DNA of 64,000 bases, taken from contig NZ_LMEZ01000001.1 of NCBI RefSeq assembly GCF_001426545.1, positions 1,364,912 to 1,428,911 on the forward strand, given 5' to 3'. Source of the stretch: Mycobacterium sp. Root135. GTDB lineage: Bacteria; Actinomycetota; Actinomycetes; Mycobacteriales; Mycobacteriaceae. The notes below the pieces were generated by a model. It had not been told where the DNA came from. It was given only the letters and a program-made list of their open reading frames with translations, and did no database searches. Position numbers and translations under genes: made by a program. Shown one piece after another: positions 1 through 64,000 of this stretch (the stretch's first letter is position 1; the number at the start of each line of letters is the position of its first letter).

Positions 1-192
1 TCCGCCAGCGGCGTCGTCAAGCTGCGCCCCGAACAGGTCGTCGAGATCGCCCTGGACGGCGTACAGACCTCCAGCCGATACCCCGGCGGAATGGCACTGC
101 GCTTCGCGCGCGTGCTGAGGTACCGCGACGACAAGACCGCCGCCGAAGCCGACACGGTAGACGCCGTGCGCATGCTGCACGAACGCATTTGA
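1..192 (+). CDS. ligB: C-terminal end of ATP-dependent DNA ligase (LigB-like), partial
   Basis: Only the last 63 codons are present, reading in frame from base 1 to a TGA at 190-192. The visible segment contains [18 protein letters not shown] and [13 protein letters not shown], which resembles the OB-fold C-terminal part of ATP-dependent DNA ligases (motif V/VI region). Such enzymes seal nicks through a ligase-adenylate intermediate. The next gene is cstA, and ligB (Rv3062) and cstA (Rv3063) are neighbours in M. tuberculosis, which supports the LigB assignment. The catalytic lysine domain lies outside the window, so activity cannot be judged. Confidence 0.75.
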
Positions 193-275
193 GCGCGCAG
201 ACGTAGAACACTCCGGAGCCGACCCAATGGCGGCATTCCGCCAAACCGCGCTCCCCACGGTGAAAGGATCGACCC

Positions 276-2585
276 ATGGCCTCACCCCCCGTACCCGCAG
301 CCTCGGGCCGCCTCGAGGACACCGACGGCAACATCACCTACGTCCGCACCGAAGCCGATCTGCCGCCCGTGGCGATCGTCGACCGGTCCCCCATCACGAC
401 GAAGCACAAGATCGTCTTTGCGATCATTGCGCTGCTCGGAGCCGTCGCCTGGGCGGTGATCGCCTTCTTCCGCGGCGAGACGGTGAGCGCGGTCTGGTTC
501 GTGGTCGCCGCCGTGTGTACCTACGTCATCGGGTACCGGTTCTACGCCCGGCTCATCGAAATGAAGATCGTGACGCCGCGCGACGACAACGCGACCCCGG
601 CCGAGGTGTTCGAGAACGGCACCGACTACATGCCGACCGATCGGCGGGTTCTGTTCGGTCATCACTTCGCGGCGATCGCGGGTGCGGGCCCCCTGGTCGG
701 TCCCGTCCTCGCCATGCAGATGGGCTATCTCCCCGGCACCATCTGGATCATCGTCGGCGCGGTCTTCGCCGGCTGCGTGCAGGACTATCTGGTGCTGTCG
801 ATCTCGGTGCGCCGCCGCGGCCGCTCGCTCGGGCAGATGGCGCGTGACGAGCTGGGCACCGTCGGTGGCGTCGCCGCGATCGTCGGCGTGCTGGTGATCA
901 TGGTGATCCTGCTGGCCGTCCTGGCCCTCGTCGTGGTCGGGGCGCTGGCGGAGAGCCCGTGGGGTGTGTTCTCCATCTCGATGACCATTCCGATCGCCCT
1001 CTTCATGGGCATCTACCTCCGTTTCCTGCGACCGGGCCGGGTGTCGGAGGTGTCCCTGATCGGTGTCGTGCTGCTGCTGCTCGCGGTGGTGGCCGGCGGC
1101 TGGGTCGCCGAAACCGCCTGGGGCACGGACTGGTTCACCCTGTCCAAGGTGACGTTGTCGTGGTGCATCATCGCGTACGGACTCGCCGCATCGGTGCTGC
1201 CGGTGTGGCTGTTGCTGGCGCCGCGCGACTACCTGTCGACGTTCATGAAGGTCGGCACGATCGTCCTGTTGGCGGTCGGCATCCTCATTGCCCGCCCCAT
1301 CATGGAGGCCCCGGCGATATCCACGTTCGCCTCCAGTGGCACCGGACCGGTGTTCGCCGGGTCGCTGTTCCCGTTCCTGTTCATCACGATCGCCTGCGGC
1401 GCACTGTCGGGCTTCCACGCCCTGATCTCCTCGGGCACCACGCCCAAGCTCCTGGAGAAGGAGAGCCAGATGCGGCTGATCGGCTACGGCGGCATGCTCA
1501 CCGAGTCGTTCGTCGCGATCATGGCGCTCATCACCGCGGCCATCCTCAACCAGCACCTCTACTTTGCGATCAACGCACCCACCGCGCAGACCGGCACCAC
1601 GGCTCAAACGGCCGCCGACTACGTCAACGGTCTCGGACTGTCCGGTGCCCCGATCACGGGTGACGAGATCAACGAGGCGGCCAGGAGCGTCGGCGAGGAG
1701 TCGATCGTGTCGCGCACGGGCGGTGCGCCGACGCTGGCGTTCGGCATGTCCGAGGTGCTGCACCAGGTCTTCGGCGGCACGGGCCTCAAGGCGTTCTGGT
1801 ATCACTTCGCGATCATGTTCGAAGCGCTGTTCATCCTCACCACCGTGGACGCAGGCACTCGGGTCGCCCGGTTCATGTTGTCCGACGGGCTCGCCAATCT
1901 CGGTGGGCCGCTGAAGAAGTTGCGCAATCCGAGCTGGCGCATCGGCGCATGGAGCTGCAGCGTCATCGTGGTGGCCGCCTGGGGCAGCATTCTTCTGATG
2001 GGTGTCACCGACCCCCTCGGCGGAATCAACACGCTCTTCCCGCTGTTCGGCATCGCGAACCAGTTGCTCGCCGCCATCGCCCTGACGTTGGTCACCGTGG
2101 TGGTGATCAAACGCGGGTTGCTGAAGTGGGCGTGGATTCCCGGCGTTCCGCTGGCGTGGGACCTGATCGTGACGATGACCGCGTCGTGGCAGAAGATCTT
2201 CTCCAGCGACCCGAAGCTGGGCTACTGGACGCAGCACTTCCAGTACCGCGACGCCAGGGACGCGGGCAAGACGGCACTGGGCGCGGCGAAGAACTCCGAC
2301 CAGCTCGACGCCGTCATCCGCAACACGTTCATCCAGGGCACGCTGTCCATCGTCTTCGCCGTGCTGGTCGTCATCGTGGTGGCCGCGGGAGTCGTCGTGG
2401 CGCTCAAGGCCATCCGCGGCGGTGGCTCACCCCTCAGTGCCGACGAGCCGGTGCCGTCGCGGATCTTCGCACCGTCGGGCATGATCCCGACCGCTGCCGA
2501 GAAGGAGGTGCAGAAGCAATGGGACGCCTTACCTCCCGGGTCACACGGACCGGCCGTCAGATCGGTTGGTACTGCAGCACACTGA
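276..2585 (+). CDS. cstA: Carbon starvation protein A (CstA) transporter
   Basis: A 769-residue polytopic inner-membrane protein of the CstA family, which takes up peptides and/or pyruvate, typically under carbon limitation. Conserved CstA stretches are visible, including GAGPLVGPVLAMQMGYLPG, VFAGCVQDYLVL and SGFHALISSGTTPKLL, with many hydrophobic segments along its length. The N-terminus is cytoplasmic-looking and hydrophilic for about 45 residues. An AAAGGA ribosome site precedes the ATG at 276. The last 67 nt overlap the following ybdD-like gene, the usual partner of cstA. Length fits the family (about 700-770 aa). Confidence 0.95.
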   Translation: MASPPVPAASGRLEDTDGNITYVRTEADLPPVAIVDRSPITTKHKIVFAIIALLGAVAWAVIAFFRGETVSAVWFVVAAVCTYVIGYRFYARLIEMKIVTPRDDNATPAEVFENGTDYMPTDRRVLFGHHFAAIAGAGPLVGPVLAMQMGYLPGTIWIIVGAVFAGCVQDYLVLSISVRRRGRSLGQMARDELGTVGGVAAIVGVLVIMVILLAVLALVVVGALAESPWGVFSISMTIPIALFMGIYLRFLRPGRVSEVSLIGVVLLLLAVVAGGWVAETAWGTDWFTLSKVTLSWCIIAYGLAASVLPVWLLLAPRDYLSTFMKVGTIVLLAVGILIARPIMEAPAISTFASSGTGPVFAGSLFPFLFITIACGALSGFHALISSGTTPKLLEKESQMRLIGYGGMLTESFVAIMALITAAILNQHLYFAINAPTAQTGTTAQTAADYVNGLGLSGAPITGDEINEAARSVGEESIVSRTGGAPTLAFGMSEVLHQVFGGTGLKAFWYHFAIMFEALFILTTVDAGTRVARFMLSDGLANLGGPLKKLRNPSWRIGAWSCSVIVVAAWGSILLMGVTDPLGGINTLFPLFGIANQLLAAIALTLVTVVVIKRGLLKWAWIPGVPLAWDLIVTMTASWQKIFSSDPKLGYWTQHFQYRDARDAGKTALGAAKNSDQLDAVIRNTFIQGTLSIVFAVLVVIVVAAGVVVALKAIRGGGSPLSADEPVPSRIFAPSGMIPTAAEKEVQKQWDALPPGSHGPAVRSVGTAAH

Positions 2586-2716
2586 TGGGCGACAACCACT
2601 ATCGGCGCTACGTGGCGCATCGGTCTCGCACCCATCCCGGGGAACCGGTGATGTCGGAGCGCGACTACTGGCGGATGCGGTATCGCACCAGCGCAGTAGA
2701 ACCGCGCTGCTGCTGA
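2519..2716 (+). CDS. Small YbdD/YjiX-family protein, CstA partner
   Basis: A 65-residue protein starting at ATG 2519 inside the 3' end of cstA in another frame, with a strong GGAGG ribosome site at 2503-2507. Motifs WYCSTLMGDNHYRRYVAH and GEPVMSERDYWR are the hallmark of the YbdD/YjiX (DUF466) family found directly after cstA in many bacteria. The family is thought to work with CstA-type transporters (compare BtsT-YjiX and CstA-YbdD in E. coli); the mechanism is not clear. The 67-nt overlap implies translational coupling. Cysteines occur at positions 19, 64 and 65. Confidence 0.88.
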   Translation: MGRLTSRVTRTGRQIGWYCSTLMGDNHYRRYVAHRSRTHPGEPVMSERDYWRMRYRTSAVEPRCC

Positions 2717-2936
2717 AACCCACAGCGACACACCAGCGTACTCCGATGAAACCGGCAGCCCAATGCCAGTGCGCGCAGTGGCGAAGCGGCTATGGTGCGC
2801 CCTCGAATTCGGTTACCTTGCAAAGGAATTGGATTCGTCAGCGCCGCCGTTATTCCCGCTCGGGCGCGATGGTGTTTAGCTTCACAATGGCCGCTGCCGT
2901 CGAACCGGCGAGTGCATGGGCTACGTGAAGACGTGT

Positions 2937-4040
2937 ATGACCAATGAAACGCAATTCGAATCAGACCTTCTCGGCGTCAGCAGGATTGGCGCACCGACGA
3001 TCGCGGGAACCGGCGTCGCCTTCGGGCCGTACCGCTACGACCAGGCGGACGTGGCGCGCGAGCTCACCAAGGTCAACGGCCCCGAGTTCATGCGCTTCGC
3101 GCAGACGAGCGGAGTGAGCCATCGCAACCTCGCAATCCCCCTGTCCCGCTATCCGACGATGAGTGGCTTCACCGAGGCGAACGACGCCTACGTCGAGGTC
3201 GCCACGGAGTTGGCCGCGCAGGCACTGCTGTCGTCGCTCGAGGCCGCGGACCTCCGACCGGAAGAGGTGGACGCCATCGTGATGGTGTCGAGCACAGGGG
3301 TGGCGGTGCCGACGATCGACGCCAGGGTCGCGACGAAGGTCGGTCTGCGGCCCGACGTGAAGCGCATCCCGTTGTTCGGCCTCGGCTGCGTTGCCGGGGC
3401 AGCGGGAATGGCCCGCGTCCACGACTACCTTCGCGGTTTTCCCGGCCACGTCGCCGCCCTGGTGTCAGTCGAGTTGTGTTCGCTGACACTGCAGCACGAC
3501 GACACCTCGATACCTGCCCTGATCGGAGTGTGTCTGTTCGGCGACGGCGCCGCATCGGTGATCGCGACCGGCGCCAACCACGCGCGCCACGTGCCGACCG
3601 TCGGATCGGGCCCGGCGGTCCTGGCCACCAGGAGCAGGCTCATCCCCGACACGGTGGACGTCATGGGCTGGAACATCAGCTCCAGCGGATTCGGGCTGGT
3701 GTTGTCAAAGGACGTGCCCAAGATGGCCGACCTCCATCTGCGCGACGAGGTCGAACGCTTCCTCGCCGACCATGGCCTGTCGACCGACGACATCTCCACG
3801 TGGATCTGCCACCCCGGTGGCCCACGGGTCATCGACGCGATCGGGAACGCGATCGGCATGCCGTCTGAAGCGCTCAACCACAGCTGGGATTCGATGCGGG
3901 AGCACGGCAACATCTCGTCGGGGTCGGTCTTGGACGTGCTCGGGCGTACCCTCGCCGCACCACCGTCGAGGGGCTCGCTGGGCGTGATGCTGGCGATGGG
4001 GCCGGGTTTCAGCTTCGAACTGCTCCTGCTGAGCTGGTAG
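2937..4040 (+). CDS. Type III polyketide synthase (chalcone/alkylpyrone synthase-like)
   Basis: A 367-residue homodimeric-type KS enzyme that condenses an acyl-CoA starter with malonyl-CoA units. The catalytic triad is readable: Cys151 in GLGCVAGAAG, His292 in ICHPGGPRVID and Asn325 in EHGNISSGS; the C-terminal MGPGFSFELLLL is also typical. Mycobacterial relatives (PKS10, PKS11, PKS18) make long-chain alkylpyrones, and that is the likeliest product class. An in-frame ATG at 2916 would add seven residues; neither start has a strong ribosome site. The ICMT-like methyltransferase begins 6 nt after the stop, so the two probably act in sequence. Confidence 0.93.
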   Translation: MTNETQFESDLLGVSRIGAPTIAGTGVAFGPYRYDQADVARELTKVNGPEFMRFAQTSGVSHRNLAIPLSRYPTMSGFTEANDAYVEVATELAAQALLSSLEAADLRPEEVDAIVMVSSTGVAVPTIDARVATKVGLRPDVKRIPLFGLGCVAGAAGMARVHDYLRGFPGHVAALVSVELCSLTLQHDDTSIPALIGVCLFGDGAASVIATGANHARHVPTVGSGPAVLATRSRLIPDTVDVMGWNISSSGFGLVLSKDVPKMADLHLRDEVERFLADHGLSTDDISTWICHPGGPRVIDAIGNAIGMPSEALNHSWDSMREHGNISSGSVLDVLGRTLAAPPSRGSLGVMLAMGPGFSFELLLLSW

Positions 4041-4046
4041 GCGGCC

Positions 4047-4550
4047 ATGTACTACTACCTGTTCATTCTGGCGATCGCGCTCGAGCGAGTGGTCGAGCTG
4101 ATCGTCTCCCGCCGCAACGCCGAATGGTCGCTCGCTCAGGGCGGCCGCGAGTTCGGCCGCGGCCACTACCCGGTGATGACGACGATGCACACGCTGCTTC
4201 TGGTCTGTTGCGTCGCGGAGGTGTGGGCACTGCACCGCCCGTTCATCCCGTGGCTCGGCTGGCCGATGCTGCTCGTCGTCGTCGCGAGCACCATCACCCG
4301 CTGGTGGTGCGCCACGGTCCTCGGCAAGCACTGGAATCCCCGTGTCATCGTGATCCCCGGCGCTCCGCTGGTGCGACGGGGACCGTACAAGTGGTTGCAC
4401 CATCCCAACTACACGGCGGTGGTGGCCGAAGTGGCGGCGCTTCCCCTGATGCACTCGGCCTGGGTCACCGCGGTCGTGTTCACCGCGGCGAACGCCTTGA
4501 TGCTCAACACGAGGATCCGAATCGAGAACAAGGCACTCGGCTACGCATGA
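4047..4550 (+). CDS. Isoprenylcysteine carboxyl methyltransferase-family membrane protein
   Basis: A 167-residue membrane protein with several hydrophobic segments and the ICMT C-terminal signature, RRGPYKWLHHPNYTAVV, followed by NTRIRIENKAL, which forms the SAM pocket in this family. It lies 6 nt downstream of the type III polyketide synthase. In Bacillus (BpsA-BpsB) and Streptomyces, ICMT-like enzymes beside type III PKS genes O-methylate the alkylpyrone or resorcinol product. By analogy this enzyme probably methylates the neighbouring PKS product at the membrane. That substrate is inferred from context only. Confidence 0.88.
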   Translation: MYYYLFILAIALERVVELIVSRRNAEWSLAQGGREFGRGHYPVMTTMHTLLLVCCVAEVWALHRPFIPWLGWPMLLVVVASTITRWWCATVLGKHWNPRVIVIPGAPLVRRGPYKWLHHPNYTAVVAEVAALPLMHSAWVTAVVFTAANALMLNTRIRIENKALGYA

Positions 4551-4593
4551 CCGGGTCCGACGGTGTGACGTTCGACAATGGCGGCTAGCCCCC

Positions 4594-4836
4594 ATGACGC
4601 GGCTCGCATCGGCGGGCACGCTGAAGGGCATGGACCCACGACGACTCGCCACGGCGATGACAGGCCTACCGGTCGACGAGCGGGAGATCCTGTTCTGCGC
4701 GTCGTCGCTGAGGTGGTCGGTCGAGCGGATTGCCGGCGACTTCGGTCTGTCGTCCGAGGTGGTGAAGCTTCGCCTGCACGACGCGATGCGGCGCCTGCTC
4801 GGGCACGCCGCTAGTTGCCCGCCCGGTATGCCGTGA
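4594..4836 (+). CDS. Stand-alone sigma-70 region 4-like helix-turn-helix protein
   Basis: A short protein of 80 residues, or 68 if the ATG at 4630 is used; neither start has a convincing ribosome site. The segment LPVDEREILFCASSL followed by ERIAGDFGLSSEVVKLRLHDA looks like sigma factor region 4.2: a P-x-x-x-R-x-(I/V)-L helix followed by a helix-turn-helix. There is no region 2, so it cannot be a complete sigma factor. It could be a truncated ECF remnant or a small DNA-binding protein. Its 3' end overlaps the convergent oxidoreductase gene by 26 nt. Confidence 0.6.
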   Translation: MTRLASAGTLKGMDPRRLATAMTGLPVDEREILFCASSLRWSVERIAGDFGLSSEVVKLRLHDAMRRLLGHAASCPPGMP

Positions 4837-5854
4837 CGATCGGCTCCAGCTCGTCGGGAGTGGCGCCATGCATGATCAGCGCATCGGCGCCGTAGTCGAA
4901 TTCCTTGCGAATCCGGTCGGCGCACTGTTGCGCCGTACCGGTCGCCGACGGTTCGAGCCACTCCTCGGGCAGGAGCGTGGCGATGTGCTCGATCTGTTCG
5001 GCCGTTGCCTTGTGGTCGATCCCACCGGGTACCGACGTCACGACCGGATCTTCTCGAAAACGTTTCAGCACAGCAGGATCCCACCCGTTGGTGGACACCA
5101 GCAGGTCGCCGTAGCCCTGAAGGTAGGTGGCCAGTCGCGCCACGGTCTTCTTCAGCCGCAACTCCTCGGGAAGGTGATCACCGACGGTGGCGAAGCACGA
5201 CCACACCTTGACGGTGTCCGGGTCGCGGCCGGCCTTCTCGGCGGCGTCCTTGACCGTCCGCACGCTGCGCTGCAGGGTTTCGGGCGTGAAGTAGGTGTGC
5301 AGGATGACGTCGTCGAACGCGCGTCCCCCAAGGGCCAGCGTCTGCGGGCCAAAGGCCACCAGGCCCAGCCTGATGTCCTCGTCGAAGTCGGGGTCGAGGA
5401 AGAGAACGCGATACTTGCCGATCGGACCGTCGTGGTCGAGCACCACCTCGCCGTGCCACAGCTTGCGCATCACCTGCGCGAAGTCCTCCATCTGGGCCGT
5501 CGTCACCGCGGGCACACCGAACGCGTCGTACATCGCCGCGATCCCACGACCGATGCCGAGGGTGAAGCGCCCGCCGGACAATCGGTGCATGGTGGTCGCC
5601 CAAGATCCGGTGATCAGCGGGTGGCGGGTGTTGTGATTGGTTGCCGCCGTGGCGATTTGCATGCGGCTGGTCACCGCGCATGCCGCACCGACCAGGGACG
5701 AGGCTTCCTTGACGTTCCACCGCTCGGAGATGAACGCCGTTCCGAAGCCCAGTTCCTCTCCGCGGCGGGCCTCGTCCATCAGTGCCGCAGGACCTACCCC
5801 GCCGGCACCGGCCAACAGGTAGTAGCCCAGTTCGTCCAGTACCCGATCGGTCAC
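4811..5854 (-). CDS. F420-dependent LLM-class oxidoreductase (TIGR03857-like)
   Basis: A 347-residue luciferase-like TIM-barrel oxidoreductase. The N-terminus (LDELGYYLLAGAGGVGPAALMDEARRGEE) and the motifs FGTAFISERWN, IATAATNHNTRHPL and GGRFTLGIGRG are typical of mycobacterial F420-using LLM enzymes. It sits 1 nt after the crotonase gene, so the two are co-transcribed. In beta-oxidation loci such enzymes are often proposed to oxidise or reduce alcohol, ketone or enoyl intermediates with F420; the substrate here is unknown. Confidence 0.9.
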   Translation of the reverse strand: MTDRVLDELGYYLLAGAGGVGPAALMDEARRGEELGFGTAFISERWNVKEASSLVGAACAVTSRMQIATAATNHNTRHPLITGSWATTMHRLSGGRFTLGIGRGIAAMYDAFGVPAVTTAQMEDFAQVMRKLWHGEVVLDHDGPIGKYRVLFLDPDFDEDIRLGLVAFGPQTLALGGRAFDDVILHTYFTPETLQRSVRTVKDAAEKAGRDPDTVKVWSCFATVGDHLPEELRLKKTVARLATYLQGYGDLLVSTNGWDPAVLKRFREDPVVTSVPGGIDHKATAEQIEHIATLLPEEWLEPSATGTAQQCADRIRKEFDYGADALIMHGATPDELEPIVTAYRAGN

Positions 5855-5855
5855 C

Positions 5856-6617
5856 TCAGGCGCCGGTCCAGTTCGGCGCCCGCTTCTCGGCGAACGCCGT
5901 AGCGCCCTCCATGGCGTCCTTGGACGCGAACACCGGCTTGATCAGCTCCCGCTGCTTGGACCACATCTCCTCTTCGGTCCACCCGGCGGACTTGACGATG
6001 ATCTCCTTGGTCGCCGCCACGGCCAGCGGCCCGTTGGCCGAAATGCGTTCGGCGAGCGCCAACGCCCCCGCGAGGGCCTCACCGGGTTCGGTGAGCACGT
6101 TGACGAAACCCCACTGAGCTGCCTGCTCGGCGGTGAAGCTCTCGCCGGTGAGCGCCAGCTCGAGGGCCTTCTGATACGGGATGCGGTGCGGCAGTCGCAG
6201 CAGACCGCCGCCCGCGGCCACCAAGCCGCGCTTGACTTCCGGGATGCCGAACTTCGCGACCTTCGAGGCGACGACCAGGTCGGTCGCCAACACGATCTCG
6301 GTACCGCCGGCGAGCGCGTAACCCTCCACGGCCGCGATCACCGGTTTGCGAGGCGGGCGTTCGGTGAACCCGATGCCGCGGCCGGGGATCGACGGTACCT
6401 CGCCGGCCATGAAGGCCTTGAGATCCATTCCCGCGCAGAAGTTTCCGCCGGCTCCGGTAACGATGGCGACCGACAGTTCGGCGGTGTCGTCCAATTGGTC
6501 CATTGCGTCCGCGAGGCCCTGGGCGACCGCCAGGTTGAAGGCGTTGCGCGCCTCGGGCCGGTTGATCGTTATGACGAGTGTGCGCCCTTGGCGCTCGGTC
6601 AGAACTTCGTCGGCCAC
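5856..6617 (-). CDS. Enoyl-CoA hydratase/isomerase (crotonase) family protein
   Basis: A 253-residue crotonase-fold protein that should hydrate 2-enoyl-CoA esters. Oxyanion-hole segments are visible (GGNFCAGMDLKAF and VEGYALAGGTEI), and both catalytic glutamates have counterparts, in FGIPEVKRG and in KALELALTGE. The start is GTG 6617 with an AAAGGACAAGAGGGG Shine-Dalgarno region just upstream. It leads a two-gene unit with the F420-dependent oxidoreductase. A 63-bp gap separates it from the GntR gene and carries a possible own promoter. Confidence 0.9.
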   Translation of the reverse strand: MADEVLTERQGRTLVITINRPEARNAFNLAVAQGLADAMDQLDDTAELSVAIVTGAGGNFCAGMDLKAFMAGEVPSIPGRGIGFTERPPRKPVIAAVEGYALAGGTEIVLATDLVVASKVAKFGIPEVKRGLVAAGGGLLRLPHRIPYQKALELALTGESFTAEQAAQWGFVNVLTEPGEALAGALALAERISANGPLAVAATKEIIVKSAGWTEEEMWSKQRELIKPVFASKDAMEGATAFAEKRAPNWTGA

Positions 6618-6656
6618 GTTGCCCCTCTTGTCCTTTGGAAAGCGATCTACACGGTC

Positions 6657-6662
6657 ACTATA
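6657..6662 (-). promoter_or_regulatory. Possible -10 element (TATAGT) upstream of the crotonase gene
   Basis: On the minus strand the gap between the GntR and crotonase genes reads TTTATAGTGACC, about 40 nt before the GTG start. This is a plausible SigA-type -10 hexamer. No clear -35 was found, and the element was picked by eye. If real, it would let the crotonase/oxidoreductase pair be expressed separately from the genes upstream. Confidence 0.25.
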
Positions 6663-6680
6663 AACACGAGCAATCGACGG

Positions 6681-7388
6681 TCAGGTGGCGTTCTCCGTGT
6701 CGGGGTCGACCGCCACGATGACCCCGCGTTCGACGAGGTGCTCGGTCAGCGGCGTGACGCCGCCGGTGAAGTGTTCGGCCATGGCCGACCGTGCGGCGTC
6801 GCCGTCGCCCCGCTCCAACGCGGCGATGACGCGGCGATGATCCTTCGTGGACTGCTTGGGCCACCCGGACAGGGTCGGGAAGACCGACTCCGGTGCGTAC
6901 CGCGTGATGCCGGACATGAACTGGGTGAGCTTGGGCGAATCGCCGACCACGTTGACCAACCGGTGGAACTCGTGGTTGAGCCGCACCGTCCGCTCCAAAT
7001 CGACTCCCAGATAAGCCCTTTCGAGTTCGCCCTGAATGGCCCGCAACTCGGCGAGTTGTTCGCCGGTGACGTTCTCTGCGGCACGGGCCGCGAGTTCACC
7101 GCCGATGAAGGCCTGCACGTTGGCCACGTCGGCCACGTCGCGGGCCGTCAACTCCAGCACCATGAACCCCCGTCGCGGCTGCTGCACCAACAGCCCCTCG
7201 GAACAAAGGTTCAGTAGAGCCTCACGCACCGGCGTCACGCTGATGCCGAGGTCGGCTGCCAGCTGGTCGAGCCTCAGGTACTCCCCCGCACGACACGTGC
7301 CGTCGAAGATTCGTCGCCGGACGAAACGCGCGACGTCGTCGGACAATTGCGGACGGGGCGCGAAGTGCGGCTCAGAGTTCGTACTCAC
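6681..7388 (-). CDS. GntR-family (FadR/FCD-type) transcriptional regulator
   Basis: A 235-residue regulator. The N-terminal winged helix-turn-helix is seen in LRLDQLAADLGISVTPVREAL, which matches the GntR recognition pattern. The C-terminal all-helical FCD ligand domain is suggested by LNHEFHRLVNVVGDS and its conserved histidines. FCD regulators usually sense organic acids or acyl derivatives and repress nearby catabolic genes. Its start lies inside the 3' end of the acyl-CoA dehydrogenase gene (17-nt overlap), so it is the last gene of the SDR-thiolase-dehydrogenase operon and probably controls it through the palindrome at 10574-10586. Confidence 0.9.
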   Translation of the reverse strand: MSTNSEPHFAPRPQLSDDVARFVRRRIFDGTCRAGEYLRLDQLAADLGISVTPVREALLNLCSEGLLVQQPRRGFMVLELTARDVADVANVQAFIGGELAARAAENVTGEQLAELRAIQGELERAYLGVDLERTVRLNHEFHRLVNVVGDSPKLTQFMSGITRYAPESVFPTLSGWPKQSTKDHRRVIAALERGDGDAARSAMAEHFTGGVTPLTEHLVERGVIVAVDPDTENAT

Positions 7389-8565
7389 GCAACAAGCTCT
7401 TGCTGATGATGGTCTTCTGGATTTCGCTGGTGCCCTCGCCGATCAGGAGGAAGGGCGCGTCGCGCATCAACCGCTCGACTTCGTATTCCTTGGAGTAACC
7501 GTAGCCGCCGTGGATCCGGAAACTCTGCTCGGTCACCTCCGAACAGTATTCGCTGGCAAGGTATTTCGCCATTCCCGCCGCGACGTCGTTGCGCTCGCCG
7601 GAATCCTTCAGGCGGGCGGCGTTGACCATCATCAGATGGGCGGCCTCGACCTTGGTGGCCATCTCGGCCAACTGAAACGCGATGGCCTGGTGCTCGGCGA
7701 TGGGCTTGCCGAAGGTGCGGCGCTGCTGGGCATACCGAATGGCGAGTTCGAACGCTCGGATGCCGACCCCGCAGGCCCGGGCAGCCACGTTGACGCGGCC
7801 CACTTCGACGCCGTCCATCATCTGGAAGAAGCCTTGACCGGGTAGCTCACCAAGCACGTCGGCGTCGTCGGCGTGGTAGCCGTCGAAGATCAACTCGGTG
7901 GTGTCGATGCCCTTGTAGCCCATCTTGTCGAGCTTGCCGGGGATGACGAGACCGGGCAGCACCTCACCGAAGCCTGCTGGCTTCTCGATCAGGAATGCCG
8001 TCAGGTTGCGATGCGGCTTGTCGGCCCCCTCGTCGGTCTTCACCAGCGCCGCAACGAGAGTGGAGCTGCCGCCGTTGGTCAGCCACATCTTCTGCCCGGT
8101 GACGGTGTAGCCACCGGCGGCGTCGCGAACCCCCCTGGTGCGGATCGCCGCGACGTCGGAGCCCAGTTCCGGTTCGGACATCGAGAACGCTCCGCGCACC
8201 TCTCCCGTCGCCATCCGCGGCAGGAAGCGCCGCTTCTGCTCGTCGGTGCCGTGCTGGCGGATCATGTAGGCGACGATGAAGTGCGTGTTGACCACGCCGG
8301 ACACGCTCATCCAGCCGCGGGCCAATTCCTCGACGCACAGTGCGTAGGTGAGCAGTGACTCGCCGAGGCCGCCGTATTCCTCCGGGATCATCAACCCGAA
8401 CAGGCCCATCTCGGCCATCTCGTCGACGATGGCCTGGGGGTAGGCGTCGGCATGCTCGAGTGCCTGGGCGTTGGGGATGACCGCTCGGTCCACGAATTCG
8501 CGTACGGTCGAGACGATTTCAGCCTGGACGTCGGTGAGTCCCGCCGTCTGTGCAATGCGCGTCAT
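7372..8565 (-). CDS. Acyl-CoA dehydrogenase
   Basis: A 397-residue FAD enzyme that forms the alpha,beta double bond in acyl-CoA thioesters. Family motifs are present: AFSMSEPELGSDVAA, GQKMWLTNGG, RRTFGKPIAEHQA, RIHGGYGYSKEYEVERL, and near the end GEGTSEIQK, whose first Glu matches the catalytic base position of medium-chain enzymes. The start is the ATG at 8565, which overlaps the thiolase stop as ATGA; a longer open frame upstream lies inside the thiolase gene and is not coding. Confidence 0.92.
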   Translation of the reverse strand: MTRIAQTAGLTDVQAEIVSTVREFVDRAVIPNAQALEHADAYPQAIVDEMAEMGLFGLMIPEEYGGLGESLLTYALCVEELARGWMSVSGVVNTHFIVAYMIRQHGTDEQKRRFLPRMATGEVRGAFSMSEPELGSDVAAIRTRGVRDAAGGYTVTGQKMWLTNGGSSTLVAALVKTDEGADKPHRNLTAFLIEKPAGFGEVLPGLVIPGKLDKMGYKGIDTTELIFDGYHADDADVLGELPGQGFFQMMDGVEVGRVNVAARACGVGIRAFELAIRYAQQRRTFGKPIAEHQAIAFQLAEMATKVEAAHLMMVNAARLKDSGERNDVAAGMAKYLASEYCSEVTEQSFRIHGGYGYSKEYEVERLMRDAPFLLIGEGTSEIQKTIISKSLLREYEL

Positions 8566-9788
8566 GCCGGGACCCTCTCGAAGACGGCGGCGAGGCCCTG
8601 TCCCCCGCCGATGCACATGGTCTCCAGCCCGTATCGCCCGTCGCGCCGGTACAGCTCGCGGGCGAGCGTCGCGAGCATGCGGCCTCCGGTCGCCCCCACC
8701 GGGTGGCCGAGCGAAATTCCTGAGCCCCTGACGTTGGTTCGCTCCAAATCCTTGGTGGTGAAGCTCCACTCGCGCATCACCGCAAGCGCCTGCGCGGCGA
8801 ACGCCTCGTTCAGTTCGACGAGGTCGAGGTCGGCAAGGGTGAGGCCGGCCTTGGCCAGCGCCACTGCCGTCGCGGGCACCGGGCCGATCCCCATCAGCTG
8901 TGGCGGCACTCCCGCGACGCCCCAGGACACCAGTCGCACCAACGGCCTCAACCCCAACTCGGCGGCCTTCTCCGCAGTCGCGACGACACACATCGACGCC
9001 GCGTCGTTCTGCCCGCTGGCGTTGCCCGCCGTCACGGTGGATTCTGGATCATGTTTCACCAGAATCGGTTTCAGCGTTCCCAACGACTCCACCGAGGTGT
9101 CCGCCCGCGGATGCTCGTCGGCGTCGACCACCTGCACACCCCGGCGGCTGGTCACGGTGACCGGGATGATCTCCTCTGCCAGCAGGCCGGACTGCTGCGC
9201 GGCGACGGCCCGCCGATGCGATGTCACGGCCAACTCGTCCTGCTCCTCGCGGCCGATTCCGTATTGTCTGCGCAGATTCTCGGCGGTCTCGATCATGCCG
9301 CCGGGCACCGGATGGTCCCGGCCACCGGCGGTGGTCCGGCCCCGAGCGAGGGCGTCGTGCACCGTCACCCCGCCACGCGCTCCGCCCCACCGCATGTCGG
9401 TCGAGTGGAACACCGCGTTGCTCATCGATTCGGCGCCGCCGGCGACAACGAGGTCGTTCTGCCCGGTCGCCACCTGCATGCAGGCCTGGATCACTGCCTG
9501 CAGGCCCGATCCACAACGCCGGTCGAGTTGCATGCCGGGCACCGTCACCGGCAGACCAGCGTCGAGTGCCACGACGCGGCCGATGGCCGGTGCTTCCATG
9601 CTCGGATAGCAGTGCCCGAGGATGACGTCCTCGACGGCGTCGGGCGCCACGCCCGTGCGCTCCAGCAGACCGCGCAGGGCGGCGACACCGAGGTCGACCG
9701 CGGTAAGGGATGCGAACATGCCGCCGTAGCGTCCGATCGGGGTGCGGACGGGTTCGCAGATCACGGCCTGGCCGGCGACGGTGACCAT
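8562..9788 (-). CDS. Acetyl-CoA acetyltransferase (thiolase)
   Basis: A 408-residue thiolase that cleaves 3-ketoacyl-CoA with CoA, or the reverse. The nucleophilic cysteine is in LDRRCGSGLQAV; the later active-site motifs are LNEAFAAQAL, GSGISLGHPVGATGGR and the C-terminal MCIGGGQGLA. The start is ATG 9788, sharing one base with the SDR stop. The gene therefore lies in a tightly coupled operon with the SDR upstream and the acyl-CoA dehydrogenase downstream, forming the last step of a beta-oxidation set. Confidence 0.93.
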   Translation of the reverse strand: MVTVAGQAVICEPVRTPIGRYGGMFASLTAVDLGVAALRGLLERTGVAPDAVEDVILGHCYPSMEAPAIGRVVALDAGLPVTVPGMQLDRRCGSGLQAVIQACMQVATGQNDLVVAGGAESMSNAVFHSTDMRWGGARGGVTVHDALARGRTTAGGRDHPVPGGMIETAENLRRQYGIGREEQDELAVTSHRRAVAAQQSGLLAEEIIPVTVTSRRGVQVVDADEHPRADTSVESLGTLKPILVKHDPESTVTAGNASGQNDAASMCVVATAEKAAELGLRPLVRLVSWGVAGVPPQLMGIGPVPATAVALAKAGLTLADLDLVELNEAFAAQALAVMREWSFTTKDLERTNVRGSGISLGHPVGATGGRMLATLARELYRRDGRYGLETMCIGGGQGLAAVFERVPA

Positions 9789-10528
9789 CAGATGTGCCTG
9801 CCTCCGGTGACTTCGAGCACGGTGCCGGTCATGTACGACGACAGATCCGAGGCGAGGAAGAGGGCGACGTTGGCGACCTCCGCCGGCTCCCCGGCCCGCG
9901 CCATGGGGATCTCGGCGAGCTTGGAATCCCAAATGCGTTGCGGCATGGCCTCCGTCATCGCCGAGCGGATGAGGCCGGGCTGGATGGCGTTGATCCGGAC
10001 GCCGAGGTGCGCGACCTCCTTGGCCGCGGCCTTGGTCAGGCCGACTATGCCCGCCTTGGCTGCCGAGTAGTTGGTTTGACCCACCAGTCCCACCTTGCCG
10101 GAGATGGACGAGATGTTGACGATGGCACCACTCTTGTTCTCCCGCATCACGTCTGCGGCCTTACGGGTTCCGTTCCAGGTGCCCTTGAGGTGCACGGAGA
10201 TCACCTGGTCGAACTGCTCCTCGGTCATCTTGCGCATCGTGGCGTCGCGGGTGATGCCCGCGTTGTTCACCATCACGTCGAGACCGCCGAACACGGCCAC
10301 TGCGGTGTTGATCAACCCCTCGACCGAGGCGGCGTCGGTGACGTCGCACCGGACCGCGGCGGCAACGTCGCGACCACCGAGTCTCTCGACGGCGGCCTCG
10401 GTCGCCGCGAGGTCGAGGTCGCCGAGCACCACCCGGGCACCTTCGGCCACGTAGCGCTCGGCGATGGCGAAGCCGATTCCCTGTGCGCCGCCGGTGACCA
10501 CCGCGGTTCGTCCGTCGAGCAATGGCAT
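9788..10528 (-). CDS. SDR-family 3-hydroxyacyl-CoA dehydrogenase / 3-oxoacyl-ACP reductase-like
   Basis: A 246-residue classical short-chain dehydrogenase. The cofactor motif TGGAQGIG and the NNAG motif are present, as are the catalytic Ser ([10 protein letters not shown]) and Tyr/Lys (YSAAK). The C-terminus ends in VTGG like FabG-type enzymes. In this context it probably oxidises 3-hydroxyacyl-CoA made by the hydratases to the ketoacyl substrate of the adjacent thiolase. It is the first gene of the leftward operon, with the divergent acyl-CoA dehydrogenase starting 100 bp away. Confidence 0.9.
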
Positions 10529-10573
10529 TCGATGCCCCGTCCTGTCGTGAAGCCGGTCCAGATGTCAAACATA

Positions 10574-10586
10574 AAATATGATATTT
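10574..10586. promoter_or_regulatory. 13-bp palindrome AAATAT-G-ATATTT, candidate operator
   Basis: A perfect inverted repeat with a single central base, set in an AT-rich patch within the 99-bp divergent region between the SDR operon and the acyl-CoA dehydrogenase gene at 10628. The surrounding sequence is otherwise GC-rich. Position and symmetry suit an operator for the GntR/FCD regulator encoded at the end of the leftward operon. That pairing is inferred. Confidence 0.5.
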
Positions 10587-10627
10587 GTTGAGGCAACGCA
10601 CCCACCCCGGCCAGGAGACGACGACGC

Positions 10628-11809
10628 ATGGCAGATCCGGCGATCACCCCCGAGGTCGGCGATCACGACTTCCGGGACATCCTCGACGCCACCCGCGAAT
10701 TCGTCCGATCCGTCGTGATGCCCCGCGAGCTCGAGATCATGAACGCCGACCGGATACCAGACGACATCCGCGACCAGACCAAGGCCATGGGACTCTTCGG
10801 TTACGCGATCCCCCAGCAGTGGGGCGGACTCGGACTGAACATCGCCCAGGACGTCGAGATGGCGATGGAGCTCGGCTACACCACGTTGGCGTTGCGGTCG
10901 ATGTTCGGCACCAACAACGGCATTGCGGGGCAAGTCCTCGTCGGCTTCGGCACCGAGGACCAGAAGGCGCGCTGGCTCGGCGACATCGCTTCTGGTGACG
11001 TCGTCGCGTCCTTCGCGCTGACCGAGCCGGGAGCGGGATCGAACCCGGCGGGGTTGCGCACCAAGGCCATTCGCGACGGCGATGCCTGGGTGATCAGCGG
11101 AACCAAGCAGTACATCACCAACGCGCCGACGGCCAACCTGTTCATCGTCTTCGCTCGAACCCGCCCCGCCGACGACGACGGCCCGGGAATCGCGGTGTTC
11201 CTGGTACCCGCCGACGCGGCGGGCGTCGAGGTTGGCGCCAAGGACGCCAAGATGGGCCAAGAGGGGGCTTGGACGGCCGACGTCACCCTCGACGGGGTGC
11301 GGGTCGGAGACGACGCGCTGGTCGGCGGAGCAGTCGACGTGGGGTATCGAGCCGCGATGACATCTCTTGCGCGCGGTCGCATTCACATCGCGGCGCTCTC
11401 CGTCGGCGCCGCCCAACGAGCCCTCGACGAGTCGGTTTCCTACGCCGCCACGGCAACTCAGGGTGGTACGCCGATCGGCACGTTCCAACTCGTCCAAGCG
11501 ATGATCGCGGACATGCAGACCGGCGTCATGGCGGGCCGCGCGCTCGTTCGCGATGCCGCCAGGATGTGGCTGACCGACGAGGACCGCCGGATCGCGCCGT
11601 CGACGGCGAAGCTGTTCTGCACCGAAATGGTGGGCAAGGTGGCGGATATCGCCGTGCAGGTGCACGGCGGGGCCGGCTACATGCGCGACGTCCCGGTAGA
11701 GCGAATCTACCGGGACGTTCGACTGCTACGCCTCTACGAGGGCACCAGCGAGATTCAGCGCCTGATCATCGGCGGCGGCCTCGTCAAGGCCGCGCAACGA
11801 AAGCCATAG
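10628..11809 (+). CDS. Acyl-CoA dehydrogenase
   Basis: A 393-residue acyl-CoA dehydrogenase with FAD-site motifs ALTEPGAGSNPAG and GTKQYITNAP, and the C-terminal segments VQVHGGAGYMRDVPVERIYRD and LYEGTSEIQRLI, where YEGT supplies the usual catalytic glutamate. It reads away from the SDR-thiolase operon and is followed convergently by the MaoC gene 9 nt later. It is the second complete acyl-CoA dehydrogenase in this locus, suggesting two chain lengths or branching patterns are handled. Confidence 0.92.
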   Translation: MADPAITPEVGDHDFRDILDATREFVRSVVMPRELEIMNADRIPDDIRDQTKAMGLFGYAIPQQWGGLGLNIAQDVEMAMELGYTTLALRSMFGTNNGIAGQVLVGFGTEDQKARWLGDIASGDVVASFALTEPGAGSNPAGLRTKAIRDGDAWVISGTKQYITNAPTANLFIVFARTRPADDDGPGIAVFLVPADAAGVEVGAKDAKMGQEGAWTADVTLDGVRVGDDALVGGAVDVGYRAAMTSLARGRIHIAALSVGAAQRALDESVSYAATATQGGTPIGTFQLVQAMIADMQTGVMAGRALVRDAARMWLTDEDRRIAPSTAKLFCTEMVGKVADIAVQVHGGAGYMRDVPVERIYRDVRLLRLYEGTSEIQRLIIGGGLVKAAQRKP

Positions 11810-11818
11810 GCCCCCAGG

Positions 11819-12271
11819 TCAAGCCACGTAGCGAACGATCGACTCGGCCACCGCAGCGGGCTTCGACGTACCCTCGATCTCGACCGTGATCGTGGTGGTG
11901 GCCTGAATGGCTCCCTCGAGGCGATCGATCACCGTGATCTCGCCGCGCGCCCGGATGTTCGCCCCCACCTTGACCGGAGTGATGAATCTCACTTTGTTGT
12001 AGCCGTAGTTCACGGCCAGCTTGACGTTGTCGACCCGGTAGAGCTGATGCGAGAAGTGCGGCAACAGCGACAGCGTCAGCAGGCCATGGGCGATCGTCGC
12101 GCCGAACGGGCCGTCCTTCGCCCGCTCGGGATCCACGTGAATCCACTGGTGATCGTCTGTGGCGTCAGCGAATAGGTCCACACGGTCTTGGTCGATCCGT
12201 AACCACTCCGTGGGTCCGAACTGACTCCCCTGAGCCGCCGCAAACTCGTCGAGATCTTGGAAGACTTTCAC
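11819..12271 (-). CDS. MaoC-family (R)-specific enoyl-CoA hydratase
   Basis: A 150-residue single hot-dog-fold hydratase. The hydratase-2 signature is readable as DDHQWIHVDPERA followed by FGATIAHGLLTLSL, containing the catalytic Asp and His pair. It should hydrate trans-2-enoyl-CoA to the (R)-hydroxyacyl-CoA. With the crotonase at 5856, the locus holds both stereochemical types of hydratase. The start is ATG 12271, preceded by an AGGAGAG ribosome site. Confidence 0.9.
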   Translation of the reverse strand: MKVFQDLDEFAAAQGSQFGPTEWLRIDQDRVDLFADATDDHQWIHVDPERAKDGPFGATIAHGLLTLSLLPHFSHQLYRVDNVKLAVNYGYNKVRFITPVKVGANIRARGEITVIDRLEGAIQATTTITVEIEGTSKPAAVAESIVRYVA

Positions 12272-12647
12272 GTTCTCTCCTCTTGCCGGGGCTCACCCGG
12301 CGAAAGCCGGCACCCATTGTCCAATACGTTCTACCCCACCCGAAGACAATGGCAAAGATACGCAGTTAGTTGCCCAGAATTGATCAGCAATTCCGCAAAA
12401 TCGTCATCTCCCGCCGATGGCCAGCACGGACGTCAATATTTGATTCTGCCGTTATACGGGCACGATTAGCCACGCGTTTTGCCAGCTAAGCGCCGTCGCG
12501 GCGATCTTCAGAAAACTTCGAAAACCTAGCTGGGATAGCGACATCGTGGGACTGATACTTAATTCGAGTTTCTCAAAATCCCCCACTGCACGTACTGCGG
12601 CCAGCAACGATATCCCCCTCGTAGGTCGCCTAACGAATGAGGCCAAA
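12272..12647. other. 376-bp AT-richer intergenic region
   Basis: No gene was recognised here. The stretch from about 12330 to 12640 is visibly richer in A and T than its surroundings. It holds the upstream regions of the leftward MaoC gene and the rightward GNAT-like gene. An in-frame GTG at 12546 could extend the latter, but the extension looks non-coding in composition. Confidence 0.5.
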
Positions 12648-13388
12648 ATGCACCCCCAGCCGCTTGAATTCGGCATCACGGCCGACTGCGGAATCACCGA
12701 CAACATCAGTTGGTGGGACTCCGACGCCGAAGTCACCACCGTGCTGTCGCGACCGGATACCGATCCCGAGCTCTGGGACGAATACCTTCGCGGCGCCGTC
12801 GAGAGCTACCGACGCCACGGCGTCGAGCGCGCCATCGACGTCGACGCCGTGAAGGAGGGTTCCGACACGGCCATGTTCTGGGCGACGCTGGACTCGACGG
12901 GACGGGTCATCGGCGGGCTGCGCGCCAAGGGGCCGCTCCTGTCCGCTGACGATTCGCACGCCACGGTCGAATGGGCCGGGCAGCCGGGCCTCGCCGCCGT
13001 CCGCAAGATGATCGACGACCGCGTTCCGTTCGGCGTGCTGGAGATGAAGACGGCGTGGACAACGGACGACCGCGACAAGGCGCGACGCATTTCCACGGCA
13101 CTGGCGCGCACGCCGTTCCACGCCATGACATTGTTGGAGATCCAGTTCTGCATGGCGACGTCCGCCCCGCACATCCTGGAGAGGTGGCGTACCTCGGGAG
13201 CCGTGGTTGCCCCCATACCGGCCACACCGTATCCCGACGAGAGGTACCGTACGAAGATGATGTGGTACGACCGGCGAACGTTCGCCAATCATGCTGCCCC
13301 CGATCAGATTCCGAAGATCCTCCGGGAGATGAGCATCGTGTCGACACAGGCCGAGGCGCAGCTGGTCGGCCGCGCGGCCGCCCTGTGA
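12648..13388 (+). CDS. GNAT-like acyltransferase, possibly N-acyl amino acid synthase type (Rv1356c-like position)
   Basis: A 246-residue protein starting at ATG 12648, with GAGG about 10 nt upstream; GTG 12546 would add 34 unconvincing residues. Weak similarity to GNAT/autoinducer-synthase-like folds is suggested by GRVIGGLRAKGPL, the central helix RRISTALARTPFHAM and the C-terminal pattern GAVVAPIPATPYPDERYRT, which is reminiscent of FeeM-type N-acyl amino acid synthases. This is a fold-level guess. The stop overlaps the next gene's GTG start by 4 nt, so it is coupled to the ThiF-nitroreductase fusion. Confidence 0.55.
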   Translation: MHPQPLEFGITADCGITDNISWWDSDAEVTTVLSRPDTDPELWDEYLRGAVESYRRHGVERAIDVDAVKEGSDTAMFWATLDSTGRVIGGLRAKGPLLSADDSHATVEWAGQPGLAAVRKMIDDRVPFGVLEMKTAWTTDDRDKARRISTALARTPFHAMTLLEIQFCMATSAPHILERWRTSGAVVAPIPATPYPDERYRTKMMWYDRRTFANHAAPDQIPKILREMSIVSTQAEAQLVGRAAAL

Positions 13389-15535
13389 CGGACGTAGCCG
13401 ACGTTTCCTCGAGTGCCGCCCAGATCCTGGATGCCACGCAGGATGGGGACGCCCGCCTGCTGGCCGAGCTCCGCGCCGACCCGACCGTCGAGTTCGTGGA
13501 CTCCTGGCCGAATCAGAGCGCGTCGCTGAACCGGCTCCGGCCCCCGCTGGATTCCGAGATCCTGGCCGAGGCACCTCGGTTCGCCTACTACCCGTGGCGT
13601 CGCGCGGTGGTGAAGATCCTTGGCCCTCGGTCGTTCCGTCGACTTCGACTGGACCGCAACCGAAACCTGATCACCTCCGAGGAACAAGATCGGTTGAGCC
13701 ACTTGGTGGTCGGCGTCGTCGGACTCAGTGCCGGTCACGTCATCGCACACACCCTCGCCATGCAGGGCCTGTGCGGCGAGATGCGCCTCGCCGACTTCGA
13801 CGAGCTCGAGCTGTCCAATCTGAACCGCGTACCAGCCAGTCTCTTCGACCTCGGGGTGAACAAGACCGTCGTGGCCGCGCGCCGGATCGCGGAACTGGAC
13901 CCGTATCTCGCGGTGCGCACGGCCCAGGAGGGCGTCACCGCCGACAACCTCGAGCACTTCCTCGACGGGCTCGACGTCGTCGTCGAGGAATGCGACTCAC
14001 TCGACCTGAAGGTCCGCATCCGGCAGGCGGCCAAGGCCCATCGTTTGCCCGTCCTCATGGCAACCAGCGACCGGGGCCTCGTCGACGTCGAACGCTTCGA
14101 TCTCGAACCCGACCGACCCGTCTTCCACGGCCTACTCGGCGACGTCGACCCAGACATGCTGACGGGCTTGAGCTCTCACGACAAGGTTCCCTACGTACTC
14201 CGCCTCATCGAGGTCAGCGGGCTGTCCGCGCGCGCGGCCGCATCGCTGCTCGAGGTGGGCCATGCCGTCGCCACCTGGCCACAGGTCGCAGGCGACGTGA
14301 CCCTTGGAGCGGGTCCAATCGCCGAAGCCGTGCGGAGAATCGGCCTCGGCGAACCGCTTTCGTCGGGACGGGTTCGCTTGGACGCCGCCGCCGCCCTCGA
14401 CGGCCTTGGCAAGGCCCTGCCACCGCCGGAGAATGCCGAGCGCGAAACGCATTCCGCCGCATCGATTTCTGTGCACGACGGTGATCTGCTGACCTCGATT
14501 CTCACGGCCGCGTCCCGCGCACCGTCGGGTGGCAACGTCCAGCCGTGGACCATGCATGCGGCCGACGACGCCGTCACCATCCGACTGGATCCCGAGCGGA
14601 CGTCGACCATCGACGTCGGAATGCGCGGCAGCGCAGTCGCCGTTGGTGCCGCCGCATACAACTCTCGGGTCGCCGCAGCGGCGCGCGGATTCCAGAGTGA
14701 GGTCGACTTCACCACGACCGCACCGGAAGCCCCGCTCGTGGCGCGGATCCGGCTCACCGAAGGCGCCGCCGAGACACCGGCGGTGTCCTACGACGCGATG
14801 CTCCGTCGCGAGACCAACCGCGTCCGCGGCACGGGAACGCCGTTGCCCCCGCACGTCGTCGACCAGTTGGCCGAGAGTGCGCGGCGTGAAGGCGCCCAAT
14901 TGCGTGTCGTCGTGTCACGCGCCGAGATCGACGAGATCGCGGACGTCTTCGCCTCGGCCGACCGGATTCGTTACCTGACCTCGAGACTGCACGAGGAGAT
15001 GGTGTCCGAGCTGAGGTGGCCGGGCGACGCAGACCCCGACACGGGTATCGACGTGACGAGCCTCGAACTGGGCGCCAGGGGCGACCTGGCCCTCGAGATC
15101 GTCCGCCGGCCAGACGTCATGGCGGAACTGTCGGAGTGGGATGCCGGAGCCATCCTCGGCGACGACACCGCCGCTGGCCTCAAGGCGAGTTCGGCGGTGG
15201 CGGTCGTCTCCGTGCAGGGGCGCGACCTCGCCGACTACGCACGAGGCGGCTCGGCGGTGGAGGCGACGTGGATCACCGCCCAGGAACTCGGGCTCGCGGT
15301 TCAGCCGATCTCACCGCCATTCATCTACGCGACGAACGACGAGGAACTGCAGGACGTCTCGCCCAAGCACGCCAAGGAATTGGCAGCGCTGCAAGCCCGG
15401 TTCCGCAGGGTGGTCGACGGCGACGGCGACCCGGACGAATCGTTGATCTTGGTTCTTCGGCTATCGATCGCGGGACCCGCGACGGTCCGGAGCCGCCGGC
15501 GCTCCATCGATTTCGACGGGGCACCGCTACCCTGA
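13385..15535 (+). CDS. Rv1355c-family ThiF (E1-like)-nitroreductase fusion protein
   Basis: A 716-residue two-domain protein, matching the length of M. tuberculosis Rv1355c (annotated MoeY). Residues about 85-300 form a ThiF/MoeB/UBA-like domain: VVGVVGLSAGHVIAHTLA is the nucleotide loop, followed by LADFDELELSNLNR. Residues about 365-700 are a nitroreductase-like flavin domain starting ILTAASRAPSGGNVQPW. E1 domains adenylate a carboxyl end; the flavin domain could then oxidise or reduce the product. The GTG start overlaps the GNAT-like stop (GTGA), and the c-di-GMP gene begins 4 nt after the stop. Its substrate is unknown. Confidence 0.85.
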   Translation: MTDVADVSSSAAQILDATQDGDARLLAELRADPTVEFVDSWPNQSASLNRLRPPLDSEILAEAPRFAYYPWRRAVVKILGPRSFRRLRLDRNRNLITSEEQDRLSHLVVGVVGLSAGHVIAHTLAMQGLCGEMRLADFDELELSNLNRVPASLFDLGVNKTVVAARRIAELDPYLAVRTAQEGVTADNLEHFLDGLDVVVEECDSLDLKVRIRQAAKAHRLPVLMATSDRGLVDVERFDLEPDRPVFHGLLGDVDPDMLTGLSSHDKVPYVLRLIEVSGLSARAAASLLEVGHAVATWPQVAGDVTLGAGPIAEAVRRIGLGEPLSSGRVRLDAAAALDGLGKALPPPENAERETHSAASISVHDGDLLTSILTAASRAPSGGNVQPWTMHAADDAVTIRLDPERTSTIDVGMRGSAVAVGAAAYNSRVAAAARGFQSEVDFTTTAPEAPLVARIRLTEGAAETPAVSYDAMLRRETNRVRGTGTPLPPHVVDQLAESARREGAQLRVVVSRAEIDEIADVFASADRIRYLTSRLHEEMVSELRWPGDADPDTGIDVTSLELGARGDLALEIVRRPDVMAELSEWDAGAILGDDTAAGLKASSAVAVVSVQGRDLADYARGGSAVEATWITAQELGLAVQPISPPFIYATNDEELQDVSPKHAKELAALQARFRRVVDGDGDPDESLILVLRLSIAGPATVRSRRRSIDFDGAPLP

Positions 15536-15539
15536 TCCA

Positions 15540-17396
15540 GTGTCCGCCGAAAGTACGCCCCTGAGCCTTGAACGGCTGGTGACGACTGTTGCCGTCCGGC
15601 TGATGGCGGCGAACGCGGCGACCTCGCCCCTTGTGTCTCAGGAAGTGCTCGCCGTCCTGGTGAAGTACTTCGACGTCGACATCAGCTTCCTGCGGTACAA
15701 CGACCACTCCATTCGCGCGTCGATCCTGATCGCGGAGTGGCCGGTTCGACCGGACGTGCCCGATCCCGACCCGTTGCGGGTCGTCTACTACAAGGACGCC
15801 GATCCGGTGTTCGCGTTGGCAGAGCACGTCAAGACGCCGATGGTCTTCCGACCCGAGAACGACGACTACCAGAAGCGGATCGAGGAGGGGCGCAACATCC
15901 CCCAGACCTCGATGGCGGCCGCGCCCCTCTGGTCGGGCGACGTCACCACCGGGGTTCTCGGGTTCGTCAAGATCGGCGATCGGGAGTGGAACCCCGCCGA
16001 GCTCAACGCCTTGGAGGCGATAGCGTCGCTCTTCGCCCAGGTGCAGGCCCGGGTGCAAGCCGAGGAGCGCCTTCGGTATCTGGCCGAACACGACGACCTC
16101 ACTGGCCTCCACAATCGCCGCGCGCTTCTCGACCATCTCGAAGAACGGCTCAAAGCCGGCCAGCCTGGCCCGGTTTCGGCCCTGTACCTGGATCTCGACC
16201 GGCTGAAGACAGTCAACGACTACCTCGGTCACAACGTCGGCGACTGGTTCATCCGGGTGATCGCCGAACGGTTGCAGCGCTGCATCGACGACGCCGGCGT
16301 GATCGCACGCCTCGGCGGTGACGAGTTCGTCGTCATACCCTCCACGCCGATGTCGGCGGTCGACGCCGAACAGCTCGCGAACCAGTTGTTGACGATCGTC
16401 GGCGAACGCGTCCCGGTGGGCGGCGAAATGTTGACCAGAACCGTCAGCATCGGCGTCGCGCTTGGCGAACCGGGCCGGGACTCCACGTCGGATCTGCTCC
16501 GCCGGGCCGATCAAGCGGTGCTCGAGGCGAAGGCGGCCGGTGGCAACCAGGTCGCGGTGTTCTCCGACGAGATGTCCCTACGCACCGACTACCGCAACGA
16601 CATCGAACTCCACCTGCAGGAGGTGATCGAGAACGGCGCGCTGTTCCTCCAGTACCTCCCAGAGGTCGACATGCGTACCGGCGACATCCTCGCGACCGAG
16701 GCGTTGGTCCGGTGGAATCACCCCACCCGCGGGTTGTTGTCCCCCGCCGTTTTCATCGCCGTCGCCGAGTCGATCAACCTGGCCGGCGACTTGGGGCGCT
16801 GGGTACTCAGAACGGCATGCGAGGAGTTCGCCAGGTGGCGCGCTCTCGGTGTCGCCGAGGGAATCGTCCTGAGGGTCAACGTCTCACCGGTCCAGCTGGT
16901 CACCGACGGGTTTGCGGAGACCGTCGCGGCGGTGATGCGAGAGTTCGGTCTCGATCCCGGGTCGGTATGTCTCGAGATCACCGAGACCGTGGTGGTTCAG
17001 GACCTGGAAGCGACGAGCATCACTCTGGCGGCCCTCAGAGACGTCGGCGTGAAGGTGGCGATCGACGATTTCGGCACCGGTTTCAGTGTGCTGTCCCACC
17101 TGAAGTCCCTGCCGGTCGACGTCCTGAAGATCGATCGGAGCTTCGTCGCGGACCTCGGGGAGAATCCGGACGACCTTGCGATCGTCCGCGCGGTCATCGC
17201 TCTCGCCGAGGCCTTCGAACTGGAGCTGGTCGCCGAGGGCGTGGAAACGGTCACCGCCGCAGAGACGCTGCTACGCCACGGCTGTCACCGGGCGCAGGGC
17301 TTCCTTCTTTCCCGACCGCTCAGCGGCGAGGACATGGCCTCGCTACTGGCCAAGGGGCGGGTAGCCGTGCACTTTCCCGCACCGCCAACCCTCTAG
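15540..17396 (+). CDS. dcpA: Bifunctional diguanylate cyclase/phosphodiesterase (GAF-GGDEF-EAL), DcpA-like
   Basis: A 618-residue c-di-GMP enzyme starting at GTG 15540. A GAF sensor domain covers about 20-170, GGDEF about 180-340 and EAL about 355-605. The cyclase signature is intact (LGGDEF, residues 258-263). No RxxD inhibitory site stands at the usual spacing before GGDEF. The EAL side keeps Glu387 in TEALVRW, VNVSP, CLEITET, IDDFGTGFS, LKIDRSF and VAEGVET, so both activities look possible. Architecture and neighbours match Rv1354c and M. smegmatis DcpA (MSDGC-1). Confidence 0.93.
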   Translation: MSAESTPLSLERLVTTVAVRLMAANAATSPLVSQEVLAVLVKYFDVDISFLRYNDHSIRASILIAEWPVRPDVPDPDPLRVVYYKDADPVFALAEHVKTPMVFRPENDDYQKRIEEGRNIPQTSMAAAPLWSGDVTTGVLGFVKIGDREWNPAELNALEAIASLFAQVQARVQAEERLRYLAEHDDLTGLHNRRALLDHLEERLKAGQPGPVSALYLDLDRLKTVNDYLGHNVGDWFIRVIAERLQRCIDDAGVIARLGGDEFVVIPSTPMSAVDAEQLANQLLTIVGERVPVGGEMLTRTVSIGVALGEPGRDSTSDLLRRADQAVLEAKAAGGNQVAVFSDEMSLRTDYRNDIELHLQEVIENGALFLQYLPEVDMRTGDILATEALVRWNHPTRGLLSPAVFIAVAESINLAGDLGRWVLRTACEEFARWRALGVAEGIVLRVNVSPVQLVTDGFAETVAAVMREFGLDPGSVCLEITETVVVQDLEATSITLAALRDVGVKVAIDDFGTGFSVLSHLKSLPVDVLKIDRSFVADLGENPDDLAIVRAVIALAEAFELELVAEGVETVTAAETLLRHGCHRAQGFLLSRPLSGEDMASLLAKGRVAVHFPAPPTL

Positions 17397-18308
17397 AGCC
17401 TGTTGCCTCGCGTCGTGCAAGCCGTCGCGCACCTGACGACGTGAACCGGTACACGTCGGGCGTGACGGCGCGGCAGGTTCGGTGTCCAAGAGCTCGACGC
17501 GCCCGAACCGACTCGCGGTCCGACCGACGAGGCACACCTGCAGTCGCTCCTCGGGGACTCCTACGAGCTCACCCGCGGCGGGGTCCTGGTCGCTGGGAGC
17601 GAAGGTGATTCCCGCCCGGGTCCGCACCGCGAGCGGGCCGTCCTCGGTCGACAAGACCACGCCGGCGATGACGCCCTCCTCGAACACGATTCTCTCGAAC
17701 CGGGTCTCGGCCTCGACCTCGATGTCACGTTTCAACGCTTCCGCCGTCAGCCACTGCCGAAGCGCGCCGTCGCCGAAACCGTCGGCCCAATCGATCGCGC
17801 CGATCGACAACGCCTCGACGGACTCGCCGTTGGCGGACTTCATGGTGGTGGAGCGCCAATCACGCATGCTCGTGTAGAGCAAGCCGTACGGGGAGGCGAC
17901 GCACTGCGCGGCCCATCCCGTCAGACGCGCCCCGACGAACGTCTCGACGGGTTGACGGTAGGCCTCGTCGGACGACAGATTGCGGGCGCTCCGACGAGGA
18001 ACCGCTCCGTTGCCAGGATCGATCGCGGAATCGGTGATGTCTTCACCGACTGCGGCGAGGTACTCGTTGGTCTCGAGGTCGAGTGTGTCGCGCAGCAGCC
18101 AACCGGCGGCGACGCGCTCACGCAGCGCAACGGGTGAGTGACCCAGTTGGGGCGCCAGTGGAACGGGTCGTGCGCCTGGAACAGCTGATCTCTCTGGAAC
18201 GGAGTTGGCCACCAGTACCTCGCCCCCTGCGTCCACTGCCGCAATGGCGTTGGCGAGACCCCCGATGCCCGCTCCGATGACCGCGATGTCGACTTCCAAA
18301 TCCCACAT
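17343..18308 (-). CDS. FAD-binding oxidoreductase, short
   Basis: A 321-residue flavoprotein starting at ATG 18308. The N-terminus DIAVIGAGIGGLANAIAAVDAG is a clear Rossmann dinucleotide-binding motif of the FAD_binding_2/succinate dehydrogenase type. Further in, LRQWLTAEALKRDIEVEAETRFERIVFEEGVIAGVV resembles the flavin-domain strand pattern of fumarate reductase and ketosteroid dehydrogenase relatives. It is shorter than those families (usually 450-560 aa). The last 54 nt overlap the EAL gene on the other strand. The poorly conserved-looking C-terminus suggests truncation or a divergent member. Confidence 0.7.
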   Translation of the reverse strand: MWDLEVDIAVIGAGIGGLANAIAAVDAGGEVLVANSVPERSAVPGARPVPLAPQLGHSPVALRERVAAGWLLRDTLDLETNEYLAAVGEDITDSAIDPGNGAVPRRSARNLSSDEAYRQPVETFVGARLTGWAAQCVASPYGLLYTSMRDWRSTTMKSANGESVEALSIGAIDWADGFGDGALRQWLTAEALKRDIEVEAETRFERIVFEEGVIAGVVLSTEDGPLAVRTRAGITFAPSDQDPAAGELVGVPEERLQVCLVGRTASRFGRVELLDTEPAAPSRPTCTGSRRQVRDGLHDARQQALEGWRCGKVHGYPPLGQ

Positions 18309-18838
18309 AGGCGTTACATACTCCGTATTGGCTGGTCGGTTGGCTGAAGATGTGCCACGCCTCGCCGGAGACGGTCTTCTGGAGCACACACTTTCCGAGT
18401 TGGAACTCCCTGGCACGACGGTTGCGCGTGTCCGGCGGAACCGGAAACACGGAGCGCAAAATTCAGACCGAAAGTCGCCACGGCCCGTACTTTACATACT
18501 TTTGTAACGAAATGCAGTACGACGAAGAAGTTTGCCCACCCGGTCTGAACGACACGGCCCGGCCGCCCGCGAACCGTGCTAGAACCCACCACGCGGCGCC
18601 GAGATGTCCGTCGAACGGCGCCAGACGGGTAATCTCTAACGCGCCGAGCAGATCATCGGATGACTCCGGCCCTCACGGGCCTCGTGATCCCGGACCGACT
18701 CGCACACTCGATTGACTGGCGTTTTCCAGATGGCCGGGCGGCACCTCAGATGGGGATGCCGACCAGTCGGAGGCGAACGAACTATGATCCCGTCCAGCGC
18801 TCACGGGCTGGACGGATCGACGGAGGAGTTCAAGAAAC
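18309..18838. other. 530-bp non-coding region between flavoprotein and TetR genes
   Basis: No convincing gene was found; the open frames here have no family motifs. The region contains a TTACA-N6-TGTAA inverted repeat at 18492-18507 in a short AT-rich patch, and otherwise ordinary GC-rich sequence. A ribosome site (GGAGGAG) for the TetR gene begins near 18821. Confidence 0.5.
18492..18507. promoter_or_regulatory. Inverted repeat TTACA-N6-TGTAA, possible operator
   Basis: A 16-bp dyad in the long intergenic region, about 330 bp upstream of the TetR gene and about 185 bp upstream of the leftward flavoprotein gene. It could bind the TetR regulator or control the flavoprotein gene. The assignment rests on symmetry and position only. 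Confidence 0.3.
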
Positions 18839-19489
18839 ATGGTGCGCCAGGCTCGATCCGAGGCGACACGTAGGAAGATCATCGACTCGGCCGTCGACCT
18901 GATCAACGAGATCGGATATCCGGCTGCCGGCTTGGGCGACATCATCGAACGTGCCGAACTGACCAAGGGCGCTCTCTACTACCACTTCGATTCCAAGGAA
19001 GCCTTGGCTACCGCGATCATCGAAGAGGGTTCGGAAAGCCTCGTCGGCGCATTTCGCGAAGCGGGACGTTCGGGGTCGCCCGGCATGGAGAACATCCTCC
19101 ACGGGTCCTTCGTGATGACTGATGTATTGAGTAACGACAGAGTTGCCAGGGCGGGGGCACGTCTCCTGCGCACCTTCGGCAGCTTCAATCCCGCCGCAAA
19201 GAGCACCCTGAAATTGTTCGTCGACGAACTCACCGAACGACTCAGGGCAGCCACGGCGGAGGGCGACCTCCGGGCAGACCTCGACCCCGAGTCCACCAGC
19301 AACAGCATCGTCGCCGGGATGATGGGCGGCGAATTGTTGTCGAGCGCCTTGGCCGACGGGACCGATCTACGCACCCGTTTCGTTCGGAACTGGGAATTGC
19401 TGTTGCCCGCCATCATCACCGACGAGTCGCTGGGCTACTACCGGGAGTTCCTGGCCCGCCAAGCGGCGCGGCAGCCTCAGACGCCCTGA
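18839..19489 (+). CDS. TetR-family regulator resembling gamma-butyrolactone receptors
   Basis: A 216-residue regulator with a strong GGAGGAG ribosome site. The N-terminal helix-turn-helix is GYPAAGLGDIIERAELTKG followed by ALYYHFDSKEALA. This pattern (KGALYYHF-SKE) is the one seen in the ScbR/ArpA type of gamma-butyrolactone receptor as well as in other TetR proteins. The C-terminal half should bind a small ligand. It lies 77 bp upstream of the paired acyl-CoA dehydrogenase genes and probably regulates them. Confidence 0.88.
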   Translation: MVRQARSEATRRKIIDSAVDLINEIGYPAAGLGDIIERAELTKGALYYHFDSKEALATAIIEEGSESLVGAFREAGRSGSPGMENILHGSFVMTDVLSNDRVARAGARLLRTFGSFNPAAKSTLKLFVDELTERLRAATAEGDLRADLDPESTSNSIVAGMMGGELLSSALADGTDLRTRFVRNWELLLPAIITDESLGYYREFLARQAARQPQTP

Positions 19490-19566
19490 CGCATACCCGG
19501 GCACGACCGTAGTTGGGTAACTAGGTTTACTGTCTGCTGAACCTCATCCAACGACGGAGGACAGCA

Positions 19567-20799
19567 GTGGACCTTCTGTGGTCGCCAACCGACATCGCCT
19601 TCCGCGACGAGGTGCGCAACTTCCTCGACGAGAAGCTGACCCCGGAGCTACGACAGTCCGGGCGCCTGATGACCAGTGTCTACAGCGACCACGAGGCCAG
19701 CCTCACGTGGCAGCGAATCCTGCACGACCGCGGCTGGGCCGCGCCAGCGTGGCCCGTCGAGTACGGCGGGTGCGACTGGAGCCTGACCCAGCACTACGTC
19801 TTCAGTCGCGAGTCCACCCTCGCAGGAGCTCCACCGTTGTCGCCCATGGGAATTCGGATGGTGGCGCATGCGATCGTCAAGTTCGGCACCGAGGCCCAGA
19901 AGGACTACTTCCTGCCCCGCATCCTCACCGGCGAGGTGTTCTTCTGCCAGGGCTATTCGGAACCGGAGGCCGGATCCGACCTCGCCGCCCTGTCCATGTC
20001 GGCGGTCGACGACGGCGAGGACCTCGTCTGCACGGGCAGCAAGATCTGGACGACGCATGCCAGGGAGGCGAATTGGATGTTCGCCCTCGTACGCACCTCG
20101 CGTAGCGGCAAGAAGCAGCAGGGCATTACGTTCGTGCTCCTCGAGATGACCTCCCCCGGCGTCGACGTCCGGCCGCTGGTGATGACGTCCGGTGAAGAGA
20201 TACAGAACCAGGTGTTCTTCGACGAGGTCCGCGTGCCCAAGACCAACGTCGTCGGCAAGATCGACGACGGCTGGACCGTCGCCAAGTACCTCCTCGAGTT
20301 CGAGCGGGGTGGCGGTGCCAGCGCGCCAGCGCTGCAGGTCATGGCCGAGGAGGTGACCGCCGCCGCGACCGCGCAGCCCGGCCCGGACGGTGACTGGCTG
20401 GTCGACGATCCCGCGTTCTCACGGAAGCTCGCCGAGGCCCGCATCCGCATCGACGTTCTGGAAGTACTCGAATACCGCGTCCTGGCCACCCTGGCGAACG
20501 GCGGCCATCCCGGCTCGGCGTCCTCGATGCTGAAGATCCTCTCGACCGAACTCAGTCAGACACTCACCGAGTTGGCGATGGAGGCCGCCGGCCCGCGGGG
20601 CCGCGCCTACCAACCTCACGCCACCCGACCGGGCGGACCAATCGCCCAGTACGAACCACCACCCGACGGCTACGTCGGCGGCGAACCGTGGCAGGCCGTG
20701 GCTCCACTGCGCTACCTCAACGACCGAGCCGGCTCGATCTACGCCGGCAGCAACGAGATTCAGCGCAACATCCTCGCCAAGGCAGCGTTGGGGCTGTAA
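19567..20799 (+). CDS. Acyl-CoA dehydrogenase, subunit 1 of a probable heteromer
   Basis: A 410-residue FadE-type protein starting at GTG 19567 after GGAGG. It has GYSEPEAGSDLAALSM, the FAD-site motif GSKIWTTHA and the C-terminal IYAGSNEIQRNILAK. In place of YEGT it reads YAGS, so the usual catalytic glutamate is missing at that position. The next gene is a shorter acyl-CoA dehydrogenase overlapping by one base. Such side-by-side pairs form alpha2-beta2 enzymes in mycobacterial steroid and branched side-chain degradation. Confidence 0.9.
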   Translation: MDLLWSPTDIAFRDEVRNFLDEKLTPELRQSGRLMTSVYSDHEASLTWQRILHDRGWAAPAWPVEYGGCDWSLTQHYVFSRESTLAGAPPLSPMGIRMVAHAIVKFGTEAQKDYFLPRILTGEVFFCQGYSEPEAGSDLAALSMSAVDDGEDLVCTGSKIWTTHAREANWMFALVRTSRSGKKQQGITFVLLEMTSPGVDVRPLVMTSGEEIQNQVFFDEVRVPKTNVVGKIDDGWTVAKYLLEFERGGGASAPALQVMAEEVTAAATAQPGPDGDWLVDDPAFSRKLAEARIRIDVLEVLEYRVLATLANGGHPGSASSMLKILSTELSQTLTELAMEAAGPRGRAYQPHATRPGGPIAQYEPPPDGYVGGEPWQAVAPLRYLNDRAGSIYAGSNEIQRNILAKAALGL

Positions 20800-21923
20800 T
20801 GGACTTCAGACTCTCCGACGAACAAGAGATGCTCCGCACCGGTCTCGACAGGTTCCTCGCCACCCGCTACGACCTCGACCGGAGCCGGGCGGCCGCCAAG
20901 ACCGGCGCCGGCTGGCAGCCCGACATGTGGCGCGCCTTCGCCGACGATCTGGGCATTCTGGGCGCGGCTTTGCCCGAGCGGGTCGGAGGTAGCGGCGGCG
21001 GACCCGTCGAGGTCATGGTCATCGCCGAGTCGCTTGGCCACGCACTCGTCGTCGAGCCCTACGTCGACACCGCCGTCGTCGCCGCCGGACTGTTGCTCAG
21101 GGCGGGCGGCCAGGCGGCCACCCAGGTGGTCGAACGCATCGCCGCCGGCCAGGCGGTCGTCGGCCTCGCCGCAGCCGAGGAGCAGTCGGGTGATCGATGG
21201 CTCGACGTCGCGACGACCGCGCACCGCGACGGAACCGGTTGGACGCTCTCGGGGACGAAGATGATGGTGCTCGGCGCACCCATCGCGACGCACCTCGTCA
21301 TCACGGCGCGCACGGAAAGCGGCGTGTCACTGTTCCTCGCCGAGGTCGCGGCCGTCGAGCGTGGCCTCGAGATGCACGCCTTCCGAACCGTCGATGACCG
21401 CCGCGCGGCGGACCTCGTCCTCGACGATCTGCGGCTTCCGGACGACGCGCTGCTCGGTCAGGAGGGGCAGGCCTGGCCGTCGCTGGCGCAGGCCCGCGAC
21501 GAGGGCGCCGCGGCGGTGTGCGCCGAGGCCGTCGGCGCCATGCGGCGCGTGGTCGCCGACACCGTCGACTACGCCAAGCAGCGCCACCAATTCGGCCAGC
21601 CGATCGGAAGTTTCCAAGCGTTGCAGCACCGCATGGTCGACATGCACATGGAGCTCGAACAGTCCGCCGCGGCGGTGTACCTCGCGACACTCAACCTCGG
21701 CGCCGAGCCGGCGACGCGCGCGCGGGCCGTGTCGGCGGCCAAGGCCACCATCGGCAGAGCGGCCAGGTTCGTCGGTCAGAACGCCGTACAGCTGCACGGC
21801 GGAATGGGCATGACGGAGGAGTTGGCGATCGGGCACTACTTCAAGCGCCTCACCGCCGTGCAGTTCGAATACGGCACCACCGATCACCACGTCACGCGCT
21901 ACGCCCAGCTCACGCGGCGGTGA
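20799..21923 (+). CDS. Acyl-CoA dehydrogenase, subunit 2 of a probable heteromer
   Basis: A 374-residue partner whose ATG shares one base with the upstream TAA (TAATG). Motifs QRHQFGQPIGSFQALQH and VQLHGGMGMTEELAIGHYFKR are retained. The N-terminal FAD loop is poorly conserved, which is usual for the second subunit of mycobacterial heteromeric enzymes. The C-terminal segment reads FEYGTTDHH instead of YEGTSEIQ. The pair together should supply one FAD-binding active site. It overlaps the exporter gene downstream by 4 nt (GTGA). Confidence 0.9.
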   Translation: MDFRLSDEQEMLRTGLDRFLATRYDLDRSRAAAKTGAGWQPDMWRAFADDLGILGAALPERVGGSGGGPVEVMVIAESLGHALVVEPYVDTAVVAAGLLLRAGGQAATQVVERIAAGQAVVGLAAAEEQSGDRWLDVATTAHRDGTGWTLSGTKMMVLGAPIATHLVITARTESGVSLFLAEVAAVERGLEMHAFRTVDDRRAADLVLDDLRLPDDALLGQEGQAWPSLAQARDEGAAAVCAEAVGAMRRVVADTVDYAKQRHQFGQPIGSFQALQHRMVDMHMELEQSAAAVYLATLNLGAEPATRARAVSAAKATIGRAARFVGQNAVQLHGGMGMTEELAIGHYFKRLTAVQFEYGTTDHHVTRYAQLTRR

Positions 21924-22800
21924 CTGCCCGGGGGTGGCTGCTCTTCGCAGCGATGAGCGTGATCTGGGGAATTCCGTATCTGTTGATCAAGATTGCGGTC
22001 GAGGGCGTCTCGGCGCCCGTTCTCGTCTTCGCGCGCACCGCCATTGGTGCCGTCGTGCTGATTCCGCTGGCGCTGTCCCGTGCGGCGTGGACACCGGTGC
22101 TGCGATGCTGGAAACCGGTGCTGGTCTTCGCCTTCTTCGAAATCGTGGCGGCCTGGTTGATGCTCTCCGACGCCGAACGGCACATCTCCAGCTCCCTCAC
22201 CGGTCTTCTCATCGCGGCCTCCCCCATCATCGCCGCGGTGCTCGACAGGCTGACCGGGGGCGAACGACGACTTGGCGGCAAGCGAATTGCCGGGCTCGGC
22301 GTCGGATTGGCGGGTGTCGCGGTGTTGGCCGGGCCGGAGATGACCGGCGGTAGCGCGTGGCCCGTCGTCGAAGTCCTCTTGGTGGCAACGTGTTACGCGA
22401 TCGCCCCCTCGTCGCGGCTCGCCACCTCGCCGACGTCCCGGCCTTGCCCATGACCGCGGCCTGCCTCGGCGTCGCGGCCGTCGTGTACGCCGGCCCCGCG
22501 GCCGCGACCTGGCCCTCGGAGATGCCGTCCACGCGAGTGCTGCTTGCCCTGGCGACCCTGGCCGTCGTCTGCACGGCTCTCGCGTTCATCGTCTTCTTCG
22601 CGCTCATCAGGGAGGTCGGGCCCACCCGCGCGCTGGTGTTCACCTACGTCAACCCCGCCGTCGCATTGGCGGCGGGGGTCATCGTGCTCGACGAACCGCT
22701 CACGCCGTGGAATCTGGCGGGATTGGCGCTGATCCTCGGTGGTTCGGTGTTGGCCACCCGACGACTGGGCCCGTCGGCCGAGCCGGCGGCGCCGCGCTGA
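21920..22800 (+). pseudogene. EamA/DMT-family exporter interrupted by a -1 frameshift
   Basis: Two consecutive open frames together encode one EamA-type transporter with about ten membrane segments. The first half (GTG 21920, WLLFAAMSVIWGIPYLLIK) runs in one frame to a stop at 22453; the second half (ARHLADVPALPMTAACLG through VNPAVALAAGVIVLDEPLTPW) continues in the next frame to 22800. Continuity is restored if one C is added to the C-run at 22404-22408, giving an uninterrupted IAPLVAARHLAD. It is either a real inactivating deletion or a sequencing error in a homopolymer. Confidence 0.85.
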
Positions 22801-22804
22801 GACG

Positions 22805-23434
22805 TCATTCGTCGGCGCGTTTGGCCAGTCCCTCACGCAGCAGGTCGTCGGTGGCCGCTTGCCACCGCTGCAGTTGGTTGGGTGAGGTCAGCGGCTCGGG
22901 AAGGTGGCGGTTCACGTGGGCGCGGAGGCTGATCCCGCCGACCGCGAGTACGACCGCGTTGATGGTCGCCCAGGTCAGGTCGACGTCGGGACGCACCTCG
23001 CCGCGTTCGGCTCGCAGCTTCCACCGGGCCATGCCGACCTCCATCAGGGCGTCGAAGAGCGTCACCCCGAGGGGACTGCCGTCGACCATCGCCCTGCTGA
23101 CGTAGGCGGCGACGTCGGGATGTTCGGCAATGAGCTTGCTGACCCTCGATCCGATGTCGGTGATCGAGTCGGCGGGCGGTTCCGGAATGGGCTGCGCCAT
23201 CCCTCCGATCACCAGCGACACGACGTAGTCGTCGACTGCCTGTATCAGGCCTGACTTCGTCGCGAAGTGGTGCTGCACCATCCCGAGGGAGACCCCCGCG
23301 GTGGCGGCGACCGACCGCAACGACGTCGACGCAGTGCCGTGCACCGCGAAGTTCGCCAGGGCGGCTTCCCGGATCCGTTCGGCACTCGACGGGCCGACGT
23401 GGCCGATCTCCGCGGTCTCCGAGACGGACGTCAC
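22805..23434 (-). CDS. TetR-family transcriptional regulator
   Basis: A 209-residue regulator with the helix-turn-helix STSLRSVAATAGVSLGMVQHHFATKSGLI, typical of TetR proteins. The C-terminal ligand domain contains hydrophobic helices without a recognised subfamily mark. It is divergent from the WhiB gene, and the 98-bp gap between them contains a large inverted repeat, so both genes are probably controlled from that site. It is also convergent with the frameshifted exporter, a possible target. Confidence 0.88.
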   Translation of the reverse strand: MTSVSETAEIGHVGPSSAERIREAALANFAVHGTASTSLRSVAATAGVSLGMVQHHFATKSGLIQAVDDYVVSLVIGGMAQPIPEPPADSITDIGSRVSKLIAEHPDVAAYVSRAMVDGSPLGVTLFDALMEVGMARWKLRAERGEVRPDVDLTWATINAVVLAVGGISLRAHVNRHLPEPLTSPNQLQRWQAATDDLLREGLAKRADE

Positions 23435-23447
23435 TGGCCAACCGTAG

Positions 23448-23485
23448 CAATACGTATGTATCGTCAGACCAATACATACGTATTG
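23448..23485. promoter_or_regulatory. Perfect 14-bp inverted repeat, probable TetR operator
   Basis: The arms are CAATACGTATGTAT (23448-23461) and ATACATACGTATTG (23472-23485), with a 10-bp spacer. Each arm itself contains the 8-bp palindrome ATACGTAT, so the site can be read as two adjacent half-operators. It lies between the divergent TetR and WhiB genes, 14 bp from the TetR start and 48 bp from the WhiB start. Autoregulation and control of whiB are inferred. Confidence 0.7.
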
Positions 23486-23532
23486 TCACGAATGGGTAAG
23501 CGGGCAATAGGTACGAGACGGAGGGCCAAACC

Positions 23533-23841
23533 ATGCAGACATATGGACGACCCATCGCCGAAGTGGGGCTGCGCGAGCGGGGGGCGACCGCTCCGCATTC
23601 AGGATTCCCGTGCGCCGACGACCCCGACCGGTGGACCACCGCACCCGACGACGGCGCAAAGGCGCTGTGTCGGGCCTGCCCGCGGCGCTGGTTGTGCGCT
23701 CAGGAGGCATGCCGGACCCCTGGCGCCGAGGGTGTGTGGGCGGGCGTGCTGATCCCCGGCGAGGGGCGCGGCCGCCGGTTCGCCCTGAAGCAGCTGGGCT
23801 CCCTGGCCACTCGGCACGGTTTCCCGGTCCGCACCGGGTAG
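23533..23841 (+). CDS. WhiB-family iron-sulfur transcription factor
   Basis: A 102-residue actinobacterial WhiB-like protein. The four cluster-binding cysteines are Cys27 (GFPCADDPDRW), Cys46 and Cys49 (CRACP) and Cys55 (RRWLC), in the standard C-x(n)-C-x2-C-x5-C order. GVWAG (residues 67-71) stands for the G(V/I)WGG turn, and a basic stretch GRGRRFALK follows. WhiB proteins bind SigA region 4 and sense redox state. Which WhiB class it belongs to is not clear. It is divergent from a TetR gene across a strong inverted repeat. Confidence 0.92.
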   Translation: MQTYGRPIAEVGLRERGATAPHSGFPCADDPDRWTTAPDDGAKALCRACPRRWLCAQEACRTPGAEGVWAGVLIPGEGRGRRFALKQLGSLATRHGFPVRTG

Positions 23842-23870
23842 AGGCGCCGACGCGGATATCCTTCGGCGCG

Positions 23871-25421
23871 ATGACTGGCGCGCGGATCGACCTCATTCAC
23901 GAATTGGTGTCGTCGGCCGCTGCCGCCACACCCGACCGGCGGGCGATCGTCACCCTTGACGGCGGCGGTGTCACGTTCGAGGAGTTCGACCGCCAGGTCC
24001 GGTCGGTGGCCGCCTGGGTGAGCGAACGTACCCACCGCGGCGACCGGGTGGCCGTCATCGCGGACAACGGCGCGTCCTACGCCCGGCTGTACTACGGCGT
24101 CCCCCGGTCAGGACGCGTGCTGACGCTGATCAACCAACGGTTGAGCGCGCGCGAGCAGATCGGGCAACTGGCATCGGCGGAACCGACGATCCTCGTCGGT
24201 GACGCCCGATACCTCGACGCGCTGGCACCGCTGACCCGGAAAGTGCCGTCGGTCAGCGAGGTGGTGACGTTCGACGACCCGAGTTGGCAACGCGCCGTTC
24301 ATGACTCGTTATCAGCCGAGGAGCGGGTCCACCCCGACGACCCCGCGTGGCTCCTGTTCACCAGTGGCTCGACGGGAACACCGAAGGGCGTACTGCACAC
24401 GCACCGCTCCGTCACCACCGCGGTGCGCGGCACCGTCGCGGGCCGGTCGGTCCGACCAGGCGGCGTCTACCTGCTGCCGTTTCCGATGTGCCACATCGCG
24501 GGTTACAACATGCTGGTCCACCACCATGCGCGTTCCACGGTGCTGCCCGTCGCCACCTTCCGCGCCGACGAGTTCGTCGCCGCGGTTCTCGCCCATCGCG
24601 TGACGTCGTGTTCGTTGGCTCCCACGATGCTGCATTCGCTGCTCGCCCACCTCGAGGAGACGGGAACGCAGCTACCCACGTTGCGCGACGTGTCCTACGG
24701 CTCCGCGGCCATCCCCGCCGACCTCCTGCGACGCGCGCTCGCCCGGCTCGACGTCGACTTCCACCAGGGCTACGGCATGACCGAAACCGCAGGCAACATA
24801 ACGTTTCTCGGTCCCGCCGACCACCGCGCCGGTGCCAGCGGGGACACCTCGATCCTCGCGACCGCAGGCCGGCCGCACGACGAGGTCGAGGTTCGCATCG
24901 CGGGCGGCGAGGTCGGTGAGATCCTGGTCCGCGGCGGGCAGGTCACGGCCGGTTACTGGCCGGGGCTCACGCCGGCGACGGTCGACGGCTGGCTGCCCAC
25001 CGGCGACGTGGGCCGCGTCGACGCCGATGGCCGGTTGGTGGTCGTCGACCGCAGCAAGGACGTCGTCATCACCGGCGGCGAGAACGTTTCATCCCGTGAG
25101 GTGGAGGACGTGCTGTCCGGCCACCCGGACGTCGACCAGGTCGCGGTGGTGGGCGTCGCCGACGAGTACTGGGGTGAGGCGGTCTGCGCGGTCGTGGTGG
25201 CGCGGCGCGGAAGCGCGCCGACCCGCGACGAACTGGTCGCCCACGTCCGCGCGAATCTGGCGGCGTTCAAACGACCACGGCACGTTCTGTTCGTGGAATC
25301 GCTGCCACTGACGCCCAACGGGAAGGTCGCGAAGGACGTCGTCCGGACCCACGCACGTCGCGAGGTGGGCGCGCACGGCGACTCGGGTCAATCGGCGATT
25401 ACGACCGGGAACACCTCGTAG
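23871..25421 (+). CDS. Fatty acid/acyl-CoA ligase (FadD-like)
   Basis: A 516-residue member of the adenylate-forming superfamily, starting at ATG 23871. It shows the P-loop LLFTSGSTGTPKG, GYGMTETAGN, GENVSSREVEDVLSGHP and the C-terminal catalytic lysine in LPLTPNGKVAKD. It should activate a carboxylic acid with ATP and transfer it to CoA. Open frame exists upstream of 23871 but overlaps whiB. The 3' end overlaps the convergent cyclase gene by 34 nt. Substrate unknown. Confidence 0.92.
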   Translation: MTGARIDLIHELVSSAAAATPDRRAIVTLDGGGVTFEEFDRQVRSVAAWVSERTHRGDRVAVIADNGASYARLYYGVPRSGRVLTLINQRLSAREQIGQLASAEPTILVGDARYLDALAPLTRKVPSVSEVVTFDDPSWQRAVHDSLSAEERVHPDDPAWLLFTSGSTGTPKGVLHTHRSVTTAVRGTVAGRSVRPGGVYLLPFPMCHIAGYNMLVHHHARSTVLPVATFRADEFVAAVLAHRVTSCSLAPTMLHSLLAHLEETGTQLPTLRDVSYGSAAIPADLLRRALARLDVDFHQGYGMTETAGNITFLGPADHRAGASGDTSILATAGRPHDEVEVRIAGGEVGEILVRGGQVTAGYWPGLTPATVDGWLPTGDVGRVDADGRLVVVDRSKDVVITGGENVSSREVEDVLSGHPDVDQVAVVGVADEYWGEAVCAVVVARRGSAPTRDELVAHVRANLAAFKRPRHVLFVESLPLTPNGKVAKDVVRTHARREVGAHGDSGQSAITTGNTS

Positions 25422-26197
25422 GTGCCGCTGAAGCCCTTGAACTCCACCACCTCGGCTGACGTCACGCCGATGCCGTCGGTGTGTGCGACCGCGTCGCGGA
25501 CGACCTCGCTGATGAGGATTTCGCCGCCGTCCGCGTGCCCGGCAATTCTGGCCGCCATCGCGACGTTGAGACCGAACAGGTCGTCGCCCCGCCGCACGGA
25601 CTCCCCCATGTGAATCCCCATGCGCACCTTGATGTTCTGCCATCGATCTGGATGCCGGGCCAGCTCCCGCTGCACGTCGATGCAACAGCGCAGCGCACCG
25701 GTGGGGTCGGCGAACGCGAGCATGAAGCCGTCGCCCTGATTCTTGACGACGTGACCGCGGTGCTCGTCGACCGACCTGCGCACCAGGCGTTCGTGACGTT
25801 GGAGCAGCGCCACCCATTCGCGGTCCCCCAAGGCCTCGTTTCGCTCCGTCGACCCCTCGATGTCGGAGAACACCACGACGACGTGTCCGTCGGCGGCGAG
25901 CCGTGCCAGGTCGGGCCGCTCGACGCTGGCCCACCCCGCCAGATCTTCGATCGAGTTGCGAACGACGGCACCAACACCCTTGGTGCGCAACATCTCCGCG
26001 GTCTTCCACGTCGTGCGGATGGCGAATGGCGCCAGACCCTTGCGCCTGCGCCGAACCCTCGGCGTGGCCCGCTGGGCGCGCTCCAGCTTCCGTCGAACGT
26101 CCGAGAGCCGGCGCGACGACACGATGAGCAGGACCCCGAGGGTGACGACGGCCGAGAGCGCGACTCCAAGGGCGATCCACAGAGCGAGTTGCGTCAC
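25388..26197 (-). CDS. Membrane-anchored class III adenylate/guanylate cyclase
   Basis: A 269-residue protein from GTG 26197. A single N-terminal membrane helix (about 5-27) is followed by a basic linker and a class III cyclase domain from about residue 105. Metal-binding Asp112 (FSDIEGST) and Asp156 (QGDGFM) and the purine-contacting Lys152 are present, and NVAMAARIAG carries the transition-state region. It should make cAMP (or cGMP) at the membrane. Mycobacteria encode many such cyclases. A longer frame to 26266 lacks support. Confidence 0.88.
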   Translation of the reverse strand: MTQLALWIALGVALSAVVTLGVLLIVSSRRLSDVRRKLERAQRATPRVRRRRKGLAPFAIRTTWKTAEMLRTKGVGAVVRNSIEDLAGWASVERPDLARLAADGHVVVVFSDIEGSTERNEALGDREWVALLQRHERLVRRSVDEHRGHVVKNQGDGFMLAFADPTGALRCCIDVQRELARHPDRWQNIKVRMGIHMGESVRRGDDLFGLNVAMAARIAGHADGGEILISEVVRDAVAHTDGIGVTSAEVVEFKGFSGTYEVFPVVIAD

Positions 26198-26294
26198 TGC
26201 GCGATGGTAGCCGTCGCGAGGCCTCCCAATCGGCGCGGCGGCGGGGCTCGCTGCTGGATACTGCACGGGTGACTGCTATCAACGGAGGCGACCG

Positions 26295-27197
26295 GTGCTG
26301 ATCGGTCTGGTGGCGGCGCTGGTCGCGTGCTTCGGCTACGGCACGGCGTCGGTGCTGCAGGCCTACGGCGCCCGCAGTGCCGCCGCCAAGGACGCCGCTC
26401 GCGGAACGGTCGGCTCGACGACGGCGACCGGTGCGCCCTCCCTTGCCGCGACGGTGCGTGCCGCGCTGACGCCTGCGTTCCTCGCCGGGATGGCACTCGA
26501 CGGCCTCGGCTTCGTGGGGAGCGTGGTCTCGGCGAGGCTGATCCCGCTGTTCCTGTCCCAGACGATCATGAGCGCCAACCTCGTCGTGACGGCCGTACTC
26601 GGTGTCATCGTGTTGAAAGTTCGCCTGCGCCTGCGTGATTGGGTGGCAATCGCCACGGTGGTCATCTCCCTGTGCGTGCTGGGATTCACCTCCGGGCACA
26701 TCGGCGAGGACGTGCCCGGCGCGGCAGTGCACTGGGGCGTGTTGGCGTTTTCGGTCGTGATGGTCGCCATCGGTCTCGGTCTGATCCGTGTGCTCGGCGC
26801 CCGCGGGGCGGTCGCCGCCGGCCTCGTCGCAGGCGTTCTGTTCGGGGCGATGGCCGTCGCGGTACGCGTCGTGGCAGGAGTCGACCCGTTCCAACCCACA
26901 GTCGTCCTGGCCGACCCCGCTGCGTGGGCGGCCGTGATCGCCGGGGTTGGCGGCTTCTACCTGTTCACCGTCGCGTTGCAGATCGGTTCGGTCACCGGCG
27001 CGTCCGCCGCGCTGGTTGCCGGCGAGACGGTGGTGCCCGGCATCGTGGGCGTGCTGCTTCTGGGTGACAGCTCGGCGCCAGGATTGGGCTGGCTGGTGGT
27101 CATCGCGTTCGTTGGCGCAGTCGGCGGAGCGATCGCGGTGGCGCTGTTCGGTGCGGCCGAGAGCGACCAGGCGGCCCCAGTTCTGGAGCAGCGCTGA
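26295..27197 (+). CDS. DMT-like multi-pass membrane protein
   Basis: A 300-residue hydrophobic protein with eight or more predicted membrane segments. It starts at GTG 26295 behind ACGGAGG. Segments such as SANLVVTAVLGVIVLKVRL and ALVAGETVVPGIVGVLLLGD resemble the drug/metabolite transporter (EamA) halves, where a two-fold repeat is usual. A role as a small-molecule or magnesium-type (NIPA-like) transporter is possible. No partner gene clarifies the substrate. Confidence 0.75.
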   Translation: MLIGLVAALVACFGYGTASVLQAYGARSAAAKDAARGTVGSTTATGAPSLAATVRAALTPAFLAGMALDGLGFVGSVVSARLIPLFLSQTIMSANLVVTAVLGVIVLKVRLRLRDWVAIATVVISLCVLGFTSGHIGEDVPGAAVHWGVLAFSVVMVAIGLGLIRVLGARGAVAAGLVAGVLFGAMAVAVRVVAGVDPFQPTVVLADPAAWAAVIAGVGGFYLFTVALQIGSVTGASAALVAGETVVPGIVGVLLLGDSSAPGLGWLVVIAFVGAVGGAIAVALFGAAESDQAAPVLEQR

Positions 27198-27200
27198 CGG

Positions 27201-27398
27201 TCAGCCGCGCGCGGTGGCGAGCTCGCGACGTGCGCGGCGCTCGACGAACAGGGGAATGAAGTCGCGAACTCGGCTGCCGTCGAACTCCGCGTGCTGGTGC
27301 TCGACGACCATCGTCACCCTCTCGGGTGACACGTCCGGGTAACTGGCCCTCAGACGGTCGACCAGCTGCGAAATGACGGCCCGTTCATTCGACTCCAC
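27201..27398 (-). CDS. Small three-helix-bundle dimerization domain protein
   Basis: A 65-residue protein of a type common in mycobacteria, annotated as three-helix bundle dimerization domain-containing. Visible marks are VISQLVDRLRASYP and VRDFIPLFVERRARREL, which would form amphipathic helices. Function is unknown; homologues are often near stress or regulatory genes. It is convergent with the membrane protein gene (3 nt apart). Confidence 0.75.
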   Translation of the reverse strand: MESNERAVISQLVDRLRASYPDVSPERVTMVVEHQHAEFDGSRVRDFIPLFVERRARRELATARG

Positions 27399-27441
27399 GC
27401 CCGCAATGTTGGCACTGCGTTCACCCGCCGGTCAACTGCGT

Positions 27442-27453
27442 TGAAACGTTTCA
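27442..27453. promoter_or_regulatory. 12-bp palindrome TGAAACGTTTCA
   Basis: A perfect palindrome of LacI-family operator type, 72 bp before the PhoD-like phosphatase start and 44 bp after the start side of the small leftward gene. A TTGACA hexamer follows at 27461-27466. No LacI-family gene is in the window, so the binding protein is unknown. Confidence 0.35.
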
Positions 27454-27524
27454 CATCACATTGACAGGTGACGCTTCAGCCTGCTGACGAGGGCCGTGTC
27501 GCGGTGCGCGCCTAGGCTGGTCGG

Positions 27525-29144
27525 ATGTCACTGCTGCTGGGCCCGGTCCTGCGCCACGTTGGCGAGACGACTGCGACCGTGTGGGTTCAAACACACTCGT
27601 CGGGCGTGGTGGAAGTGCTCGGGTGTACGGCCGAGACGTTCGAGGTGCAGGGCTGCCACTACGCGATGGTCATGGTCGACGGTCTCGAGTCGGGTTCGGT
27701 CAACGAGTACCAGGTCCACGTCGACGGTGAACAGGTCTGGCCGGAGCCGGACGCCACCTTCCCGCCAAGTGTCATCAGGACGCGGGGGCACACCGCGAAC
27801 GATGGTCTGCGCATCATCTTCGGGTCATGCCGCTATCCGAAGACCGGCGACGCCAAGCTCGACGACAAGCTGGGCCTCGACGCCCTTGACTGCTACGCCT
27901 CGAGGTTGCCGTCCATACCGACCGACGAGTGGCCCGACGCGCTGGTGCTGTTGGGTGACCAGGTCTACGCCGACGAGCTCACCCCCGAGGCTCGCCGTCA
28001 CCTGGCCGGGCGCCGGTCCGGCGGTCACCGCCCCCCGGACGAGGTGGTGACCTTCAACGAATACGAAGGCCTCTACCGGCACACCTGGGGCGACCCGGAG
28101 ATCCGGTGGATCCTGTCGACGATCCCGACCGCGATGATCTTCGACGACCACGACATCAGGGACGACTGGAACACCTCCGGCGCCTGGCGCAAGGAGGTCA
28201 ACGCGAAGCCGTGGTGGCGGGATCGGATCCGGTCGGGGCTGGCGTCGTACTGGGTCTACCAACACCTCGGCAATCTCAGCCCGAGCGAGCTGGCGGACGA
28301 CGAGGACTTTCAGAAGGTGCTCGCCGCCGAGGGCGACGTCTGGCCGCTCCTGGTCGACCTCGCCGACCGAGCCGACGCCGAGGTCGACGACGACAAGGGT
28401 CTGCGTTTCAGCTACCGGTGGGACCTGGGCCGCAGCCGCTTGATCATGGTCGATTCCCGCAACGCCCGGATCCTGGATTCCGGTGACCGAAAGATGTTTG
28501 GCAACAGAGAGTTCGCCTGGCTGAAGGAGCACGTCAACGACGGGCTCGACGCAGTGGACCACCTGATCATCGGGTCGTCGCTGCCGTGGCTGCTGCCGCC
28601 TGCGATCGGTGACATGCAGATGGTCAACGAGCGCGCGGCCAACCGGCCGGGTTGGCGCGGCAAGCTCGGCGAAACCGTGCGTCAGACGGCGGACTTCGAA
28701 CACTGGGCGGCGTTCGCTCAGTCCTTTCTGGACCTGAGCCACCTCATCGTCGACGTCGCCACCCGCGACTCGGGTGCCCCGGCGACGGTGTCAGTGCTCT
28801 CCGGCGACGTCCACCACAGCTACGTGGCACGCGCCGACATTCCGGCCGCACACGCGCGCGTCCATCAGCTGGTGTGCTCACCGGTGCACAACTACGTACC
28901 GTGGTTCGTCAAGCCCGTCTTCAAACTTGGTTGGTCGCAACGACTTGCCCGCCTCACCAGACGTTGGGCGCGGCGCAACGGTTGTCCCCCATTGCCGTTC
29001 GCGTGGCGTGACGTCAACGGACCCCTGTTCGGCAACACCCTCGCCACTCTGCAGACGTCGGGCCGCGACGCGGAAGCCGTCTTCGAACAACCCCGCGGTT
29101 CGGATTCACTCGACGAGGTCGCGCGGGTCTCTCTCACTGGATGA
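27525..29144 (+). CDS. PhoD-like alkaline phosphatase family protein
   Basis: A 539-residue metallophosphoesterase of the alkaline phosphatase D family. The binuclear metal-site motifs are seen in LGDQVYADE, FDDHDIRDDWN and SGDVHHSYVA. PhoD enzymes cleave phosphomono- and diesters using Fe/Ca. A fibronectin-like N-terminal strand region (ETTATVWVQT) is typical. Unlike classical secreted PhoD, no twin-arginine or Sec signal precedes the domain, so this member is probably cytoplasmic. Confidence 0.9.
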   Translation: MSLLLGPVLRHVGETTATVWVQTHSSGVVEVLGCTAETFEVQGCHYAMVMVDGLESGSVNEYQVHVDGEQVWPEPDATFPPSVIRTRGHTANDGLRIIFGSCRYPKTGDAKLDDKLGLDALDCYASRLPSIPTDEWPDALVLLGDQVYADELTPEARRHLAGRRSGGHRPPDEVVTFNEYEGLYRHTWGDPEIRWILSTIPTAMIFDDHDIRDDWNTSGAWRKEVNAKPWWRDRIRSGLASYWVYQHLGNLSPSELADDEDFQKVLAAEGDVWPLLVDLADRADAEVDDDKGLRFSYRWDLGRSRLIMVDSRNARILDSGDRKMFGNREFAWLKEHVNDGLDAVDHLIIGSSLPWLLPPAIGDMQMVNERAANRPGWRGKLGETVRQTADFEHWAAFAQSFLDLSHLIVDVATRDSGAPATVSVLSGDVHHSYVARADIPAAHARVHQLVCSPVHNYVPWFVKPVFKLGWSQRLARLTRRWARRNGCPPLPFAWRDVNGPLFGNTLATLQTSGRDAEAVFEQPRGSDSLDEVARVSLTG

Positions 29145-29183
29145 GGTGGCGACCGACCTCACACCGGCTGAATGGCGACCACG

Positions 29184-29900
29184 TCACCGTGTCCAGTCGG
29201 CCGCGCCTTCATGGGCGATGCTCCAGCGCACCGACGTGACTCCCGACTGCCCGCTCAGTGCGCGAACGGCGGCGACGGCACTGTCGTCGTCACGGGCCGC
29301 GGTCGCGAACTCGGCCTGCAACTGCACCGTGTCCGGGCCCTGCGCCCGGCTCACCTGAATCCCGCGTAGTTGAAACTCGTTCGGCGGCAGCGCCTCGGAG
29401 ATGAGGACTCTGAGCTCCTCCTCCACGGCCCGTTGACACACGACCTCGAGGACGTAGTCGGCGGGAGTCGCGTCACGCCGCTTCGAGTGTGCGCGGTCCA
29501 TCCTCGCGCCCAGTGGTTGCAGGAACCAGTTTCCGGCCACGACGATGGCGGTGCCCGCGAGGGCCTCTCGCCACATCCAGGCTCCTGCCAACGCCCCGAC
29601 CGCTGCGGTCGCCCACAAGGTCGCGGCGGTGTTGAGTCCCGTCACCGACAGCCCCTGTTTCATGATGACGCCGGCGCCGAGAAACCCGACCCCCGAGACT
29701 ATTTGCGCCGCGACGCGCAGTCGGTCACCGGTCTGGTCGAAGCTGTAGGCACTGAGGATCAAGAACAGCGCCGACCCCATGCTGACCAACGCCATCGTCT
29801 GCAGACCGGCCATCCTCGAGCGCCACTGCCGTTCGAAGCCGATCGCGACACCGAGCACCGTCGCCAATCCCACCCTGGTCAACAAGTCGACGGCCAACAT
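29184..29900 (-). CDS. MgtC/SapB-family membrane protein
   Basis: A 238-residue protein with about five N-terminal membrane segments. The family signature is clear: GLATVLGVAIGFERQWR, AGLQTMALVSMGSALF, GVGFLGAGVIMK and GLNTAATLWATAAVG. The C-terminal 90 residues are soluble and ACT-like. MgtC proteins support growth at low Mg2+ and intracellular survival, and act on F1Fo ATP synthase in Salmonella. The neighbour on the same strand upstream is rclA, but the 64-bp gap leaves co-transcription uncertain. Confidence 0.92.
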   Translation of the reverse strand: MLAVDLLTRVGLATVLGVAIGFERQWRSRMAGLQTMALVSMGSALFLILSAYSFDQTGDRLRVAAQIVSGVGFLGAGVIMKQGLSVTGLNTAATLWATAAVGALAGAWMWREALAGTAIVVAGNWFLQPLGARMDRAHSKRRDATPADYVLEVVCQRAVEEELRVLISEALPPNEFQLRGIQVSRAQGPDTVQLQAEFATAARDDDSAVAAVRALSGQSGVTSVRWSIAHEGAADWTR

Positions 29901-29964
29901 GCGTCGAATTCTTCACCCCTGACGGCCGTTCGGCGGTGGGACACGCACGGCGGCAGTCGACGGC

Positions 29965-31356
29965 TCAGGCGAGTGCGCCGAGGAGCTGGTTGAACGCCTC
30001 GGTCATGGACGGGTGGGTGTAGATCTCGTCGCGCAGTTGCGTGGCGGTGATGCCGTGGCGCATCGCCAGGGACACCACGTTGATCACCTCGTGGGAGTCG
30101 TAGCTGAGCAGGGCCGCGCCCAGGATGGCGTCGTCGTCGGCGTCCACGACGACCTTCATCATTCCGCGGGCCTCGCCGACGATGCGCGCCCGCGGCACCG
30201 TCGCCATCGACGCGACGGGCAACGCTGCGACGCGCACCCGCCGCCCGGACGCACGGGCGTCGTGTTCGGTGAGGCCCACTCGCGCCAGCGGCGGCGTCAT
30301 GAAGAGCGTGTAGGGCACCGCCTTTCGATCCGTCGTGCTGCGGGTGCCGGATCCGACGAGTTGGTCGAGCACGATGCGGTAGTCGTCGAGGGAGACGTAG
30401 GTGAACTGCGGTCCGCCGTTGACGTCGCCCATCGCGAAGACGTGGGGCTGGCTGGTGCGCAGGTGGTCGTCGACTGCCACCGCCCCGGCGTCGGTCACGT
30501 CGATACCCGCCGCGTCCAACCGCAGCCCGTCGGTGACCGGCCGCCGACCCGCGGCGGCCAGGATGACGTCGGCGTCGACCGTTTCGAGTGCACCGTGGCG
30601 GTAATAGGTCACCGTCGCCGGTGCGTCCCCACCCGTGCCCACCTCGTGGACCTCGGCGTCGGTGACGACGGTGACGCCGTTCTCGCGCAACAGGTCCCGG
30701 GCGCACGCCGCGACGTCGTCGTCTTCCTGGCCCAGGATTTCGGAGTGGCGTTCGAGCACCGTGACCTCCGAGCCGTAGGCGGCGTACATGGCCGCGAACT
30801 CGAGACCGACGTAGCCGCCACCGAGGACCACGAGACGGCGGGGCAGTTCCGGCGTCGCGAGCAGATCGGTGCTGGTGACCATCACGCCGCTGTCCGCCAG
30901 GCCGGGAACGTCCGGGATGCGGGGTTCGGACCCGGTGCTGACGACGAGGTGCTCGGCGGAGACGACCACCGCGCCGCCGCCGTCGACGAGGGTGACCTTC
31001 ACGGTGTGCGGGTCGACGAATTCGGCCCGGCCGGTGAGCACCGAGACCGACTCGATGCCGTCGAGCATGGCGAAGTTGTCCGCCCGGAGCTTGGCGGTCA
31101 GGGCGAGTTCGTTCTCCACCGCCCGGCGGTAGGCGGCAGGGCTGCGTTCAGTGAGTTGTTCAGCTTGGTAGACAAGGGACTTCGTCGGGACGCAGCCGAT
31201 GTTGATACACGTGCCGCCGTACATCTGCGCGGACTGCTCGATCATCACCACGCGCTTGCCCTGCCGTCCGAGGGTGGAGGCCAGGGTCTTGGCGCCCTTG
31301 CCGAATCCGATCACGGCAAGGTCGGCCGTGATGGAACGGTCGTCGTCTTCGCTCAT
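29965..31356 (-). CDS. rclA: RclA-type pyridine nucleotide-disulfide oxidoreductase
   Basis: A 463-residue flavoprotein. IGFGKGAKTLASTLG is the FAD loop, GGTCINIGCVPTKSL holds redox Cys50 and Cys55, GGGYVGLEFA is the NADH motif, and the dimer-interface end has HPSMTEAFNQ. Stretches QFTYVSLDDYRIV and VPYTLFMTPPLARVGLTE match E. coli RclA closely, a copper- and hypohalous-acid-related defence reductase. The start has a CAGGAGAG ribosome site. The hydrolase genes follow upstream on the same strand. Confidence 0.9.
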   Translation of the reverse strand: MSEDDDRSITADLAVIGFGKGAKTLASTLGRQGKRVVMIEQSAQMYGGTCINIGCVPTKSLVYQAEQLTERSPAAYRRAVENELALTAKLRADNFAMLDGIESVSVLTGRAEFVDPHTVKVTLVDGGGAVVVSAEHLVVSTGSEPRIPDVPGLADSGVMVTSTDLLATPELPRRLVVLGGGYVGLEFAAMYAAYGSEVTVLERHSEILGQEDDDVAACARDLLRENGVTVVTDAEVHEVGTGGDAPATVTYYRHGALETVDADVILAAAGRRPVTDGLRLDAAGIDVTDAGAVAVDDHLRTSQPHVFAMGDVNGGPQFTYVSLDDYRIVLDQLVGSGTRSTTDRKAVPYTLFMTPPLARVGLTEHDARASGRRVRVAALPVASMATVPRARIVGEARGMMKVVVDADDDAILGAALLSYDSHEVINVVSLAMRHGITATQLRDEIYTHPSMTEAFNQLLGALA

Positions 31357-31369
31357 GCTGCTCTCCTGG

Positions 31370-32236
31370 TCATGACGGAAACTGTGTCATCGCTGCCGCG
31401 TACAGCGTGTAGGGATTGCCGAGATCGGCGTACGTCGCCAGCATGGCGTCCACGACGCCGGCGGGTGTACCCGCCTCGGTGACGGCGCGGTCGAAGTCGT
31501 GGAGGTACTGGCGGGATTGGTCGAGGATGCGGTGGGCGTCATCGTCGGGTGCCCCGGGGTCGCGGTGCCCGGCGATGATCGTCCGCGGTCTCAGTGCCTC
31601 CAATGCGTCCAAAGACGCCAGCCATCGGGCGCGACTCTCGGGCGTCGACCCCCACAGCCACATGTGGACGCCGTTGTAGGCGATGTCCCCGCTGACGACG
31701 ACGTCCAGGTCCGGGACGTGGACGACGGTTCCGGTGACGCCGTCGGCGCCGCCGACGGCGATCAGTCGCAACGGGTGGCCGTCGAGGTCGACGGCGTCGC
31801 CGGAGTATGCCTCGGGAACGGTTGCCGTCGTGTCGAATTGGCCGTCGAACCACGAATTCCAGGTGGCAATCGACGCGTCGGTCGTCTGCAGTCGAGCCTC
31901 GTCGACGACCTCGGGCCGCGACACCAGGCGGGCCGCAGGGAACCGAGCGAGCAGCGGCCCGGCGCCGAAGAAGTGATCGGCGTGGCCGTGCGTGACGTAG
32001 ACCAGGTCGAGGTCCGCCGCTGTCGTCTCCGGCACCCACCGGGCCAAGCGCTCACCCTCGGAGGTGGTCAGCAGGGCGTCGACGAGCACCGCGGTACGCG
32101 GTCCGCTGATCAGCGTGGCGGTGGTCGCCGGCCAGGTGGCCTGCCGGCTCGGGTCCCAGCCGGTGACCCCGCCGTGCGAGATTGGCTTGTAGTCCGACGT
32201 GAAGACGTCGAGGGTCAGCGCTTCGGGGGTGCTCAT
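31370..32236 (-). CDS. MBL-fold metallo-hydrolase
   Basis: A 288-residue metallo-beta-lactamase-fold enzyme. The metal motif is THGHADHFFG (HxHxDH), with the later ligands in VSGDIAYNGVH and IAGHRDP. It overlaps the alpha/beta hydrolase stop by 4 nt (ATGA) and lies 13 nt upstream of rclA, so all three are one unit. In a defence context it may hydrolyse a thioester, sulfenate-adduct or quorum-type lactone; the substrate is not known. Confidence 0.9.
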   Translation of the reverse strand: MSTPEALTLDVFTSDYKPISHGGVTGWDPSRQATWPATTATLISGPRTAVLVDALLTTSEGERLARWVPETTAADLDLVYVTHGHADHFFGAGPLLARFPAARLVSRPEVVDEARLQTTDASIATWNSWFDGQFDTTATVPEAYSGDAVDLDGHPLRLIAVGGADGVTGTVVHVPDLDVVVSGDIAYNGVHMWLWGSTPESRARWLASLDALEALRPRTIIAGHRDPGAPDDDAHRILDQSRQYLHDFDRAVTEAGTPAGVVDAMLATYADLGNPYTLYAAAMTQFPS

Positions 32237-33066
32237 CGCAGGAAGCGGTCGACTTCGTGGGCGAAGTCCTCGACGTGCTGGAAGAGAAACCCGTGGCCGG
32301 CGTCGCTGTAGAGCACGACCTTGGCGTCGGGCAGCTTCTGCGACATGACGTACGTGGCATGGGAGTTGATCATCACGTCGTGGGCGCCGTTGGCGACCAG
32401 GACGGGCAGCGTCAGCTCACCGAGGCGGTCGTAGAATCCGGCGAACGTGGCGACGGCGGTGAGTTGGCCACGGTAGGTGTCGTCCTGAACCGCGGCGCCC
32501 GACGCGTCGAGCCGAACGTCCAAGCGCCGCAACGACGCCAAGCCAGCTGCCCTGGCACGCTCGGTCTCCGGGAAGAACAGGTGCAGGTAGTCCTCGTCGT
32601 CGTTGACGGCGTGGGTGAGGATCTCGCCGACCTTCGCCGAGGGCTTGGGCTGGTCGGGCACACCCGCCGGCGTGCTGCCGGCGACGATCAAGCGGCGCAC
32701 CAATTCTGGCGCACCGAGGGTGATGCCCTGAGCGACGATGCCGCCGAGCGACCAGCCCATGACGTCGACCCGGTCGAGACCGAGCGCCCGGATGAAGGCG
32801 ATGCCGCCCTCGGCGAGCCCGCCGACGGTGGTCGGCGCGGTGCCGGTGGAGGCGTTGGTCCCCCGGTTGTCGAAGACGACGACCTCTCGCGTGGCCGCGA
32901 GGGCGTCGAGAAGCTCGGGGTCCCAGTGGTCGACGGTTCCGCGCAGCCGCATGCAGAGCACGAGCGGCACGTCGCCGCCCGTGCCGAAGCGGCGGTAGTG
33001 GAAGCGCTCGCCGAGGGGTCCGTCGACGTAACGGTCCTCGGCCTGGGCCGAGAGAAGGCTGGACAT
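32233..33066 (-). CDS. Alpha/beta hydrolase
   Basis: A 277-residue hydrolase. The nucleophile elbow is GWSLGG, the acid/base end is DAGHGFLFQHVEDFAHEVDRF, and a conserved FDNRGTNAS loop precedes. It is related to the second hydrolase of this cluster at 33811, which shares the DHWDPELL/LDYWDPALLD pattern and SDAGHGFLFQH/SDSGHGFLDQY. The two are probably paralogues. A longer open frame extends upstream but the ATG at 33066 fits the family. Confidence 0.9.
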   Translation of the reverse strand: MSSLLSAQAEDRYVDGPLGERFHYRRFGTGGDVPLVLCMRLRGTVDHWDPELLDALAATREVVVFDNRGTNASTGTAPTTVGGLAEGGIAFIRALGLDRVDVMGWSLGGIVAQGITLGAPELVRRLIVAGSTPAGVPDQPKPSAKVGEILTHAVNDDEDYLHLFFPETERARAAGLASLRRLDVRLDASGAAVQDDTYRGQLTAVATFAGFYDRLGELTLPVLVANGAHDVMINSHATYVMSQKLPDAKVVLYSDAGHGFLFQHVEDFAHEVDRFLR

Positions 33067-33080
33067 GCTGGAGTCCCTTG

Positions 33081-33800
33081 TTAGTCGACCACGAGGTCGG
33101 TGAGTTCGATGGAAACGACGAGTTGTTCGGGGATCGGGTGGTTGTCCTGGTCGCGGACGTAGATCATCCGGGTACGCGGTATGACGACGCCGTCGACCTC
33201 GTCGAAGTCCGAGACATAGTGCGCTGCAGGCGATCCGCCTGCGATGTCGACCTGGTAGTCGCGGCGCCGGATCAAGCCGTCGTCGTCGACGTAGAGCACC
33301 TGGTGCGGGCTGTGGGTGGCGACGGTGTCGGGGTAGTCCACGTGCAACCGTCGCCACCGCTTGCCGTCCTCGGTCCACGGCTCGCCCTCTTCGGTGTGTA
33401 CGCCGGGCAGCAGCAGGTTGAACGGCTCGACCGTGTACGTCCACATGGCGTATCCGGTGAAGTAGGCCAGTTGCAATGTGGTCCAGGGTGTTTCGAGGGC
33501 ATGGCCGTCGAACGAGGAGCGCGGGTCCTCGAGTGCCTCGACGACGTCGCCGTCCAGCGTCTCGATGCCCACCCGGTCCGGGGTGTAGGCGGTCTTGAGG
33601 TCGGGCGCGGTGAACGGTCGCAGCGAGGTGCGCTGGTCCTTCACCCACACCGTGACCTCACCGTCGTCGACGATTCCCGGGACCTGTTTGATGTCCCAGA
33701 TCGCACCGCCGAAGCGCTTGTGCGCGCTGATCGACGTCAGTTGGTTCCAGCGGTCGCGGCCCCCGTAGGCCTGCAGCGTCTTGGTGAGTAGGTCTGTCAT
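33081..33800 (-). CDS. Conserved hypothetical protein (about 239 aa)
   Basis: Not assigned to a family with confidence. The sequence begins MTDLLTKTLQAYGGRDRWNQ and is rich in alternating hydrophobic and charged strands (VTVWVKDQRTSLRPF, RWRRLHVDYPD), with no signal peptide. The pattern is that of a beta-rich LolA/LppX-like or lipocalin-like binding fold, which is a guess. It lies between two related alpha/beta hydrolases in the rclA cluster (14 nt and 10 nt gaps), so it probably shares their regulation. Confidence 0.7.
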   Translation of the reverse strand: MTDLLTKTLQAYGGRDRWNQLTSISAHKRFGGAIWDIKQVPGIVDDGEVTVWVKDQRTSLRPFTAPDLKTAYTPDRVGIETLDGDVVEALEDPRSSFDGHALETPWTTLQLAYFTGYAMWTYTVEPFNLLLPGVHTEEGEPWTEDGKRWRRLHVDYPDTVATHSPHQVLYVDDDGLIRRRDYQVDIAGGSPAAHYVSDFDEVDGVVIPRTRMIYVRDQDNHPIPEQLVVSIELTDLVVD

Positions 33801-33810
33801 GACGAGCCCT

Positions 33811-34674
33811 TCAGCGTCCGAGGAACTGGCGGATGTGATGGCCGAAGTCGGCCGGGTATTGGTCGAGGAAGCCGTGGCCGGAGTCGGGATAGATGCGCAG
33901 TTGCGCCCCGCGGATCCGCTCGGCGAGCAGGTGGCTGTTCTTCGTCGACATCATGGTGTCGTTGTCGCCGTTGGCGACCAGCGTCGGCTGCGTGATGGCC
34001 GAAAGCCGTTCGAGCTTGGAGCTTTCCGGAATCCCCCATGTCATCAGCGCCTGATACTGGGCGTCGCGGCACGCCAGCGTGGTCTCGGGGTCGCGGTCGT
34101 CGGTGCGGGCATGGGTGCGGGCCAGGTACTCCCAGCCCCGCTGGACGCTGGTCTCGGAGCCGGAGAAGAACAGCGCCAGGAAGTTCTCCGGGGTGATCCC
34201 GTCGCCGCAGGCGTATTCGTAGACGTCGTCGGACCAGCGGTGCAGATCCGGGGCGCCCTGCGGTGCGGTGCCTGCCAGCACGAGGCGGCGAGGCAGCCGG
34301 GGCCGCACCAGGGCAATCTCCTGGGCGATGTGCCCGCCAAGGGAAAAGCCAAGCACGTCAATGGTCTTGAGGCCCAGGGCGTCGACGAATCGCAGTGCGT
34401 CGCGGGCCATGTCTCCGACGTCGACCGGCGTGGTGCCCGTGGATCCTCCAACGCCGGGCAGGTCGACGGTGATCACTTCCCGGTCGGCGGCGAGGACGTC
34501 GAGCAGCGCGGGGTCCCAGTAGTCGAGGTTGCCGCGGAAGTGTTGCAGCAGCACCAAGGGCGGAAGGGACGTCGACGGTGTGCCGAAGCGTCGGTACGCC
34601 AAGGTGTCACCGGCGACGTCGACGCGCAGGTTGGGCGCGTCCGCCGTGGTGGTGCGTTCAGTCGTAATCGTCAT
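33811..34674 (-). CDS. Alpha/beta hydrolase
   Basis: A 287-residue hydrolase from ATG 34674. The nucleophile elbow is GFSLGGHIA, preceded by VDLPGVGGSTG; the catalytic His is in DSGHGFLDQYPADFG. It resembles the hydrolase at 32233 throughout, suggesting duplication. It is the first gene of the leftward RclA operon, 62 bp from the HxlR regulator gene, which reads in the same direction. Substrate unknown. Confidence 0.9.
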   Translation of the reverse strand: MTITTERTTTADAPNLRVDVAGDTLAYRRFGTPSTSLPPLVLLQHFRGNLDYWDPALLDVLAADREVITVDLPGVGGSTGTTPVDVGDMARDALRFVDALGLKTIDVLGFSLGGHIAQEIALVRPRLPRRLVLAGTAPQGAPDLHRWSDDVYEYACGDGITPENFLALFFSGSETSVQRGWEYLARTHARTDDRDPETTLACRDAQYQALMTWGIPESSKLERLSAITQPTLVANGDNDTMMSTKNSHLLAERIRGAQLRIYPDSGHGFLDQYPADFGHHIRQFLGR

Positions 34675-34736
34675 ACGACGACGATGACGGGTCACGCCCG
34701 CGGCGGGTATCCGTCAGATGACTGTCGTCGAGCGCG

Positions 34737-35189
34737 CTAGGTGGTGGTGCGGTCCACCAGGGTGACGTCGGAGGATCGCACGCGTTGACCGTCCCGGCGG
34801 CGGAATGCGACACCGACGGGCTCGCCGGTGTCGGCCTCGACGAAGCGGTAGTCGCTGCTGTCGGCCCTGGCGCGGTGCACGTGTCCCCACTGCCCGATCG
34901 CGGCGACGACGGAGATCAGGTCCTGCCCCGCGGTGGTCAGCACGTACCGGCTGCGCCTGCGGTCACCGGCCACCTGGTAGTCGACCACCTCGAGGACGTC
35001 GGCGGCCACCAGCTCGCCCAGTCGGGCGCTCAGGACGTCGGACGCGACTCCGAGCTGTTCGCGGAACTCCGAGAACCGGGATCGCCCCAGGAACGCCTCG
35101 CGAAGGATCAGGATGGCCCACGGTTGCCCCAGAACCGACATCGTGCGCGCGATCGGACACACGTTCTCAGACCAGGCGTCACGTCGCAT
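34737..35189 (-). CDS. HxlR-family transcriptional regulator
   Basis: A 150-residue MarR-like winged helix protein. HxlR marks are CPIARTMSVLGQPWAILILREAF, with a cysteine at residue 11, and SRFSEFREQLGVASDVLSARL. HxlR members often respond to electrophiles or oxidants through that N-terminal cysteine (compare HypR and YodB). It sits directly upstream of the RclA cluster and next to a divergent LuxR gene, which fits control of this locus. Confidence 0.9.
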   Translation of the reverse strand: MRRDAWSENVCPIARTMSVLGQPWAILILREAFLGRSRFSEFREQLGVASDVLSARLGELVAADVLEVVDYQVAGDRRRSRYVLTTAGQDLISVVAAIGQWGHVHRARADSSDYRFVEADTGEPVGVAFRRRDGQRVRSSDVTLVDRTTT

Positions 35190-35244
35190 CTCCGCATCCT
35201 AACTGGGTTGGCACGCCAAACTCAGCTCTGGTAACTTCGGCCAG

Positions 35245-37977
35245 GTGACAGTGGGCCGGGCGACCGAACTCGCCGAGGTCACCGAGTCGCTCGCGGCGGT
35301 CTCCACCCGTGGGGCGGCACTGGTCGTGGACGGCGACGCCGGGATCGGCAAGTCAACGCTGCTCGACGCGGCCACCCGCTGGGCCAGCGTCAACGGGTAC
35401 GGCCGGCTCGGCTGCTCCGGGGTGCAGAGCCACACCGAGATCGGGTTCGCCGGGCTGCACGAACTCGTCCATCCGTTGCTGACCGACGTCTCCGCCCTGC
35501 CACCACGCCAGAAGTCGGCCCTGCTGACCGCCTTCGGGCTCGCGGACGGTCCTGCGCCGGACCGGCTCCTGGTCGGCCTGGCGGTCCTCGGACTTCTCGA
35601 GGAAGCGGCCAGTCGCCGACGCCTCCTGCTGATCGTCGACGACGCCCAGTGGCTGGACCAGTCGACCCTCGACGTGCTGACCTTCGTCGCCCGCCGGCTG
35701 ACCAACGCCCCGCTGATGATGCTGTGCGCCGTGCGAACGCCGCTGGACGGTTCGACACCGCCGCTGGACGGGTTGCCCCGCCTGTCGTTGGGGCCGCTCC
35801 CCTGCGACCAGGCCGCCGAGCTGCTCGCCACGACGCTGGAGGCGGCGCCTCGGGTGGTCGACGCCTACGCCCGACGGCGCGTCCTCGAACAGGCCGACGG
35901 CAATCCCCTTGCAGTCATCGAACTGGCAGCGACGCTCGGCGAGCACGGCGCCGACGGCGCGCTCTTCGCCGGCGAGCCACTGCCAACCAGCCGTCGCGTG
36001 GAGCGCGCCTTCCTGACCCAGCTTGAGACCCTGTCCGACCAAAGTCGGCTGCTTCTGCTGCTGATCTCGGCCAGCGACGGCCTCGTCACCGAAATCGACG
36101 GCGCAGCAACGTCTCTCGGAATGAACTTCGCCGAGACCCTCGTCCCGTTGGAGGCGTCCGGCTTGATCGCGCTGCGCGGGGGCGTCATTCGGGTGCGCCA
36201 TCCTCTGATCAGGTCCGCCGCCTACGGCGCCGCAACACTGTCGTCGCGGTCGCTGGTGCACCGGGCATTGGCCGGCGCGGTGACGAATCCGACCAGCGCG
36301 GCCTGGCATCGGGCCGAGGCGGCGTTCGGGCCGGACGAGCACGTGGCCGCCGACCTCGAGCGGGCCTCGGATCGCGCCAGGGCCCGCGGTGCCGGCGCGG
36401 AGGCCGCTGCGGCGTTGCGGCGCGCGGCGATCCTGACCCCCGACCTGGACCGTCGCGTCGAACGCTTGGCCACCGCCGCAGACGTGGCGCGCAGTGCGGG
36501 TCTCATCGAGGAGGCCATCAGGATCCTGCAGGAGGCCGAACCGCTCATCGCGTCGGGCGCCGTCGACGCCCAGCTGGCGATCACCCGGTTCGTCCTCAAC
36601 GCGACCGCCGCGATCCCCGGGCCGGCGGCGAGCGAACTGGTCTCGCTGGCCGGCAAGCAGGTCGACGGTGATTCGCGGCAGCGGGAACTGTTGTGGGCGG
36701 CGGCAATCGAATGCCGAATGCACGGCTTGTCGGAAGAATCGCGCCTGGACGTCGTCGCCGCCATTCGACGCGTCGCCGATTCTTCGGACCCACTGCTCAC
36801 CATCGGTCTGGCGTTGGTCGACGACGTCGGCCACGGCGCGCGAATTCGAGCGGGACTGCCGCAACTGATCACCGAGGTCGAAGACCAGCCGCTGCTCTTG
36901 CTGTCGCTGGGGATGGCCGCCGAGGCGGTCGCCGATCGGGACAGCGCACTGCGCTGCTACGGCCACGTGCAACGGCTGGCTCGCACGAGTGGCTCACCGG
37001 CCAACGAGTGCGAGGGGTTGCGCGGTGAAGCGAACATTCTGTTGACACAGGGCAGGATTCGGGCGGCCGCGACGAGCGCGGAGAACGCTCTACACATGGC
37101 CGAGGCAATGAATCTTCCAATGACGTCCGGGTCGGCCGCGGCGATTCTCGCCCGGGCCCAGGCGTGGCAGGGGCAGCAGGAGCGGGCGCGACACACGCTC
37201 GACCGTGCCCGCCGATGGTTGGCCGGGGACCCCACGATGCTGTGGCACGACGACGTCCACTGGGCAGCCGGCTTTGCGGCGCTGTGCGAGGGGAACCACG
37301 CCGAAGCCGTCGACCATCTGTCGAAGATGTCGCTACATCGCACCAGCAAGCGCTGGGCGATCGCCGACGTCGCCGAGGCGGCGGCCGGGTGCGGCCGCCA
37401 GGAGACGGTCCGAGCACTGGTCGCCGACACCGCGGAGCAAGCCAAAGCGCTTGGTGTGCAAAGCTTCCTGGTTCACCGAGCCCACGCGCTGGTCGCTCGG
37501 ACCGACTCCGAGGCCGACGACCACTTCACCGCGTCGCTGGCCGCCACCCACGGCCCCGCAGCCGACCTGGAGGTGGCCCGCTCGCATCTGCTCTACGGAG
37601 AATGGCTGCGTCGCCGCCGTCGCATCGTGGATGCCCGTGCGCACCTCTCGGTCGCCTTCACCGCCTTCGACACCGCCGGGACGACGCCCTTCGCCGACCG
37701 TGCCGCGCGTGAACTGCGTGCGGCCGGCGTCGCCGCGTCGCCGTCTCGGGCCGGCAGCGGGGCGGCGGGCATCCTGACTTCCCAGGAACTGCAGATCGCC
37801 CATCTGGCCGCCTCGGGCATGACCAACCGGGAGATCGCCGACCGCATCTACCTGTCGCACCGCACCGTGGCGGCCCACCTGTACAAGGTGTTTCCGAAGC
37901 TGGGGATCACGCGCCGCAATCAGTTGCCCGCCGCGCTCGGCGACCGCGCCGACGCGGCCGTTGGCCCCGAGCGATGA
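35245..37977 (+). CDS. Large LuxR-family (LAL) ATP-binding regulator
   Basis: A 910-residue regulator. Walker A is VDGDAGIGKSTLLDA near residues 31-45, Walker B is LLIVDDAQWLD, a TPR-like helical middle follows, and the C-terminus is a LuxR helix-turn-helix (LTSQELQIAHLAASGMTNRE, ISHRTVAAHL-type YLSHRTVAAHLYKVFPKLGI). LAL proteins (MalT-like) are ATP- and ligand-switched activators. The start GTG 35245 lies 55 bp from the divergent HxlR gene. It may activate the MFS exporter downstream. Confidence 0.92.
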   Translation: MTVGRATELAEVTESLAAVSTRGAALVVDGDAGIGKSTLLDAATRWASVNGYGRLGCSGVQSHTEIGFAGLHELVHPLLTDVSALPPRQKSALLTAFGLADGPAPDRLLVGLAVLGLLEEAASRRRLLLIVDDAQWLDQSTLDVLTFVARRLTNAPLMMLCAVRTPLDGSTPPLDGLPRLSLGPLPCDQAAELLATTLEAAPRVVDAYARRRVLEQADGNPLAVIELAATLGEHGADGALFAGEPLPTSRRVERAFLTQLETLSDQSRLLLLLISASDGLVTEIDGAATSLGMNFAETLVPLEASGLIALRGGVIRVRHPLIRSAAYGAATLSSRSLVHRALAGAVTNPTSAAWHRAEAAFGPDEHVAADLERASDRARARGAGAEAAAALRRAAILTPDLDRRVERLATAADVARSAGLIEEAIRILQEAEPLIASGAVDAQLAITRFVLNATAAIPGPAASELVSLAGKQVDGDSRQRELLWAAAIECRMHGLSEESRLDVVAAIRRVADSSDPLLTIGLALVDDVGHGARIRAGLPQLITEVEDQPLLLLSLGMAAEAVADRDSALRCYGHVQRLARTSGSPANECEGLRGEANILLTQGRIRAAATSAENALHMAEAMNLPMTSGSAAAILARAQAWQGQQERARHTLDRARRWLAGDPTMLWHDDVHWAAGFAALCEGNHAEAVDHLSKMSLHRTSKRWAIADVAEAAAGCGRQETVRALVADTAEQAKALGVQSFLVHRAHALVARTDSEADDHFTASLAATHGPAADLEVARSHLLYGEWLRRRRRIVDARAHLSVAFTAFDTAGTTPFADRAARELRAAGVAASPSRAGSGAAGILTSQELQIAHLAASGMTNREIADRIYLSHRTVAAHLYKVFPKLGITRRNQLPAALGDRADAAVGPER

Positions 37978-38035
37978 TCCACGCCTACCCTGGGTAGCCG
38001 CACTAACCAACGTGCCGTCATCCAGGGAGTGTGCA

Positions 38036-39472
38036 GTGAGTACCCGAGAACGATCCGTGGTTCGGCCGAAGGCGCTGCCCAGTGCGGGTGTCGTCATCGC
38101 GCTGCTGGTGTTCTCCGCATTCGTCATGATCCTCAACGAGACGATCATGAGCGTCGCGCTGCCCGTGTTGATCGTCGACCTGGACATCGCCGCCCGAACC
38201 GCGCAATGGCTGACCAGTGGTTTCCTGCTGACCATGGCCGTGGTGATCCCGATGTCGGGATCGCTACTGCAGCGCTTCCCGGTGCGGAACATCTTCATGG
38301 CGGCGATGTCGCTGTTCTGCGTGGGCACCCTGGTCGCGGCGCTGGCACCTGGTTTCACCGTTCTACTGGGCGGCCGCATCGTGCAGGCATGCGGTACCGC
38401 CGTCATGGTGCCGCTTCTGATGACGACCGTCATGAAGCTGATCCCTGCCGACCGACGCGGGCAGACCATGGGCACCATCTCCATCGTCATCGCCGTAGCA
38501 CCCGCCGTTGGGCCTACCCTGTCCGGTTTCATCCTCGGATCGTTGAACTGGCGGTGGATGTTCTGGATCGTGCTGCCCATCGCGTTGCTGGGGCTTCTCG
38601 CCGGGTGGATGTGGCTGCGCGTCGCCGACGACCGGGAGCATCCCACCCCGATCGATCCCGTCTCGGTGCCGCTGTCGGCGATCGCGTTCGCGGGCTTGGT
38701 GTTCGGGCTGTCCGAACTGGGGGCCTCCGGTGCCGACGGCCCGGCAGTTCCGGCGTGGGTGCCGCTCTGCGCCGGTGCGGTCGCGATGGCGTTGTTCGGC
38801 GCGCGGCAGCTGCGATTGCAGCGGGTCGACCGCGCGTTCCTCGATCTGCGGCCGTTCACCTACCGCCGGTTCTCGGTGTCGGTGGCCCTGGTGGTCATCG
38901 GTTTCACCGGGCTGTTCGGCGCGATCATCATGGTGCCGCTCTACGTGCAGGACGTGCTGGGCAAGAGCGCGTTGATTGCCGGCCTGACGAGCCTGCCCGG
39001 CGGACTGTTGATGGGCCTGGCGGGGCCCTTGGTCGGGCGAATATTCGACCGGCACGGCGCTCGACGACTCGTCGTCCCCGGTTCGATCATGCTGTTCCTG
39101 TCGCTGTGTGGATTCGCAACGATGTCCGCGGCCACGCCGGTCTGGGAACTCGTCGCGCTGCAAACCGTCATGATGGTGGGACTGTCGGCAATGTTCACCC
39201 CGCTGATGACGGACGCGCTCAGCGCACTCCCCGACCGCTTGTACTCGCACGGCAGCGCCATCATGACGACCCTGCAACAGGTCGCCGGCGCCGCGGGCAC
39301 CGCGTTGTTCGTGACGGTGATGGCCAAGGCGTCGACCTCAGGTGGCGCGCCAGACATGCCCGGCGTGCACGCCGCCTTCGTCACCGCGGCGGCGATCGGC
39401 GCCGTCGCCGTCGTGCTGTCGTTCTTCACCGCGACGCGCCCGTTGCCCGCTACCGGTACCCCGACGCACTAG
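38036..39472 (+). CDS. MFS multidrug exporter (DHA2/EmrB-QacA type)
   Basis: A 478-residue transporter from GTG 38036 with AGGGAG upstream. Membrane helix 1 motif D is LNETIMSVALPVLI, and the antiporter motif C is seen in APAVGPTLSGFILG; about 14 membrane spans are suggested. It follows the LAL gene by 58 nt in the same direction. It should export hydrophobic compounds using the proton gradient. Confidence 0.9.
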   Translation: MSTRERSVVRPKALPSAGVVIALLVFSAFVMILNETIMSVALPVLIVDLDIAARTAQWLTSGFLLTMAVVIPMSGSLLQRFPVRNIFMAAMSLFCVGTLVAALAPGFTVLLGGRIVQACGTAVMVPLLMTTVMKLIPADRRGQTMGTISIVIAVAPAVGPTLSGFILGSLNWRWMFWIVLPIALLGLLAGWMWLRVADDREHPTPIDPVSVPLSAIAFAGLVFGLSELGASGADGPAVPAWVPLCAGAVAMALFGARQLRLQRVDRAFLDLRPFTYRRFSVSVALVVIGFTGLFGAIIMVPLYVQDVLGKSALIAGLTSLPGGLLMGLAGPLVGRIFDRHGARRLVVPGSIMLFLSLCGFATMSAATPVWELVALQTVMMVGLSAMFTPLMTDALSALPDRLYSHGSAIMTTLQQVAGAAGTALFVTVMAKASTSGGAPDMPGVHAAFVTAAAIGAVAVVLSFFTATRPLPATGTPTH

Positions 39473-39481
39473 GAGGGTCCA

Positions 39482-41065
39482 TCAGGCCTCGAGTCGCGAC
39501 TCTTCTAGGTCGAGATCTCGAAGGATGCGGTTGAAGGTCTCATTGGACAGCCGCCCCTCCCGGCGCATCGTCAGGAGCGCGTCCCGCTGCGCCTGCAAGA
39601 CCAGCCGCACCATCTCCTGGTACGCCTGCGACCGATCCTCGTAGCCGTCGTCTTCGATCTTGCCGAGTCGGGCGGCAAAGCGGCGGGCCCGGTAGTCGTA
39701 GACGCCCCGCATGCGTTGAGTGGTGTCGTCCCTGGTCCACTCCTCGGCGCCGAGCGCGTCGATCTGGGACAGCGCCGCCTTGGCGGCTACCAACCGGGCT
39801 CTGATCTCTTCCTCGGTGTCCGGCTCGTCGTCGTCCGAGTCGAGGCGGCGGACCAGGGCGGGCAGCGTGAGCCCTTGTACGACGAGGGTGAAGAAGATGA
39901 CCGCAAATGTCAGAAACAGAATGAGGTCGCGCTGTGGAAATGCCGATCCGTCGCCGACGGTGAGCGGGATGGCCAGCGCGACGGCCAGCGACACCGCTCC
40001 ACGCATGCCGCTCCAAGCCATGATCATTCGCCATGACGCACTGAGGCGCCGCTGCGGAGACCCCGACCCACGGTCGACGACGCCGGTGATCGAGGGAACG
40101 GCGAAGAACCATGCCAGCCGAATGAGCACCACGGCCGCCGTCACGACTAGGGCGTACCCGGCGAGCGCGCCAACTGGATAGTCGTCGAGGCCCGCGACGA
40201 TCGTCCGAAGCTGGAGCCCCGTCATCACGAATAGCGTTGCGTTGATGAGAAAGTCGACGATGTCCCAGACGAAATAACCCTGCAGTCGTGGCCGGGCGTC
40301 GAGCACCTCCGGGCTGCGAATCGCCATGACGATGCCGGCGGCGACCGTCGCGAGCACGCCCGACGCGTCGACGGCCTGGGCCGGGAGGAACGCCGCGTAG
40401 CCGGTGAGCAACGAGATGGTGACGCTGATCTGCGGGTCGCTGATGTGCCGACGGACCCACGCCGACACCAATCCAACCGCCACGCCAATGGCCACACCGG
40501 CGACCACCCCGAAGACGAATCGCAGGCCGGCCTCGGCGAGCGAGAACGCCCCCGCGACAGTGGCGGCGACCGCAACGCGATAGGCGACCAGCGCGGTCGC
40601 GTCGTTGAACAACCCCTCGCCCTCGATGCTGCTGACGAGCCGGCGGGGGGCGTTGAGTCGGTGCATGATCGTCGCGGCCGCCACCGGATCCGTTGGAGAA
40701 AGGATGGCGCCCAACACGAACGCGGTTTGCCACGACATCCCGGGGATCATCGCGTGCGCGGCCGCCGCGACACCGGCCATCGTGACGAGCACCAGAACCA
40801 CGGTGCTCAACGTCAAGCCACGAAGGTTGGTTCGGAAGTCGTCGAAGTTGGCGTAGATCGCCGATTTGTACAGCAGTGGCGGCAGGAACAACGCGAGAAC
40901 GAGTTCCGGGTCGAGCGTGATCTCGGGCAACCCGTGGATGAACCCGATCGCAGCACCCCCGATGACCAGCATGATGGGGTACGGCACCGAGAGCCTGCAG
41001 GCCAGCGCCCCCAGTGCCGCGACGACCAGCAGCAATCCGGTGACGAACACCTCGACGTGGTTCAC
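39482..41065 (-). CDS. CPA1-family Na+(K+)/H+ antiporter
   Basis: A 527-residue antiporter with about 12 N-terminal membrane spans and a roughly 120-residue soluble C-terminus. The ion-binding ND motif is in EGEGLFNDATALV; AILSPTDPVAAATI is the unwound-helix region and WSGMRGAVSLAVAL the conserved Arg helix, all typical of NhaP/NHE-like CPA1. It should exchange cations for protons in pH and salt homeostasis. It is convergent with the MFS exporter (9 nt). Confidence 0.93.
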   Translation of the reverse strand: MNHVEVFVTGLLLVVAALGALACRLSVPYPIMLVIGGAAIGFIHGLPEITLDPELVLALFLPPLLYKSAIYANFDDFRTNLRGLTLSTVVLVLVTMAGVAAAAHAMIPGMSWQTAFVLGAILSPTDPVAAATIMHRLNAPRRLVSSIEGEGLFNDATALVAYRVAVAATVAGAFSLAEAGLRFVFGVVAGVAIGVAVGLVSAWVRRHISDPQISVTISLLTGYAAFLPAQAVDASGVLATVAAGIVMAIRSPEVLDARPRLQGYFVWDIVDFLINATLFVMTGLQLRTIVAGLDDYPVGALAGYALVVTAAVVLIRLAWFFAVPSITGVVDRGSGSPQRRLSASWRMIMAWSGMRGAVSLAVALAIPLTVGDGSAFPQRDLILFLTFAVIFFTLVVQGLTLPALVRRLDSDDDEPDTEEEIRARLVAAKAALSQIDALGAEEWTRDDTTQRMRGVYDYRARRFAARLGKIEDDGYEDRSQAYQEMVRLVLQAQRDALLTMRREGRLSNETFNRILRDLDLEESRLEA

Positions 41066-41434
41066 GGCATGCCCCTTTCCAGCGATCCGGCAAGGTCTTC
41101 CTTGGCATCATCGTGCACGCGGCATTGAAGCGCTCGGAACAGCCAGATATCGCAGGCCCTCTGAGGGACGGCGACACCCGATGGCCGGGTCGAACCCACG
41201 GAATCACGTTCGCGGACAAGCGCTATCGCGGCCCGTACGCCCCCTTCCCATGACGGATGTCGGCATCAAACTGTCTCTAGGCAGACCTGTAGCCAGGCAT
41301 CAGCCAAGATCGCGCGGTCCGGAGAGCTGGACGGACCCATGCCGAAGTGCACCCCGCGAGCCAGGCAGGGCAGCGGGGTGCACCTCAGGTTCTTTGGCCA
41401 GCGCCGTCCCCTTCTAGGAGATCGGCACCGCCGC
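41066..41434. other. 369-bp intergenic region upstream of the antiporter, containing the mim terminator
   Basis: No gene was recognised. The right third contains the hairpin at 41347-41383, which lies downstream of groEL. The left part is the upstream region of the antiporter gene; no promoter hexamers were convincing by eye. Confidence 0.5.
41347..41383 (-). terminator. Stem-loop terminator downstream of the mim operon
   Basis: An 11-bp perfect stem (GTGCACCCCGC at 41347-41357 with GCGGGGTGCAC at 41373-41383) and a 15-nt loop, extendable past one mismatch by two more pairs. It is 52 nt beyond the groEL stop. There is no T-tract, which is common for mycobacterial intrinsic terminators. Confidence 0.7.
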
Positions 41435-43377
<1,943 letters not shown>

Positions 43378-43412
43378 GATGGGCTGTTCCTTCGTGGCGA
43401 GACTGTGACGGG

Positions 43413-44459
43413 CTACCGGGAGATGACGACCTTCAAGGCGTCGTGGGTGTCGGCATTGGCGAACACCTCGTACGCGTCGACCATCTGGTCGAGTTGGAAG
43501 GAATGGGTGCCGAATGCTCCGGCGTCGATCTTCCCGTGCGCCAACAGTTCCAGGAGGGTGCCCACCGTGGTTCCGTTGACCAGACCGGTCGTCAACGTGA
43601 TGTTCTTGATCCACAGGTCTTCCAGGTGGAACGTCACCGGCTTTCCGTGAACACCGACGTTGGCGATGCGACCGCCGGGACGCACCAACTCGGTGCACAC
43701 GTCGAACGTCTCGGGTATGCCGACGGCTTCGATGGCGACGTTCGCGCCGAGGCCGTTGGTCATCTCCAGGACACGCGCCCGAACGTCTTCACGCTCACTG
43801 TTGATCGTCATGTCCGCACCAAACGAGATCGACCGCTTGAGCCGGGACTCCGAGATGTCCACGGCGATGACCGTTGCGGCACCGTACAACCCGGCCGTCT
43901 TGATCGCGGCCAGCCCGATGGGCCCGGCGCCGACCACCACGACCGAGTCCCCCGGCTTGACGGCCGCATTCTGCACGCCCATTTCAAAGCCCGTGGGAAG
44001 GACGTCGGCCAGGAAGATCGCCTCCTCGTTGGTCACCGTCTCGGGCAGCACGTGCACGCTGGTCTCGGCATACGGCACCCGCACCAGCTCGGCCTGAGTG
44101 CCGTCGACCAGGTGACCGAAGATCCAGCCGATCCCACCGACCGTCGCACAGTGCGACGGCATCGCGGAGCGGCACGGTCCACATTTGCCACAGGTGGTGA
44201 TGGCAGGCACCAAAACCCGGTCGTCAACCTTCAAATCGGTTACGGCCGAACCTATTTCGGTGATGGTTCCCACGGCCTCGTGTCCAAGGACGCGCCCGGC
44301 GGTGACCGCCGGGACGTCGCCCTTGAGGATGTGGAGGTCGGTCCCACAAATCGTCGTCGTGTCGACGCGGACCACGACGTCGGTCGGGTCGACCAACTGC
44401 GCGTCTGGAACGTCGGTCCACGACTTCGAACCCGGGCCGTGGAACACCAGCGCCTTCAC
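43413..44459 (-). CDS. Zinc-dependent alcohol dehydrogenase
   Basis: A 348-residue medium-chain dehydrogenase from GTG 44459. Catalytic zinc ligands are Cys38 (ICGTDLH), His60 and Glu61 (GHEAVG); structural zinc is held by Cys90, Cys93, Cys96 and Cys104. [13 protein letters not shown] is the NAD loop. The start overlaps mimD by 4 nt (GTGA). It should oxidise 2-propanol (or other alcohols) from the monooxygenase to acetone, completing the pathway step. Confidence 0.93.
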
Positions 44460-44812
44460 GAAGATTCGCCCGACGTCGCGGTGAGGTCGAAGCCGATGTA
44501 CTCGGCGGCGTCCTCGGGGCTGGCGAACAGGATGGTCTTGTCGTCGAGATGCACCATCCGTCCGTAGTGCGTGGAGCTGATCTCCTCGAAGATCGAGCCG
44601 TCGAACTCCTCGCCGAGGGCCTCGGTGAGTTCGTCGTAGTCGAAGTTCAGCAGCTTCACACCGTCGACGCGGATCATCGACGGGTATTCGGTGAGTTCGA
44701 CGCCTTCCTTGGCGCCCATCACCTCGGCGACGACACGGCCGATCGGCGTGTTCATCAGGGTGACGCCGCACATGTTGGAAAACTCGGTGGCTGAGCCGAA
44801 TTGCATGGTCAC
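44456..44812 (-). CDS. mimD: Propane monooxygenase coupling protein
   Basis: A 118-residue regulatory (coupling) component. [32 protein letters not shown] when read in pieces, and [20 protein letters not shown] are family-typical. It lacks cofactors and binds the hydroxylase to tune electron transfer, like MmoB or TmoD. GTG 44812 overlaps the mimC stop by 4 nt; an internal ATG at 44806 would remove two residues. Confidence 0.93.
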
Positions 44813-45918
44813 TTGGACAACTCCTCGGGGATGTCGAGCTCGATTTCTTGCAGCAGGGCGGTGAACTTGGCGATCGCGGCGTCGAAGCTGGAGGCGAAGG
44901 TCACCGCCTTGTCGGCCGGAGTCGACCAGATCGGTTGCAGCGCACGGGCGGCCTCCAGGCAGCGCGGCACCCAGATGTCCAGCCACTCGGCGAACAGGGC
45001 CTTGTTCGCGGCACCGAACTCTTCGTCGCGGGTCAGCAGCCGGAACAGGTTCCGGGTGTAGTTGAGGTCGCGGTCGTAGTCGTGCTCACCGGTGCCCACG
45101 ATGGTCGGGGTGATGTAGTCGCCGTTGCGGGCCGCGATCTGCATGACCAGCTCGCTGCGGAACAACGAACCGACCAGCTGTTCGAAGACGATGTTGGTGG
45201 CGAACAGCAGTTGGCACCAATCCCCCACTGCGGTCAGCTCTTCGACGACCTTGCGGATCGGCTGCCACTCGGGCGCCTCCTGCCACACCGCCTTGTGGGC
45301 GCTTCCGTCGAACGCGTCGGTGGCCTCGGAGAGGTCCAGGTTGAACAACGCGAGGTCCTGGGCGAAGCGCATCTTGTGTGCGGCGTTGACGGCCACCGCG
45401 GTGTTGATCATGTTCGTCGGACCCGATCGCTGGATGGAGGTGAAGACGTGCAGCGCCAGCCCGTTCTCGGCGTGCATCCACGCTCCGACGTTGCGTTCGA
45501 TGAAGGTCAACCAGGCCGAGTTCCAGCTGTCGTACACCCGCGCCCGCTTGGCGTTCTTGAGGCACAACTCGACCTGACGCACGACCGCGGCGTTGTTGCG
45601 GAAGATCGTCTGATTCCATTCCTCGTTCGGGTCGAGGAACGCGTGCCAATTGGAGGACTTGGCGGTGGTCCAGTCCTTGGGGTAACCCCCGGGGCCGTCA
45701 CCGAAGCCGTAGACCCAGCCCTGGCTGAGGTGACGGTCGGGGTCGGGCTGCACGTCGACGGTGACGTCTTCGTACATGGTGGCGCGCAGCTTGGCCGGCT
45801 TGAAGTAGGAGTAGTTGCGGCTCTTGGAACTTGGGAACACCTTGGCTCCGGCTTCGGAGTCGGTGAACTCGATCTTGGGAAAGCTGCGTTCCTTGGGCTT
45901 TTCGGGGGCTGACATCAA
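44809..45918 (-). CDS. mimC: Propane monooxygenase hydroxylase small (beta) subunit
   Basis: A 369-residue ferritin-like subunit that pairs with MimA in the (alpha-beta)2 hydroxylase. It is all-helical, with the conserved [18 protein letters not shown] segment ([17 protein letters not shown]), [21 protein letters not shown] and [18 protein letters not shown] when read in pieces. The diiron ligands of the large subunit are not conserved, as expected for beta subunits. It lies between mimB and mimD as in M. smegmatis. Confidence 0.93.
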
Positions 45919-45939
45919 AATTCCTTTCGGGTGGGCTGT

Positions 45940-46986
45940 CTACTGATCGAAGAGCGGGCTGGTGAAGCTGTCGTAGAAGACTTGGTCCTTGGGGACGGAA
46001 TTGGCCTCGAGGAAGACCAGCGCCGCGTCGACCATCGGCGGCGGGCCACAGAGGTACACCTCGGTCTTGGCGATCGCCTCTTCGTGGCGGGCGACGACGT
46101 CGGTGACCATGCCCTCCTCCACCGTGACACCGTCGTGCACGGTTCCCTCGGCGGATTCCGACAGGCAGGCGATGAACCGGAAGTCGTTGAGCCCCTTGAC
46201 CAATTCCAGAATCTCGTCGAGGTAGAACAGATCGGTGGCGGTGCGTGCGCCATAGTAGAACCGCACCGGCCGGGTGTTCTCGGTTTCGTGCATGTGGCGC
46301 AGCAGCGACAGGATCGGGGCCATGCCTGCGCCGCCGCCGATGCAGACAACCGGAAGCACGTGGCCGTCCTTGAGCGTGAACGAACCGTAGGGGCCGGTGA
46401 TGGCGATCTCGTCGCCGACCTTGACGTCGCCGTCCAGCAGCGCGGAGAACTTGCCGCCGGGGTACTTCTTGATCAGGAACTCGACCTGATCGGTCGACGC
46501 CTGCGTGGTGGCCATCGAAAAAGAGCGGTGCTCGTCGGTGCCGGGGATGTGCACGTCGGCATACTGGCCGGGCTTGAAGTCGAACTTGCCGGGTTCGACC
46601 GGCTTGAGCCGCAGCGACACGATGTCGCGCGTCATGGCCTCCACGGCCAGCACCTGGGTGCGGACGTCCTGGATGGGGATCCCGCCGAGGAGCTCGTCCT
46701 CGTCGAAGTTGAGCAGCTCAATGGTGCAGTCGCTGAACGCATGTGAGCGGCACAGCAGCACGAAGCCGTCGTCGACCTCGGAGTCGTTGCAGGCGAAGGT
46801 GGAGTAGTTCTCCATCTGAATCTCGCCGTCGAGAACGTAGGACTTGCAGGCCGAGCAGCGGCCTTCGCGGCACCCGTGCATGAGGTGGATGCCCTGGCGG
46901 AAGGCGGCGTCGAGAATGTTCTCGTCCTCGTTGACTTCCATCTCGAGGTTGACGGGCTCGAACGTGATCTTGTGTGAATCCGCCAT
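45940..46986 (-). CDS. mimB: Propane monooxygenase NADH reductase component
   Basis: A 348-residue electron-transfer protein. The N-terminal plant-type [2Fe-2S] domain has Cys39, Cys44, Cys47 and Cys79 (HGCREGRCSACKS and LLCRS). It is followed by an FAD domain (HRSFSMA) and an NADH domain (VVCIGGGAGMAPILSLLRHM and CGPPPMV). It passes electrons from NADH to the MimA diiron site. It is preceded by AAAGGAG and, further upstream, by the large stem-loop at 47004-47052. Confidence 0.95.
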   Translation of the reverse strand: MADSHKITFEPVNLEMEVNEDENILDAAFRQGIHLMHGCREGRCSACKSYVLDGEIQMENYSTFACNDSEVDDGFVLLCRSHAFSDCTIELLNFDEDELLGGIPIQDVRTQVLAVEAMTRDIVSLRLKPVEPGKFDFKPGQYADVHIPGTDEHRSFSMATTQASTDQVEFLIKKYPGGKFSALLDGDVKVGDEIAITGPYGSFTLKDGHVLPVVCIGGGAGMAPILSLLRHMHETENTRPVRFYYGARTATDLFYLDEILELVKGLNDFRFIACLSESAEGTVHDGVTVEEGMVTDVVARHEEAIAKTEVYLCGPPPMVDAALVFLEANSVPKDQVFYDSFTSPLFDQ

Positions 46987-47003
46987 GAAGGCTCCTTTGC
47001 GGG

Positions 47004-47052
47004 GATTTGTGGAGTGTGAGCCGCGGGGAGCGCGGCTCACACTCCACAAATC
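47004..47052. promoter_or_regulatory. Perfect 22-bp stem-loop between mimA and mimB
   Basis: Arms 47004-47025 and 47031-47052 are exact reverse complements, with a 5-nt GGGAG loop. It starts 7 nt after the mimA stop and ends 17 nt before the mimB start, leaving room for the ribosome site only. No T-tract follows on the coding strand, so it is more likely a processing, stabilising or partial-attenuation element than a full terminator. Confidence 0.85.
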
Positions 47053-47059
47053 GTGTGGA

Positions 47060-48685
47060 TTAGACCGTTGCGCCGGCGCGGTAAGCCGCGACGTGTGCTT
47101 CGCGTTCGGCGTCCGACATCTGGTTCAGCAGCACGTTGGGGCTGTTGAACGTGTTGCCGCGCACGTCGTCCAGGGTCCACATCTTCGACGGATCCAGGTT
47201 GAGGTGCGGCTGACCGACGAGTGTCCTTCCGTCGTCACGGACGTAACCGAGATCGGAGACGATGTCGGCGAGGTCTTTGCCGTGGTGCAGCGTCTCCCAC
47301 TCACGGAAGCCGGTGAGACGCCCCATGTTCGGGGTGTCGCGGCCTTCGTACTCGCTACGGAAGGCGACGGCGTCGGTCCAGTAGCAGGTCTCCGAGCAGT
47401 ACGTCTTCCACTGCCCGTCGACCTTCTCGACGATCATGTCCTCGCGGATCAGTGCGGGCACCATGCACGTCCAGCAGCGGTGCGGGTACTCGTAGCCGAC
47501 CTCTTCGAACGCGATGGGCTTGTTGCGGCCGGGGTAGGCGAGGCGGTTGTAGGCCTCCCACCACTTGCCGTACTTCGAGTACCAACCCGGGTACTTGTGC
47601 TCGAACCACTCGAAGTCGGTGTCGGTCATCGTGTCGATGCGCCAGTAGTTGACCGGCCAGCCGGTCGCGAAGAACCGGGCGACCTCGTGCACGTAGCCCT
47701 TCTCGGTGATGCGCTTCCACGCCTCCTCGACCAGGTCGTGCGGGATGGTCAGGCCGTACTTCTCCAGCGGCAGAAGGTAACTGCGGTAGTAGTCGTCGTA
47801 GATCCAGCGTCGCCACATCTCGGCGTAGCTTTCACGGTCCTTGCGACGGTCCTTGGTGCCGTATTCGATGAACGTGCCGATGGCGGCGTCCACCACGCAG
47901 TGGTTGTTCCACCAGGCGTAGCGCAGATCGCGCTCCAGCAGCGGACGGTTGCGTTCGTCGGCCAACGCCATCAGCAGGATCGAGTAGCCGTTGGAGATGT
48001 GCCGGGACTCGTCGGACTGCACCGAGTGGAACACCGTCGGCAGCAGGTAGTCGCCGTTGGCCGCCGCCTCGTCGGGCATGGCCACGAAGAGGGTGTTGGT
48101 GAAGGCGGTTTCGGCGACGACGGTGAGGTAGATGTTCGCCGCGGTGATCGCGTCACCGGTGATGAACCCCTCACCGAACTGCCTGCCGATGGTGCCCGCG
48201 TAGTTGTTCGCGAAGGCCTTCTCGGTCATGTCGAACCCGGCCGGGTCGATGTAGTTGTTCATGTACAGCTTCTTGAGATTCATCTGAATCGTCGAGTGCC
48301 GTACCTCGTCGATCATCTGCACGGCCAGCCCGTTGTGGATCTCGGGGTTGGGTACCGCGTCGATGGCCATCGGCATCGCCCGCGCCGCCGAGATTTCGGG
48401 GAACGGGATGATCGACAGGAACAGCTTCTGCCATTCCAGCCAGCGCTGCTGCACCTGCCGGAACATGTTTCCGCGGATCGCGCCGTCCATCGCGCCGTAG
48501 ACGCGGTTGTCCTTCTCCTCCTCCATCGAGAAGTAGGACCGCATGATCTGCTTGAGCGGATCCTTCTTCGGAGCCTTCTCGAAGGTGTAGTCGGTGCCGA
48601 AACGGGTGGCCGGCGTGGCGAACGTCGGCTCCCAGGTCAGTTCACTGATCTTCGCGTGTGCCTTGGTCAGGCTTTGTCTACTCAA
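47060..48685 (-). CDS. mimA: Propane monooxygenase hydroxylase large (alpha) subunit
   Basis: A 541-residue diiron oxygenase subunit. Metal ligands fit Glu97, Glu127, His130 (DEVRH), Glu192, Glu226 and His229 (DESRH), the two EExxH-type pairs of soluble diiron monooxygenases. It matches M. smegmatis MimA, which oxidises propane, acetone and phenol. The likely start is TTG at 48685, preceded by AGGAG at 7-nt spacing; an upstream in-frame ATG at 48778 would run through the operator region. It is the first gene of the operon. Confidence 0.94.
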
Positions 48686-48771
48686 CGTGAGTCTCCTGAT
48701 AGATGGGCCAGTCATCCGCCGGGCTGGGGACGACGCGTCACCGATGGAACCCTGTGACGAGCCCCATATGG

Positions 48772-48786
48772 GTCTCACTTTGAGAC
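48772..48786. promoter_or_regulatory. Operator copy 1: GTCTCA-CTT-TGAGAC
   Basis: A perfect 6-bp inverted repeat with a 3-bp spacer, 87 bp upstream of the mimA start. It shares the TCTCA-N3-TGAGA core with a second copy 70 bp away. The position suits an upstream activating site for MimR. Confidence 0.75.
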
Positions 48787-48842
48787 TCAGATCACATCGG
48801 CGTGAGCAGCACCCGACGCCGGCCCCCGCGGCGGACGAGAAA

Positions 48843-48855
48843 TCTCAAAATGAGA
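48843..48855. promoter_or_regulatory. Operator copy 2: TCTCA-AAA-TGAGA
   Basis: A perfect 5-bp inverted repeat with a 3-bp spacer, 158 bp upstream of mimA and 66 bp upstream of mimR. It has the same core as copy 1, with centres 70 bp apart (close to seven helical turns), which would place bound dimers on the same face. It may also serve mimR autoregulation. Confidence 0.75.
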
Positions 48856-48920
48856 CGCCATGACCTGCGATCGTCCATAGACTTCGATGCAGCCCAAAGC
48901 AGGACCGAGGTACAGCCACC

Positions 48921-50678
48921 GTGGTCAAAGATGACGACATCGTGCTAGACGCCAGCCGAGCCCGAGAACAGTTCCTAACCGCCGGACCGTTGAACGAAGA
49001 CGCCGTAAGGCCGAACGTGCTCAGTTCGTGGCGCCGGTCGCGCGAGCTCCACGTCCACCCCGACCGTGTCGAGTTGCCCTACCTGCGTGACCCCGACACC
49101 GACACCCCGCTGGCACATGCCGCGGCACCGATTCTGCGGCGCATCGCCGACGATCTCTCCGAGCAGGCGGTGAGCGTCGTCCTGACCTCGGCCGACGGCC
49201 TCATCCTCGACCGAATCGCGCCGAATTCCACCATCGAGCGAATGCTCGACGACGTGCGCCTGGCACGGGGATACAGCTACGCCGAGGAATTCGCCGGCAC
49301 CAACGGCATCGGAACCGCCCTGGAGACCGGGCGGCCGGCGTTTATCCAAGGCAGCGAGCACTACGTAGGAACCCTGGGTCGCCTCGCATGTGCCGGCTCG
49401 CCCATCCGCGAACCCATCACCCGGCGCATCGTCGGCGTCATCGACCTGACCTGCTGGGCGGACAAGGCCGATCCGCTGCTCTTCGTCCTCGCCAAGAGCG
49501 CGGGCAGCCAGATCGAGGACCGCATGAATGCGGCGAAGAACGAAACCGAGACGGCGTTGCTCGACGCCTATCTCAAGCAGAGTCGTCGCTATCCCGCCGG
49601 AGTCCTGGCGATCGGTGGCGACGTCGTGCTGATGAATCCCTACCTCCGCCAAACGCTCGACGCGGCCGATCAGACGGTGCTTCTCGACCATGCGGCGGAC
49701 ATGACCCGCGCCTCGTTGACGTCGACCACCGTCGCCTCCCTGCCCAGCGGTGTGTCGGTGAAGATATCGGTGGCCGACCGCATCGCCGTCGGGATCCGCA
49801 ACGACAGCGTGGTGTTCCACGTCTCGGTGCACGTCACCGCGAGCACCCCGGTCCGAGGAGGCGGCCAGTCGGTGCCCGGTCTGGCCGGGCGAAGCAGCTC
49901 GTTCCGCCGTAGCTGTCAGCAGGTCGAACGGTGCTACCGCGACCGGGAATGGGTGGTGCTCGAAGGAGAACGGGGCTCGGGGAGAACGCAACTCGGGCAA
50001 TCGGTCGCACAGTTCGTCTCCCCCGAGCGCAGTGTCGCCATCCTGCGCGAAGACGACTTCGGCAGCGCCGACGACTTCGTCGCCGCGTTCGAATCGGAGA
50101 CCGACTCCTCCGACTTCGCGGTCATCGTCGCCAACGTCGACGAGCTCGGCGACGAGGTGCTCGAGCCGCTGGCCGCCGTGATGCAGGCGCGCGCGGGCCG
50201 AGGGTGGATCGCCGCCACGACGAGCTCCGAGCGGAACTCACCACTCGTGGACGCGCTAGTGCTGCCGTTCTTCACCCACACCGTGACGATCCCGGCCCTG
50301 CGCCACAGGATCGAAGATCTCGAACAACTCGTCCCCATGCTGCTTGCGGACCTGACGCCCGGGCAGGCCCGCCTGGACTCCGCGGCGATGCGGCAGCTGA
50401 GCCGGCTGCCGTGGCCTGGCAACATCGCACAGTTGCGTAACGTATTGGCGCAGACGGTAACCCGTCAACGCTCCGGCGTCATCGGCATCGACCAGCTCCC
50501 CAACGAGTGCCGCTCGGTGAGCAGGCGCAAGCTCACCCGCCTCGAAGCAATCGAACGCGACGCGATCGTACGAAGCCTCTCGGAGAACGACCGCAACAAG
50601 GCCGAAGCCGCGAAGGCCCTCGGCATGTCCCGCGCGACGATTTACCGCAAGATCAAGGACTTCGGCATCGACGTGTGA
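48921..50678 (+). CDS. mimR: MimR-like Fis-type activator (GAF, degenerate AAA+, HTH)
   Basis: A 585-residue activator of the sigma54-activator (bEBP) class. A GAF-type sensor covers about 60-220, with EEFAGTNGIGTALETGRPA typical of AcoR-like proteins. The AAA+ domain (about 320-500) has a Walker A written GERGSGRT, where Arg replaces Lys, a Walker B-like VANVDEL, and no GAFTGA loop. The C-terminal Fis helix-turn-helix is NKAEAAKALGMSRATIYRKI. It is divergent from mimA with two inverted repeats between. The start is GTG 48921. Confidence 0.9.
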   Translation: MVKDDDIVLDASRAREQFLTAGPLNEDAVRPNVLSSWRRSRELHVHPDRVELPYLRDPDTDTPLAHAAAPILRRIADDLSEQAVSVVLTSADGLILDRIAPNSTIERMLDDVRLARGYSYAEEFAGTNGIGTALETGRPAFIQGSEHYVGTLGRLACAGSPIREPITRRIVGVIDLTCWADKADPLLFVLAKSAGSQIEDRMNAAKNETETALLDAYLKQSRRYPAGVLAIGGDVVLMNPYLRQTLDAADQTVLLDHAADMTRASLTSTTVASLPSGVSVKISVADRIAVGIRNDSVVFHVSVHVTASTPVRGGGQSVPGLAGRSSSFRRSCQQVERCYRDREWVVLEGERGSGRTQLGQSVAQFVSPERSVAILREDDFGSADDFVAAFESETDSSDFAVIVANVDELGDEVLEPLAAVMQARAGRGWIAATTSSERNSPLVDALVLPFFTHTVTIPALRHRIEDLEQLVPMLLADLTPGQARLDSAAMRQLSRLPWPGNIAQLRNVLAQTVTRQRSGVIGIDQLPNECRSVSRRKLTRLEAIERDAIVRSLSENDRNKAEAAKALGMSRATIYRKIKDFGIDV

Positions 50679-50685
50679 CCGCGGT

Positions 50686-52056
50686 CTAGTACACGCCCTT
50701 CGCCCGTAGGTCGGCGAGCATGGCGGTCGCACCCTCGATGATCTCCGCATCGGGACTGCGGAAGCGCGTTCCCAGCCGGTGGACGGCGGCGTCGACGCGC
50801 TGAAGAAGCGCGCGAAAGGCGTCCCCGGCGGCCACGGCATAGCCGGCGGCCGCAGCCACCTGAGCTTCATCGGAGTACCGCGTGATCAAGGCCGCCAATT
50901 CACGCGGTACCTCCTCGGCCTGCTCCTGCACCTTCAAGATCAGGTTCAGCGTGAAGTCGCGGTCGGGCACGAACGACGACTTGCCGCCGTTCAGTGCGAC
51001 CTCCAGCACGTGGTCGATCTGATAGAGCGTGTCGATGGTGCTCTCGACGGACCCGGCGCGCGACCGCACTTCGAACGGCGGGACGGGAATCGTCAACAGC
51101 TGGGTCGACACTTCGGCTCGCGCCCACCGCTCCATGTCACGGGCGTGCTCCTCCCAGCGGGCGACTTCGGCGGCGGCAGCCTTCTGCGCGGCGTCGGTCT
51201 CGGCTTCGGCAACTTCGCGCGCGGCGGCCACGTCAGCGGTCGCCTTCCCGCGCGCCGCCGCCACCTCGGCGGCCGCCTCCGAGCGCACCTTCTCCAACTC
51301 GTGGCGCACCCGCTGCACGGCTTCCTCCGCCGTCGCCCGCTCGGCAGCCCGCTCGGCGCTCCGTTCAGCGGCACGTGCCTCCGCCGCTCGAGCCTTCTCC
51401 TCGGCTGCCGCCACCTCGGCCGCCGCATCGGCGCGGGCGCGCTCGATCTCGGCGTGCAGTAGCTGGGCGGCTTCCTCGCCGGCCGCTCGTTCGGCCGTCC
51501 GCTCGGCGCTCCGCTCGGCGGCACGCGTTTCCGCGGCGCGAACCTTCTCCTCCGCCGCAACCGCCTCCGCCGCCGCAGCAGCGTGGACCCGTTCGACTTC
51601 CGTTCGCGCCTGCAGGGTCGCCTTCTGATCGGCCGCCCGCTCCGCCCTGCTTTCGGCGTCCTTGCGTGCGGACTCCGCCTCCACCGCGCGGACCCGCTCA
51701 CCCGCAACCGCGGCAGCGCGGGCCGATTCCTCGGCTTCGGCGCGCGCGAGCGAGGCCGCCGCCTCGGCGTCCAGCCGGCCCTGATGCGCCACGCGCGCCC
51801 GCTCCTCGGCCACGCTGCGCAGATGATCGGCCTCGACGACCTGCATCGCGAGCGACCTGCGAGGTACGGGTGTCCCGTTGCGCTCACGGTGTCGAACCAG
51901 GTCACGCTCACTCATCGCAGCCAAGGCGACCGTTTCGGCGCGTGGCTGCATCCCCAGCCGCTCGGCGGTTGCGACTGCGTCCGCCGCCGCGCGTCGCGTC
52001 AACGTCGCCCACCGGTCGACGTCGAGGTCCTCGATGTGTTGACGAGTAGTCGTCAT
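50686..52056 (-). CDS. Ala/Glu/Arg-rich coiled-coil protein with 50-residue repeats
   Basis: A 456-residue protein of unknown function. A helical N-terminus (1-80) leads into a long charged coiled coil (about 80-310) and then a globular C-terminal part (310-456) with YQIDHVLEVAL and RDFTLNLILKVQEQ. Residues 161-210 and 211-260 are near-identical 50-residue repeats sharing RAAERSAER. There is no signal peptide. Its start overlaps the upstream membrane-protein gene by 4 nt (ATGA), so they are coupled. A cytoskeleton-like or scaffold role is possible. Confidence 0.75.
   Translation of the reverse strand: MTTTRQHIEDLDVDRWATLTRRAAADAVATAERLGMQPRAETVALAAMSERDLVRHRERNGTPVPRRSLAMQVVEADHLRSVAEERARVAHQGRLDAEAAASLARAEAEESARAAAVAGERVRAVEAESARKDAESRAERAADQKATLQARTEVERVHAAAAAEAVAAEEKVRAAETRAAERSAERTAERAAGEEAAQLLHAEIERARADAAAEVAAAEEKARAAEARAAERSAERAAERATAEEAVQRVRHELEKVRSEAAAEVAAARGKATADVAAAREVAEAETDAAQKAAAAEVARWEEHARDMERWARAEVSTQLLTIPVPPFEVRSRAGSVESTIDTLYQIDHVLEVALNGGKSSFVPDRDFTLNLILKVQEQAEEVPRELAALITRYSDEAQVAAAAGYAVAAGDAFRALLQRVDAAVHRLGTRFRSPDAEIIEGATAMLADLRAKGVY
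51277..51576 (-). repeat. Two tandem 150-bp repeats inside the coiled-coil gene
   Basis: Units 51427-51576 and 51277-51426 encode residues 161-210 and 211-260 of the coiled-coil protein. Shared segments are AAEEK-RAAE-RAAERSAER and a charged end. They are in frame and of equal length, suggesting a recent duplication; a degenerate third copy may precede them. Confidence 0.7.
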
Positions 52057-52679
52057 CGGCGTCGACGACCTCCACTACTTTCCCGTACCGGTTCGGATTG
52101 CGTTGGAAGGGCGGTTGTTTCAGGCTCTGACGTCGGCGCGGTAGTCGCCGCGACGTCGGACACCGGACCTGCCTGCTGTGCCAGCACCAGCACCAGCTGC
52201 TCCTGGTAGACCGCCACCGCCCTGGCCAGGGTCTCGTCGCCGAGCCGGTCGGCGTCGCGGAGCAAACCACCCAGCAGCTCCAGGGTCACCGCGGGCCCGA
52301 GCCCGAGGGTGGCGCCCTCGCTCACCGCGGGCTCGAGCCCTGCGTTCTCGACCACCCACTGCCACCGCTCCCACGCCAGAGCCTTGTCCGCCTCGTCGCG
52401 GGCGCGATCGTGGCGGCGGTCCTGCTCGTCACGCCGCTGCTCGAATCGCTGACGGGCTCGTCTCGACGAATGGAGGACGGCACCGCCCGCGACGATCGCG
52501 GCCACCAATGCCATGAGCCCGGCAAAGCCAGGCGAGACGACGAAGTCGCGCACCGGAAGATCTCCCAAAACGCCGATAGGCGGCACGTACTGCACCGTGT
52601 AAGTCTCGCACTGCTTCGCCGGTGCGGTGACGGCAATCCCGGTGGCAACCGCTCGTGGACCGAGGCGGCGCGCCACCAC
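52053..52679 (-). CDS. Single-pass membrane protein, partner of the coiled-coil protein
   Basis: A 208-residue protein of unknown function. One membrane helix (about 50-72, FAGLMALVAAIVAGGAVLH) is followed by a highly charged Arg/Asp/Glu segment with RRARQRFEQRRDEQDRRHDRA, a helical middle and a Pro/Thr/Ser-rich end. It overlaps the coiled-coil gene by 4 nt. The charged cytoplasmic helix could pair with the coiled coil of its partner, which is inferred. The first codon is uncertain; ATG 52679 lies 10 bp from the divergent lipoprotein start. Confidence 0.65.
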   Translation of the reverse strand: MVARRLGPRAVATGIAVTAPAKQCETYTVQYVPPIGVLGDLPVRDFVVSPGFAGLMALVAAIVAGGAVLHSSRRARQRFEQRRDEQDRRHDRARDEADKALAWERWQWVVENAGLEPAVSEGATLGLGPAVTLELLGGLLRDADRLGDETLARAVAVYQEQLVLVLAQQAGPVSDVAATTAPTSEPETTALPTQSEPVRESSGGRRRR

Positions 52680-52689
52680 CCGACGTGCG

Positions 52690-53328
52690 ATGCTGGCGAC
52701 CGTGATCCCGCCGAAAGCCCCATGGATTGGGCTCGCCGCGTCGCCGATTGCGGCCGTCGCACTCCTCGCCGGTTGCGCCGGTCAACCACCGGTGTCGTCG
52801 CCAGTCGGCCTGCCGACGGCCGCCACCACGACGACCACACCCACGACGACCGCCGCCCCGAAGCCCTACGACTATCGCGACCTGCTGCTGCAGCCCCAAG
52901 ACATGGTGCTCCCCAACGCGGGCTACTCGGTGCCTCAGCCGGCGACGCTGAACCCCTCGGGCATTCCGGGTGCCGAGGTGATGCTCACGAGCAATGACGG
53001 CACGAACGCCGTGGGAACCACGATCGTCCTGCTCGACGAGGCGTCAGCCGCACCCGTCGAGCTTCCGAAGGCGATCGCCAACCTCAAGACCGTCACCTCG
53101 AGCGAACCTCCCGTGCCGGTCCCCGTCGGAGACGCCGGGGTCGCGGTCAGCGGCGTCACCCCCGACGGCACCAAATCGGCCACGGCACTGGTCTTTCGGC
53201 AGGACCGGGCGCTCGTCCGCATCGACTTCTACTCCACGCTCGGGGCGGTGACGCCGCTCGACACGGTGATCGACATCGGACAGAAGCAGACCGTTGCCCT
53301 CAGAGCGGGCCTGCCCGCCGTCGACTGA
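52690..53328 (+). CDS. Putative lipoprotein
   Basis: A 212-residue exported protein. From ATG 52690 a hydrophobic signal (APWIGLAASPIAAVALLAGC) ends in the lipobox LLAGC, so acylation at that cysteine is expected. A Thr/Pro-rich linker (TTTTTPTTTAAPKPY) precedes a beta-rich domain of about 140 residues with no recognised family. An ATG at 52627 would add 21 residues before the signal. No ribosome site is clear, so it may be leaderless. Confidence 0.75.
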   Translation: MLATVIPPKAPWIGLAASPIAAVALLAGCAGQPPVSSPVGLPTAATTTTTPTTTAAPKPYDYRDLLLQPQDMVLPNAGYSVPQPATLNPSGIPGAEVMLTSNDGTNAVGTTIVLLDEASAAPVELPKAIANLKTVTSSEPPVPVPVGDAGVAVSGVTPDGTKSATALVFRQDRALVRIDFYSTLGAVTPLDTVIDIGQKQTVALRAGLPAVD

Positions 53329-54301
53329 CGGCGGCGTCGTCGCTCACGTAGCTGGACCGATATTTGTGCGGCGGGACTCCGACGGCGCGGACGAAGTGGT
53401 GGCGCAGCGAGGCATGCGAGGCGAATCCGGACTGCTCGGCGACGCGGTTCATCGGTAGCGTCGTCGATTCGAGCAAGTGGCGCGCGCGGTCGACCCGCAT
53501 CTGCAGCAGCAGCGTCAGCGGAGTGGTTCCGAGTTGATCGCGGAAGTGCCGGTTGAGACTACGCACGCTCATCGAGGCGTGGCGCGCGATGCCCTGAAGA
53601 TCTAGGGGCTCGAACGCGTTCTCCTGCATCCACCGAATGGTTGCCCGAAGCGGCAGCGAATCATCTTGTGGCACCGTCGACTCCACGTACTGGGCTTGCC
53701 CTCCCGCGCGCCAGCTGGGCAACACCAACCGCCTGGCGGTGCGGCCCGCCAGTTCGGGTCCGGCGTCCTGACGGATGAGGTGCAGGCACAGGTCCAGGCC
53801 AGCGGCCACGCCGGCAGAGGAAAGGATGCGTCCGTCGTCGACGAACATCGCGGCAGGGGTGACGTCGATCTCGGGATGGCGTCGCGCCAAGTGGTCGGCC
53901 CACTGCCAGTGAGTGGTGACCCGTCTCCCGTCGAGAAGTCCAGTGGCGGCGAGGACGAACGCCCCGACGCAGATCGCGCCGATGCGCGCCCCGCCGTCGA
54001 ATGCCGCGCGCAGCGCCTCCAGAATCACGGGAGCGGGCGGTTCGAGGAAGTTCTTGGTGCCCGGCACGATGACGACATCGGCGGTGGCGACTTCCTCGAG
54101 GCCGAACGGTGTCCGGATGTCGACCGCACCCCAGTCCGTGGTCGTGCTGAACGCACGGTTCTCGGCGCAGATGCGGACGTCGTAGCGCGGCTTCTCGCAC
54201 CCGAGTTCGGCCAACGCCACGTTGGCCATCCCGAACACCTGCCCGGGAATCATCAGCTCGAAGCCGAGTACCTGCTCGCTTCCCAGGACGCAGACGATCA
54301 T
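53300..54301 (-). CDS. GlxA-family AraC-type regulator (DJ-1/PfpI plus HTH)
   Basis: A 333-residue regulator. The N-terminal DJ-1/PfpI-like domain (about 1-190) includes AICVGAFVLAATGLLDGR, with Cys at the nucleophile position; the C-terminal AraC domain includes LQGIARHASMSVRSLNRHFRDQLG and VAEQSGFASHASLRHHF. ATG 54301 was preferred; ATG 54322 adds seven residues. An inverted repeat TGGCCAGAT-N17-ATCTGGCCA overlaps this start region. The 3' end overlaps the lipoprotein gene by 29 nt. Confidence 0.9.
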   Translation of the reverse strand: MIVCVLGSEQVLGFELMIPGQVFGMANVALAELGCEKPRYDVRICAENRAFSTTTDWGAVDIRTPFGLEEVATADVVIVPGTKNFLEPPAPVILEALRAAFDGGARIGAICVGAFVLAATGLLDGRRVTTHWQWADHLARRHPEIDVTPAAMFVDDGRILSSAGVAAGLDLCLHLIRQDAGPELAGRTARRLVLPSWRAGGQAQYVESTVPQDDSLPLRATIRWMQENAFEPLDLQGIARHASMSVRSLNRHFRDQLGTTPLTLLLQMRVDRARHLLESTTLPMNRVAEQSGFASHASLRHHFVRAVGVPPHKYRSSYVSDDAAVSRRRAGPL

Positions 54302-54302
54302 G

Positions 54303-54337
54303 TGGCCAGATCTTAGCGACATGAGGCTATCTGGCCA
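54303..54337. promoter_or_regulatory. Inverted repeat TGGCCAGAT-N17-ATCTGGCCA near the GlxA-type start
   Basis: Two 9-bp arms, exactly complementary, at 54303-54311 and 54329-54337. They lie at the 5' end of the AraC-type regulator gene and 63 bp before the HD-domain gene. This fits an autoregulatory site, although AraC proteins usually use direct repeats. Confidence 0.4.
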
Positions 54338-54399
54338 CTCGCCATTGTTGCCGCGGCACCGCACAGTTGGGTCAGCACGCCATCGACGAGAGGCCCCAC

Positions 54400-55086
54400 G
54401 TGACCATCCCCGACGACACGTCCGCCGCAGGCTTCGGACTGCCCGATTCAGCAGTCGCAGTCGCGGCGCGCCAACTGTCGTACGACGTCTCCCCCGACGT
54501 CGTCTACAACCACACCGTCCGCAGCTACCTCTTCGCCCGGGAGTTGTTGAGCACCAGCGCAATACCCGACGATCACGACGACGAATTGCTCTTCCTCGCC
54601 TGCGTCCTGCACGACCTCGGCGCCACCGATCACGCGAACGGCGATCAGCGCTTCGAGGTCGACGGGGCGGACGCTGCCGCAGGGTTCCTCAGAACGCATG
54701 ACGTCGACGCGACTCGGATCGAGGCCGTCTGGACGGCCATCGCGCTGCACACCAGCGTCGGGATGGCCCACCGGTTCGGACCCATTCCGGCCGCCGCACA
54801 GATGGGCATCTCAACCGACATCGTCGGCACCCTCCGCGACGCGCTTCCCGCGGGCTTCGCCGATCGCGTGCACGCCGCCTGGCCGCGTCACGACCTCGGC
54901 TCCGCGCTCGTCGAAATCATTGCCCGGCAAGCGGATCGCAATCCGGCCAAGGCTCCCCCGTTGACCTTCCCGGCCCAGGTGCACGCACTCGTGTATCCGG
55001 AGAAGGCGCCAGTCAGCTGGTGGGACCTCGTCGAGGCGGCGGGGTGGAACGATCGCGCCGCGGTCAGCGCAGAGCGGCCGCAGTGA
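54400..55086 (+). CDS. HD-domain protein (cyanamide hydratase-like)
   Basis: A 228-residue metal-dependent HD phosphohydrolase-fold protein from GTG 54400. The HD motif is in VLHDLGATDHA, with further metal histidines in YNHTVRSYLFA and AIALHTSVGMAHR. The layout resembles cyanamide hydratase-like HD proteins (DDI family). It is divergent from the GlxA-type regulator and likely its target. The real substrate is not known. An ATG at 54367 would add 11 residues. Confidence 0.85.
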   Translation: MTIPDDTSAAGFGLPDSAVAVAARQLSYDVSPDVVYNHTVRSYLFARELLSTSAIPDDHDDELLFLACVLHDLGATDHANGDQRFEVDGADAAAGFLRTHDVDATRIEAVWTAIALHTSVGMAHRFGPIPAAAQMGISTDIVGTLRDALPAGFADRVHAAWPRHDLGSALVEIIARQADRNPAKAPPLTFPAQVHALVYPEKAPVSWWDLVEAAGWNDRAAVSAERPQ

Positions 55087-56074
55087 TGACCAGTTCGGTG
55101 GCCTCGGCGCCGAGTGGGCCACCTGCCTGCAGCCGGGCGAACGCGTCGGGCGGTGCGGCCCCGAGAACGGTGCGCAGTCGGCCGCGACCTCGGTCGTCGA
55201 GCCCCTCGACGAGGTGGTCGAACTCCGCCCACATCTCCCCGGAGGCGACCGCGGCCACCACACCGGCGAGTTGACCGTCGGTGGCCTGATCGACTGCGGC
55301 ACAAAGCATCTCGGGAGTTATCACACCGGCGAATCCAGCCATCGCCGCGTATTCGCCGCGCTCGAGCAGAGCGCTCGCGATGTCGGCGACCGTGCCCACC
55401 GGCACAGCCGACACGATGGGCCCGAACCGGTGTGGGTCCAGCGCAAGCGCCAACTCGGCGAGTTCGCCGGCGTCGAGGTCGGCAGCGATCTGCTGGATCT
55501 GCTCCTCGGGGAGCTCGGCGATGACCCGATCCAGGTTGTCGTTCCAGGTCAACAGCGGCACCACGGCGAGGAGGTCGTGGGGCGTCGCGACGCCGAGGGT
55601 CGCGAACAGCGCGTCCACCTCGACGGCCCCGACGAATCGCGCCATCGCCGCGTACTCCTTTCGACTGAACAGCTCCTGCGCGACCTCACCGACCCGCGCC
55701 GCCGGGATCGCCCGCACGACGTCCTGCGCGCGCACCGGGTCCAACGCGATCGCCAGGTCCCCCAGGTAGGCAAGAGACACCCGCCCGACGAGGTCGCGCG
55801 CCTTGGCAGGCTCGAGCAACTCCGCGGCAAGCGCACCCCCCGCCGGTGGCAGAAACTTCTCGGCCAGCCGCCCCGCGATCGGACCGGGAATCGACTGCGC
55901 AAGCGCGGCAACGCGGGCGAATCTCCGACGCTTGTCGGCGGACAGGCGATTGGCGATCTGGCCGTGGAGCACGCGCAGGTCGTCTTCGGAAACCCCGTCC
56001 AGACCGTGTAACTCGTCGACTTCGACGCCCAAGACCCGGCCGATGGCGACCAGCTCGGGACGCGGCGCCGTCAT
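55064..56074 (-). CDS. Hypothetical protein with internal alpha-helical repeats
   Basis: A 336-residue soluble protein with no recognised family. Two copies of a helical unit occur at about 104-172 and 205-277: LAIALDPVR with EYAAMARFVGAV, and LALALDPHRF with EYAAMAGFAGVI, offset by 101 residues. The repeat form loosely recalls MgtE N-domain or HEAT-like repeats. It overlaps the upstream 79-aa gene by 4 nt (ATGA) and the HD gene convergently by 23 nt. A partner role with the small protein is likely. Confidence 0.7.
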   Translation of the reverse strand: MTAPRPELVAIGRVLGVEVDELHGLDGVSEDDLRVLHGQIANRLSADKRRRFARVAALAQSIPGPIAGRLAEKFLPPAGGALAAELLEPAKARDLVGRVSLAYLGDLAIALDPVRAQDVVRAIPAARVGEVAQELFSRKEYAAMARFVGAVEVDALFATLGVATPHDLLAVVPLLTWNDNLDRVIAELPEEQIQQIAADLDAGELAELALALDPHRFGPIVSAVPVGTVADIASALLERGEYAAMAGFAGVITPEMLCAAVDQATDGQLAGVVAAVASGEMWAEFDHLVEGLDDRGRGRLRTVLGAAPPDAFARLQAGGPLGAEATELVITAAALR

Positions 56075-56310
56075 CCGAGCAGCGCCTTGCGGACCACGCG
56101 GCGCAACGGCAGCGGGACGCCCTTGAGCGCCGACTTGACCCCGGCCTCCATCGCCGCGGCCTGCCGGCGGCTGGCGTCCTCGATCTGACCGGCCAGCCGA
56201 GTCAGAACCTCGTCCGGGAGGGCGCCGACCGCGGCGGGCGGCTCCTCGCCGAGCGTCTCGGCAAGGGCTTGAGCGGCCACCGCGCCACCGTCTGCATTCG
56301 TCTCCGTCAC
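56071..56310 (-). CDS. Small hypothetical protein, first gene of a coupled pair
   Basis: A 79-residue hydrophilic helical protein (ALAETLGEEPPAAV, LTRLAGQIEDASRRQAA, GVPLPLRRVVRKALLG). No family was recognised and there is no signal or membrane helix. The ATGA overlap ties it to the repeat protein downstream, with which it may form a complex. Confidence 0.65.
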   Translation of the reverse strand: MTETNADGGAVAAQALAETLGEEPPAAVGALPDEVLTRLAGQIEDASRRQAAAMEAGVKSALKGVPLPLRRVVRKALLG

Positions 56311-56460
56311 GTCAGATTCCTACCATCGTCGCCGGGCGTCGTCATGGTCCGGCTAGGTTTCCCCATGACCAAGACGGGCAACACGCGACGCATGGAATCG
56401 CTGACCCGACTGCGGAACGCTCGATGAACGGTCACAAGAACTCAGCGACGCATCTGGCTG

Positions 56461-56616
56461 GTGCAGGCGCTAGTGGGGCCGGCGCTGGTGCTGTCCGGGG
56501 TGGTGGCGCTCGGCGCGATCACGCTGTGGTGGCGTCGGCGTAGCGTCAGTAACGGAAGGCACGAACTCCCCGACACGCAAGGCGCCCACCGCGCGAGCGA
56601 CGATCAGCTCACCTAA
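56461..56616 (+). CDS. Possible small single-pass membrane protein (51 aa)
   Basis: An open frame from GTG 56461 encodes VQALVGPALVLSGVVALG, then AITLWWRRR and a polar tail ending DDQLT. The hydrophobic segment followed by WWRRR is a textbook membrane helix with a positive cytoplasmic flank. The frame is open back to 56428, where the sequence (RTQRRIWL) also looks coding but has no usual start. It is in the 329-bp gap 56311-56639; nothing else was seen there. Confidence 0.35.
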   Translation: MQALVGPALVLSGVVALGAITLWWRRRSVSNGRHELPDTQGAHRASDDQLT

Positions 56617-56639
56617 AGGAACCCAAACACACTGCGCGG

Positions 56640-57062
56640 TCAGAGGGCGGTGTCGGCCGACAGCCGGCCGAGCTGGATCAGCAGTCCGAGCAAGTCGGCG
56701 ATACGCCAGTGGTCGACGAGTCTGCCGTCACGGACGCGGAAGACGTCGATGGTGTCGAACTGGATTTTCCGGCCGGTGGCGGGCACCCCGAGGAAGTCGC
56801 CGGCGTGAGTACCATGATAGGTCTTGAATGTGGTTACCTCGTCGTCCTCGACTGTCTGCCAATGGATTTCGGCATGAAAGTCGGCGAAGGCGGCGCGTAG
56901 TCCGGTGTAGAGCATTCGGACGCCGTCCTTGTCGGCCGGTACCCCCTGTTGCGGCGTGTGGTCGACGAAGTCGTCGGCGAAGATCTCGTCGAAGACGGCG
57001 AAGTCACCGCCGTTCTGCACCGCCTCGACGTTGCGGCGGACGACGTCGGCTGGGCCACTCAC
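56640..57062 (-). CDS. SnoaL-like polyketide cyclase/ester cyclase family protein
   Basis: A 140-residue NTF2-fold protein from GTG 57062. SnoaL-type marks are FADDFVDHTPQQGV, ADFHAEIHWQTVEDDEV and VFRVRDGRLVDHWRIAD. Such proteins catalyse aldol, isomerase or ester-cyclase reactions, or just bind small molecules. The start shares one base with the upstream gene's stop, so the two NTF2-fold proteins are co-expressed. A longer frame upstream is inside that gene. Confidence 0.85.
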   Translation of the reverse strand: MSGPADVVRRNVEAVQNGGDFAVFDEIFADDFVDHTPQQGVPADKDGVRMLYTGLRAAFADFHAEIHWQTVEDDEVTTFKTYHGTHAGDFLGVPATGRKIQFDTIDVFRVRDGRLVDHWRIADLLGLLIQLGRLSADTAL

Positions 57063-57430
57063 TACTGCTGCGTTGGGATCAGAACTGTCCACAGGTCGGT
57101 GATCACCCCGCCCTTGACGACCGCGGCGTCGAATCCCGTCATCGCCGGATCGCCCCCGGCGGGGTCGACGAGCTGCCAGGCGAGGTAGCCGAAACCGGGC
57201 AAAACGTGGACCGGGCCGACGGATTCGAACTGGAGACTGCCGATACCCGTCTGCAGGCCAACGCATTTGGCTTCCAAGGCGTCGTGACCGGTGATGACAC
57301 CTTCGGCGTCGGTCCAGTTCACGTCGGCCGCGTAGGTTCGCCGCTCGGCGGCTTGGCGCTTGGCGTCGTCACGCTCGTTGAATACCGCAAGGAGGTTGTC
57401 GTGCATGAGCTCTTCGATAGAGGCGGTCAT
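57062..57430 (-). CDS. SnoaL-like / NTF2-fold protein
   Basis: A 122-residue protein from ATG 57430. It has the NTF2-fold layout: MHDNLLAVFNERDDAKR, WTDAEGVITGHDAL and the C-terminal AAVVKGGVITDLWTVL. It is a neighbour and probable distant homologue of the next gene. A TetR gene lies 127 bp upstream in the same direction and may control the pair. A longer open frame extends into that gap but lacks support. Confidence 0.8.
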   Translation of the reverse strand: MTASIEELMHDNLLAVFNERDDAKRQAAERRTYAADVNWTDAEGVITGHDALEAKCVGLQTGIGSLQFESVGPVHVLPGFGYLAWQLVDPAGGDPAMTGFDAAVVKGGVITDLWTVLIPTQQ

Positions 57431-57557
57431 GGGTTCTGCGGTCCTCCTGCGATGGTGGCGGACGAGGCACGAGCGGCGCCCGACGAGTTCTGTAACAACA
57501 CTGACAAAACCATACCCTGCGGGCGTCGGCAGGGCGGGGCGGGCAGTCCGCGTCGAC

Positions 57558-58130
57558 TCAGGAGTCGCGCGTCGCCCGGCGCCGTGCTCGCGGCCACGCC
57601 CGCAGTGCCACGTCCGCCGCGGCGCGCATGGCGTCGGCGTCGGCACCGTCACGCGCGATGGCGGACAACCCACGCAGGACGACGTCGACGTAGTCGGTGA
57701 GTGCGCCCACGCTGGCGTCGGCGGGCAGATCGCAGTCATCGTGGGCCTGCTGCAAGCGCTTTCGGATCGCCTCGCGGCCCAGTTCGCGCTCGTCGATCAG
57801 CACCGGGTCGGAGATGACGAGACACCCGCGGGGTTGAGTGTCGCTGCAGTACTCGCGAATGGCGATGTCGAGGATCTTGGCGAAGACGGCCCGTGCGGTC
57901 CGTTCCTGCAGGCCAGGAGGGATGACGCGCATCGGCGAATCGGTGTATTCGGCGACGGCCTCGTCGAACAGCTCCTTCTTGCCCCCGAAGGAGTTGTACA
58001 AACTGGGCGCAGAGATGCCCATCGCTTCGGTCAGATCGCGGACCGTCGTGCGTTCATAGCCCTTGCCCCAGAACAGATGTAGGGCCTTGACCAACGCCTG
58101 TGCGCGGTCGAACTCCGGCGGTCGTGCCAT
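57558..58130 (-). CDS. TetR-family transcriptional regulator
   Basis: A 190-residue regulator of the AcrR/NemR-like type. The helix-turn-helix is YERTTVRDLTEAMGISAPSLY, followed by NSFGGKKELF. The C-terminal domain has TQPRGCLVISDPVLIDE, with a Cys in the RGCL motif common in the TetR_C_16/YxaF group that responds to electrophiles or antibiotics. An inverted repeat lies just upstream at 58144-58164. It likely regulates itself and the SnoaL-like pair. Confidence 0.9.
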   Translation of the reverse strand: MARPPEFDRAQALVKALHLFWGKGYERTTVRDLTEAMGISAPSLYNSFGGKKELFDEAVAEYTDSPMRVIPPGLQERTARAVFAKILDIAIREYCSDTQPRGCLVISDPVLIDERELGREAIRKRLQQAHDDCDLPADASVGALTDYVDVVLRGLSAIARDGADADAMRAAADVALRAWPRARRRATRDS

Positions 58131-58143
58131 GGGGTCATGGTAC

Positions 58144-58164
58144 GGACCAGGACATCATTGGTCC
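58144..58164. promoter_or_regulatory. Inverted repeat GGACCA-N9-TGGTCC upstream of the TetR gene
   Basis: Six-bp arms at 58144-58149 and 58159-58164, 14 to 34 bp upstream of the TetR start. The size and location suit an autoregulatory TetR operator. Short arms make chance occurrence possible. Confidence 0.35.
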
Positions 58165-58231
58165 CGCGTGTGCGAATCGCGACTCGACACACGGGCCACG
58201 TCGGCCGATTCCAGGACATAGGAGGAGACGA

Positions 58232-59176
58232 TCAGGCGATCTGTGAACTCTGCGACCGATTCGCCCAAGGGGCGATCGCGCCTCCTGGTGCAGGAGGACG
58301 CGACACGTGCTGCTCCGCCACCTCGGAAAGGGCGCGGGTTTCCTCGACCAAGATTCCCAAGGACAGTCCCAACATCATGACGGCCTTGCGCCGCACGCGA
58401 GGCACTCGTCCGACAGTGGCCCACAGCAGGAACCAGATGGCGGCTTGCACGCCCGCGACCGCAGCGACCGGCGAGCAGACCATCCGCGGCCGGAACTTCT
58501 TGGCCACGCTGACCTCGCCACGGCCGAAGTTGAAGTGTTGGTGGAAGACCTTCGACAGGTCGGTGTGCTGCAGCTTGTCGACGACGGCGTCTGGGACGAG
58601 GGTCATTCGGTAGCCGATTCGCGAGGTGCGCGCAAAGAAGTCGATCTCGTCGCCGCCGCCGGCCAAGTTCTCGTCGAAGCCGCCAACGGCGTCATACGCC
58701 TCGCGGGTGAACCCGCAGTTCGTACCGTTCGCGTAGGCGCTCTCCGACATTCTGCACGTGTAGAGCTTGGACTCCTTGGCCAACACCGTGCCGTCGGCGA
58801 GAACGCGGTGCAGTGAGCCGCCAGCCGTGTGAGCGCCGTTGCGGAACGCCTTCCAGTACGCCTGGATCCAGCCGGCATGGACTACGTCGTCGGCGTCGGT
58901 CAGCAGGATGCGGCTGCCTCGGGCGGCCCGAACGCCCACGTTTCGGGGGACGTTGACTCCGACGCCGCGAGAGGCGTCCACCAGGCGCACCCGCGTGTCG
59001 CAACTCACGACCTTCTGCACGATCTGAGCGGTGTCGTCCGTCGAGCCGTTGTCGGCAACCACGACTTCAAACTTTGCGAATGACTTCTGCGCCAATAGCG
59101 CGTTGAGCTGCTTCCCTATGTAATCCCCCCCGTTGCGGACCGGTATGACCACGCTGATGTCCACCCCACCCTCCAT
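58232..59176 (-). CDS. Family 2 glycosyltransferase
   Basis: A 314-residue GT-A glycosyltransferase. The N-terminus ISVVIPVRNGGDYIG and VVVADNGSTDDTA bind the nucleotide sugar, LLTDADDVV holds the DxD metal motif, and the acceptor region has NGTNCGFTREAYDAVGGFDE and GGGDEIDF. A hydrophobic patch (VAGVQAAIWFLLWATVG) near 240-260 may anchor it to the membrane. It is divergent from the pyruvyltransferase gene, suggesting a shared role in a surface glycan or glycolipid. Confidence 0.92.
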   Translation of the reverse strand: MEGGVDISVVIPVRNGGDYIGKQLNALLAQKSFAKFEVVVADNGSTDDTAQIVQKVVSCDTRVRLVDASRGVGVNVPRNVGVRAARGSRILLTDADDVVHAGWIQAYWKAFRNGAHTAGGSLHRVLADGTVLAKESKLYTCRMSESAYANGTNCGFTREAYDAVGGFDENLAGGGDEIDFFARTSRIGYRMTLVPDAVVDKLQHTDLSKVFHQHFNFGRGEVSVAKKFRPRMVCSPVAAVAGVQAAIWFLLWATVGRVPRVRRKAVMMLGLSLGILVEETRALSEVAEQHVSRPPAPGGAIAPWANRSQSSQIA

Positions 59177-59246
59177 GGCAAGTGAGAATACAATGTGAAC
59201 CTGCTGTCCGCCGACCTACGGGTGATATCTCTGCGAATGGAAAAGG

Positions 59247-60215
59247 TTGATCTTGACTGATCTTGTCGAGCGAACTCGGAGCACCCTGCTCAATGGCCTA
59301 GAGCCGATCTTCGCCGACGCACCCGAGTGGGATCTGGCCGACTTTCCGCACCACTTCAACTGCGGTGATCATGCGATCTGGCTCGGATGCCTCAAAGTCG
59401 CGGAGGCGTTCGACATCGAGGTGAGATCGACGACGTCGTCGTCGACGTATCGGCGCGACAAGTTGAATGCGGCAGGCCCGATTGTCATCAATGGCGGCGG
59501 CAATTTTGGCGGTCTCTACCCGCACCACGACGAATTGCGAATTCAAATTCTGAACGACTTTCCCAATCGACCGATCGTGCAGATGCCTCAATCGCTAGAA
59601 CTAGCGAATTCGAACATCGTCGAGCGAATGAAGCGGGCAATCGGGAGCCACCCCGACTTCACCCTTCTCGTCCGCGACCACCGGTCGCTGGCGATCGCGC
59701 AGAGCGAATTCGACTGCCGAATCGCACTCGTTCCGGACACTGCCTTCGCGCTGGGAAGACTCGAGCGGGATGCCCCGTCCGAAGACGTTGTGCTGCAGGC
59801 GCGCCAGGACGACGAGGCCGCGGCCGAGCGGGAGTCGGGACGCCCAACGGTCGACTGGAACAAGACGGCTGTCCTCAGTCGTCGCAACGTCATGCGGACC
59901 GCGGTGACCGTGGCCGACAAGTTACCGGCGCGCAGCCTCGGCCCGACGATGGCGAATCGGTTTGCGCAGCAAAACCTGCAATGGGCAATTCAGATGCTTT
60001 CTCGAGGGCGCATCCTGGTCACCGACCGACTGCACGGCCATGTCATTGCCACGCTGTGCGGGATCGAGCACATTGTCGTCAACGACCGGTACGGCAAGGT
60101 GCGTGCGCTCTGGGACGCCTGGACACATGAGTCGCCGACGGCGACGTTCGTCCCGACCTGGCGTGACGCCGAGGCTGCCCTGGCCGATCTGACGAACCGT
60201 CGGTCCGCTACCTAG
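59247..60215 (+). CDS. Polysaccharide pyruvyl transferase family protein
   Basis: A 322-residue enzyme starting at TTG 59247 (TTG 59253 is also possible) behind GGAAAAGG. Family marks include FNCGDHAIWLGCL, INGGGNFGGLYPHH, QMPQSLELANS, LLVRDHRSLAIA and LVTDRLHGHVIATLCG. It should add a ketal pyruvate from phosphoenolpyruvate to a sugar. Mycobacteria make pyruvylated glycolipids, and that may be the pathway. It is divergent from the GT2 gene. Confidence 0.88.
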   Translation: MILTDLVERTRSTLLNGLEPIFADAPEWDLADFPHHFNCGDHAIWLGCLKVAEAFDIEVRSTTSSSTYRRDKLNAAGPIVINGGGNFGGLYPHHDELRIQILNDFPNRPIVQMPQSLELANSNIVERMKRAIGSHPDFTLLVRDHRSLAIAQSEFDCRIALVPDTAFALGRLERDAPSEDVVLQARQDDEAAAERESGRPTVDWNKTAVLSRRNVMRTAVTVADKLPARSLGPTMANRFAQQNLQWAIQMLSRGRILVTDRLHGHVIATLCGIEHIVVNDRYGKVRALWDAWTHESPTATFVPTWRDAEAALADLTNRRSAT

Positions 60216-60332
60216 TCCGAGTGGCTGGCAGCCACCGGCGCCGGTCTCGCGTGTGAAATTCACGACGCAACACACGGGCCGTACGTCGGGCGCTTCACGA
60301 ACGGGCAAGAGTAGCGCCGGTTTTCGATTGAT

Positions 60333-60557
60333 TTAAAGCTGACCCAGCGGCCGGCAGACGTTGGACAGCGCGTTCCAGTACTGACCGGGCGCACAGTCTT
60401 CCGCCGGACGCGGCGTCTGGCAGGTGTTGGTGATGGGATCCCAGAACTGTCCGTTCACACAGTTGAGGGGATCCGCCGAACCGGTGCCTGCACTCAGCAA
60501 GGACACCGCGACGATGGGAATGGCCAAGAAGGTCGAACGGCTCAGCAGGTTTCGCAT
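60333..60557 (-). CDS. Small exported cysteine-containing protein
   Basis: A 74-residue protein with a signal peptide (SRSTFLAIPIVAVSLLSAGTGSA, cut likely after GSA) and a mature part of about 45 residues. The mature part contains two similar units, NCVNGQFWDPITNTCQ and DCAPGQYWNALSNVCR, each with a Cys pair, probably disulfide-bonded. Small secreted proteins with this repeat are common in mycobacteria; function unknown. Confidence 0.75.
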   Translation of the reverse strand: MRNLLSRSTFLAIPIVAVSLLSAGTGSADPLNCVNGQFWDPITNTCQTPRPAEDCAPGQYWNALSNVCRPLGQL

Positions 60558-60612
60558 GAATGAAACTTAGCCGAGAACACCTATGGTCAAACGTTTTCGG
60601 TTGGGGGCCGAC

Positions 60613-61068
60613 CTACGGTTTGGGCACACCGGTGAACGTCGGCACGTGGTAAGGATTGTCGGAACGTGTGACGTTCGTCTTTGGGCGCGATCGAGTAGTC
60701 GGTGCCGCACTTGGCGACGGGGTGCCGGTGGTGGACGGCGCGGTGGTCGTGGGGGCCTCGCTCACCACCGGCGGCGGAACATATGTCGGGGTGTACGTCT
60801 CCGACGCAGTGGTGGTGGGAACCTCGACCGCAGGGGCGGGCGTCGACACGGCGATCGGCGCTGCTGGCGGCGCCACCTCAGGCGATGGCGTTATCTGGGG
60901 CGCGGACGTCGCCGAAGGTGGGTACTTCTCATCGGGCGCATCGGTCGGCGCGCTTCGCGGGTACCAGATGGTCACCGCCACGATGGCCGCCGTCGCGACG
61001 ACCAGTGCGGTCATCAACAACCCTCGAACGGATATGTAGTGCTGCCACTTACTGATCCGCATCCCCAC
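60613..61068 (-). CDS. Pro/Thr/Ser-rich membrane-anchored protein
   Basis: A 151-residue protein. One membrane helix (GLLMTALVVATAAIVAVTIW, about 16-36) leads to an exported tail of low complexity rich in Pro, Thr, Ser and Ala (VPTTTASETYTPTYVPPP). ATG 61062 would remove two residues. Such tails may span the cell wall and can be O-mannosylated. No family was recognised. It lies between the small exported protein and the ABC operon. Confidence 0.65.
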   Translation of the reverse strand: MGMRISKWQHYISVRGLLMTALVVATAAIVAVTIWYPRSAPTDAPDEKYPPSATSAPQITPSPEVAPPAAPIAVSTPAPAVEVPTTTASETYTPTYVPPPVVSEAPTTTAPSTTGTPSPSAAPTTRSRPKTNVTRSDNPYHVPTFTGVPKP

Positions 61069-61161
61069 GCGGCTGGAGGTTACCCGTCCGACAGACCATC
61101 CGTTGACACGCCATTCAGCGACTCGGCAGCGCGCTCCCAGGTCAGTCCGCCGGCCAGACCA

Positions 61162-61959
61162 CTACATCACGCTGTCGAGGAATGCCTTGGTGCGCTGATG
61201 TCGTGGACTGCGGAGAATCTCGCTCGGCGGGCCGGACTCGACCACTACGCCTTCGTCCATGAAGACGATGCTGTCGGCGACACCGCGGGCGAACCCGATC
61301 TCGTGGGTGACCACCACCATGGTCATCCCGCTCTTGGCCAGTTTCTGCATGACGTCGAGCACGTCCCCCACCAGTTCGGGGTCCAGCGCCGAGGTTGGTT
61401 CGTCGAACAGCATCAGTTTCGGCTCCATGGCAAGGGCCCGGGCGATCGCGACGCGCTGCTGCTGTCCTCCGGACAGTTGCGCAGGGTGCGCGTGAGCGAA
61501 GTCGGCCAGTCCTACCTGGTCGAGCAGTTCCCGGGCTTCGGCGATCGCCTTGGTCTTCGGGATCTTGCGGATGCCGATCGGTGCCGCGGTCACATTCTCC
61601 AGCGCGGTCAGGTGAGGGAACAGGTTGAACCGCTGGAACACCATGCCGATTCCACGCCGCTGCCGGGCGACCTCGCGCGGAGTCATCTCCTGCAGTGCCC
61701 CCTTTCGCTGGGTGTAGCCGATCAACTCACCGTCGAAGTTGATGCGCCCACCGTCGATGGTTTCAAGGTGGTTGATGCAGCGCAGGAACGTCGACTTGCC
61801 TGATCCCGAGGGGCCGAGCAGGCACATCACCTCCCCCTTGGCCACGCTCAGGGTGATGCCCTTGAGGACGTCGACCTTGCCGAAGCGCTTGCGCACCCGC
61901 CGCGCGGTGAGCAGCGGTTCTTCAGGCGCCTGCACGCTGCCGCTGTCGGTGACGGTCAT
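61162..61959 (-). CDS. Polar amino acid ABC transporter, ATP-binding protein
   Basis: A 265-residue ATPase. Walker A is [15 protein letters not shown], the signature is [16 protein letters not shown], Walker B is [14 protein letters not shown], and the switch histidine is in [11 protein letters not shown]. The close resemblance to GlnQ/HisP indicates polar amino-acid import. ATG 61959 overlaps the permease stop by 4 nt. A longer upstream frame lies within the permease gene. Confidence 0.94.
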
Positions 61960-62957
61960 AGCGACTCCTTGTCTGTTACCCGCGGCTTGGGCTGCCGGCG
62001 CAGAAGGGCCACGACACGTCCGACCGGTGTCGGGCCGAGCACGCGGCTTCCGCGGCCGAAGCGCCGCTCCAGGTAGTACTGCGGGACCGACAACACAGAT
62101 GTCAAAACCAGATACCAGCAACTGACCACCACCAACAACTCGACTTGGCGCAGGTTCTGTGCCGAAATGCGCTCGGCGACGGTGTAGAGCTCGAGTACCG
62201 CGATCAAACTCAGCAACGCGGTGTCCTTGAGCATGGAGATGGTTTCGTTGCCCATTGGCGGGATGATCACTCGCATCGCCTGGGGAAGTTCGACCTTGAG
62301 CAGACAGAACAACGGCGTCATGCCCAGGGAGTACGCGGCTTCTTTCTGCCCCGGGTCTACCGAAAGCATTCCCGCCCGCACGATTTCGGCGGTGTATGCG
62401 GCCTGATTGGTCGTCAACGCGATGACACCGGCGACGAACGCGGGGATGAGGGTGTTCGTGTCGATGGCAAACACCGTGAAGTCGGTGAACGGCACGCCAA
62501 GGCTGATCTGTTTGTACAACAAGCCCAAGTAACCCCAGAAGACGATCTGCACTAGCAGCGGGGTGCCGCGGAATACCCAGATGTAGAGCCAAGCCAGGCC
62601 ACTCAACACCGGGTTGCTCGAGAGCCGCATGAGGGCGAGGACGACCCCGAGGATGGTCGACAGCACCATCGCCAGAAAGGTCAGGACGATCGTCAACACG
62701 GCGCCGTGCACGATCTGATCGCTGAACATGAATTTGGCGATCGTGCCGTGGTCGACGTTCTCGTTGTTCCACAGCGACGACGCCAACCAGACGAACCCAA
62801 GCCCCAACACACCGGCCGCGACCCACCGCCACGTGTGTCGCAGGGGTAGCGCGACGATGTCGTCGTCGTCCTCACCGTCGGCCGCCGGTAGCGAGCCGAG
62901 GTCTACCGGTGGCGGTTTTCCTGAGGTGCCGTAGTCGGTGAGGTCACTCCGAGGCAC
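61956..62957 (-). CDS. Polar amino acid ABC transporter, permease
   Basis: A 333-residue permease from GTG 62957 (ATG 62984 is also possible), overlapping the binding-protein stop by 14 nt. A polar N-terminus of about 40 residues precedes five or more membrane segments. The EAA loop, which docks the ATPase, is readable as [31 protein letters not shown] when read in pieces. [16 protein letters not shown] is typical of the HisM/GlnP type. It is a single permease gene, so it probably acts as a homodimer. Confidence 0.93.
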
Positions 62958-63888
62958 GGTTGATCCCGGCCTTGTCGATCGCAAAGTCCGACAGCTTGTA
63001 CTTGTCCAGGAGCTTCGCGTACGTGCCGTCGTCCATCACCGATTGCAGAGCCATGTTGAGGGCCTTTGCCAGGTCGTCGTTGCCCTTGAGCAGCCCGATT
63101 CCGGTGTAGACGGGGTTGTATCCACCCGGGTGCTCTACGTCCTTGACGAGCTCGAAGATCTGACCATCACCGGCAGTTTCGGCTGCATAGGTCCCCACCG
63201 AGGCGTCGACGACGTCGGCGACCGCCTTGTTGGAACGCACGGCGGTCTGGGCGTCCAGTTCGGTCGGGAGCTGGACGAGGTTGATCGGTCCGGCACCCGC
63301 TGCCTTGCACTTGTCGGCATAGCCCTCGAGCAGCTCCCCCTGCACGGTCGACTTCTGGACCGCGACGTTCTTGCCACAGAGATCCAGAATCCGGGTGATG
63401 TTCTCCGGATTGCCCTTCTGCACCACGATCACGAATCCAGCGTGGAAGTAGTCGACGAAGTCGAGCACTTTCTGACGCTCGACGGTGTCGTTCATGCCGG
63501 CCATGATGATGTCGTGCTTGCCTGCCTGCAGCGAAGGCACCGCGGTGTCGAAGGTCTGCTGGACGAACGTGAACTTCACCCCGAGCTTGGCACCGAGTGC
63601 CTGGGCGAGGTCGTAGTCGAAGCCCGTCGGGTTCTGGTTCTCGTCCAGCATCTCCATCGGCGGGTTGGGCATGTCGGCGGCGACGTTGATCCCCGACTCC
63701 TTGTACTTGGCGGGCAACAGCGCCGCCGCCGCGGCGTCGACTTGGGCCGACGTGCTCGAACTAGTTTCCGTGCTGGTCGCCGGACTCGATCCGCCACCGG
63801 AGCACCCCGACAAGACGAGCGCGGTCGCGGCACCCATCAACACGGTGCTGCCAAGAAAACGGGTGCGGAATCTCTTCGTTGTCGTCAT
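62944..63888 (-). CDS. Amino acid ABC transporter substrate-binding lipoprotein
   Basis: A 314-residue SBP_bac_3 protein. The signal ends in the lipobox VLSGCSGG (Cys29), followed by a Ser/Thr-rich linker and the two-lobe domain with NQNPTGFDYDLAQALGAKLG, AGKHDIIMAGMNDTVERQK and NPVYTGIGLLKGNDDL. It delivers polar amino acids or similar solutes to the permease. It is the first gene of the operon. The ligand is not predictable from the sequence alone. Confidence 0.93.
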   Translation of the reverse strand: MTTTKRFRTRFLGSTVLMGAATALVLSGCSGGGSSPATSTETSSSTSAQVDAAAAALLPAKYKESGINVAADMPNPPMEMLDENQNPTGFDYDLAQALGAKLGVKFTFVQQTFDTAVPSLQAGKHDIIMAGMNDTVERQKVLDFVDYFHAGFVIVVQKGNPENITRILDLCGKNVAVQKSTVQGELLEGYADKCKAAGAGPINLVQLPTELDAQTAVRSNKAVADVVDASVGTYAAETAGDGQIFELVKDVEHPGGYNPVYTGIGLLKGNDDLAKALNMALQSVMDDGTYAKLLDKYKLSDFAIDKAGINRASE

Positions 63889-63946
63889 GGTCGGTCTCCT
63901 TCATGGTGATGGTTCGCGGTTCGGACATGTAATCGGCTGAGAGACT

Positions 63947-64000
63947 TCACCATTGGCGGGTGAAGGCCGGTTGGTGTGTTTGCAACATGTCTTCGTAGGT
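63947..64000 (-). CDS. Possible C-terminal end of a protein continuing past the window
   Basis: On the minus strand the last bases encode a 17-residue tail (TYEDMLQTHQPAFTRQW) ending in TGA at 63947. It is in frame with the window edge and would precede the ABC operon by 58 bp. The protein cannot be identified from so short a piece. Confidence 0.35.
   Translation of the reverse strand, partial: TYEDMLQTHQPAFTRQW

What the first reader, a model, noticed from the sequence alone, without database searches (positions are those of the whole stretch)
12648..17396. GNAT-like protein, ThiF-nitroreductase fusion and c-di-GMP enzyme in one coupled unit: candidate small-molecule signalling system
Three genes are joined by a 4-nt overlap and a 4-nt gap. 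The sequence shows an E1-like adenylation domain fused to a flavin domain, a protein with a pattern reminiscent of N-acyl amino acid synthases, and a GAF-GGDEF-EAL enzyme. Known: Rv1354c and Rv1355c keep the same order in M. tuberculosis, so the unit is conserved. Inference: the first two enzymes could make an acylated, oxidised or cyclised small molecule that the GAF domain senses to set c-di-GMP.
Basis: partly seen in the sequence, partly recalled or inferred. Interest (0 to 1): 0.75.

Follow-up and report, generated by a model that had tools for sequence, protein, structure and literature searches.

The report
Tryptazolone synthesis coupled to c-di-GMP signalling
Two enzymes predicted to make a small ring compound from tryptophan and a fatty acid are encoded directly beside an enzyme predicted to make and break the messenger c-di-GMP, a pairing kept in most of the closely related gene clusters examined, so the compound likely feeds into that messenger.

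Summary

Added here: in an even sample of the family, 70 of 70 trz-type loci have a GGDEF gene within 6 kb (about 1.3 of 63 expected by density); in 13 genomes it is the only GGDEF gene found. On a ThiF tree all linked loci fall in one clade, inside which a GAF-GGDEF-EAL partner is exchanged for a membrane-type diguanylate cyclase. Relative to the catalytic domains, the GAF domain is better conserved in trz-linked copies than in unlinked ones; five copies fetched later agreed.

That the GAF senses the product is unproven. GDP is the reported ligand of M. smegmatis DcpA's GAF, three plasmid trzS genes lack the partner, and five of eight TrzS-negative genomes of the genus keep dcpA. Best reading: a synthase plus c-di-GMP sensor module that works like RpfF/RpfR.

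The parts
12648..13388 (+). trzA orthologue: predicted N-acyltransferase (acyl-CoA + L-tryptophan), GNAT/FeeM fold
13385..15535 (+). trzS orthologue: ThiF-like cyclase fused to flavin-dependent oxidase
   Evidence: NF005901 970.7 bits, cut-off 476; ThiF and nitroreductase domains; D204 and R529 invariant in 18 of 18 aligned TrzS
13652..14134 (+). ThiF domain (residues 90-250)
   Evidence: PF00899 E 1.5e-24
13385..13388 (+). 4-nt overlap of trzA stop and trzS start
   Evidence: sequence
15536..15539 (+). 4-nt gap between trzS and dcpA
   Evidence: sequence
15540..17396 (+). dcpA orthologue: GAF-GGDEF-EAL c-di-GMP enzyme
   Evidence: Pfam; EAL part close to 5yrp (that 5yrp is M. smegmatis DcpA is recalled); GGDEF and EAL motifs intact
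15636..16040 (+). GAF domain (residues 33-167), predicted sensor
16083..16550 (+). GGDEF domain (residues 182-337)
   Evidence: PF00990 E 8.5e-39
16614..17318 (+). EAL domain (residues 359-593)
   Evidence: PF00563 E 1.2e-68

Best explanation
The first two genes are predicted to make an N-acyl tryptazolone, and the c-di-GMP enzyme encoded directly behind them likely senses that product or its acyl-tryptophan precursor and would convert its level into c-di-GMP. Steps: (1) TrzA would transfer an acyl group from CoA to L-tryptophan and (2) TrzS would cyclise it with its ThiF domain and desaturate it with its flavin domain; both are shown for orthologues in PMC12856293 and inferred here from orthology. 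(3) DcpA keeps intact GGDEF and EAL motifs and so would make and break c-di-GMP; inferred here, reported for M. smegmatis. (4) The GAF domain would be the receptor; inferred from linkage and conservation only. The module works like RpfF/RpfR, a signal synthase paired with a sensory GGDEF-EAL protein (that their genes are adjacent is recalled). In one sub-clade a membrane-type diguanylate cyclase would take the sensor's part.
For: FeeM fold and TrzS orthology. Family sample: 70 of 70 trz-type loci (ThiF at least 49% identical) have a GGDEF gene within 6 kb, 1.32 of 63 expected by density; all 65 TrzS-positive genomes have a GGDEF gene against 34 of 86 others; in 13 of the 65 it is the only one found. 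Class sample 29 of 33, genome contigs 38 of 41. One ThiF clade (98*) holds all linked loci; one partner exchange (98*). Linkage survives inversion and displacement (L163, L164, L036, L039, L124). GAF residual at matched catalytic identity: linked -0.001 (n 101, sd 0.026, lowest -0.077), unlinked -0.092 (13 of 13 negative); 27 linked against 8 unlinked clusters, p 3.4e-7; 5 of 5 copies fetched afterwards negative. Second DcpA copies at trz loci behave like linked ones (+0.013, n 6). In M. smegmatis the genes are reported co-transcribed (PMC5741613 citing Bharati 2013).
Against: A review gives GDP as the (inhibitory) ligand of M. smegmatis DcpA's GAF (PMC8846402). Partners with no GAF in one sub-clade. 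Three mycobacterial plasmid trzS genes have neither trzA nor a GGDEF gene nearby. Five of eight TrzS-negative genomes of the genus keep a 59-62% DcpA without TrzA, so DcpA does not need trzAS. DcpA linked to ThiF-only loci has a diverged GAF although linked (-0.098, n 5). Faster sensor change in paralogues is common, so the GAF contrast is circumstantial; three of the five later unlinked copies keep F91 and Y110. Removing MSMEG_2196 did not change aggregation (PMC12632254). No binding or c-di-GMP data exist for this pair in what I saw.
Confidence: 0.42

Rival explanations
1. Shared state, no direct sensing: the GAF of DcpA reads GDP (starvation) and sets c-di-GMP, while TrzAS makes an oxazolone for another use; they share an operon because both are needed in the same state.
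For: GDP reported as GAF ligand (PMC8846402); Bharati 2013 is titled on a starvation-induced promoter (seen as a reference); DcpA kept without trzAS in five of eight TrzS-negative genomes of the genus; most GAF core positions are shared by linked and unlinked copies.
Against: The partner is exchanged for an unrelated-sensor cyclase while the link to trz stays; GAF conservation follows trz linkage.
Confidence: 0.33
2. Reverse flow: the c-di-GMP enzyme makes a local c-di-GMP signal that controls TrzA or TrzS activity, or release of the product.
For: Constant physical pairing; exchange of the sensor with retention of the GGDEF output.
Against: Pfam shows no PilZ or other c-di-GMP receptor domain in the two enzymes; a dedicated sensor domain on the c-di-GMP enzyme points the other way.
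Confidence: 0.12
3. Operon inertia: the genes were joined once and have stayed together without a functional tie.
For: Linked loci form one clade, so one founding event suffices; trzS occurs alone on three plasmids.
Against: Linkage spans Mycobacteriaceae, Jiangellaceae and Acidimicrobiaceae MAGs, survives local rearrangement, and the partner was replaced by another c-di-GMP enzyme.
Confidence: 0.07
4. The true receptor is the downstream TetR-family regulator (18839-19489), which passes NCBI's ScbR autoregulator-receptor model, and dcpA is a bystander.
For: NF041196 155.8 bits, cut-off 150; a similar TetR gene follows dcpA in several relatives, e.g. L037, L038, L120, L126, L161.
Against: It is missing in others of the genus with an intact unit (L127, L128, L166, L169, L193) and outside the genus, while the adjacent acyl-CoA dehydrogenase gene stays.
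Confidence: 0.06

Closest known systems
TrzA/TrzS N-acyl tryptazolone pathway (Rv1356c/Rv1355c, M. smegmatis, R. jostii RHA1; PMC12856293)
   Same: Same gene order, same domain make-up, gene 2 above the family's NCBI cut-off
   Different: Product of the window's species unknown; the paper notes the neighbouring c-di-GMP genes but does not study them
DcpA/MSDGC-1 of M. smegmatis (MSMEG_2196)
   Same: GAF-GGDEF-EAL; EAL domain matches 5yrp over 246 residues at 400 bits
   Different: Known GAF ligand is GDP (PMC8846402); a tie to tryptazolones has not been tested in the papers I saw
RpfF/RpfR (BDSF synthase and PAS-GGDEF-EAL receptor, Burkholderia; PMC8846402 passages)
   Same: A small-molecule synthase paired with a sensory GGDEF-EAL protein
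   Different: Other chemistry (fatty acid), PAS instead of GAF, binding shown there and not here
FeeM and CoA-dependent acyl-homoserine lactone synthases (BjaI, MesI, RpaI)
   Same: Fold of the 246-aa protein
   Different: 8-16% identity over the alignments; no family-level sequence match
OxzAB and TyzACB oxazolone pathways
   Same: Acyltransferase, ThiF cyclase, flavin oxidase
   Different: Tyrosine or phenylalanine instead of tryptophan (PMC12856293); the more distant ThiF-FDO loci seen here mostly lack c-di-GMP neighbours

Membership tests
TrzAS N-acyl tryptazolone pathway | FeeM/GNAT-fold acyltransferase next to a ThiF-FDO fusion | tested here: met
TrzAS N-acyl tryptazolone pathway | Orthologue of Rv1355c | tested here: met
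   NF005901 970.7 bits, cut-off 476
TrzAS N-acyl tryptazolone pathway | Catalytic residues matching D217, R540, Q651 of M. smegmatis TrzS | tested here: inconclusive
   D204, R529 and Q640 are the likely counterparts (D204 and R529 in 18 of 18, Q640 in 10 of 18), but the M. smegmatis sequence was not at hand to fix the numbering
TrzAS N-acyl tryptazolone pathway | Tryptazolone detected in the organism | not testable with these tools
   needs metabolite extraction
DcpA bifunctional c-di-GMP enzyme | GAF-GGDEF-EAL with intact GGDEF and EAL catalytic motifs | tested here: met
DcpA bifunctional c-di-GMP enzyme | GAF domain binds GDP | not testable with these tools
   ligand known only from the review PMC8846402 for M. 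smegmatis
RpfF/RpfR-type synthase and c-di-GMP receptor pair | Synthase gene next to a sensory GGDEF-EAL gene | tested here: met
RpfF/RpfR-type synthase and c-di-GMP receptor pair | PAS-type sensor domain of RpfR | tested here: not met
   sensor domain is GAF
RpfF/RpfR-type synthase and c-di-GMP receptor pair | Sensor binds the synthase's product | not testable with these tools
   no binding data
LuxI-type acyl-homoserine lactone synthase | Sequence match to a described autoinducer synthase family | tested here: not met
   no Pfam or NCBIfam family up to E 1; likeness is of fold only

The most novel reading that the evidence does not exclude
Actinobacteria carry a self-contained signalling module in which an acyl-tryptazolone made by TrzAS is read by a dedicated c-di-GMP enzyme: a GAF-GGDEF-EAL protein in most lineages, a membrane diguanylate cyclase in the Gordonia/Williamsia type. 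In mycobacteria with a single GGDEF gene, c-di-GMP signalling as a whole would then be the output of this oxazolone signal: a self- or quorum-sensing system in a genus for which PMC12632254 says none has been described.
Probability: 0.33. Interest if true: 0.85.

Novelty: new variant of a known kind. Interest (0 to 1): 0.62.

Why it matters
Two open questions would meet: what the newly found oxazolones are for (PMC12856293 calls this a major unresolved question) and what the single c-di-GMP enzyme of many mycobacteria senses (PMC12632254 calls the role of c-di-GMP in mycobacterial biofilms unclear). The co-inheritance, the exchange of the c-di-GMP partner and the sensor-domain contrast turn a one-sentence remark into a specific claim that can be tested in non-pathogenic strains.

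Tried and rejected
Molybdopterin synthesis (old name MoeY): rejected, as gene 2 fits the Rv1355c equivalog far better than any MoeB/ThiF model and the orthologue's chemistry is published. GAF sensing as a general rule: rejected, because 'GGDEF> trzA< trzS>' loci carry a cyclase with no Pfam family over cut-off other than GGDEF (four examples) and with 4 to 7 hydrophobic 19-mers before the GGDEF motif in 14 of 14 examined (Kyte-Doolittle only; no membrane predictor was run). RNA switch between 9000 and 21000: none above threshold (one match at E 0.89). FDO position 640 (Q or H) as a mark of partner type: not clean (DcpA-linked Q 72, H 27, R 1; cyclase-linked H 12, C 6, A 2, S 1, Y 1). The own-genome TrzA paralogue (50%) as part of the system: no ThiF, FDO or GGDEF match in its 14-kb context; neighbours are transporter, thioesterase and kinase genes. 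Position 128 as a linked-type mark: the window itself has A there. Solved GAF relatives by sequence: only a chance-level match, E 0.27.

Rows dropped before counts. Family sample: 75 of the 77 places other than the window were opened; G133:C20 (46%) and the contig-end fragment G134:C14 were not. Class sample: 40 new loci opened (39 with a ThiF match); G509 (44%) and the FDO-only place G465:C331 were not. Genome contigs: 12 of 80 loci (L228-L239) have no ThiF match and were not counted. Unlinked at 49% or more: class L125, L130 (contig end; its other half L131 carries dcpA), L150, L156; genome contigs L168, L175 (contig end), L199; plasmids L113, L114, L119. Of 21 plasmid records with a match seven were opened. 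Some genome-contig loci are the same contigs as unnamed ones (L171/L056, L173/L139, L191/L134 by equal contig lengths), so the samples overlap. GGDEF counts per genome were capped at 22 and 9 scored candidates. In the tree, 187 ThiF rows were thinned to 121, and the label DcpA there means any GGDEF gene with an EAL domain within 6 kb. L131 was first labelled unlinked and then moved to linked. Unlinked DcpA copies come from few lineages, so the p-values are optimistic. In one search (no TrzA in 12 genomes) there was no positive control.

Full report
What is there. Three + strand genes at 12648-13388, 13385-15535 and 15540-17396 are joined by a 4-nt overlap and a 4-nt gap. Gene 2 is a ThiF-nitroreductase fusion that passes NCBIfam's 'Rv1355c family' model with 970.7 bits (cut-off 476); gene 3 is GAF-GGDEF-EAL; gene 1 has no family match up to E 1. 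The window lies in a 6.5-Mb genome; the named relatives of gene 1 in the protein search are Mycobacterium/Mycolicibacterium.

How strong the c-di-GMP link is. In 151 genomes drawn from the family, TrzS matches occur in 65, strong DcpA matches in 47 and GGDEF domains in 99. All 65 TrzS-positive genomes have a GGDEF gene, against 34 of 86 others. I opened 75 of the 77 TrzS/ThiF places other than the window and mapped them. Where the ThiF domain is at least 49% identical to the window's, 70 of 70 loci (57 fusions, 13 ThiF only) have a GGDEF gene within 6 kb; of the five below 49%, none has. Density alone would give 1.32 of 63. In 13 TrzS-positive genomes the linked gene is the only GGDEF gene found. 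Among new loci of the class sample (394 genomes) 29 of 33 are linked; among named genome contigs 38 of 41, with Mycobacterium, Nocardia, Rhodococcus, Gordonia, Jiangella, Phytoactinopolyspora and Acidimicrobiaceae MAGs. Of 27 more distant loci there, many of them Bacteroidota, one is linked.

Two architectures, one clade. Most linked loci read trzA > trzS > GAF-GGDEF-EAL. In Williamsia, Gordonia and other groups, and on two Rhodococcus plasmids, the order is GGDEF > trzA < trzS >; the GGDEF protein has 4 to 7 hydrophobic stretches before its GGDEF motif in 14 of 14 examined and no GAF match in the four scanned. On a tree of 121 ThiF domains every linked locus falls in one clade (support 98*; 87 rows: 66 with GGDEF-EAL, 17 with the membrane-type cyclase, 3 without, 1 not scored), and the cyclase loci form one sub-clade (98*) (quick method). 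The link outlives rearrangement: dcpA inverted downstream (L163), between trzA and trzS (L164), or beside trzA with trzS 4 to 6 kb away (L036, L039, L124).

The sensor domain. I compared 101 linked DcpA proteins with 13 unlinked ones, 5 linked to ThiF-only loci and 6 second copies at trz loci. At matched identity of the catalytic domains, linked copies average -0.001 (sd 0.026, lowest -0.077) in GAF identity; unlinked copies average -0.092, 13 of 13 negative; ThiF-only-linked copies -0.098; second copies +0.013. Clustered to reduce kinship, 27 linked against 8 unlinked groups give p 3.4e-7. Five further unlinked copies, fetched afterwards, are all negative (-0.061 to -0.083). F91 (96 of 101 against 4 of 13) and Y110 (98 of 100 against 2 of 10) are typical of linked copies, though three of the five later copies keep both. 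Both lie on short helices of the GAF model, where GAF domains often hold ligands (recalled). Catalytic motifs are kept: GGDEF in 78 and AGDEF in 21 of 101, the EAL glutamate in 101 of 101. This fits a ligand tied to the trz locus, but ordinary sensor change in paralogues would give the same.

Against direct sensing. A review (PMC8846402, passages) lists GDP as the inhibitory ligand of M. smegmatis DcpA's GAF; the primary paper was not seen. Three mycobacterial plasmid trzS genes have P450, TetR and dienelactone hydrolase neighbours and neither trzA nor a GGDEF gene. Five of eight TrzS-negative genomes of the genus in the class sample keep a 59-62% DcpA, with no TrzA found (no positive control in 112). 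Removing MSMEG_2196 does not change aggregation, though it is said to affect colony morphology (PMC12632254, passages).

From M. smegmatis. PMC5741613 (passages) reports from Bharati 2013 (not seen) that MSMEG_2196 is transcribed together with MSMEG_2199 onward or alone; MSMEG_2198 is a ThiF family protein (PMC5656591, passage); [quoted passage not shown] The co-transcription that the window's spacing suggests has thus been reported in a relative.

Verdict. Observation confirmed; enzymes as guessed and already published; signalling idea already hinted at in print, here backed by wide co-inheritance, partner exchange and a sensor-domain contrast, but without binding evidence and with GDP as a published rival ligand. 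Literature on a tie between oxazolones and c-di-GMP was sought (one library of open papers); beyond the sentence in PMC12856293 I found none in the listings and passages seen.

Noticed in passing
window 18839-19489 (+): TetR-family gene downstream of dcpA passes NCBI's ScbR autoregulator-receptor model (155.8 bits, cut-off 150); kept in only part of the genus beside an acyl-CoA dehydrogenase gene.
   Followed up: partly
L033 5565-6371 (-), own genome C1:505675-506331: A second TrzA-like protein (50% identical) without ThiF, FDO or GGDEF neighbours, between ABC transporter and thioesterase genes: perhaps an acyl amino acid synthase of another pathway.
   Followed up: partly
L113, L114, L119: Plasmid trzS genes in Mycolicibacterium/Mycobacterium beside a P450, a TetR regulator and a dienelactone hydrolase, without trzA: a possible further tailoring of oxazolones.
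   Followed up: no
L093 12161-14305: Two proteins with an Rv3651-like N-terminal domain follow dcpA at a ThiF-only locus.
   Followed up: no
L094-L097, L099, L100, L102-L104: ThiF-only loci with a membrane-type cyclase and no FDO match nearby; L095 has an unassigned 485-aa ORF at 7132-8589.
   Followed up: partly
L117 6954-9878: Nitratidesulfovibrio plasmid gene of about 975 aa with ThiF- and FDO-like parts in a PEP-CTERM/polysaccharide region, with a PilZ gene about 4.8 kb further: a distant relative in another context.
   Followed up: no
literature, Rv1353c-Rv1356c: PMC10198500 (passages) describes a 4,752-bp natural deletion that removes or cuts rv1353c-rv1356c in 30 clinical M. tuberculosis genomes, so the locus is dispensable there.
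   Followed up: no
literature, MSMEG_2198: The ThiF family protein MSMEG_2198 is lowered 1.6-fold in a pafBC deletion (PMC5656591, passage), a possible tie to the DNA damage response.
   Followed up: no
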